A stretch of 34,162 nucleotides of DNA, from the NCBI RefSeq assembly GCF_947496515.1, contig NZ_CANMDB010000020.1, forward strand, positions 1 through 34,162, given 5' to 3'. Source of the stretch: an uncultured Roseobacter sp. (GTDB taxonomy: Bacteria > Pseudomonadota > Alphaproteobacteria > Rhodobacterales > Rhodobacteraceae). Both the position numbers and the translations under genes were made by a program. The notes below the pieces were generated by a model. It was not told the origin of the DNA, made no database searches, and saw only the letters and a list, made by a program, of their open reading frames with translations. Shown piece by piece: positions 1 to 34,162 of the stretch. How positions within the stretch are numbered: position 1 is the stretch's first letter; each line of letters begins with the position of its first letter.

Positions 1-160
1 AAAGCCGCCCGCGCTTTCCTCCTTGTCAGATTTATCGCCGCTGCAGCTCACGCTGACAGCAGCCACAAACCTTAGACTTTTCTGCCATCCAAGTCAATGC
101 GGTCAATGGCAGCTTTCCGGCGTTCAAGACGCGGGCGTTGTTCCGGAGAAGCCTCTTCAC
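1..160. other. Window edge, no supportable gene
   Basis: A short open frame begins at 23 on the + strand, but it has no recognisable family, no convincing ribosome binding site, and runs into the 3' end of the FRG gene on the other strand. A Shine-Dalgarno-like AGGAGG lies on the minus strand near 17-23, so a minus-strand gene could begin just beyond the left edge. This cannot be decided from the window. Confidence 0.4.
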
Positions 161-979
161 TTATCTATGCTTGTCGAAATAATCATTCGAATATCTAAAC
201 TTAACGCGGTCACCGACAGAATCTATTGATTGAAACAGTGACTGCCTGTGAACACCGAAAGAATATAGTTCCCTAAGCAGATTGAGCTTTTTTTCACCTT
301 TGATTTCAATCTGAGCCATGCAGGCTTGATGGTTCTTTCTGACGAACTGCGTCTTTTCCAAGGCCTGCGTTTTTGATCCATGAATTGTAAACGATCCAGC
401 TTGCGCATTGGAGCGACGAAACAAGTAGTTTGGCCGAACGGCCAACGGCTGTTGAGCCCGAACGGTTCGCCGAACTTCTTTGTCGTTCAACGGCAAAACA
501 TAGTCTTGAAAAACCTCAGAATCCGTGGCAGGTACAGCTTGCATATCACACGAGGTTTTATTTAGTTCCCAAGCATTTAGAGCGAACACTTTACCATTCT
601 CTTGTCGTGTGTGGTCCTCGCAAGCAAAATATAATGCAACCAGGGGGTTGAGGGTCCAGTCCAAAAGACGTGTTGGAACACCATGATGTTGAGCCAAAAA
701 CAACCAGTCCACGTCAGAGCGTTGATCATTGCTCAAAAACTCAGAAGCGTGGGTTTTAAAGTCTCTGATTAACTCACGTTCGAGTTCCGGCGGAACAAAC
801 CCTCTGTAAAGACCGGGTTTCAGTGTCCAGTCGGCCAATGATTGACCTCTAAAGCAAACTTCAAGAGTCGCGCGTCGTAGTCCAAATTTCTTTGAGCACT
901 TTCGCGACCAAACAACAAAGTCTGCAAGGCTCTCAATCGCTTTATCGGTCACTAGCCAAAGCCTCCATACGTTTGGCAC
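161..979 (-). CDS. FRG domain-containing protein
   Basis: A 272-residue protein with the FRG domain, named for its Phe-Arg-Gly motif. The motif appears as CFRGQS at about residues 43-48, followed by [10 protein letters not shown]. The second family signature, [12 protein letters not shown] followed by NPLVALYFA, lies near residues 97-118. The biochemical role of FRG domains is not established; they are often found in genomic islands and near anti-phage genes. The start is uncertain: the frame opens with GTG at 979 without a clear ribosome site, and a second GTG ten codons in is possible. The gene is visibly richer in A and T than its neighbours and stands alone, opposite in direction to rpoZ, which suggests horizontal acquisition. 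No toxin, antitoxin or defence partner is adjacent within the window. The family call is firm; a cellular function is not proposed. Confidence 0.85.
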
Positions 980-1131
980 ACCTCACATTTGTCTATTCTT
1001 GGGAGTGTATTGCAGACATTAGCTGCGACGCAACATGCCGGTAGTATGGGCTCTAACCCGACCCTCAGTCTCGCGTCCGCCGCGCTGTCTGCACCGTCAG
1101 AGCACGTCGTCTGCGCACCCCAATTCCTCGC

Positions 1132-1160
1132 TTGTAAACCGCGTCAAACCGCCCTAAATA
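1132..1160 (+). promoter_or_regulatory. Putative sigma-70 promoter of rpoZ
   Basis: A -35-like TTGTAA at 1132-1137 and a -10-like TAAATA at 1155-1160 are separated by 17 bases, and the rpoZ start codon follows 38 bases later. Neither hexamer is a strong match, so this is a placement guess. Confidence 0.35.
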
Positions 1161-1198
1161 AGGCACTTCTGAGCACACCCGTCGTACTGGAGAGCCCC

Positions 1199-1552
1199 AT
1201 GGCCCGCGTCACCGTCGAAGATTGCGTCGATAAAGTTCCAAACCGGTTTGATCTGGTCATGCTGGCCGCACATCGTGCGCGCGAGGTCTCTGCCGGGGCG
1301 GCGATCACCGTGAACCGCGACAACGACAAGAACCCCGTCGTGGCGCTCCGCGAGATTGCCGATGAGACACAGAGCGCGGATGAGCTGCGCGAGCGTCTGA
1401 TCGAGAGCAATCAGGACCAGATCGAAGTGGACGAGGCCGAAGAGGACAGCATGGCGCTGCTCATGGGCGCCGAACAGGACAAGCCCGAAGAAGACAGCAT
1501 GTCCGAAGAGATGCTGCTGCGGCAACTCATGGCAGCACAGGGGCAGGGCTAG
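1199..1552 (+). CDS. rpoZ: DNA-directed RNA polymerase subunit omega
   Basis: The 117-residue omega subunit assists assembly of RNA polymerase and forms part of the ppGpp binding site at its interface with beta prime. The N-terminus [20 protein letters not shown] and the following [16 protein letters not shown] match the conserved core, including the helix that contacts beta prime. The C-terminal third is acidic (repeated EED) and poorly conserved, as is usual in alphaproteobacteria. The frame is open from 989, but the ATG at 1199 begins the conserved sequence and is preceded by GGAG at 1190-1193. The gene lies 135 bases upstream of the (p)ppGpp synthetase/hydrolase, a conserved pairing that couples the alarmone enzyme to a polymerase subunit needed for the response. 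Confidence 0.97.
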
Positions 1553-1687
1553 GAATCGCAGTTCGGGTTTCCAGTGAGACGGTCCCTATCGCTTTTCGCG
1601 TTCGACCAAGGCAAGAGAGAGCGAACAGGCGACCCGGGATAGACCCGAGACGCGCCGCGGCCCCGGCCCCTGCCCAAAGGGCTGGCG

Positions 1688-3844
1688 ATGCAGACGCTTG
1701 ATCAGATCGACATCACCGCCGACGATCTCGTCACGCTGGTCAGCAAGTACAACCCGCGCGCCAATGTGGACAAGCTGCGCGCGGCCTATGCCTTCGGTCG
1801 CGATATGCACGAGGGGCAGCGCCGTCATTCCGGCGAGCCCTATTTCAACCACCCGGTCGCCGTGGCGGCGATCCTCACCGAACAGCAGCTGGATGATGCC
1901 ACGATCATCACTGCCCTGCTGCACGACACCATCGAAGACACCCAGGCCTCCTATCTTGAGGTAACGCGGCTCTTCGGCGCGGAGGTCGCGGGCCTCGTGG
2001 ATGGGGTGACCAAGCTCACCAATCTGCAGCTGAATTCAAACCAGACCAAACAGGCCGAGAACTTTCGCAAGCTCTTCATGGCCATGTCCAAGGATCTGCG
2101 GGTCATTCTGGTCAAGCTCGCGGACCGGCTGCACAACATGCGCACGATCAAGGCGATGCGCCCGGACAAACAGGCGCAAAAGGCGCGCGAGACCATGGAC
2201 ATCTATGCGCCGCTGGCGGGGCGCATGGGTATGCAGTGGATGCGCGAAGAGCTGGAGGATCTGGCTTTCAAGGTGCTGAACCCCGATGGCCGCGCCAGCA
2301 TCATCCGTCGTTTCATCAACCTGCAGCGCGAAACCGGCGACGTGATCCAGCGGATCACCGGTGACATGCGCGCGGAGCTGGACCGCGCCGGCATCGACGC
2401 GCAGGTCTTTGGCCGGGCCAAGAAACCCTACGCCATCTGGCGCAAGATGGAGGAGAAGGACCAGACCTTCAGCCGCCTGTCGGACATCTACGGCTTTCGC
2501 ATCATCACCGCACGCGAAGAGGATTGCTACCGCGCTCTGGGGGCGATCCACCAGCGCTGGCGCGCCGTGCCGGGCCGGTTCAAGGACTACATCAGCCAGC
2601 CCAAATCCAACGGCTACCGGTCGATCCACACCACCGTGTCGGGGCGCGACGGCAAGCGGGTCGAGGTGCAGATCCGCACCTCCCCGATGCATGACGTGGC
2701 TGAAACCGGTGTGGCCGCACACTGGTCCTACCGCGACGGGGTGCGCAGCCAGAACCCCTTTGCCGTTGATCCCGCCAAGTGGATCACGCAACTCTCCGAA
2801 CAGTTCGACGCCGAAGAAGACCACGAGGATTTCCTCGAAGCGGTCAAGCTGGAGATGTATTCCGATCAGGTCTTCTGCTTCACGCCCAAGGGCGAGGTGG
2901 TCAAGCTGCCGCGCGGCGCCACGCCCATTGATTTCGCCTTTGCCATCCACACCCGCATCGGCATCGCCTGTGTGGGCGCCAAGGTGGATCACATGCGCGT
3001 GCCACTCTGGACCCGGCTCAAGAACGGCCAGAACGTGGAGATCATGACCGCCGAAGGGCAAAGCCCGCAGGCCACCTGGCTCGACATCGCGACCACGGGC
3101 AAGGCGCGGTCGGCCATCCGCCGGGCGCTGCGCGAAGAGGACCGCGCGCGCTTTGTCAAACTGGGGCGTGAGCTGGCGCGCTCCGCGTTCGAGCATGTGG
3201 GCCGCAAGGCCACCGACAAGGCGCTGGCCACCGCCGCGCGGCACATGCGCATCGGCAGCCGCACCGATTTGCTCGCCCGTCTGGGCAGCGCGGAGATCAC
3301 CGGCCGCGAGGTTGTGCAGGCAGTCTATCCCGACCTCACCCCCAAACCGGGCGAAAAGGTCGACGCCGCCCGCGCGGTGATCGGCCTGAGCCCCGGACAG
3401 TCGTTCGAGCGGGCCTTCTGCTGCCAGCCGCTACCTGGGGAGCGGATCGTGGGCATCACCTTCAAAGGCCGCGGTGTGGTCGTCCACGCCATCGACTGTG
3501 ACCGGCTCAGCACCTACGAGGACAGCCCCGAGCGCTGGCTCGACCTGCGCTGGCATGAAGGCCCCCATTCGGCGATCTACGGTGCGACGCTCGATGTGAC
3601 CCTGAACAATGACGCGGGCACCCTGGGCCGCATCTGCACCTTGATCGGCGAGAGCCGTGCCAATATTTCAAACCTGCAATTTGTTGATAGGAAACCTGAC
3701 TTTTACCGACTCCTGATTTATGTAGAACTCCGAGACGCCGCTCATCTGCATTCGCTCATGCTGACGCTGGAGGCTGAAAGCGACGTCGCCGCCATTGCCC
3801 GGGCCCGGAATATCGCACAAGGGGCGGTCGACCCCGCCGATTAG
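1688..3844 (+). CDS. rsh: Bifunctional (p)ppGpp synthetase/hydrolase (RSH)
   Basis: A 718-residue long RSH enzyme that makes and degrades (p)ppGpp in the stringent response. The hydrolase domain has an intact HD site: His47, His55 in YFNHP, the HD pair at 79-80 and the ED pair at 83-84 (LLHDTIEDT). The synthetase domain follows, with YAIWRKM, IYGFRIIT, PGRFKDYI and KSNGYRSIHT. The RFKD tetrapeptide is the RxKD type found in bifunctional enzymes, not the acidic ExDD form of synthetase-only RelA. A TGS domain begins at VFCFTPKGEVVKLPRGATP, and a C-terminal ACT domain follows (LDVTLNNDAGTLGRICTLIG). Length and domain order are normal, so both activities are expected. The start ATG at 1688 lacks a strong ribosome site but agrees with the family N-terminus. 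Alphaproteobacteria usually carry a single long RSH, named rsh, relA or spoT in different genomes. Confidence 0.96.
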   Translation: MQTLDQIDITADDLVTLVSKYNPRANVDKLRAAYAFGRDMHEGQRRHSGEPYFNHPVAVAAILTEQQLDDATIITALLHDTIEDTQASYLEVTRLFGAEVAGLVDGVTKLTNLQLNSNQTKQAENFRKLFMAMSKDLRVILVKLADRLHNMRTIKAMRPDKQAQKARETMDIYAPLAGRMGMQWMREELEDLAFKVLNPDGRASIIRRFINLQRETGDVIQRITGDMRAELDRAGIDAQVFGRAKKPYAIWRKMEEKDQTFSRLSDIYGFRIITAREEDCYRALGAIHQRWRAVPGRFKDYISQPKSNGYRSIHTTVSGRDGKRVEVQIRTSPMHDVAETGVAAHWSYRDGVRSQNPFAVDPAKWITQLSEQFDAEEDHEDFLEAVKLEMYSDQVFCFTPKGEVVKLPRGATPIDFAFAIHTRIGIACVGAKVDHMRVPLWTRLKNGQNVEIMTAEGQSPQATWLDIATTGKARSAIRRALREEDRARFVKLGRELARSAFEHVGRKATDKALATAARHMRIGSRTDLLARLGSAEITGREVVQAVYPDLTPKPGEKVDAARAVIGLSPGQSFERAFCCQPLPGERIVGITFKGRGVVVHAIDCDRLSTYEDSPERWLDLRWHEGPHSAIYGATLDVTLNNDAGTLGRICTLIGESRANISNLQFVDRKPDFYRLLIYVELRDAAHLHSLMLTLEAESDVAAIARARNIAQGAVDPAD

Positions 3845-3934
3845 CGGCCTGCCGGGCCGGTAACCGGCACAAAGATGTGTTCTGTCGTGGGTACAGCGGG
3901 ACACGTATCGTGATTGGAAAAAGGACCCCGACGC

Positions 3935-4606
3935 TTGGTCTTCAAACGCCGCACTCCGAAAAGCTGGCCCCGCACCGTGGCAGAGTTTCTCTGGCCGCGC
4001 GGTGGCTGGGCGCGCGCGTTTCACTACGTCAAACACCGTATGCGCCGGTTGCCCGACAGCCCGGAGCGCATTGCGCGGGGCATCTGGGCGGGGGTCTTCG
4101 CGGCCTTTACGCCGTTCTACGGGTTTCACTTCTTCATCGCGGCGGGGCTTGCCTTTGTGCTGCGGGGCAACGTGCTGGCCTCGCTGATGGGCACGTTCTT
4201 TGGCAACCCGCTCACCTATGTCCCCATTGGGGTGGCGGCGCTGTCTACCGGGCACTGGATCCTCGGCGATCAGGTGGATGAGCGCATGCACCGCTCCTTT
4301 GTGGGCAAATTTGCCGATGCCGCCGCTGATCTGAAGGATAACTTCATCGCCATCTTCACGGACGCCCGGGCCGACTGGACTCGGCTGAGCGTCTTTTACG
4401 ACGAGATCTTTTTCCCCTATCTCGTGGGGGGCATCCTGCCGGGGATCTTCTTTGCCAGCCTGTGCTATTACCTCGCCGTGCCCGTGATCCGCGTTTACCA
4501 GACCCGACGCAAGGGCATGATCAAGGCCAAGCTCGACGCGCTCAAGGCCAAGGCCGCGGCAAAGGCGGAGGCCAAGCGCAAGGCGGAGCACCCCACAGGG
4601 GACTAG
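3935..4606 (+). CDS. DUF2062 domain-containing membrane protein
   Basis: A protein of about 223 residues with a DUF2062 domain, a conserved membrane protein family of unknown function. The typical core is visible: SPERIARGIWAGVFAAFTPFYG, a hydrophobic segment, then GTFFGNPLTYVPIG. A second hydrophobic segment follows at LVGGILPGIFFASLCYYLAV, and the tail is rich in Lys, Ala and Glu and probably cytoplasmic. The frame opens at a TTG at 3914, but a TTG at 3935 sits nine bases after AAGGA (3921-3925) and gives the expected N-terminus (M)VFKRRTPKSW, so 3935 is preferred. It lies 90 bases after rsh in the same direction and may be cotranscribed. No function is proposed. Confidence 0.85.
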   Translation: MVFKRRTPKSWPRTVAEFLWPRGGWARAFHYVKHRMRRLPDSPERIARGIWAGVFAAFTPFYGFHFFIAAGLAFVLRGNVLASLMGTFFGNPLTYVPIGVAALSTGHWILGDQVDERMHRSFVGKFADAAADLKDNFIAIFTDARADWTRLSVFYDEIFFPYLVGGILPGIFFASLCYYLAVPVIRVYQTRRKGMIKAKLDALKAKAAAKAEAKRKAEHPTGD

Positions 4607-4927
4607 GGCGGAATGGCTTTGGAAAGCCATTCGCTTCAGCGGCGCTCGCTTGCGCGGGGACAATGCGCGCTCCGTAGCTGAGCCCGCACGGTCCTGAAGA
4701 TCTGACCCGAGCTGATCAGCGATGTAGCCCGCGATCCTCCAAACCTCTGGCTCTGACGCCAGTGGGGGCGGTTCTCGCGCCATGGTCTATCCTCCGCAGA
4801 TATCTCATCAATGGCAAGAGAACCGGACCGCATTCCTTGCGGCAACGCACCCGCCAAAAAGCGGTTCACCTTACGTCAAAAATACGCCACCTTGCCCGCA
4901 CCACTGACCACGCAAAAGGGCTCCGCC
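4607..4927. other. 320-base intergenic region with hairpin, inverted repeat and doubtful minus-strand ORF
   Basis: Directly after the DUF2062 stop lies a perfect palindrome (GAATGGCTTT at 4611-4620, AAAGCCATTC at 4623-4632) that can end transcription but has no T-run. On the minus strand an ATG at 4783 has a good GGAGG about seven bases upstream. It opens a frame beginning [20 protein letters not shown], but that frame has no stop until deep inside the oppositely oriented DUF2062 gene, so it is either a degraded gene start or chance. An imperfect inverted repeat (4770-4783 with 4811-4824, 12 of 14 paired) surrounds that start. The remainder before pdxJ shows no other gene. Confidence 0.5.
4611..4632 (+). 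terminator. Hairpin after DUF2062 gene
   Basis: Ten-base perfect inverted repeat separated by two bases, starting five bases after the stop codon. There is no T-tract, so intrinsic termination would be weak. It may instead stabilise the mRNA 3' end. Confidence 0.4.
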
Positions 4928-5677
4928 ATGGCCACCCCCTTCCCCCTGCGCCTTGGCGTGAACATCGACCACGTCGCCACCGTGCGCAACGCCCGCGGCG
5001 GCGCCTACCCGGACCCGCTGCGCGCCGCCAAGATCGCCGAGGATGCAGGCGCCGACGGCATCACAGCGCATCTGCGCGAAGACCGCCGCCATATCTCCGA
5101 CGCTGACATCGACGGGCTGATGAACGTGCTGTCGGTGCCGCTCAATTTCGAGATGGCCGCGACGAACGAGATGCAGGCGATCGCGCTGCGCCACAAGCCG
5201 CACGCGGTCTGCATCGTGCCGGAAAAGCGCGAAGAGCGCACCACCGAAGGCGGCCTCGAAGTCGCGCGCGAGGAAAACCGGCTGGCGCATTTCATCGCCC
5301 CGCTGCGCGATGCAGGCTGCCGCGTGTCCATCTTCATCGCCGCGGATAAACGCCAGATCGAGGCCGCGCACCGCATTGGCGCGCAGGTGATCGAGCTACA
5401 TACCGGTGCCTATTGCGATGCCTTCTCCGAGGGGGACATGGCGACCCACGCCCGGGAACTCAACAGCCTGACGGAGATGGCCGCTTTTGCCCATGACCTC
5501 GGGCTGGAGGTCCACGCAGGTCACGGCCTGACCTATGACACCGTCGCCCCCATCGCCGCCCTGCCGCAGGTCAAGGAGCTCAACATCGGGCACTTTCTCA
5601 TTGGCGAGAGCATCTTTCGCGGCCTCGAACCCGCCATCGCCGAGATGCGCCGGCTGATGGAGGAGGCCCGCGCATGA
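4928..5677 (+). CDS. pdxJ: Pyridoxine 5'-phosphate synthase
   Basis: A 249-residue TIM-barrel enzyme that condenses 1-deoxy-D-xylulose 5-phosphate with 3-amino-2-oxopropyl phosphate to form pyridoxine 5'-phosphate, the last ring-forming step of the DXP-dependent vitamin B6 pathway. The N-terminal signature [20 protein letters not shown], the segment [12 protein letters not shown], the [13 protein letters not shown] strand and the C-terminal phosphate-binding [15 protein letters not shown] are all present. The frame is open 39 codons further upstream, but the ATG at 4928 begins the conserved sequence. The stop overlaps the start of the LysE-family gene by four bases (ATGA), so these genes are translationally coupled. 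pdxJ next to acpS is a common proteobacterial arrangement. Confidence 0.97.
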
Positions 5678-6294
5678 TGGATCTGGCAAGCCTGCTGCCA
5701 ATCGCGGCGGCCTTTCTGGTGGTCACCGTCTCCCCCGGTCCCGCGAACCTCGGGTGTGCCTTCGTGGCGATGCGTCACGGACGCCGTGCGGGTGTGCACT
5801 TCGGTCAGGGTCTCGCCGCGGGTCTGGCGCTCTGGGGTGTTCTGGCAGCCCTCGGCTTCGGCGCGGTTCTGGCCGCGTCCGAGGTGGCGCTGATGGTGCT
5901 GAAACTGCTGGGGGCCGGGTACCTGTTCTGGCTTGCCTGGCAATCCGCCCGGGCCGCAACACGACAGTACGATCCAGCACCTATGACAGGTGACGGGCAA
6001 CGCTGGTTCCGGCAGGGGCTGCTGCTGAACCTGTCCAACCCAAAGGCGGTCTTTGCTTGGATGGCAGCGCTCGCCATGGGTCTTGATGCCAGTGCCAGCC
6101 CCGCCGCGGTCCTGCTCGCCACGGCGCTCTGTGCGCTGATCGGTCTGGCGAACTACCTCGGCTGGGCGCTGGTGTTCTCGGCCGGTCCCGCCCTGCGGGT
6201 CTATCGCCGTTTGCGCCGCGGCATCGAAAGCGTGGTGGCAGGGCTGTTCGCCCTGGCCGGTTTCGGCATGCTGCGCGCCGCGTTTGCCCGATGA
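5674..6294 (+). CDS. LysE/RhtB family amino acid exporter
   Basis: A 206-residue inner-membrane protein of the LysE/RhtB translocator family, which exports amino acids or their derivatives. The family signature VSPGPANL lies near the N-terminus and the second hallmark, [11 protein letters not shown], near residue 120. Hydrophobic segments are spread over the whole length, consistent with about six transmembrane helices. The substrate cannot be read from sequence. It starts inside the pdxJ stop and ends overlapping the acpS start by four bases. This middle position between pdxJ and acpS is probably an operon insertion without an obvious metabolic link. Confidence 0.92.
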
Positions 6295-6695
6295 TCCTCG
6301 GCATCGGCACGGATCTCGCGAATATCGAGCGGATCGAGGCAACGCTCGACCGGTTCGGGGATCGCTTTCGCAACCGCGTCTTTACGGACGCTGAGCAGGC
6401 AAAGGCGGAGCGTCGTCGCGATGCGGCGGGCACCTACGCCAAACGCTGGGCTGCCAAGGAGGCGTGCTCCAAGGCGCTGGGCACCGGCTTGCGCATGGGG
6501 ATCGCCTGGAAGGACATGGCCGTCACCAACCTGGAGACCGGTCAGCCGGTGATGCAGCTGACTGGATGGGCGGCGGAGCGGCTGGCCGAGATGACGCCCG
6601 CGGGCCATGAGGCGATGATCCACGTCACACTGACCGACGATCACCCCTGGGCACAGGCATTCGTGCTGATCGAGGCGCGGCCCTTGGCCGGTTAA
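6291..6695 (+). CDS. acpS: Holo-[acyl-carrier-protein] synthase
   Basis: A 134-residue AcpS-type phosphopantetheinyl transferase that moves 4'-phosphopantetheine from CoA to the serine of apo-ACP, activating fatty acid synthesis. The Mg-binding motif is [13 protein letters not shown] at the start, and the second conserved motif is [17 protein letters not shown] around residues 51-67. Length is normal for the homotrimeric AcpS type. The ATG overlaps the previous stop by four bases. It ends the first of two coupled gene groups; a hairpin follows. Confidence 0.97.
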
Positions 6696-6708
6696 TACTT
6701 TGGCAGGA

Positions 6709-6729
6709 AACAGGGCTGAACGCCCTGTT
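6709..6729 (+). terminator. Hairpin after acpS
   Basis: AACAGGGC at 6709-6716 and GCCCTGTT at 6722-6729 pair perfectly around a five-base loop, 13 bases after the acpS stop. A run of T is lacking, so this is a candidate for termination or 3' end protection. Confidence 0.5.
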
Positions 6730-6762
6730 AACCCGCCCTGTGACCGACGGTGCACCTCCGCG

Positions 6763-6792
6763 ATACCGACAGAATACCGACGCAATACCGAC
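6763..6792. repeat. Three ATACCGAC direct repeats at 11-base period
   Basis: ATACCGAC occurs at 6763-6770, 6774-6781 and 6785-6792, each 11 bases from the next. Same-face phasing suggests a regulator binding site in front of the lepB operon; its protein is unknown. Confidence 0.6.
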
Positions 6793-6877
6793 GTCGGATT
6801 TCCAACGAAATAAGGCATTAAGCTGCGATTCGCGCGGCCGGGCCCGGCGGGGTCACCGAACGTTGCGTGCGCTTGGG

Positions 6878-6906
6878 TTGACACCCCCGCTGCACCCGCG
6901 CAATTA
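6878..6906 (+). promoter_or_regulatory. Putative promoter of the lepB operon
   Basis: A perfect -35 hexamer TTGACA lies at 6878-6883. With 17 bases of spacing the -10 would be CAATTA at 6901-6906, a weak match. The lepB start codon follows at 6935. Confidence 0.45.
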
Positions 6907-6934
6907 GGCTCAGATCAAACCAGGGGAGCGCCCG

Positions 6935-7774
6935 ATGGCCGCGACGGAAGAGAAAAAGCAAAACGGCTTTGTCGAGACGATCAAGACGATTGTCTACGCG
7001 CTGCTGATCGCCGGTGTCTTCCGCACCCTTTTCTTTCAGCCGTTCTGGATCCCGTCCGGCTCCATGAAGGAAACTCTGTTGGTGGGGGATTTCCTCTTTG
7101 TTAACAAGATGGTGTACGGTTATTCCTACGCCTCCTGTCCCAGTCTGATCCTGCCGCGCTTTGGCATCAACGTGGATGCCCGCGATATCTGCGGTGTCTT
7201 TGACGGCGACAACACGCGGCTCCTGGGTGGGGAGCCTGAACGTGGCGATGTGGTGGTCTTTCGCCACCCGGTCTCGGGGCGCGACTATATCAAGCGGTTG
7301 ATCGGAATGCCCGGCGACCGGATCCAGATGAAGAACGGTGTGGTCTACATCAACGATCAGCCTGCACCGCAGGAACCCGCTGGAATCTTTGAAGAAATCA
7401 TGGAGCCCCAAGGTCCCGAAGGGCGCCGCCCCCGCTGCGCCAATGGCCCCGTTGGCGATGGTGGTGTCTGTCAGAAGGCGCGCGCGATCGAGACACTGCC
7501 CGGCGGCACCCAACATGTGGTCCTCGACATCGGACCGCAGGGCGCTGACCGGACCGGGGTCTATACGGTTCCCGCGGGGCACTACTTCTTCATGGGTGAT
7601 AACCGCGACAACTCCGCCGACAGCCGTCTGGCGCAGCAGGTGCAGGGTGTCGGCTTTGTCCCTTACGAGAACCTCATCGGGCGCGCGGATCGTATCATCT
7701 TCTCCTCCGCGGGCCGGTCCATGCTGTTCTTCTGGACCTGGCGCGGGGACCGCTTTTTCAAGGCGGTCGAGTGA
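6935..7774 (+). CDS. lepB: Signal peptidase I
   Basis: A 279-residue inner-membrane serine protease that removes signal peptides from exported proteins. One N-terminal membrane segment (about residues 17-34) is followed by the catalytic serine in PSGSM (Ser43) and the general-base lysine in [13 protein letters not shown] (Lys120), a Ser/Lys dyad. The C-terminal box [17 protein letters not shown] is also intact. An insertion of about 30 residues between the substrate-binding strand and Ser/Lys region contains two Cys (68 and 86), and another Cys-containing insertion follows residue 165, typical of longer alphaproteobacterial forms. The stop overlaps the rnc GTG start by four bases, so translation is coupled. 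The order lepB-rnc-era is widely conserved. Confidence 0.97.
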
Positions 7775-8457
7775 AACACTCCGCCGAGCTCAGAGCCTTT
7801 CAGGACAGGCTGGGACATCGCTTTTCCCGGCCCGATCTGCTGAGCCAGGCGGTCACCCACGCGTCCATGTCCTCGGCCAACCGGGACGACAACCAGCGGC
7901 TTGAATTTCTCGGCGACAGGGTTCTGGGGCTGGTCATGGCGGAGGCGCTGCTGGCCCATGACAGAGCCGCCAGCGAAGGGCAATTGGCCCCCCGTTTCAA
8001 TGCCTTGGTGCGTAAAGAGACCTGCGCTGACGTGGCGCGTGAGATTGATCTGGGCGCGGTGCTCAAGCTTGGCCGGTCCGAGATGCTGTCAGGCGGGCGG
8101 CGCAAGCAGGCCTTGCTTGGCGATGCCATCGAGGCGGTGATCGCCGCCGTCTATCTGGACGCCGGTTTCGAGGTCGCCAAGGTGTTGATCCTGCGGCTCT
8201 GGGGCGCGCGGCTCCACAACGTGGAGGCCGATGCGCGCGACGCCAAGACCGCGCTGCAGGAATGGGCGCAGGCGCGCGGTCTGCCGCCGCCCTCCTATGT
8301 GGAGGTCGCGCGTTGCGGCCCCGATCACGCGCCTGTCTTCACCATCGCGGCAGAGCTGGAAAACGGGGCCCGTCAGGAGGCCAAGGCGGGTTCCAAACGG
8401 CAGGCAGAACAGGCCGCCGCAGGTGCGCTACTGGCCTTACTGGAGCAAGCATCATGA
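7771..8457 (+). CDS. rnc: Ribonuclease III
   Basis: A 228-residue double-strand-specific endoribonuclease that processes rRNA precursors and some mRNAs. The N-terminal catalytic domain shows the signature [12 protein letters not shown], with Arg in place of the more usual Ser after Asp, and the second metal-binding site in [16 protein letters not shown]. The C-terminal double-stranded RNA binding domain begins at [15 protein letters not shown] and ends with [18 protein letters not shown]. The GTG start at 7771 overlaps the lepB stop and the stop overlaps the era start, four bases each, so lepB, rnc and era form a coupled group. Confidence 0.97.
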
Positions 8458-9362
8458 GCACACGCGCCGGTTTTGTCGCGCTGATCGGGGAGCCCAACGC
8501 GGGCAAATCCACGCTGCTGAACCGCATGGTGGGCGCCAAGGTGTCCATCGTGACCCACAAGGTGCAGACGACCCGCGCCCGCATCCGCGGTGTGGCGATG
8601 GAAGGCGACAGCCAGATCGTCTTTGTGGACACACCGGGGCTCTTTCAGCCGCGCCGCAGGCTGGACCGGGCGATGGTCGCGGCTGCCTGGGGCGGTGCGG
8701 CGGATGCGGATGTGACCGTGCTGCTGGTAGAAGCCCAGAGGGGCGTCACCGAAGGGGTCGAACACATCCTGGAACGGCTGGGCGAGATCGGGGAAGGGCG
8801 GCGCGTGGCCCTCGCCATCAACAAGATTGACCGGGTCCAGTCGGAGGTTTTGCTGGGTCTTTCCAAGACGTTGAACGAGGCCTACCCCTTCGAGGAAACC
8901 TTCATGATCTCCGCGGAACGGGGCCACGGTGTGGAGAGCTTGCGCCTCTGGCTTGCGGGCGCGCTGCCAGAGGGCCCGTGGCTCTACCCCGAGGATCAGA
9001 TCGCCGATCTGCCCATGCGCATGATCGCCGCGGAGATGACGCGCGAGAAGCTGACGCTGCGCCTGCATCAGGAACTGCCCTACCAGCTGACCGTCGAGAC
9101 CGAAAGCTGGGAGGAGCGCAAGGACGGCTCCGCCCGGATCGACCAGCTGATCTATGTGGTGCGCGACGGGCACAAGGGCATCGTGCTGGGCCACAAGGGT
9201 GAGACGATCAAGGCCGTCTCGCAGGCCGCGCGGGCCGAGCTGGAGACGTTTCTGGGCCGCCGGGTGCATCTGTTTCTGCAGGTCAAGGTCCGCTCCAACT
9301 GGCTGGAAGAGGCCGAGCGCTACAGCCAGATGGGCCTGGAGTTCAAGGACGGCGACGCGTGA
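8454..9362 (+). CDS. era: GTPase Era
   Basis: A 302-residue essential GTPase that binds the 3' end of 16S rRNA and helps mature the 30S subunit. The nucleotide-binding motifs are GEPNAGKST (G1, residues 12-20), DTPG (G3, near 59-62) and NKID (G4, near 128). The effector segment is [11 protein letters not shown]. The C-terminal KH domain contains the RNA-binding [15 protein letters not shown]. The frame is open 64 codons upstream inside rnc, but the ATG at 8454 is the family start and overlaps the rnc stop by four bases. Confidence 0.97.
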
Positions 9363-9396
9363 CCCGCCACGTACTGCAGACCGCGGGGGAACCGGC

Positions 9397-9726
9397 GTGA
9401 CCCGGCTGACGGCACGGTTCTGGATCGACGCTTATCTGACGCGGCTGAGCGGTAAGCTGATCCCGGCCTATGTGGTGGCCCATGGCGATGATGACGCGGG
9501 CAGTATCGTGATCAAACTCAACCGGCTGGACGGTCAGGCGACCCTCTACCACCGCACCTTTGACCTGACCGAGGACACGCGCCGCTGGACCATTCTGGAG
9601 CAGGGGGCCGAAGCGGAAGTGGACGCCAGCATCATGCGTCAGCGGTCGCGGGACCCCGATCTCTGGGTGATTGAGGTAGAAGACCGCGCGGGCCGCCATT
9701 TGCTGGACCAGTCGGGGTTGGAGTAG
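9397..9726 (+). CDS. DUF1491 family protein
   Basis: A 109-residue protein of the DUF1491 family, found almost only in alphaproteobacteria and of unknown function. The start [17 protein letters not shown], the middle segment [19 protein letters not shown] and the C-terminal [20 protein letters not shown] are the recognisable parts. The GTG at 9397 is preceded by GGGGGAA, supporting this start over the longer open frame. It is soluble, with no signal peptide. It lies 34 bases after era and 4 bases before recO, so it belongs to this operon. Confidence 0.87.
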
Positions 9727-9730
9727 ACCC

Positions 9731-10456
9731 ATGGATTGGCGCGACGAGGGGATCCTGCTCAACACCCGGCGCCACGGTGAAACTGCTGCGATCATTGAGG
9801 TTTTCACGCCGGAGCATGGCCGTCACAGCGGTGTGGTCCGGGGTGGTGCCAGCCGCAAGATCGCCCCTTTTCTGCAACCCGGCGCACAGCTGGACCTGAC
9901 CTGGCGCGCCCGGCTCGAAGACCATATCGGCAGCTTTCAGGTGGAGCCCTTGCGCAGCCGGGCGGCGGCTGCCCTGGGGGACCGGCTGGCGCTGGCGGGG
10001 CTGAACGCGGTGACAGCGCTTCTGGGCTTTTGCCTGCCCGAGCGGGAGGCGCACCAGCGGCTCTACGCCAGGACAGAACAGCTGCTGGACCTTCTGGATC
10101 AGACGACACTCTGGCCGCTGGCGTACCTGCGGTGGGAATTGGCGCTGCTGGAGGAGATGGGCTATGCGCTGGCGCTGGACCGCTGCGCTGTGACGGGAAC
10201 GCAGGAGGATTTGGCCTATGTCTCGCCCAAAACGGGGCGCGCGGTGTCGCGGGCGGCGGCGGGCGAGTGGGCTGCGCGGTTGCTGCCGCTGCCGGATGTG
10301 CTGCGCGGGCAAGGCGCGGGCGCGGATGCGGAGGTCGCGGAGGGGCTGCGCACCACCGGGCATTTTCTGACCCACCATCTGGCACAGGATCTGGGCAACA
10401 CGCCTCTGCCTGCCGCACGCGCCCGGTTTGTAGAGGCCTTTAACCGCCGGCTGTGA
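9731..10456 (+). CDS. recO: DNA repair protein RecO
   Basis: A 241-residue protein of the RecFOR recombination mediator, which loads RecA onto SSB-coated single strands. The N-terminal OB-fold is recognisable in [20 protein letters not shown] and [14 protein letters not shown], followed by the helical C-terminal domain. Only one Cys (DRCAVTG) is present where some RecO proteins carry a four-Cys zinc site, so zinc binding is unlikely. It follows DUF1491 with four bases between. The 3' end overlaps the convergent META-domain gene by 17 bases. Confidence 0.95.
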
Positions 10457-10847
10457 ACACCATGTTGCGGCCCTCGGGTGTCGACAGGATCAGGGTATCG
10501 CCCAGCACTTCCGACAGGCTCATGGCTTTGAGGGTGGTGAAATACCTGGTCTCCTCCGCTAGCGCAGGGCAAGCGCGCCGTGTCGCGGTGATCTGCGTGA
10601 CCTCGAACCACGGGTAGGGGACGGTCATGGGGGCCTGGTAGCTGTTGCAGGGTGCGTCGCCCGACAGACGCCCCGGTTCCGGGAAGCGCAGAGTGGCGGA
10701 GAACGTCACGGGCTGGTCATCGATCTCCTGCAATTGCCATACCTTGTCGGCCGCGCCATAGGCGTTCACTGTTTCATCCCGTTGGCATGCGCTGGTCACC
10801 GCCAACACGACCAGAAGCGCGCCGCAAAGCACCTGTGCCCGCCTCAT
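10440..10847 (-). CDS. META domain-containing putative lipoprotein
   Basis: A 135-residue exported protein with a META (HslJ-like) domain. The N-terminus [21 protein letters not shown] is a signal peptide ending at Cys21. The residue at -3 is Thr, so the lipobox is weaker than consensus but lipidation remains plausible. The domain motifs are [24 protein letters not shown] and TRRACP. META domains occur in heat-inducible or envelope-associated proteins; no precise function is known. The start overlaps the stop of the upstream TetR gene by four bases, so the two form an operon. Confidence 0.8.
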
Positions 10848-11365
10848 TTTAGCGCCAACACCATGTCGATCATCGTGCCAAAGGCATCCTGCGGGTCCGT
10901 CGTACCCTGCACCTGCGGCAAACCGATGAGAGCGGCCAGACAGCCTTGGGCGAAATCAGGGTTGCCGACGCCCAGATGCGCGAGCAGATTTCCGATGTAG
11001 GTCAGCCGCTCGCCGTCCACATCGGCGAGCGCTGCTGCGACGTGGGGCGAGGTCTGCGCCCAGCTTCGAAAGGCGGGGTCTTCGCTGTCCTGCAGCATCG
11101 TCTGTCCGAAGCGGCGCAGCCGGTCCTCGGCGGTGCCGGTGTCCTCAAGTGCAGTGGCGAGGCGCAACAGCGCGCGCGACTGCCAGTCTCTCAGCACCGC
11201 TTCGTGCAGGGCCGGGACATCCTTGAAATGCCAGTAAAACGAGCCCTTCGTGGCCTTGAGCTCCCGGGCGAGCGGTTCCGCCGCCAGGGCCGCAGGGCCC
11301 GTCGCCACCAGTGCGCGGAGCCCGGCGTCTATCCATTTCTGCCGTGTGAGTCGTTGCGTTGCCAT
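10844..11365 (-). CDS. TetR/AcrR family transcriptional regulator
   Basis: A 173-residue regulator. The N-terminal helix-turn-helix is clear: LTRQKWIDAGLRAL, then EPLARELKATKGSFYWHFKD at about residues 30-49, where GSFYWHF is the recognition-helix signature of the family. The C-terminal ligand-binding domain has no recognisable specificity. It is 95 bases from the methylsuccinyl-CoA dehydrogenase stop and translationally coupled to the META lipoprotein. Its targets may include its own operon, but no clear operator was found. Confidence 0.92.
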   Translation of the reverse strand: MATQRLTRQKWIDAGLRALVATGPAALAAEPLARELKATKGSFYWHFKDVPALHEAVLRDWQSRALLRLATALEDTGTAEDRLRRFGQTMLQDSEDPAFRSWAQTSPHVAAALADVDGERLTYIGNLLAHLGVGNPDFAQGCLAALIGLPQVQGTTDPQDAFGTMIDMVLALK

Positions 11366-11460
11366 GCCTCAGCCATACGCAGCGGCATGGCATGCTGCAA
11401 GTGCGAAGGGCGCAACCGGGCCCGACCGGCGGAAGACCCCGCTTGGGCCGCGCTCCGGTG

Positions 11461-13146
11461 CTAGCTGAGCAGGCGGCGGGCGATGACCTGGGCCTGAATT
11501 TCTGCCGCACCTTCAAAGATGTTGAGGATCCGCGCATCGCAAAGCACGCGGCTGATTTTGTACTCCAGCGCAAAGCCATTGCCACCGTGGATCTGCAACC
11601 CGTTGTCCGCCGCGGCCCAAGCCACGCGCGCCCCGAGCAGCTTGGCCATCCCGGCTTCCACGTCGCAGCGGCGCCCCTGGTCCTTCTCGAAGGCGGAGAA
11701 ATAGGTGAGCTGGCGCGCTACCGTGATCTCCACCGCCATCATGGCCAGTTTAGAGGCGACACGGGGGAATTCGATCAGCGCCTTGCCGAACTGCTTGCGG
11801 TCCTGCGCGTATTGCATCGACAGATCGAGCGCGGATTGCGCCACGCCCACCGCGCGGGCGGCGGTCTGGATGCGGGCACTCTCGAAGGTTTCCATCAACT
11901 GCTTGAAGCCCTTGCCTTCCTCGCCGCCCAGCAGGTTCTCGCCCTTGACGTGGAAGTTGTCGAAGGCCAGTTCGTATTCCTTCATACCGCGGTATCCCAG
12001 CACCTCGATCTCGCCGCCGGTCATGCCGTCGGTGGGGAAGGGGGCGTCGTCGGTGCCGGGCGTCTTTTCTGCCAGGAACATGGACAGGCCCTTGTAATTG
12101 CTCGTCTCGGGGTCGGTCCGGGCGAGCAGGGTCATCACCTGCGTTCGGGTCGCGTGGGTGATCCATGTCTTGTTGCCGGTGATGCGGTAGTCGTCCCCGT
12201 CCTTGACCGCGCGGGTGCGCAGGCTGCCAAGGTCAGAGCCGGTGTTGGGTTCGGTAAAGACGGCTGTTGGCAGCGTCTCTGCCGAGGCGAGCCGCGGCAG
12301 CCATTTCTGCTTTTGCTCTTCTGTTCCGCCCGCGATAATCAGCTCCGCCGCGATCTCGGAGCGTGTGCCAAGCGAGCCTACACCGATATACCCGCGCGAC
12401 AGCTCTTCCGAGACAACGCACATGGAGGCCTTGGATAGTCCGAAGCCACCGTATTCCTCCGGGATCGTCAGACCAAAGACGCCCATTTCGGCCAGCTCCT
12501 CGATCACCTCCATCGGGATCAACTCGTCCTTGAGGTGCCAGTCATGGGCATGGGGTTCGATCTTCTCCACCGAGTAGCGGCGGAACTGGTCGCGGATCAT
12601 CTCCAACTCGTCATCCAGACCAGAGGCACCGGTGATCACATTGGCCGAATGCTCCTGCATCAGGGCCACCAGTTGCACCCGGGCTTCCTGCGTGTTGCCG
12701 TGCTGGGTCAGGGTCATCACGTCGGGTGTCATCAACGCGCGCATCTCGGATTGTTCCAGCCCGAGGTCCTGCAACCGCAGCACCTCGCCCTGGTTCATCT
12801 GGATGCCGCCATAGATCTGCCAGAGATATTCTCCAAAGGCGATCTGGTGGATCAGCTGCTCCGTCTCACCGAAGACACCCTCGCCCTGCAGCTTCTCTGC
12901 CCAGGCCTGCATCTGCCGCAAGGATTGCGCATAGGTGGCCAGCCATGCGAGGCCATGCGCCGCGGTCTGATGAACTTCAACGAGGGCACTGGACACGCGA
13001 TCACCATCGCTCACCAACGCCCGAACCCTTGCGGTTGCCGTCTCAAGCAAGCGATCGACCGCGGGTACCGCTGCACCTGTGAGCGCCAGCAGATCGTCCA
13101 ACAGTACCGGTGTGAGACCCGATGAGGTCTGTCCGTCATGAGCCAT
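11461..13146 (-). CDS. mcd: (2S)-Methylsuccinyl-CoA dehydrogenase
   Basis: A 561-residue acyl-CoA dehydrogenase with an N-terminal extension of about 150 residues before the standard fold. This architecture and the overall sequence match Mcd of the ethylmalonyl-CoA pathway, which oxidises (2S)-methylsuccinyl-CoA to mesaconyl-CoA with FAD and electron-transfer flavoprotein. The core shows EEYGGFGLSKASMCVVSEEL, the FAD-contacting TEPNTGSDLGSLRT, KTWITHATR, and the C-terminal DARILNIFEGAAEIQ. The Glu of FEG (about residue 545) is in the catalytic-base position of short-chain enzymes. AAGGAT lies before the ATG. The genes for ETF, its likely electron acceptor, lie about 12 kb away in this window. 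Assignment as Mcd over a general acyl-CoA dehydrogenase rests on the extension and length. Confidence 0.88.
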   Translation of the reverse strand: MAHDGQTSSGLTPVLLDDLLALTGAAVPAVDRLLETATARVRALVSDGDRVSSALVEVHQTAAHGLAWLATYAQSLRQMQAWAEKLQGEGVFGETEQLIHQIAFGEYLWQIYGGIQMNQGEVLRLQDLGLEQSEMRALMTPDVMTLTQHGNTQEARVQLVALMQEHSANVITGASGLDDELEMIRDQFRRYSVEKIEPHAHDWHLKDELIPMEVIEELAEMGVFGLTIPEEYGGFGLSKASMCVVSEELSRGYIGVGSLGTRSEIAAELIIAGGTEEQKQKWLPRLASAETLPTAVFTEPNTGSDLGSLRTRAVKDGDDYRITGNKTWITHATRTQVMTLLARTDPETSNYKGLSMFLAEKTPGTDDAPFPTDGMTGGEIEVLGYRGMKEYELAFDNFHVKGENLLGGEEGKGFKQLMETFESARIQTAARAVGVAQSALDLSMQYAQDRKQFGKALIEFPRVASKLAMMAVEITVARQLTYFSAFEKDQGRRCDVEAGMAKLLGARVAWAAADNGLQIHGGNGFALEYKISRVLCDARILNIFEGAAEIQAQVIARRLLS

Positions 13147-13304
13147 GGTGCCATCCTTCGCTGTGTCGGGCCGGGTCTACGGCTTTCGCAGGTGCAGCGC
13201 AACAAAAATACCGCAGTGCGGCAAAATAGAGCAGATAATTACGCGCCGATTTTGAGTGCGCTGCTTTCTGCCCGGTTGAATGTAGCCTGCCGTGCCGCCC
13301 AAGA

Positions 13305-13336
13305 CACAAAAAAGAGCGCCGCTTTCACGGCGCTCT
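13305..13336 (-). terminator. Rho-independent terminator of the XRE regulator gene
   Basis: AGAGCGCCG at 13313-13321 pairs perfectly with CGGCGCTCT at 13328-13336 around a six-base loop. On the minus strand the hairpin is followed by a run of T, the classical intrinsic terminator. It lies 43 bases downstream of the XRE stop and isolates that gene from mcd. Confidence 0.9.
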
Positions 13337-13378
13337 CCAGTCACGAACTCGTTAAATACTGGACTGGTTACGCGACAG

Positions 13379-13738
13379 TCAATTCTGCCGGGCGACCGTG
13401 ACGCCGGAGACGTCTTCAATAAATGTCACGATGCGCGACTTGATGGTGTCATCGCGAATCGCTGCAATAGCGTTGACGATCTCAAGACTGGGGTCTCTGC
13501 CATTGGCTTCTTCGGCGTCGGACTCCAGCCCCTCAAAAAAGTAGGATGTCGGCACATCCAGAATACGGGACAACTCATACAGCCGACTGGCGGCAACGCG
13601 ATTTGAACCGATTTCGTATTTCTGGATTTGCTGGAACGACAGATCGAGTTCGCGGGCAACGTCCGTTTGGGACAATCGCCGCATCGTGCGAATCTGCTTC
13701 AGCTTGCGACCAACATGAACATCAACGGGGTGAGACAT
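13379..13738 (-). CDS. XRE-family helix-turn-helix transcriptional regulator
   Basis: A 119-residue Cro/CI-type regulator. The helix-turn-helix spans about residues 9-62: VGRKLKQIRTMRRLSQTDVA, then ELDLSFQQIQKYEIGSNRV and LYELSRILDVPTSYFFEG. The QQIQKYE recognition helix is typical of an alphaproteobacterial subgroup whose members start MSHPVDVHVG. The C-terminal part (IVNAIAAIRDDTIKSRIVTFI) is probably a dimerisation helix. The gene is divergent from the LysR-like regulator across an AT-rich region holding an inverted repeat 17 bases upstream of its start, consistent with autoregulation (inference). It has its own terminator, so it is monocistronic. Confidence 0.93.
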   Translation of the reverse strand: MSHPVDVHVGRKLKQIRTMRRLSQTDVARELDLSFQQIQKYEIGSNRVAASRLYELSRILDVPTSYFFEGLESDAEEANGRDPSLEIVNAIAAIRDDTIKSRIVTFIEDVSGVTVARQN

Positions 13739-13754
13739 AACTAGTTAAACCTTT

Positions 13755-13774
13755 GATTGTGACTATGCACAATC
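13755..13774. promoter_or_regulatory. Candidate operator, perfect 7-6-7 inverted repeat
   Basis: GATTGTG (13755-13761) and CACAATC (13768-13774) are perfect complements separated by six bases, 17 bases upstream of the XRE start codon in the divergent promoter region. Size and place suit binding of an XRE or other dimeric regulator; the binder is inferred. Confidence 0.5.
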
Positions 13775-13844
13775 TTTCCGGGAATCACCGAATCATTCAA
13801 TTGCGTACCTTTTTCTTTTTTTCGATTAAAAATGTTCAGGCGAT

Positions 13845-13872
13845 GGGTGAAAAATATTGCATTAGTGGGTGA
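13845..13872 (+). promoter_or_regulatory. GGGTGA direct repeats before the LysR-like gene
   Basis: GGGTGA occurs at 13845-13850 and 13867-13872, 22 bases apart, which is about two helical turns, within AT-rich sequence just ahead of the LysR-like start. A regulatory role is possible but unproven. Confidence 0.3.
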
Positions 13873-13892
13873 TTTATTTACCATCAGAGTCG

Positions 13893-14822
13893 ATGAATCA
13901 AGTTGTGAAACTCAGCGACGCATCAAAAGCGGTGAAAAAGACCGCTGATTCTCATGGATTGCTCCATGAGATGATCCGCTCGTTCACGACATTGGCGCAG
14001 ACGCTCAATCTCAGCCACGCGGTCAAGCAGCTGGGCAGCACACGTCAAACGGTACGCAGACACATCACGCTGCTGGAAGAAGCCAAGGGCACGCCGCTCT
14101 TTGTGGTTGAGGACCGACAGTACCGGCTGACCGAGGCGGGCGAGCAATCCTTGCCCGAAGCGCTCGATATTTTGGCCCGTGGAAACGCCTGGCTGACAGG
14201 GACGCTGCGACATGTGGAGGGGCTGCAGCACCTCAGCAAAGTGTTGCCATCGGGGTGGAGCTTTTGGCAGCAGCAGCGCCCCATTAGCGAGATGTGGACC
14301 GCGGACCGGACGCTCCTGCGCGAGGTGATGAAAGCCTGGGCCTTGAGCGGTGGTGCGCTCGAACACGAGGCAATGCAGAAAGTTCGCCCTTATTTTATGG
14401 TGTTTCGCGACTCGCCGGCCGGTTGGATCTGCGTCGAGCTGGGCGATTCTTCCTCCTATGTGTCATGGTTCGGCTGGAGCAACGCGCGCAGCAGTATTGG
14501 CCGCGATCTCGGGAAAATGCCCGGCGGGGATGAGTTCGCGCGTCTGCTGGCGATGCCTTTCGACGAGATCCAGCGCACGCATAACATCAGGCTCGATCAC
14601 ATATTTACCCAGATCCAACGCGAAGAAGACGGGCCGATGGTGCCCATCAGCTACCAGCGTTTGTTGTTGGGAGGGCGGTTTCCCGACGGGACTTTCGCGC
14701 TCATTTCGATCGTGGACCGGACCCACGCGCTCCGGATTGACGGGCTGGACAGGAGCGAGATCGAGCGGATGCCAGCCGAGCTGATCATGGAATACGAGGA
14801 GAATGCGCTAAAACACGAGTAA
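13893..14822 (+). CDS. LysR-type DNA-binding regulator with a non-canonical C-terminal domain
   Basis: A protein of 309 residues from the ATG at 13893; a GTG at 13869 would add eight residues, and neither start has a strong ribosome site. Residues 27-82 form a LysR-type winged helix: IRSFTTLAQTLNLSHAVKQL, TRQTVRRHITLLEEAKGTPL and YRLTEAGEQSL. The region after about residue 118 does not resemble the periplasmic-binding-protein-like effector domain of LysR proteins. It has PYFMVFRDSPAGWICVELG, a segment around RSSIGRDLGKM, and SYQRLLLGGRFPDGTFALIS followed by VDRTHALRID, a pattern reminiscent of PAS-like sensors. The gene is 54 bases upstream of the GNAT-like gene in the same direction and likely controls or senses with it. 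The DNA-binding call is firm; the sensor type is a suggestion. Confidence 0.78.
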   Translation: MNQVVKLSDASKAVKKTADSHGLLHEMIRSFTTLAQTLNLSHAVKQLGSTRQTVRRHITLLEEAKGTPLFVVEDRQYRLTEAGEQSLPEALDILARGNAWLTGTLRHVEGLQHLSKVLPSGWSFWQQQRPISEMWTADRTLLREVMKAWALSGGALEHEAMQKVRPYFMVFRDSPAGWICVELGDSSSYVSWFGWSNARSSIGRDLGKMPGGDEFARLLAMPFDEIQRTHNIRLDHIFTQIQREEDGPMVPISYQRLLLGGRFPDGTFALISIVDRTHALRIDGLDRSEIERMPAELIMEYEENALKHE

Positions 14823-14839
14823 TACTGCCTTAATTGCGC

Positions 14840-14845
14840 TACAAT
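14840..14845 (+). promoter_or_regulatory. -10-like TACAAT before the GNAT-like gene
   Basis: TACAAT at 14840-14845 matches the sigma-70 -10 consensus at five of six positions, but no good -35 lies 16-18 bases upstream. This would suit an activator-dependent promoter; readthrough from the LysR-like gene is the alternative. Confidence 0.3.
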
Positions 14846-14876
14846 CGGGTTCAGACGCTGTGCACAGGAGAACCCG
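14846..14876 (+). promoter_or_regulatory. Stem-loop touching the start codon of the GNAT-like gene
   Basis: CGGGTTC (14846-14852) and GAACCCG (14870-14876) are perfect complements, and the second arm ends directly before the ATG at 14877. The AGGAG ribosome site (14866-14870) lies at the foot of the 17-base loop and partly in the stem. Folding could limit ribosome access. Confidence 0.5.
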
Positions 14877-15593
14877 ATGACAATTCATACCGCAAATAAC
14901 GACAGTTTCATTCTGGCGGCCAGTCTTGATTTGCTCAAGCAACATCGGATTTCGCTGCAAACCGGGTCGGATTTTGAGGAGTATCGAACGCTCTTGGAAC
15001 AGGGGCGGCCCGATCATGAATTAGGCGCGCCTTTCGACCCCCGGTTGCATAATCTCAACGCCAGCAACGCCGTCTGGGTGATCGGGCGCGACGAGGATGG
15101 CACCATCATGCATGCCCAGGCGCTGCGGATGCTGGACACCGGCGCGCTACCGCTCAGCGAGTATTTGCGGCGGCGGTTTCATGAATTCCCGCCCTCCGGT
15201 CTCGACATCGATTACGAGCGTTCGCGCTATCGCGCCGGACCGGGCGCGCACCGGATCCGGGGTCGTGTCTGCTATCACGGCGAGGTCTGGATGGGCGGCG
15301 CGCCCGGGAAGTACCGTGGCAGCGGCCTGTCCTGCGTGCTGGGGCGCTATGCGTTCCTGACTGCCATGCAGCTGTGGGCGCCGGACTATGTCATCGGCTT
15401 CATGCCGCGCCCGGTGGCCTTCAAAGGGTTTGCGGAACGGCAGGGCTACATGCACGCCGAACCGGGGTGCCTGCGCTGGTTCCTGCGCGGCGGGGACAAA
15501 CCGCTCGAAGGGTTCATGGTCTACATGAGCAACGAAGACATCCGCTTCGTCCTCGACATGCCGCTTTCGGAATTGATTGCTCAGGCCGCCTAA
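14877..15593 (+). CDS. GNAT-fold protein resembling acyl-homoserine-lactone / N-acyl amino acid synthases
   Basis: A 238-residue protein whose exact family I do not recognise. A strand pair [20 protein letters not shown] (residues 67-86), the sequence YERSRYR (113-119), a GNAT-type acyl-CoA/phosphopantetheine loop YRGSGL (146-151) and a GFAERQGY segment (184-191) follow the order of the GNAT fold. Arg84, Phe101, Glu114 and Arg117 recall the conserved Arg, Phe and Glu-x-x-Arg residues of LuxI-type autoinducer synthases. The conserved N-terminal Trp of LuxI proteins is not evident, so a true LuxI enzyme is not claimed. The start has AGGAG and lies at the foot of a stem-loop. The stop overlaps the convergent pckA stop by four bases. 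Possible roles are an N-acyl amino acid or amine synthase, or an ordinary acetyltransferase. Confidence 0.6.
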
Positions 15594-17188
15594 CTGATCG
15601 CGGCCGCCTTCACGTCGTCGTCGATGAACGGCAGGTATTGCTCAAAGTTGTCGGAGAACATCTTGACGAGCTTTGCCGCCTGCCGGTCGTAGGCCTCGGC
15701 ATCATCCCAGGTGCGGCGTGGATCCAGCAGGATGTTAGGCACACCTTTCACGTCGACGGGCACGTCGAAGCCGAAGTTTGGATCCTTGCGGAACGGCGCA
15801 TCGGCCAGCGAGCCGTCGAGCGCCGCAGTCAACAAGCCGCGCGTCGCCATGATCGGCATCCGGCTGCCAGTGCCATAGGCGCCCCCCGTCCAGCCAGTAT
15901 TCACCAGCCAGCAGGTCGCCCCGTGGGTCGCGATCTTTTCGCGCAGCAGGTTACCATAGACTTCGGGCCGCCGCGGCATGAACGGCGCGCCGAAACAGGT
16001 GGAAAACGTAGGCTCAGGCTCTGTCACGCCGCGTTCCGTGCCTGCCACCTTGGACGTGAAGCCCGACAGAAAATGATACATCGCCTGCGCGGGCGTCAGC
16101 CGTGAGATAGGCGGCAGCACGCCAAAAGCGTCGCAGGTCAGCATGATGATGTTCTTCGGGTGACCGCCCCGGGCGGAGGCCGACGCGTTCGAGATGTAAT
16201 GAAGCGGGTAGGCGCAGCGCATGTTGGCAGTCAGGCTGTCATCCTCGAAGTCGAGCTCCTTGGTCTCTTCGTCATAGATCATGTTTTCGATCACGGTGCC
16301 GAATTTCTCGGTCGTGGCGTAGATCTCGGGCTCGGCATCGGCACTCAGGCTGATGGTCTTGGCATAGCAACCGCCCTCGAAGTTGAAGGTGCCGGTGTCG
16401 GACCAGCCGTGCTCATCATCCCCAATCAGCGTGCGGGCCGGGTCTGCCGACAGCGTTGTCTTGCCGGTTCCTGACAGGCCAAAAAAGACAGCAGCGTCGA
16501 CCGGATTACCCACCGCGTGGTTGGCCGAGCAATGCATGGGCATGACGCCTTTTTCGGGCAGCAGATAGTTGAGCAGCGTAAAGACGGATTTCTTGTTCTC
16601 GCCAGCGTATTCCGTGCCGCCAATCAGGATCAGCCTTTTGTCAAAGTTCATCGCGATCACGGTGGTGGACCGACAGTTGTGTCGGGCGGGATCGGCTTGA
16701 AAGCTCGGGCAGTTGATCACCGTGAAATCAGCGAGGAAATCGTCCAGATCTTCGCGATCGGGCCGCCGCAGCATGTGCCGGATAAAGAGCCCGTGCCAGG
16801 CCAGCTCGGTGATCATACGAACGTTGATGGCGTGTTTGGGATCAGCACCGCCAATCAGATCCTGAACGAAGTATTCCTTTCCCTCCATATGCTTGAGCAT
16901 ATCGGTATAGAGCGCGTCAAACCCTTCGGGCGACATGGCGGCGTTGTTGTCCCACCAGATCGTATCCTCGACGCTCTCGGTTTTGACCACGTGTTTGTCC
17001 TTGGGAGACCGCCCGGTGAATTTTCCGGTCGTCGTCAGGAAAGCGCCCCCCTTGCCAAGATGCCCTTCGCCACGGGCGAGGGCGTGTTCGATCAGATCCG
17101 GTTCGATGAGGTTGTAATAGACTGTGCCCACGCCGTTGATCCCCTGATCATCGAGCGTGAAATTCGGGTTCACACGTCCATTCAACAT
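15590..17188 (-). CDS. pckA: Phosphoenolpyruvate carboxykinase (ATP)
   Basis: A 532-residue ATP-dependent PEP carboxykinase, which converts oxaloacetate and ATP to PEP, ADP and CO2 as the entry step of gluconeogenesis. The P-loop [13 protein letters not shown], the metal-binding region [11 protein letters not shown], the substrate-binding [10 protein letters not shown] and the C-terminal [15 protein letters not shown] are all intact. AAGGAGAA lies eight bases before the ATG at 17188. The gene is divergent from chvI, an arrangement also seen in rhizobia, so it may share regulation with this two-component system through the 304-base region between them. Length is normal. Confidence 0.98.
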
Positions 17189-17492
17189 CCGTCGTTCTCC
17201 TTGTGGGGCGCCTGATCCGTGACGCTCGTGCCTCTTAGCATGACGTTTTTAGCATTGAACAGGCGGGTCGGGTGCAGTTAGCGCCACCATGGTGAACTTT
17301 GTTCCGACGGTCCGTTTTCAGCGGCAAAGGGGCGTGCTTTCAGCCCTGAAAATACCGATTTAGCCGTTGGTAATCAAATTGTGGCCTCATTGTGGCGGGG
17401 TGAGAATTGATTCGGTGGTGCGCCCCGTTTTGGGCCAGATCGTTACCGGTGACCTGAAAATCCCAATCATGCGCCGGTCAAGGAAACAGGTA
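17189..17492. promoter_or_regulatory. Divergent pckA / chvI control region
   Basis: No gene is visible in these 304 bases. They hold a perfect 10-base palindrome CACCATGGTG (17285-17294), a pair of ATTGTGGC repeats at an 11-base period (17378-17396), and two copies of CCTGAAAAT (17345-17353 and 17453-17461) 108 bases apart. AAGGAAACAGG lies just before the chvI ATG, and AAGGAG before the pckA ATG on the other strand. No strong sigma-70 hexamers stand out. Confidence 0.55.
17378..17396. promoter_or_regulatory. Candidate OmpR-family binding site, 11-base-phased direct repeat
   Basis: ATTGTGGC at 17378-17385 and again at 17389-17396, exactly 11 bases apart, about 100 bases upstream of chvI. OmpR/PhoB-type regulators, to which ChvI belongs, bind direct repeats with this period. 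That ChvI is the binder is inferred. Confidence 0.4.
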
Positions 17493-18194
17493 ATGTCTAA
17501 GATTGCATTGGTCGATGACGACCGGAATATCCTGACCTCCGTCTCCATGACGCTGGAGGCAGAGGGGTTCGAGGTGGAGACGTTCAACGACGGTCAGGTT
17601 GCACTGGACGCGTTCAACAAGAAACTGCCCGATATGGCCGTGCTGGACGTCAAGATGCCCCGTATGGACGGGATGGATCTGCTGCAGCGGCTGCGTCAGA
17701 AAACCACGATGCCTGTCATTTTCCTCACCTCCAAGGATGATGAGATCGACGAGGTGCTGGGCCTGCGTATGGGGGCCGATGATTATGTGACCAAGCCCTT
17801 CTCGCAACGGTTGCTGGTGGCGCGGATCCGCGCATTGCTGAGGCGGCAGGAGGCGGTGGCGGGCCATGTGGTGGCCGACAGTGAAGAAACCAAAGTGATG
17901 GAGCGTGGCAGCCTGCGGATGGACCCGTTGCGCCATGCGGTGACCTGGAAAGGTCAGGATGTCTCGCTTACCGTTACCGAATTTCTGCTGTTGCAGGCGC
18001 TGGCGCAGCGCCCTGGCTTTGTGAAATCGCGCGATCAGCTGATGGACGTGGCCTACGACGATCAGGTCTATGTGGATGACCGCACGATCGACAGTCATAT
18101 CAAGCGTTTGCGCAAGAAAATGCGCAGCGCCGATGATGATTTCTCCGCGATTGAGACGCTTTACGGCATCGGCTACAGATACAACGAGGAGTAG
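17493..18194 (+). CDS. chvI: ChvI-type response regulator, OmpR family
   Basis: A 233-residue two-component response regulator. The receiver domain shows the acidic pair in [10 protein letters not shown], the phosphoacceptor Asp52 in [12 protein letters not shown], the conserved Thr in FLTSKDDE and the Lys in DDYVTKPFS. The C-terminal winged helix ends with [15 protein letters not shown] and [11 protein letters not shown]. The frame is open upstream, but the ATG at 17493 with AAGGA about 10 bases before it gives the family N-terminus [10 protein letters not shown]. It lies eight bases upstream of chvG. In rhizobia ChvG-ChvI controls envelope and acid-stress genes; the same broad role is likely here. 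Confidence 0.95.
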
Positions 18195-18202
18195 GCCACG
18201 CC

Positions 18203-19903
18203 ATGGCCCTTGCCGAAGGAAGCTTTGTGCGTGACATGACCCCCCCTGCGCCGGTTGGCCATGGCAGCCCGGCGGGGGATGCAGCTGCTGCAGGGATCGA
18301 CGCTCCCGGCGCACCTGGGCCCTCACGCGGTCGCCGCGCGTGGCGCGCCTTGCGCAGCTCTCCGCTGACCCGAAAGATCATTATCGTCAATCTGATCGCG
18401 CTGTGCGTCGTTGCAACGGGGATCCTGCATCTGAATGCCGCACGGGACAGCCTGGCGCTGCAACGCGCCGAAGCCCTCGTATCAGAAGCGATCCTGATCG
18501 CCGATATCATCGAAACGCAGGTCCCCAACAGCGGCCCTGCCACCGTGCTCACGATACCTGCCGCGCTTGGGGCATCCGATCTGCGCAAGGGCATGGAGGT
18601 TTTCGTCTACGACGATCAGGCCGAACTTGTGGCGCGCATTGAAGGATTGCGCAGCCTCGGGCCGTCAGATCCCGGGGATGCAGGTGCGACATATCTGGGC
18701 GACGCGCTTGACTGGGTCTGGTCGCGACTGTCTTCACCGATGAAAGAGCCGGCTGCGGGTCGCCCGCCATTGTCCGAGCGGATCAAGCCGCTGGTCGCCG
18801 ACACGCTGAACAACGGGACCCGGATCCACAACGAACGGGATGCGACGGGTGGCGCTCTTTTGACCGTCATGACGCCCATCCAGCAGGGCGACGTGACCGT
18901 TGGAACCGTCGCTGTTGTCACCGCGGTAGGCGAGATTGACGCTCTCGCGCGCATGGAAAGGGAGCGTGTCCTGCAAATGTTCGTTGTGGCAACCGTGGTC
19001 TCTCTGGGGTTGAGCCTCGTGTTGGCCTCGACCATCGCCATTCCACTGGCGGATCTGTCGGCGGCCGCCGAGCTTGGGCGTGACAAGAATGCCCGCAAGA
19101 TGAACCCGGGCCGCATTCGCATCCCGGATCTGACCGACCGGCCCGATGAAATCGGCCGGTTGAGTGCTGCGTTGCGTGGCATGGTGTCCGCGCTTTACAA
19201 TCGGATCGACGGCAATGAACAGTTCGCGGCAGACGTGGCGCATGAAATCAAAAACCCGCTGGCGTCTCTGCGCTCGGCTGTCGGTACACTGCGCATGGTC
19301 AAACGCGCGGATCAGCGGGAACAGTTGCTCGACGTGATTGACCACGATGTCCGGCGTCTCGACCGTCTGGTCAGTGATATCTCCAACGCCTCCCGGCTCG
19401 ACAGCGAGTTGGTCAAGGAAGAGGAGGATGCGTTCAATGTGCTTAAAACGCTCAAGGAACTGGCACAGCATCTGGGGGATCAGGCGCGCCTTGAAGGGAT
19501 CGACTTCATCACCGATCTGCCGGAGGATCCCATTGTCGTGCATGGTCTTGAGGCGCGGCTGGCGCAGGTGTTCGTCAATCTGATTACCAACGCCATCTCC
19601 TTTTGTGACGAGGGGGACGCCATCCGGGTCTGGGCCCGAAAACGCGATGACAGGGTCATCATCGTTGTGGAGGATACCGGGCCGGGCATTCCCGAACAGG
19701 CCTTGTCACAGATCTTCGTGCGGTTTTACTCGCAACGTTCCAGTGAGAATTTCGGCAATCATTCGGGCCTTGGCCTCGCCATTTCAAAGCAGATTGTCGA
19801 GGCACACGGCGGTGTCATCTGGGCCGAGAATATTCGGCCGACACGCGCCGACATCACTTCCGATCCGCTGGGCGCGCGGTTTGTTGTCGGTCTGCCCGTC
19901 TGA
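18203..19903 (+). CDS. chvG: ChvG-type sensor histidine kinase
   Basis: A 566-residue inner-membrane sensor kinase. After an unusually long Ala/Pro/Gly-rich cytoplasmic N-terminus (about 57 residues), a first membrane segment lies around IIIVNLIALCVVATGI. A periplasmic sensor domain of about 200 residues follows, then a second membrane segment near VVATVVSLGLSLVLAST and a HAMP linker. The phosphorylated His is residue 347 in AADVAHEIKNPLASLRSA. The ATPase domain has the N box NLITNAISFC, the G1 box VEDTGPGIP and the G2 box HSGLGLAISKQIVEAHGG. It directly precedes hprK, without intergenic space, linking envelope sensing to the PTS regulators. Confidence 0.95.
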   Translation: MALAEGSFVRDMTPPAPVGHGSPAGDAAAAGIDAPGAPGPSRGRRAWRALRSSPLTRKIIIVNLIALCVVATGILHLNAARDSLALQRAEALVSEAILIADIIETQVPNSGPATVLTIPAALGASDLRKGMEVFVYDDQAELVARIEGLRSLGPSDPGDAGATYLGDALDWVWSRLSSPMKEPAAGRPPLSERIKPLVADTLNNGTRIHNERDATGGALLTVMTPIQQGDVTVGTVAVVTAVGEIDALARMERERVLQMFVVATVVSLGLSLVLASTIAIPLADLSAAAELGRDKNARKMNPGRIRIPDLTDRPDEIGRLSAALRGMVSALYNRIDGNEQFAADVAHEIKNPLASLRSAVGTLRMVKRADQREQLLDVIDHDVRRLDRLVSDISNASRLDSELVKEEEDAFNVLKTLKELAQHLGDQARLEGIDFITDLPEDPIVVHGLEARLAQVFVNLITNAISFCDEGDAIRVWARKRDDRVIIVVEDTGPGIPEQALSQIFVRFYSQRSSENFGNHSGLGLAISKQIVEAHGGVIWAENIRPTRADITSDPLGARFVVGLPV

Positions 19904-19906
19904 GTG

Positions 19907-20344
19907 ATGGGCAGCGGCGCATCAGACATCATCCTGCATGCCAGCTGTGTCGCGTATCAATCCCGCGCGGTCTTGCTGATCGGACCCTCGGGGAGCGGCA
20001 AATCGAGCCTTGCGCTCGAACTGATGGCCTACGGCGCCGAGCTTGTCTCAGATGACCGAACCATACTCAGTCTGGGGGCAGATGGGCTCGAAGCCCGCCC
20101 GCCCTCAGCGATCAAAGGGCTGATCGAAGCCCGTGGCGTGGGGCTGCTGAACGCGACCGCGGTCGAGTCCGCGACCGTGAGGCTGGTGGTTGACATGGGC
20201 CGCCTCGAAGAGGCGCGCCTGCCGACCGCTCACACCTGTACCGTCGCGGGTATCGAACTGCCCTGCCTTCACAAAGTGGACAGCCGCTATTTCCCTGCTG
20301 CCGTTCTGCAATATGTCAAGATGGGCAGAAGAGATCCCGCATGA
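19907..20344 (+). CDS. hprK: HPr kinase/phosphorylase, short alphaproteobacterial form
   Basis: A protein of about 145 residues equivalent to the C-terminal catalytic half of HprK/P, lacking the N-terminal domain of Firmicutes enzymes. The Walker A motif is [16 protein letters not shown]; the conserved His that precedes it is in ILHASCVAY. The following LVSDD and the HprK signature [13 protein letters not shown] are present. It would phosphorylate and dephosphorylate Ser46 of HPr, encoded four genes downstream. An ATG at 19907 and a GTG at 19904 are both possible starts immediately after the chvG stop; neither has a clear ribosome site. It overlaps rapZ by four bases. Confidence 0.92.
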
Positions 20345-21228
20345 CCGACCCCGAACCAGCAGCTCACCGTCTTGTCTTTGTCACCGGCCCGTCGGGTGCT
20401 GGCCGGTCCAGTGCTTTGAACGTGCTGGAGGATGCGGGTTTTGAGGCCGTTGACAACCTGCCGCTTCGGCTGCTGCCCGCGCTGCTGGACGAATCCGGCC
20501 GTCGCGGCCCGCTGGCATTGGGCATTGATCCGCGAAACCGGGATTTCTCCACCAATGACATCGTTGATCTCCTCGGACGCAGCACGGCAACGCCGGGTGT
20601 GGCGCCGGAGCTGCTCTATCTTGATTGCAACACGGACGTGTTGCTCCGCCGCTTTTCGGAGACCCGCCGTCGGCACCCGCTGGCCCCCGATGATCGCCCG
20701 TCCCAAGGGATTATCCGCGAGTTGGAGATGCTGGGCCCTTTGCGGGCGCGCGCCGATGTGCTGATCGACACCAGCGATCTCAATGTGCATCAACTGCGGG
20801 CGGAGGTGGAGCACTGGTTCGCGCCGGGCGGCCACCGCAAACTCACCGTGTCCGTGCAGTCTTTCTCCTACAAACGCGGGTTGCCCCGCAGTGTCGACAT
20901 GGTCTTTGACTGTCGCTTTCTCTCAAACCCGTATTGGGAACCCGAGCTGCGCGATTTTGACGGCACGAACGCAGGCGTCGTGGCCCATGTCATTGCCGAT
21001 CCGCGGTTTGAGGGATTCGAACGCCAGGTCATCGACTTGTCTCTGTTCTTGCTGCCAGCCTATCGCGATGAGGGAAAGTCCCATCTTTCAATCGCCTTCG
21101 GGTGTACCGGGGGCAAACATCGCTCCGTTGTGATGGCTGAACGGCATGCTTTGCGCCTTGCGAAGGAAGGTTGGCAGGTGTCAATAAGACACCGCGAACT
21201 GGACCTTCGCAAAAAAGAAGAGGCCTGA
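20341..21228 (+). CDS. rapZ: RNase adapter protein RapZ / YvcJ-family nucleotide-binding protein
   Basis: A 295-residue P-loop protein. The Walker A motif [18 protein letters not shown] is followed by the family signature [16 protein letters not shown], and the C-terminal domain shows [31 protein letters not shown] and [11 protein letters not shown]. In enterobacteria RapZ targets the small RNA GlmZ to RNase E and senses glucosamine 6-phosphate. GlmY/GlmZ are not known in alphaproteobacteria, so the partner here is unknown. Its place between hprK and the EIIA/HPr genes, with a four-base overlap, fits a sugar-phosphate or PTS signalling role. Confidence 0.95.
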
Positions 21229-21232
21229 GCCC

Positions 21233-21646
21233 TTGATCGGTATCGTCATCGTCGCCCACGGAGGGCTCGCGACAGAGTATCTGTCCGCTGTGGAGCATGT
21301 GGTGGGTGCGCAACCGGGGATCCGGGCGATTTCGATTGATGCCGTCCACGACCGCGCCGCCAAAGAGCGGGAAATCTGCGAGGCCGCCGACGCGGTGGAC
21401 AGTGGCGGCGGCGTGGTGGTGGTCACGGATCTCTACGGAGGTTCCCCCTCCAACCTCAGCCTGCTGGCCTGCCGGCCGGGCAACCGGCGCATTGTTTACG
21501 GGGCCAACCTGCCGATGTTGATCAAACTGGCGAAGAGCCGACAAAAACCCGTGGCAGAGGCGGTGCGACTGGCTCTGGAGGCGGGAAAAAAGTACATCGA
21601 CAGCCAGAATGTCAGCCAAGAGCAGGGTAGCCGGGCAAAACCATGA
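21233..21646 (+). CDS. PTS EIIA component, mannose/fructose type
   Basis: A 137-residue EIIA of the mannose family. The phosphorylated His9 lies in IVIVAHGGLATEYLSAVE, and VVVVTDLYGGSPSNLSLLAC is the conserved second half of the fold. The start is a TTG at 21233, four bases after rapZ. It overlaps ptsH by four bases. No EIIB or membrane EIIC genes lie nearby, so it is probably a regulatory phospho-acceptor and not part of a sugar transporter. The gene is often named manX or ptsIIA-Man in related genomes. Confidence 0.94.
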   Translation: MIGIVIVAHGGLATEYLSAVEHVVGAQPGIRAISIDAVHDRAAKEREICEAADAVDSGGGVVVVTDLYGGSPSNLSLLACRPGNRRIVYGANLPMLIKLAKSRQKPVAEAVRLALEAGKKYIDSQNVSQEQGSRAKP

Positions 21647-21912
21647 CAGACCGCAAGTTGGAAATCGTGAACGAGAAGGGTCTGCACGCCCGCGCATCGG
21701 CCAAGCTGGTCGAGGTGGTAGAGGGTTTTGATGCCAGTGCAGAGGTCACCAAGGATGGGATGTCCGCGTCCGGCGACAGCATCATGGGACTTTTGATGTT
21801 GGCAGCGTCCAAGGGAAGCTTTATTGAAGTACGGACCTCCGGACCGGACGAAGCCGCGTTGGCGGAGGCGTTGACGGCGCTTGTGGCGGATCGGTTCGGC
21901 GAAGGCCAATGA
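21643..21912 (+). CDS. ptsH: Phosphocarrier protein HPr
   Basis: An 89-residue HPr with the active site His15 in NEKGLHARASAKLVE and the regulatory Ser46 in SASGDSIMGLLML. Both PEP-dependent phosphorylation at His15 and HprK-dependent phosphorylation at Ser46 are therefore expected. Enzyme I is not encoded in the window. The EIIA gene upstream overlaps by four bases, so the two are coupled. Confidence 0.97.
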   Translation: MTDRKLEIVNEKGLHARASAKLVEVVEGFDASAEVTKDGMSASGDSIMGLLMLAASKGSFIEVRTSGPDEAALAEALTALVADRFGEGQ

Positions 21913-21949
21913 CTTGCCACAGGTGGCGCGCACAGCAGGGTGAGGGGTT

Positions 21950-22837
21950 GTGGTAGAAAGCTCGCAAGAGATCGACGTCCCGGCAGCCGCCGCAAAACCG
22001 GTTAATTTCACGAAATACGACCGCAGCAGCCTGTCCTATGCGTCGACGTTCAATGACCCTTGGCGATCCACCGTCATCCGGGTCATGGAAGCGCTGACCG
22101 GCAAGCTGACCATCCTGCGGCTGGTGCGTGAGTTCGAACGGCGCGGCGCCCCGCAAGGTCAGGCATTCTGGCGCGCGGCACTCGATGTGATGGGGATTGA
22201 CCTGCTGACCCCGCAGGCTCAGTTGGACCGGATCCCCAAAACCGGCCCTGTGATCGTGGTATCAAACCATCCGCACGGGATGGTGGATGGGATGATTTTT
22301 GCGGATCTGATCGGTCGGGTGCGGCCTGACTACCGGATCCTGACGCGCTCGCTCCTGACCGTTATTGATGAGGTGGCCGGATCCTACATGATCCCGGTGC
22401 CCTTCCCGCATGAACCCGATGCGCAACGCAAAGGGGTCGAGATGCGCGCCAAGGCGATGCAGCATCTTCAGGGCGGTGGTGTCGTGGCTCTCTTTCCGTC
22501 GGGGGGCGTTGCCGCATCCGAGACATTTTTTGGCCCGGCGATCGAAGGCGAATGGAACGTCTTTACGGCCAAGCTCATCCGACGGTCCGGCGCGATGGTT
22601 CTGCCGATCAAGTTTCCGGGTCAGAATTCCCGCGCTTATCAGATCGCCAATAAGTTGTCGCCGATGCTGCGGCAGGGGCTGTTGTTGCACGAAATCGTGT
22701 ATTCGCTCAACAAGTCCCAGTCCCCCATCGTCGGCCATCCGCTGGATCCTGCCATCGTCGACAAATGGGCCGATGATCCGCGGGGCTTCATGGCATGGCT
22801 GCGCGATCATACGTTGTCTTTGGAAAATGACGGCTAG
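21950..22837 (+). CDS. Lysophospholipid acyltransferase family protein (PlsC/OlsA-like)
   Basis: A 295-residue acyltransferase. The catalytic motif reads SNHPHGMVDGM, where His and Asp are separated by five residues (HX5D), as in the hemolysin/OlsA-like subgroup, and not the HX4D of PlsC. The substrate-binding block LFPSGGVAASE replaces the usual FPEGT, and RRSGAMVLPIKFPGQNS is a third conserved block. It probably acylates a lysolipid or lyso-aminolipid at the membrane; the acceptor cannot be predicted. The GTG at 21950 is preceded by GTGAGGGG. It is 37 bases after ptsH and likely the last gene of the PTS operon. Confidence 0.85.
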   Translation: MVESSQEIDVPAAAAKPVNFTKYDRSSLSYASTFNDPWRSTVIRVMEALTGKLTILRLVREFERRGAPQGQAFWRAALDVMGIDLLTPQAQLDRIPKTGPVIVVSNHPHGMVDGMIFADLIGRVRPDYRILTRSLLTVIDEVAGSYMIPVPFPHEPDAQRKGVEMRAKAMQHLQGGGVVALFPSGGVAASETFFGPAIEGEWNVFTAKLIRRSGAMVLPIKFPGQNSRAYQIANKLSPMLRQGLLLHEIVYSLNKSQSPIVGHPLDPAIVDKWADDPRGFMAWLRDHTLSLENDG

Positions 22838-22856
22838 GACGGTCAAGTGTCCGTCC
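22837..22856 (+). terminator. Weak hairpin after the acyltransferase gene
   Basis: GGACGG (22837-22842) pairs with CCGTCC (22851-22856) around an eight-base loop, touching the stop codon. There is no T-run. Confidence 0.25.
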
Positions 22857-22937
22857 GGTAGCGTGCGCATCGCAGGTGACCTCAGCGTTTCAAGGCCCGC
22901 TGGTGTTGTCACGTTGAGGAATTAAAACACGCTGCCG

Positions 22938-23813
22938 TCAACGTGTGGGGACCGGTGCCTCGCCCCTGTAATCGTAGAACCCGCGCTCCGTCTTGCGGCC
23001 CAGCCAGCCCGCCTCGACATATTTGGTCAGCAGCGGGCAGGGGCGGTACTTGGTATCGGCCAGCCCGTCATGCAGCACGTTCATGATGGCCAGACAGGTA
23101 TCCAGCCCGATGAAATCCGCGAGCTCCAGCGGCCCCATGGGGTGATTGGCGCCCAGCTTCATGGAACTGTCGATGGACTGCACACTGCCCACCCCTTCGT
23201 AAAGCGTGTAGACCGCCTCGTTGATCATCGGCATCAGAATGCGGTTGACGATAAAGGCGGGGAAGTCTTCAGCCGATGCCGCGGTTTTGCCCAGCCGGTC
23301 AACGACCGCCTTGCAGGCGGCAAAGGTCGGCTCGTCGGTCGCGATGCCCCGGATCAGTTCGACCAGCTTCATCACCGGCACCGGATTCATGAAGTGGAAG
23401 CCCATGAATTTCTCGGGGCGGTCGGTGCGGCTGGCCAGTCGCGTAATGGAGATCGACGAGGTGTTGGACGTCAGGATCGTATGGGGCTGAAGATGCGGCA
23501 GCAGATCCTCGAAAATCGCCTGCTTGATGGATTCACGCTCGGTCGCGGCCTCGATCACCAGATCGGTCTGGCCCAGATCCTTGAGCGTTTGCGTCGTCGT
23601 GATCCGCGCCATGGCAGCGGTCTGGTCGGTCTCGGTGATCTTGCCGCGGCTCACCTGACGGGACATGTTCCGCGCCATCAGATCCATCGCACCGGTCAGC
23701 GCCTCGTCACTGACATCGTTCAGCAGCACGTCATAGCCAGCGAGCGACATCACATGCGCGATGCCATTGCCCATCTGACCCGCGCCCACGATCCCGATTG
23801 ACTTGATTTCCAT
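22938..23813 (-). CDS. 3-Hydroxybutyryl-CoA dehydrogenase
   Basis: A 291-residue 3-hydroxyacyl-CoA dehydrogenase (Hbd/PaaH type), which interconverts acetoacetyl-CoA and 3-hydroxybutyryl-CoA with NAD(P)H. The nucleotide-binding loop is IGIVGAGQMGNGIAHVMSLA, and the catalytic His lies in GFHFMNPVPVMKLVE. The C-terminal domain has FIVNRILMPMINEAVYTLYE and HPMGPLELADFIGLDT. An ATG at 23813 follows AGAGGGG and gives the family N-terminus MEIKSIGIVG; the frame is open nine codons further. It may serve fatty acid oxidation or the acetyl-CoA assimilation route that uses Mcd. It is divergent from the DUF6473 gene. Confidence 0.94.
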   Translation of the reverse strand: MEIKSIGIVGAGQMGNGIAHVMSLAGYDVLLNDVSDEALTGAMDLMARNMSRQVSRGKITETDQTAAMARITTTQTLKDLGQTDLVIEAATERESIKQAIFEDLLPHLQPHTILTSNTSSISITRLASRTDRPEKFMGFHFMNPVPVMKLVELIRGIATDEPTFAACKAVVDRLGKTAASAEDFPAFIVNRILMPMINEAVYTLYEGVGSVQSIDSSMKLGANHPMGPLELADFIGLDTCLAIMNVLHDGLADTKYRPCPLLTKYVEAGWLGRKTERGFYDYRGEAPVPTR

Positions 23814-23956
23814 CCGCCGCCCCTCTGTGATTGTTCGCACTCTATGGTGCCCGGGGCGTCGCCCGCAAGGCCGCCTTTGCCATCCTGGCCACCCTTAAGG
23901 GAATATAAGCACCTGTCGGGCATACTCCTTTCCGGGTGAGTAAAAAGGTGGGTGAG
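23814..23956. promoter_or_regulatory. Divergent region with CCCTTAAGGG palindrome
   Basis: The 143 bases between two divergent genes hold a perfect palindrome CCCTTAAGGG at 23892-23901, followed by TATAAG at 23904-23909, a -10 candidate for the + strand without a clear -35. AAAAGG at 23942-23947 is the ribosome site of the downstream gene. Confidence 0.35.
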
Positions 23957-24793
23957 ATGTCCTACGACGTTCTGGGGGCGGGCGCTCTCGATTACATGCC
24001 GTGCCATTATGGCCGGTCAAAACTGACGTTCCGGGGGCCGGAGCGACGGCTTGACGTGCCATATGTGGCGTTTCTGGGCGGAACAGCAACCTACGGCAAG
24101 TTTCTCAAGACGCCATTTCCGGCTCTGGTTGAAAGTACGTTGGGCGTCAACTGCGTCAACTTAGGCATCGCCAATGCCGGTTTGGATGTGATGCTCAAGG
24201 ATCCGTTCCTGCGCGACGCCTGTTTCGATGCCAGCGCGACGGTGATCCAGGTGGTGGGTGCGCATAATCTGTCCAACAGGTTCTACACCGTGCATCCGCG
24301 CCGCAACGACCGCTTTCTGACGGCGTCGGAACGGTTGATGGCGCTCTACCCGGAGGTTGATTTCGCGGAATTCCACTTCAACAAGCATATGCTCAGCGCG
24401 CTTTACAACCTCTCGCGGGAGCGTTTTGCCAAGCTGTGCAAGGAGGTGCGCGCAGCATGGGTGGCCCGGATGCGTCAGCTGACGCGGCAGACACCGGGCC
24501 GGGTTGTGCTGGTCTGGTTCTCGCATCACGCACCACCCTCCGAGCAGGTTGAGGTGAGCGATCCGGGTAAAGGGGGATCGCCGCTTTTCATCACGCGCGA
24601 GATGCTCGATACGCTCTACGGTGATGTTGCGGACTGCGTGGAACTGGTCCCCTCGGCAGAGGCGCTGGCTGCAGGCAGCGACGGGATGATCTTTGACCAG
24701 ATGGAAGCACCCGCCGCCAAAGGCATGCTGGGCCCCCGGGCGCACGGCGAGCTGGCGCAAAAGCTGGAACCCGTGCTGCAGCGCCTGATATGA
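23957..24793 (+). CDS. DUF6473-like conserved hypothetical protein
   Basis: A 278-residue soluble protein, common in Rhodobacteraceae, which I place in the DUF6473 group with moderate certainty. The N-terminus runs MSYDVLGAGALDYMPCHYG, then FLGGTATYGKFL, NLGIANAGLDV and VIQVVGAHNLSNRFYTVHPR. The GGTATYG and GIANAG segments give an appearance like SGNH/GDSL hydrolases, with an HH pair in VWFSHHAPPSEQ and an RAHGELA stretch near the end, but a clear Ser-Asp-His triad cannot be assigned. The ATG at 23957 is nine bases after AAAAGG; a GTG at 23936 is less likely. No function is proposed. Confidence 0.75.
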   Translation: MSYDVLGAGALDYMPCHYGRSKLTFRGPERRLDVPYVAFLGGTATYGKFLKTPFPALVESTLGVNCVNLGIANAGLDVMLKDPFLRDACFDASATVIQVVGAHNLSNRFYTVHPRRNDRFLTASERLMALYPEVDFAEFHFNKHMLSALYNLSRERFAKLCKEVRAAWVARMRQLTRQTPGRVVLVWFSHHAPPSEQVEVSDPGKGGSPLFITREMLDTLYGDVADCVELVPSAEALAAGSDGMIFDQMEAPAAKGMLGPRAHGELAQKLEPVLQRLI

Positions 24794-24819
24794 AAAACCG
24801 CGCCCGGAGAGGGGCGCGG
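24793..24819 (-). terminator. Rho-independent terminator of the etf operon
   Basis: CCGCGCCC (24798-24805) and GGGCGCGG (24812-24819) form a perfect eight-base stem with a six-base loop. On the minus strand it is followed by five T, fitting termination after etfA, which ends 28 bases before. It also directly follows the stop of the convergent gene. Confidence 0.85.
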
Positions 24820-24847
24820 CCTTGCGAAACACTGATGTGTTGCGCCG

Positions 24848-25777
24848 TCAGTCCAGCTTTTCAATCAGCTCAGGCACGGCGGTGAACAAATCGGCCACCA
24901 GCCCGTAGTCCGCCACCTGAAAGATCGGCGCTTCTTCGTCCTTGTTGATTGCCACGATCACCTTGCTGTCTTTCATCCCTGCGAGGTGCTGAATGGCACC
25001 CGAGATGCCAACGGCAACGTAAAGCTCCGGTGCGACCACCTTGCCGGTCTGGCCGACCTGCCAGTCGTTGGGCGCGTAGCCTGAATCAACCGCCGCACGT
25101 GAGGCGCCGACCGCGGCGCCCAGCTTGTCCGCGAGCTTCTCGATCAGCGCGAAGTCGTCCTCGGACCCCACACCACGACCGCCCGAAACGACGACACCGG
25201 CGGAGGTCAGCTCTGGCCGGTCAGTTTCGGCGACCTTGTCCTCGACCCATTCGCTGAGCCCGGGATTGTCCGCAGCGGAAATCGTCTCGACCGACGCGCT
25301 GCCCCCGGTGCCTGCCGCGTCAAAGGTCGATGTCCGGAAGGTCACGACCTTCTTGGCATCGGAGGATTTGACGGTTTGCACGGCGTTGCCTGCATAGATC
25401 GGGCGCTCGAACGTATCGGCGTCCACCACGCCAGAGGCGTCGGAGATCACCATCACATCCAGCAGTGCCGCGACCCGCGGCATCACGTTCTTGGCGTCGG
25501 TGGTGGCGGGGGCGACGATATGGTCATAGTCGCCCGCCAGCGAGACGATCAGTGCTGCGGTGGATTCCGCAAGCCGGTGGCCCAGTGTCGCATCCTCGGC
25601 GACCAGCACTTTGCTGACACCGTCGATCTTGGCGGCGGCTTCGCCTGCGGCGGCAGCCGAGCCACCGGCGGCCAGGACCGTCACATCGCCCAGCATCTTG
25701 GCCGCCGTTACCGCTTTTGCGGTTGCGTCCATGGACAGCTCGCCGTCGGTTACTTCTGCCAAAAGGAGTACGGCCAT
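24848..25777 (-). CDS. etfA: Electron transfer flavoprotein subunit alpha
   Basis: A 309-residue ETF alpha subunit that holds FAD and passes electrons from acyl-CoA dehydrogenases to ETF:ubiquinone oxidoreductase. The N-terminal [14 protein letters not shown] and VVSGGRGVGSEDDF, and the C-terminal FAD-binding signature VDSGYAPNDWQVGQTGKVV, YVAVGISGAIQHLAGM and INKDEEAPIFQVADYGLV are all present. The start overlaps the etfB stop by one base (TAATG). It is a likely electron acceptor for the methylsuccinyl-CoA dehydrogenase in this window. A strong terminator follows. Confidence 0.98.
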   Translation of the reverse strand: MAVLLLAEVTDGELSMDATAKAVTAAKMLGDVTVLAAGGSAAAAGEAAAKIDGVSKVLVAEDATLGHRLAESTAALIVSLAGDYDHIVAPATTDAKNVMPRVAALLDVMVISDASGVVDADTFERPIYAGNAVQTVKSSDAKKVVTFRTSTFDAAGTGGSASVETISAADNPGLSEWVEDKVAETDRPELTSAGVVVSGGRGVGSEDDFALIEKLADKLGAAVGASRAAVDSGYAPNDWQVGQTGKVVAPELYVAVGISGAIQHLAGMKDSKVIVAINKDEEAPIFQVADYGLVADLFTAVPELIEKLD

Positions 25778-26535
25778 TACACGGTCCCCGCTTCTTTGAG
25801 TTTCGATACCAGCTCGTCGACGGAGCCTACCTTGATCCCGGCGGCGCGTGCTGCGGGCTCGACGGTTTTGACCACTTCCAGCCGCGGGGCGACATCGACG
25901 CCATAGTCGGCGGGCGTCTTCTCATCCAGCGGCTTGCGTTTGGCCTTCATGATGTTGGGCAGCGACGCGTAGCGGGGCTCGTTCAGGCGCAAGTCAACCG
26001 TGACGACGCTGGGCATCGCGACCTTGATGGTCTGCAAACCGCCGTCAACCTCGCGGGTGACAACGGCCTTGTCGCCCTCGATGGCAATCTCGGAGGCAAA
26101 GGTCGCCTGGCTCCAACCCATGAGTGCGCTGAGCATCTGGCCAGTGGCATTCATGTCATTGTCGATCGCCTGCTTGCCGCAGAGCACCAGACCGGGCTGC
26201 TCTTCGTCCACGATGCCTTTGAGGATCTTGGCAACAGTCAGCGGTTCGATGTCGTTGTGCACATCGTCGGTCGCGACGACTAGAATAGCCCGGTCCGCGC
26301 CCATGGCAAGCGCGGTGCGCAGGGTTTCCTGGCTTTGCTTGACACCGATGGAGACCACGACGACCTCATCGGCCTGACCGGCTTCCTTCAGGCGGATGGC
26401 CTGCTCGACGGAAATCTCGTCGAAGGGGTTCATCGACATTTTCACATTGGCTAGATCAACCCCCGATCCGTCCGCTTTGACGCGCACTTTCACGTTGTAG
26501 TCGATCACGCGTTTGACAGGCACCAGAACCTTCAT
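25777..26535 (-). CDS. etfB: Electron transfer flavoprotein subunit beta
   Basis: A 252-residue ETF beta subunit, the AMP-binding partner of EtfA. The N-terminus [19 protein letters not shown], the block [20 protein letters not shown] and the ETF beta signature around [20 protein letters not shown] and [12 protein letters not shown] are recognised. AAGGAGAG precedes the ATG. It is the first gene of the etfB-etfA operon and has a 385-base upstream region with a 19-base palindrome and a tandem repeat. Confidence 0.98.
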
Positions 26536-26920
26536 TTGCGTCTCTCTCCTTGCATTCGCGACTCGTTTTCAGCCCGAGCCTTTTCGTGTCCTGGTGCCGG
26601 GTGTATCCAAGCTGCGATGTCTTAAACAGTGTAAAATCGTCACGCCCGGTCTCAGGAACGCCGCGTTCCTGCGAATTTCCGCAGATCAGGACCGAAATTT
26701 CCGATAGCGATCATGGCCGTTGAGCGACTGGGTAGGTGGTCCGGCTATGCAAGTGTCCGGTCGTTCAGAACCAAGTGGGGTGGGCATTCAGCGACTTGCG
26801 CCCGCCCTTGCGGCCCGGGGCTTCGCGCTTCCGGTCGCTGGTGCTGCCACCGGCAGCCCCACCGCTTTCAGCGGTTCGCGCTTCCGGTCGCCAGGCTCTC
26901 CCCCGGAGACCCTGCCGCCT
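26536..26920. other. 385-base region between etfB and pduO
   Basis: No gene is seen. It contains the etfB leader, a 19-base palindrome (26653-26671), and most of a two-copy 53-base tandem repeat with internal hairpins (26827-26932). Short open frames cross the repeat in several registers but do not look coding. Confidence 0.6.
26653..26671. promoter_or_regulatory. Perfect 9-1-9 palindrome upstream of etfB
   Basis: CAGGAACGC (26653-26661) and GCGTTCCTG (26663-26671) are exact complements around one central base, about 118 bases upstream of the etfB start. It could be an operator for a dimeric regulator. As a hairpin it would have at most an eight-base stem with three bases in the loop. Confidence 0.45.
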
Positions 26921-26932
26921 TCAGCGGTTCGC
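26827..26932. repeat. 53-base tandem repeat, two copies, with covarying hairpins
   Basis: Copy A (26827-26879) and copy B (26880-26932) are identical at 39 of 53 positions; the outer ends are almost unchanged and the middle differs. In each copy a 13-position hairpin with a three-base loop can form (A: 26836-26848 with 26852-26864; B: 26889-26901 with 26905-26917), with 11 of 13 pairs. Several differences between copies are compensatory, keeping the pairs. Copy B begins in the last codons of pduO and includes its stop. A short degenerate third end may lie at 26818-26826. Confidence 0.85.
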
Positions 26933-27493
26933 GCCCGGAATCCACAAGACATCGTCTTTGCCGGCGTTGTTGGCCATGCGGGCGGCGACAAAGAACCAGT
27001 CGCTCAGGCGATTGAGGTATTTCACCGCCGCCGGGTTGATCGCCTCCATCGTCGCCAGTTCTACCGACAGCCGCTCTGCCCTGCGCGATACCGTTCGGCA
27101 CACGTGCAGATGCGCTGCGAGCGCAGAGCCGCCGGGCAGGATAAAGCTGCGCAGTGGTTCCAGCTCGGTGTTCATGGCGTCAATCTCGCTTTCCAGACGG
27201 CTCACCTGGCTATCCACCATGCGGAGGGGCGGGTAGTCGGCCTCGGCGTCCTGCTCCATATCCGGACGGCAAAGATCGGCACCGAGATCGAAAAGGTCAT
27301 TCTGGATCCGGCTGAGCGCTGTATCCACCTCGCCGGTGGCCGACAGCCGCGCCACGCCCACAAAAGAGTTCAACTCATCCGACGTGCCATAGGCTGACAC
27401 CCGCAGCGCGTGCTTGGCGACCCGTACACCGTTGCCGAGCGCTGTCTCGCCTGCGTCACCGGTCTTGGTGTAGATCTTGTTGAGAACGACCAT
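26921..27493 (-). CDS. pduO: Cob(I)yrinic acid a,c-diamide adenosyltransferase, PduO type
   Basis: A 190-residue PduO/MMAB-type ATP:cob(I)alamin adenosyltransferase, which makes adenosylcobalamin, cofactor of methylmalonyl-CoA and ethylmalonyl-CoA mutases. The ATP-binding N-terminus KIYTKTGDAGETALGNGVRV, the block RVSAYGTSDELNSFVGVAR and the substrate site FILPGGSALAAHLHVCRTV and RRAERL are intact. The gene name varies (cobO, pduO, mmaB); the sequence type is PduO, not CobA. It lies seven bases after the HIG1 gene. The last three codons and stop lie inside a 53-base tandem repeat. Confidence 0.96.
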   Translation of the reverse strand: MVVLNKIYTKTGDAGETALGNGVRVAKHALRVSAYGTSDELNSFVGVARLSATGEVDTALSRIQNDLFDLGADLCRPDMEQDAEADYPPLRMVDSQVSRLESEIDAMNTELEPLRSFILPGGSALAAHLHVCRTVSRRAERLSVELATMEAINPAAVKYLNRLSDWFFVAARMANNAGKDDVLWIPGANR

Positions 27494-27499
27494 GCTGCG

Positions 27500-27703
27500 C
27501 TATCCCCCTCTCTGGCTCAGAAAAACATAGAGCACGATCAGCAAGACGGCGACGAATTGGGCCGCGATCCGGTAGCGCATGAGCTTGTTGGAGTTCTTTT
27601 TGTTAAACGCCCCGCCACCGGCGAACCCGCCAAGGCCAAGCATCAGCACGACCACCACGGCAAGGCAGGCCAGAATGATCAGAATGAATAAGGGGTCACC
27701 CAC
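27500..27703 (-). CDS. HIG1 domain-containing twin-helix membrane protein
   Basis: A 67-residue protein with two hydrophobic segments (about residues 5-27 and 47-63) separated by the small glycine-rich and basic loop GGFAGGGAFNKKNSNKLMRY. This is the HIG1 (hypoxia-induced) domain topology. In mitochondria HIG1 proteins associate with respiratory supercomplexes; a similar role in alphaproteobacterial respiration is possible but not shown by sequence. It lies seven bases upstream of pduO and is probably cotranscribed. Confidence 0.85.
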   Translation of the reverse strand: MGDPLFILIILACLAVVVVLMLGLGGFAGGGAFNKKNSNKLMRYRIAAQFVAVLLIVLYVFLSQRGG

Positions 27704-27767
27704 GTTTGCGTTCCTTTCGTTTCCAGCCCGCTACATAGCGGAGCCCGGGTGAAAAGCGACCCCTCTC

Positions 27768-28601
27768 TCAGGATCCGCGCGACAACACCCAGTCCAGCGC
27801 GCGGGTCGGCAGCATCCGCCGCAGCGCCCCCATCACATGCGTCGGGGTTGTCACATAGTAGCGCGGCTGCGGTCGCTGAGCTTCGGTGGCGTGGATCAGT
27901 TTTTCCAACACCGCGGTTGGGGGTAGCTCAAACCGGTCCGGTGCGCCCGGCTCGTAGAGCCGCTTTTTCAACCCGCTTTCATACTGCGCCCGCCGGGCCG
28001 AGCCGCGCCAGTCGATCCAGCGTTCGAAATGCGGGATGGAGTTCGCGCGGATCTTTGATGTGACCGGTCCGGGCTCGATCAGGACCACATCGATGCCGGT
28101 GCCGCGCATCTCGATCCGCAGCGTGTCGGTGAGCCCTTCGAGCGCGTATTTCGTGGCATTATAGGCCCCGCGCCACGGCATGACGATAAAGCCAAGAATG
28201 GAAGAGCACTGGATGATCCGACCGCCGCCCTGCTGACGCATGGTCGGGATCAGCGCCCGGGTCAGGTGGTGCCAGCCAAAAAAATTCGCCTCGAAAATCG
28301 CGCGGAGCGCATCGGTCGGCAAATCCTCGACAGCCCCGGGCGTCCCATGCGCGCCATTGTTGAACAGAACATCGAGCGTACCACCGGTGGCCGCCAGAAC
28401 CTCCCGGACCGCCGCGTCGATGGAGGTGGCATCGGTGTAATCCAGCTGCGGGCTCTCGAATCCTTCGGCCATCAACCGTGCGCAATCATCCGCGGTCCGG
28501 CAGGCGGCAAACACGCGCCATCCCCTGGCACGCATACCGACAGCACAGGTATACCCGATACCGGACGAGCAACCGGTGATGAGAATGGTCTTTTGGGACA
28601 T
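27768..28601 (-). CDS. SDR family oxidoreductase
   Basis: A 277-residue classical short-chain dehydrogenase/reductase. The nucleotide-binding TGCSSGIG, the NNGAHG motif of the fourth strand, the catalytic Ser in IQCSSILG and the active-site YNATK are all present. Residues after the first strand (ACRTADDC) with an Arg suggest NADP preference. The substrate is not predictable. Two adjacent ATG codons occur at 28604 and 28601; the second lies six bases after GGAG and is preferred. Confidence 0.92.
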   Translation of the reverse strand: MSQKTILITGCSSGIGYTCAVGMRARGWRVFAACRTADDCARLMAEGFESPQLDYTDATSIDAAVREVLAATGGTLDVLFNNGAHGTPGAVEDLPTDALRAIFEANFFGWHHLTRALIPTMRQQGGGRIIQCSSILGFIVMPWRGAYNATKYALEGLTDTLRIEMRGTGIDVVLIEPGPVTSKIRANSIPHFERWIDWRGSARRAQYESGLKKRLYEPGAPDRFELPPTAVLEKLIHATEAQRPQPRYYVTTPTHVMGALRRMLPTRALDWVLSRGS

Positions 28602-28656
28602 CATATGCTCCGATACCTCGGCCCAAATCTGGCCCGAGGATCCCGGAGACGCAAGC

Positions 28657-29331
28657 CTAGAGCGGGCTGAGCAAGAAGTCTGCCATCCAGCCTCTGCTAC
28701 CATCGCTGGTCCGCAACTCGACCCAACCCGTACCACTATCCTGCAGAACTTCGACCTGCATACCTTGGGTGAGCTGATCCACGACCCCGTGGCGTGTCCC
28801 CGGCCCACTCCGCATATTCACAACGCTGCCATTGACCGAGCGGATGTCACGCTGCGCGCCAACATCGCTGGATGACGCGCGGCTGGTACTCCCGGAAAAG
28901 ATGATGCTGGGGATCGTTGCGGCATTGGCAGAAGCGCTGGCGAGCACGACATCGCGGTCAGACGCGGTTGCGGGTTCAGCCCGTGCCACAGCCGCCAGAA
29001 TGACTTCTTCGCGCACGGGCTCAATGGAGGGCTCTTCGGCAACGATCGCGGGTTCAATCTGTTGTTGCGACACGGCGCGCTTGCGCTTTGATGGGCCACT
29101 CTGCGCTTCGCCGAAGGACACCAGGTTGAGCGAGACGGGCTGCAGTTCGCCCCGAGGTGCTTCCGGTGCGGCAGCAACGACCGTTGATTGCTGATCTGGC
29201 GCAGCCTCGCCGCCGGTGCGCGACACCACGGCCTGCTCCCGGACAATCTTGGGGTCGAAGTCTGACCCGCCGCTCAATTCATAAAACCCAAAACCTAAAA
29301 CACCGAAGCTGATCAGAATGAACCGGTTCAT
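28657..29331 (-). CDS. SH3 domain-containing exported protein
   Basis: A 224-residue protein with a hydrophobic N-terminus MNRFILISFGVLGFGFYEL serving as signal peptide or membrane anchor, a long low-complexity linker rich in Ala, Glu, Ser and Pro, and a C-terminal bacterial SH3 (SH3b) domain at about residues 163-224: SVVNMRSGPGTRHGVVDQL and GWVELRTSDGSRGWMADFLL. SH3b domains bind cell-wall peptides or partner enzymes. The ATG at 29331 is preceded by GAGGTG at a good distance; a GTG at 29340 is less likely. It is divergent from parC. Confidence 0.87.
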   Translation of the reverse strand: MNRFILISFGVLGFGFYELSGGSDFDPKIVREQAVVSRTGGEAAPDQQSTVVAAAPEAPRGELQPVSLNLVSFGEAQSGPSKRKRAVSQQQIEPAIVAEEPSIEPVREEVILAAVARAEPATASDRDVVLASASANAATIPSIIFSGSTSRASSSDVGAQRDIRSVNGSVVNMRSGPGTRHGVVDQLTQGMQVEVLQDSGTGWVELRTSDGSRGWMADFLLSPL

Positions 29332-29514
29332 ATGTATCACCTCACTACACCATCACAGACCTAACACATCTCGACACGATTTGGATCCATCCATCTCTAA
29401 AGATGGTTTCGATCCTCCCGTGGGGCACATGGGTTGCCGCAGTCCATGGCAGGCCCCCTACAGGCCGATCAGATGCCGCTTGTCCGGGCGTGACGGGGAG
29501 GCTACACCGCATCA

Positions 29515-31806
29515 ATGGCCGACGAAGATGCTTCCACAACCATGCTGGCAGAACCGCTGCGCCGCGCGTTGGGCGAGCGATATCTGACCTACGCGCTCAG
29601 CACGATCATGCACCGTGCCCTGCCGGACGCGCGCGACGGGCTCAAGCCCGTGCACCGGCGGATCCTCTTTGCCATGCGCGAGCTGCGGCTCACATCCACG
29701 GGTGGTTTCCGCAAATCGGCCAAGATCTCCGGCGACGTGATGGGCAACTACCACCCCCACGGCGATGCGGCGATCTACGACGCGATGGCGCGGTTGGCGC
29801 AGGATTTCAACGTGCGCTACCCGCTGGTGGACGGGCAGGGCAACTTCGGCAACATCGACGGGGACAACCCCGCCGCCTCCCGCTACACTGAGGCACGCAT
29901 GACCGCGGTGGCCGAGGCGCTGCTCGACGGTCTGAATGAGGATGCCGTCGATTTCCGCGAGAATTACGACGGCACGCTCACCGAACCGGTGGTGCTGCCC
30001 GCACAGTTTCCCAACCTGCTGGCCAATGGCTCCAGCGGCATCGCGGTGGGCATGGCCACGAACATTCCGCCGCATAACATCGCGGAGCTTTGCGATGCCT
30101 GCATCCACCTGATCAAAAGCCCCGAGGCGCGCGACGACACGCTGTTGAAATACGTGCCCGGCCCTGATTTCCCCACGGGTGGCGTGATCGTCGAGCCGCC
30201 CGATAACATCGCCACCGCCTACCGCACCGGGCGCGGATCGTTCCGCCTGCGCTGCACCTGGGAGGTCGAGGATCTGGGCCGCGGTCAGTGGCAGATCGTC
30301 GTCACGGAGATTCCCTACCAGGTCCAGAAAGCCAAGCTGATCGAAAAGATCGCCGAGCTGATCCAGACCAAGAAGATCCCCATTCTGGGTGATGTACGCG
30401 ACGAATCCGCCGAAGACGTGCGTTTGATCATCGAGCCGCGCGCGCGGTCCGTGGATGCCGATGTGCTGATGGGCATGCTGTTTCGCAGCTGTGATCTGGA
30501 GGTGCGGTTTTCGCTCAATATGAACGTGCTGATCGACGGGGTGACCCCCAAGGTATGCTCCATGAAGGAGGTTCTGCGCGCCTTCCTCGATCACCGTCGT
30601 GAGGTCTTGCAGCGCCGCTCGCGCCACCGTCTGGAAAAGATCGACCACCGGCTGGAGGTGCTCGAAGGGTTCATCATCGCCTTCCTGAACCTCGACCGGG
30701 TGATCGACATCATCCGCTACGATGACGACCCCAAAGCGGCCCTGATGCGCGAGGACTGGGGCAAGACGCACCTGCGCGCGACCGACGAGAAAGACTACGT
30801 TTCGCCTGCGCCCGGCGAAGGGGAACTGAGCGAGACCCAGGCCGAAGCGATCCTCAACATGCGCCTGCGGTCCCTGCGGCGGCTCGAAGAGATGGAGTTG
30901 CTGCGCGAGCAATCCGCCCTGATGGAGGAACGCGCTGACCTGGAGGATCTGCTCGAAAACCCTTCCCTCCAATGGGACAGCATCACCGAGCAGCTGCGCG
31001 CGACCAAAAAGCAGTTCGGCAAAGACCATGCCGGTGGCGCACGCCGCACCCTGATCGAGGAAGCCGCGGAAGTCGAAGAGGTCCCGATCGAGGCGATGAT
31101 CGACCGCGAACCCATCACGGTGGTGTGCTCCCAGATGGGCTGGGTGCGCGCCATGACGGGTCACATTGATCTGGGCCGCGAGCTGAAGTTCAAGGACGGC
31201 GATGGCCCGCGCTTTATCTTCCACGCGGAGACGACGGACAGGCTGCTGGTCTTCGGTTCCAACGGGCGCTTCTATACGGTCCCGGCGTCCAACCTGCCCG
31301 GCGGGCGCGGTATGGGGGAGCCTCTGCGCCTGATGGTAGACCTGCCCAACGAGGCGGAAATCGTGACGATACTGACCCATCAGCCGGGCCGCAAACTGCT
31401 GGTTGCCTCCTCTGCCGGCGATGGGTTCATCGTTCCAGAGGATGAGGTGCTGGCACAGACCCGCAGCGGCAAACAGGTGCTCAATGTCCGCAATGAGACC
31501 CGCGCGCTGGTCTGCAAACCGGTAGAGGGCGACAGCCTCGCAGTGGTCGGCGAGAACCGCAAGGTGCTGGTCTTCGGTCTCGACGAGCTTCCCGAAATGA
31601 GCCGCGGCAAGGGCGTTCGTCTGCAAAAGTACAAGGACGGCGGTCTCTCGGATGCGACCACCTTCGCGCGGGACGCAGGGCTCAGCTGGCTCGACCCCGC
31701 GGGTCGCACCCGCACGCAAACCGACCTAGATGAATGGGCTGGCAAGCGCGCCACCGCAGGTCGCATGGCCCCCCGCGGCTTCCCGCGCGACAACAGATTT
31801 ACCTGA
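29515..31806 (+). CDS. parC: DNA topoisomerase IV subunit A
   Basis: A 763-residue type IIA topoisomerase subunit that, with ParE, unlinks daughter chromosomes. The catalytic Tyr124 lies in [11 protein letters not shown]. The N-terminal domain contains [18 protein letters not shown] and the quinolone-determining segment [20 protein letters not shown]. The C-terminal beta-pinwheel begins around [18 protein letters not shown], and the short blade segments are regular. The position equivalent to E. coli ParC Ser80 is Ala85 and that of Glu84 is Asp89. ParC rather than GyrA is indicated by its short length and the absence of the GyrA box. The ATG at 29515 is the family start. Confidence 0.96.
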
Positions 31807-31836
31807 TCATCACTTTGCCAGATAAACTCCGGGGGA

Positions 31837-31865
31837 GGCCCGACAGGGCCGGGGGCAGCGCCCCC
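31837..31865. terminator. Two adjacent GC-rich hairpins between convergent genes
   Basis: GGCCC-GACA-GGGCC (31837-31850) and GGGGGC-AGC-GCCCCC (31851-31865) sit side by side between the ends of parC and the P450 gene. They could act as a bidirectional stop or as a REP-like element; no T-run follows. Confidence 0.5.
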
Positions 31866-31913
31866 ACGCAGCTCTCTCACCCCCGCGGATCGCCGGATGG
31901 ATCGCGACAGGCG

Positions 31914-33278
31914 TCAGACCGGCTCCGCCATCAGCCACACCCCGCCCTCGGGCCGCAGCGTCAGGATCATCACCGGCTTGGGGTCGCGTCCCTTGACCGG
32001 CGTGAACCGGAACCGCCCCAGCAGTGTCGCCAGAATGATCACCGCCTCCTGCAGGGCAAAACTCGCCCCGATGCAGATCCGCGGACCGTCGCCGAAGGGT
32101 AGATAAGCATATCTGTCGATGGCCTTGCGGTCGGCAAAGCGCTCCGGCCGGAAATCATCGGGCGCCTCCCACAGCAGCCGGTGTCGGCCCAGAGCGTAGA
32201 TGGGCACCATCACCGTATCCCCGGGTTGGATGTCGGCCTGCCCCAACGTATCCGCTTCCTGCGCCGTGCGCGAGATCACACCGCCCGGCGGATAGAGCCT
32301 CAGTGTTTCGTCAATGATCTGCCGGATAAAAGGCAATTGCGCCACATCCTCTCCCGTGGCCGCGCGACCTTGCAGCACGCCCTGTGCCTCCGCCCGCGCG
32401 CGATCCTGCACCTCCGGATCGAAGGCGCAGAGATAAAACGCCCAGGCCAGCGTCAGCGCCGTGGTCTCATGTCCCGCCACGATAAAGGTCAGCAGGTTGT
32501 CGCGCAGCTCGCCCGTGCTCATGCGCCGTCCGCTCTTGGGATCCTCGCCCGCCAGCAGCAGATCCAGCAGATCCGGCACATCGCCGGGTCCGCGGGCCGC
32601 ACGCGCCTCGATCGCCGCGTCGGCATTGCGCCGCATCTGGCGCATGGTCTGGGCAGACATCACCCGCGCCGGTCTCGGTACCCAGTCGGGCGCGCCCAGC
32701 ACGTCCAGCAGCGACACCCGCCCAGCCTCGGCCACGTAGTCATCAATCGCCCGGTGAATATCGCGTCGGTCGAAACTGCCATCGTCGCTGAAGGTCACCT
32801 CCGAGATCACATCGAAGGTCGCTGCCGTCATCTCCTGCGCCATGTCCACCGCGCGTTTGCCAGCGCCTGCGATCCGCTCGGCGGAGCGTTCCGCTGCGGC
32901 CGTCATCACCGGCGCGAGTGCTGCGATATTGCGGTGCGAAAAGGCAGGGGCCGCCAGCCGCCTTTGCCAGCGCCAGTCCGCGCCTTCCGCGATAAAGAGC
33001 GACTCGCCCACCGCCGGACGCAGCAGGTTTTTCGTCACCACCGATTTCGGATAGGCCTCGACCCGGTCCAGCAGCATGCGCCGGATCGACGCTGGCTCCA
33101 TGATCATATGCCAGCGCCGCACTGTCCGGCCCGACACGGTCGGCTGTTCCACTGCCACCTGTGGGATGATGTTCAGCACGTTCTCCCGCATCCGGGTAAA
33201 GCTCTGCAGCACGCCCAGCTCGCGCGTCTCCAGTGGGATGCGAACGGGCGTTGCGTGGGAAGTGGAGATTTCAGCCAT
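31914..33278 (-). CDS. Cytochrome P450
   Basis: A 454-residue soluble bacterial P450. The heme-binding loop FGDGPRICIGASFALQEAV contains the thiolate Cys402; the I-helix oxygen-activating motif is AGHETTALTLAW; and the ExxR motif is ETLRLYPP. Length and motifs are normal. No membrane anchor is visible. The substrate is unknown and no redox partner (ferredoxin or reductase) is adjacent. It is the only gene facing minus between two + strand genes. The start ATG at 33278 has no clear ribosome site. Confidence 0.95.
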   Translation of the reverse strand: MAEISTSHATPVRIPLETRELGVLQSFTRMRENVLNIIPQVAVEQPTVSGRTVRRWHMIMEPASIRRMLLDRVEAYPKSVVTKNLLRPAVGESLFIAEGADWRWQRRLAAPAFSHRNIAALAPVMTAAAERSAERIAGAGKRAVDMAQEMTAATFDVISEVTFSDDGSFDRRDIHRAIDDYVAEAGRVSLLDVLGAPDWVPRPARVMSAQTMRQMRRNADAAIEARAARGPGDVPDLLDLLLAGEDPKSGRRMSTGELRDNLLTFIVAGHETTALTLAWAFYLCAFDPEVQDRARAEAQGVLQGRAATGEDVAQLPFIRQIIDETLRLYPPGGVISRTAQEADTLGQADIQPGDTVMVPIYALGRHRLLWEAPDDFRPERFADRKAIDRYAYLPFGDGPRICIGASFALQEAVIILATLLGRFRFTPVKGRDPKPVMILTLRPEGGVWLMAEPV

Positions 33279-33379
33279 GACGTGAGAATAGGGCGCGCTG
33301 AGACCCCTGCCACCTGCCTGATTGCGCGGCTGCCACGCTTGGGCTAGGCAGTTGGAACAGAAAAGATGCGAGGCGCAGA

Positions 33380-33991
33380 ATGATCAGGTCTTTGGCAATG
33401 CTGGTGGTCGCGGGGATGCTGGCGGCCTGCACGGGCGCAGGCGATCTGACGGCGCCCAAGGTCCCCCTGGGCGATTTCAGCCTCGGTCACAATATCGTCG
33501 TGGCCCCCAAGGCGCAGACCGTTGCCGCAGGCCGCGAGGTGCCCAAGGAGCAGCTGACCCAGGCATTGCAGGACGCCATCGCCGAGCGGTTCGACCGCTA
33601 CGACGGCGAAAAGGACTATCACTTCGGCGTCAGCATCGAAGGGTATCTGCTGGCCAAACGCGGCATCCCGATCCTGTTCTCGCCCAAATCGGCGCTGATC
33701 ATCCGGCTGACCGTCTGGGACGACGCGCAAGGCAAGAAGCTCAACGAACCACCGGAGCAGTTCACCGTGCTCGAAGCGCTCGACGGGGAGAGCATCGTCG
33801 GCACCGGTTGGAGCCAGTCGCCCGAGACACAGTTGCAAAACCTGTCGCGCAATGCCGCCCAGGTGATCGAGAATTATCTGGTCAAGAAGAACGCCGAGGA
33901 AGGCTGGTTCGGGAACACGCCTGCCGTGCTGCCGGAAGTGGCAGGCACCGCGCCGGAAGCGATTGCCGAGGCGGCAGAGGCCGCTGACTGA
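33380..33991 (+). CDS. Conserved hypothetical lipoprotein
   Basis: A 203-residue protein beginning MIRSLAMLVVAGMLAACTGA, a signal peptide with a good lipobox (LAAC, lipidated Cys17). The mature part contains FDRYDGEKDYHFGVSIEGYL and a region of regular strands; the end is Ala- and Glu-rich. The family is seen in Rhodobacteraceae without known function. It is preceded by a 101-base region divergent from the P450, and followed by a tuf gene. Confidence 0.8.
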   Translation: MIRSLAMLVVAGMLAACTGAGDLTAPKVPLGDFSLGHNIVVAPKAQTVAAGREVPKEQLTQALQDAIAERFDRYDGEKDYHFGVSIEGYLLAKRGIPILFSPKSALIIRLTVWDDAQGKKLNEPPEQFTVLEALDGESIVGTGWSQSPETQLQNLSRNAAQVIENYLVKKNAEEGWFGNTPAVLPEVAGTAPEAIAEAAEAAD

Positions 33992-33997
33992 TCCCGC

Positions 33998-34026
33998 TTG
34001 ATTTCTTCGCGCGTTCGCAATACATC
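33998..34026 (+). promoter_or_regulatory. Putative tuf promoter
   Basis: TTGATT (33998-34003) and TACATC (34021-34026) with exactly 17 bases between, 61 bases upstream of the tuf start. Hexamers match the consensus only moderately. Confidence 0.4.
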
Positions 34027-34086
34027 GCGCGCCATGAAAGAACGGGTCGCGCGTGACCCCATGCAAACAAAAGGGCGCCTCTCACC

Positions 34087-34162
34087 ATGGCAAAGGCAAA
34101 GTTTGAACGTACGAAACCGCATGTTAACATTGGCACGATTGGTCACGTTGACCACGGCAAGA
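34087..34162 (+). CDS. tuf: Elongation factor Tu, 5' fragment at window edge
   Basis: The first 25 codons of EF-Tu, a GTPase that delivers aminoacyl-tRNA to the ribosome. The reading begins [20 protein letters not shown] and runs into VDHGK, the P-loop region, at the window end. There is no fusA or rpsG upstream, so this may be the second tuf copy of the genome (inference). The remainder lies outside the window. Confidence 0.95.

Follow-up and report, generated by a model that had tools for sequence, protein, structure and literature searches.

A tandem repeat at the 3′ end of a Roseobacter pduO gene is one member of a structured, dispersed repeat family of Rhodobacteraceae

The window, i.e. 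the whole stretch of 34,162 nucleotides that we analysed from an uncultured Roseobacter sp., carries pduO on the minus strand, followed on the same strand by etfB/etfA-type genes. A tandem repeat overlaps the 3′ end of pduO. Its fold, read on the pduO strand, is built of a closing stem, P1, in which TTCCGGGCGC can pair with the downstream GCGACCGGAA, enclosing two hairpins, H1 and H2; full units add a third hairpin, H3, which reads GGGC GGA GCCC in long units. R1 and R2 are two structure models, R1 built from pduO copies and R2 from dispersed copies only, with no pduO copy among them. The features of the locus are as follows.

26921..27493, minus strand: pduO, cob(I)yrinic acid a,c-diamide adenosyltransferase, its 3′ end within the fold (TIGR00636)
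26931..26940, minus strand: P1 5′ arm TTCCGGGCGC, the final pduO codons Ile-Pro-Gly-Ala; partner 26882-26891 (MFE fold, 40-genome covariation)
26915..26927, minus strand: unit 1 hairpin H1 (CCGC..GCGG), enclosing the pduO stop TGA at 26921-26923 (96.9% paired, 40 genomes)
26892..26914, minus strand: unit 1 hairpin H2, the copy B hairpin of an earlier note on this DNA (pairing, covariation, R2 match)
26882..26891, minus strand: P1 3′ arm GCGACCGGAA (fold, covariation)
26862..26874, minus strand: unit 2 hairpin H1 (fold)
26839..26861, minus strand: unit 2 hairpin H2, the copy A hairpin of that note (pairing, fold)
26829..26838, minus strand: unit 2 copy of the P1 3′ arm (fold, R2 alignment)
26812..26828, minus strand: unit 2 H3 region GCGCGAAGCCCCGGGCC, counterpart of the family GGGCGGAGCCC hairpin (alignment A1; R2 match 26814-26885)
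26788..26803, minus strand: terminal partial repeat GGGCGCAAGTCGCTGA, in which a copy of the pduO end has decayed (repeat analysis)
25777..26535, minus strand: etfB, electron transfer flavoprotein beta, the downstream gene, outside the element (gene call)

The tandem pair occupies 26822-26874 and 26875-26927, with a spacing of 53 nt and 39 of 53 bases identical; beyond it, identity at offset 53 falls to the background level. The earlier note had described the same repeat in a register shifted by five bases (26827-26932). Its other observations hold as well: counted by eye outward from the three-base loop, 11 of the 13 facing positions pair in each hairpin, with paired bases that differ between copies A and B, and copy B contains the pduO stop codon (26921-26923, minus strand). 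The hairpin described in the note forms one arm (H2) of a larger fold able to include pduO codons. The repeat also extends beyond the span given there, with copy A belonging to an 80-nt full unit, and the array runs from the short unit 1, from which H3 is absent, through the full 80-nt unit 2 to a decayed partial third copy. The P1 3′ arm of unit 2 has no neighbouring TTCC partner, and P1 of this unit is unpaired in the R2 alignment. The H3 region of unit 2 is decayed and pairable only in part.

In the MFE fold of the window on the pduO strand, unit 1 formed P1, H1 and H2. The centroid fold kept the hairpins and paired the pduO arm with 26829-26838, the competing arm of unit 2, and not with that of unit 1. 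The folding energy by itself was only weakly unusual (z-scores: pduO strand −1.85, opposite strand −2.36), which is not remarkable for such GC-rich DNA; the case for the fold is carried by covariation in relatives. No Rho-independent terminator with a T-run was detected in 26500-27000 (0, against 0.7 in shuffles). Rfam gave no match to the window at the gathering score, and none to four related loci up to E 0.5.

Forty genomes carry the element at the 3′ end of pduO. These positives (8 genus genomes, 27 obtained by the family search and 5 named loci) were chosen by model or similarity hits, and a few are degraded, G011, G013, G125 and L107 among them. Their first units were aligned with our own script and compared with our own shuffles and slides. 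In P1, 86.8% of the cells were paired and 21 doubly changed, where 1000 shuffles gave 4.4 on average and 11 at most. The corresponding values were 87.3% and 67 for H2 (mean 17.7, maximum 28) and 96.9% and 7 for H1 (mean 1.1, maximum 4); H3 was paired in 74.4% of the cells, short units included, and in most long units its GGGCGGAGCCC is preceded by GAA. When the partners were slid, pairing dropped to 34-61% in P1 and H2, and H1 at slide +3 still reached 84.4%. The pairs TTCCAGGAGC with GCTCCTGGAA and TTCCGGGCAA with TTGCCCGGAA exemplify the covariation. On the pduO tree, Watson-Crick pair-type changes numbered at least 19 in P1 and at least 58 in H2. The covariation is strong, including that between the pduO codons in P1 and the UTR, and the pairing-preserving differences pointed out in the earlier note are genuine compensatory changes.

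The codon preceding Pro-Gly ended in TT in 36/40 positives versus 20/79 negatives (Fisher p 1.1e-11, kinship ignored). Of five independent pairs on well-supported branches, on average 3.9 went in the same direction, 0.0 in the opposite one and 1.1 showed no difference, which is not significant.

The element is patchily distributed at pduO, by repeated loss, gain or transfer. Among the 19 genus genomes (G000, the genome of the window, to G018), it followed pduO in 8 (decayed in G011 and G013) and was absent in 11, and is thus dispensable there. R1 matched the pduO end in 11 of the 80 best pduO loci of named genomes, one of them weakly (L107, E 0.065). At E 0.01, it matched in 70 of 394 family genomes, and 27 of the 49 R1 loci read from these were at pduO and 22 elsewhere. 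On the pduO tree, in which 43/116 inner branches are poorly supported, the presence of the element requires 18 changes, 5 of them forced by well-supported branches. We found etfB downstream in 24/40 positives and not in the other 16, where 1.1-1.7 kb downstream was covered. The position upstream of etfB, as given in the earlier note, is correct for the window; the family tracks gene ends and not etfB.

Tandem copies at pduO repeat with periods of 53, 61-62 or 79-88 nt. The array of G014 has five copies of 80 nt and that of Ruegeria pomeroyi strain SZCCDBG043 6.3 copies of 62 nt. Several arrays terminate in a partial copy of the pduO end, GGGCGCGAACCGCTGA, and the direct repeats that flank the arrays are themselves part of the repeat unit. 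A coding repeat was ruled out, as among the periods 53, 61, 62, 79, 80, 81, 83 and 88 only 81 is divisible by three. Two neighbouring features were seen by eye: in G014 (L026/L008), several hundred extra bases with an ORF of ~140 residues separate the five-copy array from etfB, and behind the G020 pduO array (L161) lies a run of differing perfect palindromes, several centred on TTCGAA.

A search for further copies, as the earlier note had proposed, revealed related copies elsewhere in the genome of the window and in its relatives. Plain DNA similarity gave only the pduO place in that genome, and a 17-nt core with 3 mismatches gave 24+21 hits, fewer than the reversed control (48+57); dispersal was therefore visible only through the structure models and the GAACGGGCGGAGCCC core, which was found in 11/16 genomes with 0-1 control hits per strand. 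The loci away from pduO share an architecture, roughly GGTGAGGACCGGTCCGC..GCGGCGAACGTCCAGTGGACGTTCGAGGTCCGAACGGGCGGAGCCCCGG. R2 recovered pduO copies in at least eight genomes (G000, G006, G014, G023, G116, G231, G343, G426). It found the window copies at E 7.0e-5 and 5.3e-4 when run on their own genome, and at 4.9e-7 and 6.4e-4 when run on the window alone, where the second match (26892-26927) covers H1 and H2 only. The genome of the window contains six units in four places: two at pduO, two in tandem at sucD, and the rest at two more places. Among 25 dispersed sequences, 94.8% of the cells were paired and 108 doubly changed, against 31.1 in shuffles. P1 covaried at 5/5 pairs in this set, and the model leading to these loci did not contain P1. 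The larger R2-aligned set (113 distinct sequences) gave 94.2% paired and 570 versus 179.5 doubly changed, values that are model-fitted and partly circular. In 28 chosen copies, mean identity was 0.741 within genomes (56 pairs) and 0.670 between genomes (322 pairs).

All 18 chosen Rhodobacteraceae genomes had R2 matches, 1-29 each (E 0.001, pduO copies included). In the class sample, R2 matched in 10/385 genomes, four of the family of the window and six from five other families; among the genomes listed, which leave out 355 match-less ones, one further family member had no match. The hits outside Rhodobacteraceae (G492, G507, G550, G648, G731, G779) are weak, and only some of these loci were read. 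In G779, near-identical longer repeats on several contigs (L242, L250, L256, L262) contain an R2-like hairpin, which could reflect insertion into, or resemblance to, another alphaproteobacterial repeat. Seven loci (L203, L206, L234, L235, L243, L277, L303) form a shorter subclass without H1, in which GTC..GG is followed by a single long H2 enclosed by P1; GAACGGGC, or a sequence close to it, comes next. At L229 (G116:C2:719707-720215), seven consecutive R2 matches of the dispersed type follow one gene with a spacing of ~72 nt.

The plasmid and phage collections held no match to window 26700-26945. Searched with two dispersed elements, they gave one partial plasmid match, and with the Ruegeria array one plasmid, matched solely within an adenosyltransferase gene. 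An incomplete literature search yielded nothing relevant by title and abstract start, so the family may already be in print; the portion consulted of a paper on Ruegeria pomeroyi sRNAs (PMC4809877) contained nothing on pduO or this repeat.

We read 77 loci, three of which (L203, L206, L208) were cut out of register, leaving 74; genes were called “coding-like” by open frame and base composition only. A coding-like sense stop lay within −60 to +20 of the element start at 38/77 loci, and in 30 of those 38 this stop was the TGA or TAA that belongs to the element itself (model bases 3-5). The register with the stop codon is hence a property of a large minority, 47/77 loci having no coding-like sense stop in it. 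At 11 loci, an antisense gene ended near the 3′ side of the element. In the 74 in-register loci, 30/66 in-place stop triplets ended a coding-like ORF, compared, on the same strands, to 49/2650 (1.8%) of other TGAs and 2/351 other GGTGAs. Glycine was C-terminal in 24/29 stop-register genes (own-genome sucD left out). A scan of 20 genes included matches to moaA, folE2, sucC (twice), dnaJ, tsf, phoB, LepA, a carbamoyl-phosphate synthase type, glycyl-tRNA synthetase beta (glyS) and transporter-like proteins; two transporter-like matches were below curated cut-offs, and one gene had no match at the limit set. As profile matches extend to the native C terminus, several host proteins are not truncated.

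The element follows sucD in 13/17 genus members, all of which end GGG TGA; the four without it end GGC TGA (three) or GGT TAA (Fisher 1/2380, kinship ignored). In the genome of the window (L332, G000:C8), two tandem family members stand directly after the sucD stop, and 12 other genus members have an element there.

The RAYT/Y1 domain PF01797 was not found in 15/16 element-bearing genomes, own genome included, and gave only a 44-position match in G014; in the controls, it was detected in 5/14 genomes, E. coli and Caulobacter among them. No clean empty site with matching flanks was seen. Homologous copies at unrelated genes imply that the family has spread and, with neither a transposase nor an empty site found, past mobility is suggested by these copies together with the patchiness.

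Rhizobium RIME-like repeats, which are likewise alphaproteobacterial, intergenic and palindrome-containing, resemble the family by description. With Rho-independent terminators the elements share GC-rich hairpins that come behind a stop codon, on the strand of the gene; they differ in having two enclosed hairpins and conserved letters outside the stems, and no T-run was found in the window region. The family is closest in kind to REP elements, yet it fails the REP features tested. According to the part consulted of Nunvar et al. 2010 (PMC2817692), REP elements and BIMEs are, like the present repeats, short, palindromic, multi-copy, outside genes, sometimes tandem and likely non-autonomous. The same part proposes BIMEs as RAYT-mobilised, links REP elements to Rho-dependent termination and names Correia and RUP elements as MITEs (PMC2817692). 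REP elements usually exceed 100 copies per genome, compared to 1-29 matches here (E 0.001, 18 genomes), and have a GTAG/GTGG head before the palindrome, none of which was seen by eye in the family alignments. Moreover, the family has a closing stem around two hairpins plus H3, a stop-codon register in a large minority, and in 15/16 genomes no RAYT was found. MITEs such as Correia and RUP share the small, dispersed, non-coding character and paired ends, but the present elements are ~74 nt with paired ends of 5-10 nt, and no parental insertion sequence was identified in a search covering Y1. The suggestion in the earlier note of a structured RNA or a REP/BIME-like palindrome is supported in part, as to a dispersed structured family; a REP/BIME proper is not supported.

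On our preferred reading, to which we give a probability of roughly 0.5, the tandem repeat of the window belongs to a REP-like family of structured Rhodobacteraceae repeats that reached gene ends and most probably act as an mRNA 3′ cap. The repeats would have spread there, frequently with the stop codon in register, and the element would be transcribed as the last part of the coding transcript. The transcript end would then fold into the closing stem P1 around H1 and H2, usually followed by H3. Termination would proceed without a U-tract, presumably Rho-dependently, and 3′-to-5′ exonucleases would trim up to the structure and halt, so that the upstream gene is protected. At pduO, the closing stem would employ the final codons of the gene, and arrays may lengthen and shorten by slippage between direct repeats. 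The idea of an exonuclease barrier builds on the position and orientation of the elements, the lack of a U-tract and general knowledge of mRNA trimming. A point against an RNA cap is that folding of the opposite strand is no less unusual than that of the gene strand. A bolder form, which we propose only tentatively, is that a RAYT-independent mobile element of Rhodobacteraceae, and perhaps of a few other alphaproteobacterial families, inserts in stop-codon register as a portable mRNA 3′-end cap, and that at pduO the last codons were recruited into the closing stem, codon choice and 3′ UTR having coevolved across many genera.

How mRNA 3′ ends are set and protected without a U-tract terminator, and how repeats spread without a known mobilising enzyme, are open questions. 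The family offers a concrete test set for both, with a like fold at many housekeeping genes and natural element-free relatives as controls (4/17 genus members at sucD). It also points to coding positions constrained through pairing with a downstream element.

Mismatch-type pairs bear on whether folding takes place in RNA or DNA. On the gene strand, G-U exceeded A-C by 66 to 31 cells in the 113-sequence set (p 0.0005), by 36 to 22 in the pduO set (p 0.09) and, among the 25 dispersed sequences, by 8 to 6. Going by the larger counts, it is the transcript that folds, a point weakened by model selection and shared ancestry, as the sequences were chosen or fitted by G-U-accepting models and kinship was uncorrected. 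The G-U share of standard pairs (2.7% and 4.3%) seems low for RNA under selection.

This low share would suit a purely selfish DNA repeat, the hairpins of which are recognised as single-stranded DNA by some recombinase, with no RNA role and with stop codons as tolerated or preferred targets. The occurrence at unrelated genes, and at places where no gene end was detected, pduO tandem arrays with flanking direct repeats, and the somewhat higher identity within than between genomes (0.741 vs 0.670) agree with it as well. We nevertheless regard it as unlikely, given the excess of G-U over A-C in the larger counts and the persistence at the same gene (sucD in 13/17 genus members, pduO in 40 genomes), where the letters turn over and the structure stays; a passive insert is not expected to maintain pairing with codons of its host gene. 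A little less likely again, but a live rival, is mutation in place of selection, with template switching at quasi-palindromes copying one arm onto the other at no benefit. The scarcity of G-U or other intermediate pairs (8:6 G-U to A-C in the 25-sequence set) and an H2 stem that differs for the most part between G002 and G015, which are near relatives, are in keeping with such correction. A two-to-one excess of G-U over A-C on the gene strand of the dispersed set is unexpected from a symmetric DNA correction, the P1 arms are separated by 39 nt that include two other hairpins, and the conserved loop, GAA and H3 letters require another reason.

The strongest R1 matches lay at pduO (25 of the 29 family loci read), as would be the case for a pduO-specific regulatory RNA, e.g. 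a cobalamin sensor, in the pduO 3′ UTR or etfB leader. R1 was itself built from pduO copies, though, similar folds were found at other genes (sucD, sucC, moaA, dnaJ and tsf among them), Rfam has no match, and etfB was not found downstream in 16/40 positives within the stretch covered, which makes this explanation improbable. More improbable still, and mostly refuted, is mobilisation by a RAYT (Y1) transposase as a genuine REP/BIME. The palindromic, multi-copy character, the gene-end location and the occasional arrays would fit, BIMEs having been proposed as RAYT-mobilised in the consulted part of PMC2817692; against it stand the PF01797 results (15/16 genomes negative, a 44-position match in G014, 5/14 controls positive), 1-29 matches per genome rather than >100, and the GTAG/GTGG head not seen by eye. 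Local tandem duplication with chance pairing, the fallback of the earlier note in case neither other copies nor covariation existed, drew on the single own-genome place in plain DNA search and the modest fold z-scores. Both copies and covariation were found, and it is refuted by the similar, covarying elements that 40 genomes carry at this position.

We must also note a stretch just upstream of etfB (26538-26707, minus strand), which has a 70-75% match in eight genus members. It is more widespread than the repeat and is perhaps an etfBA promoter or leader.
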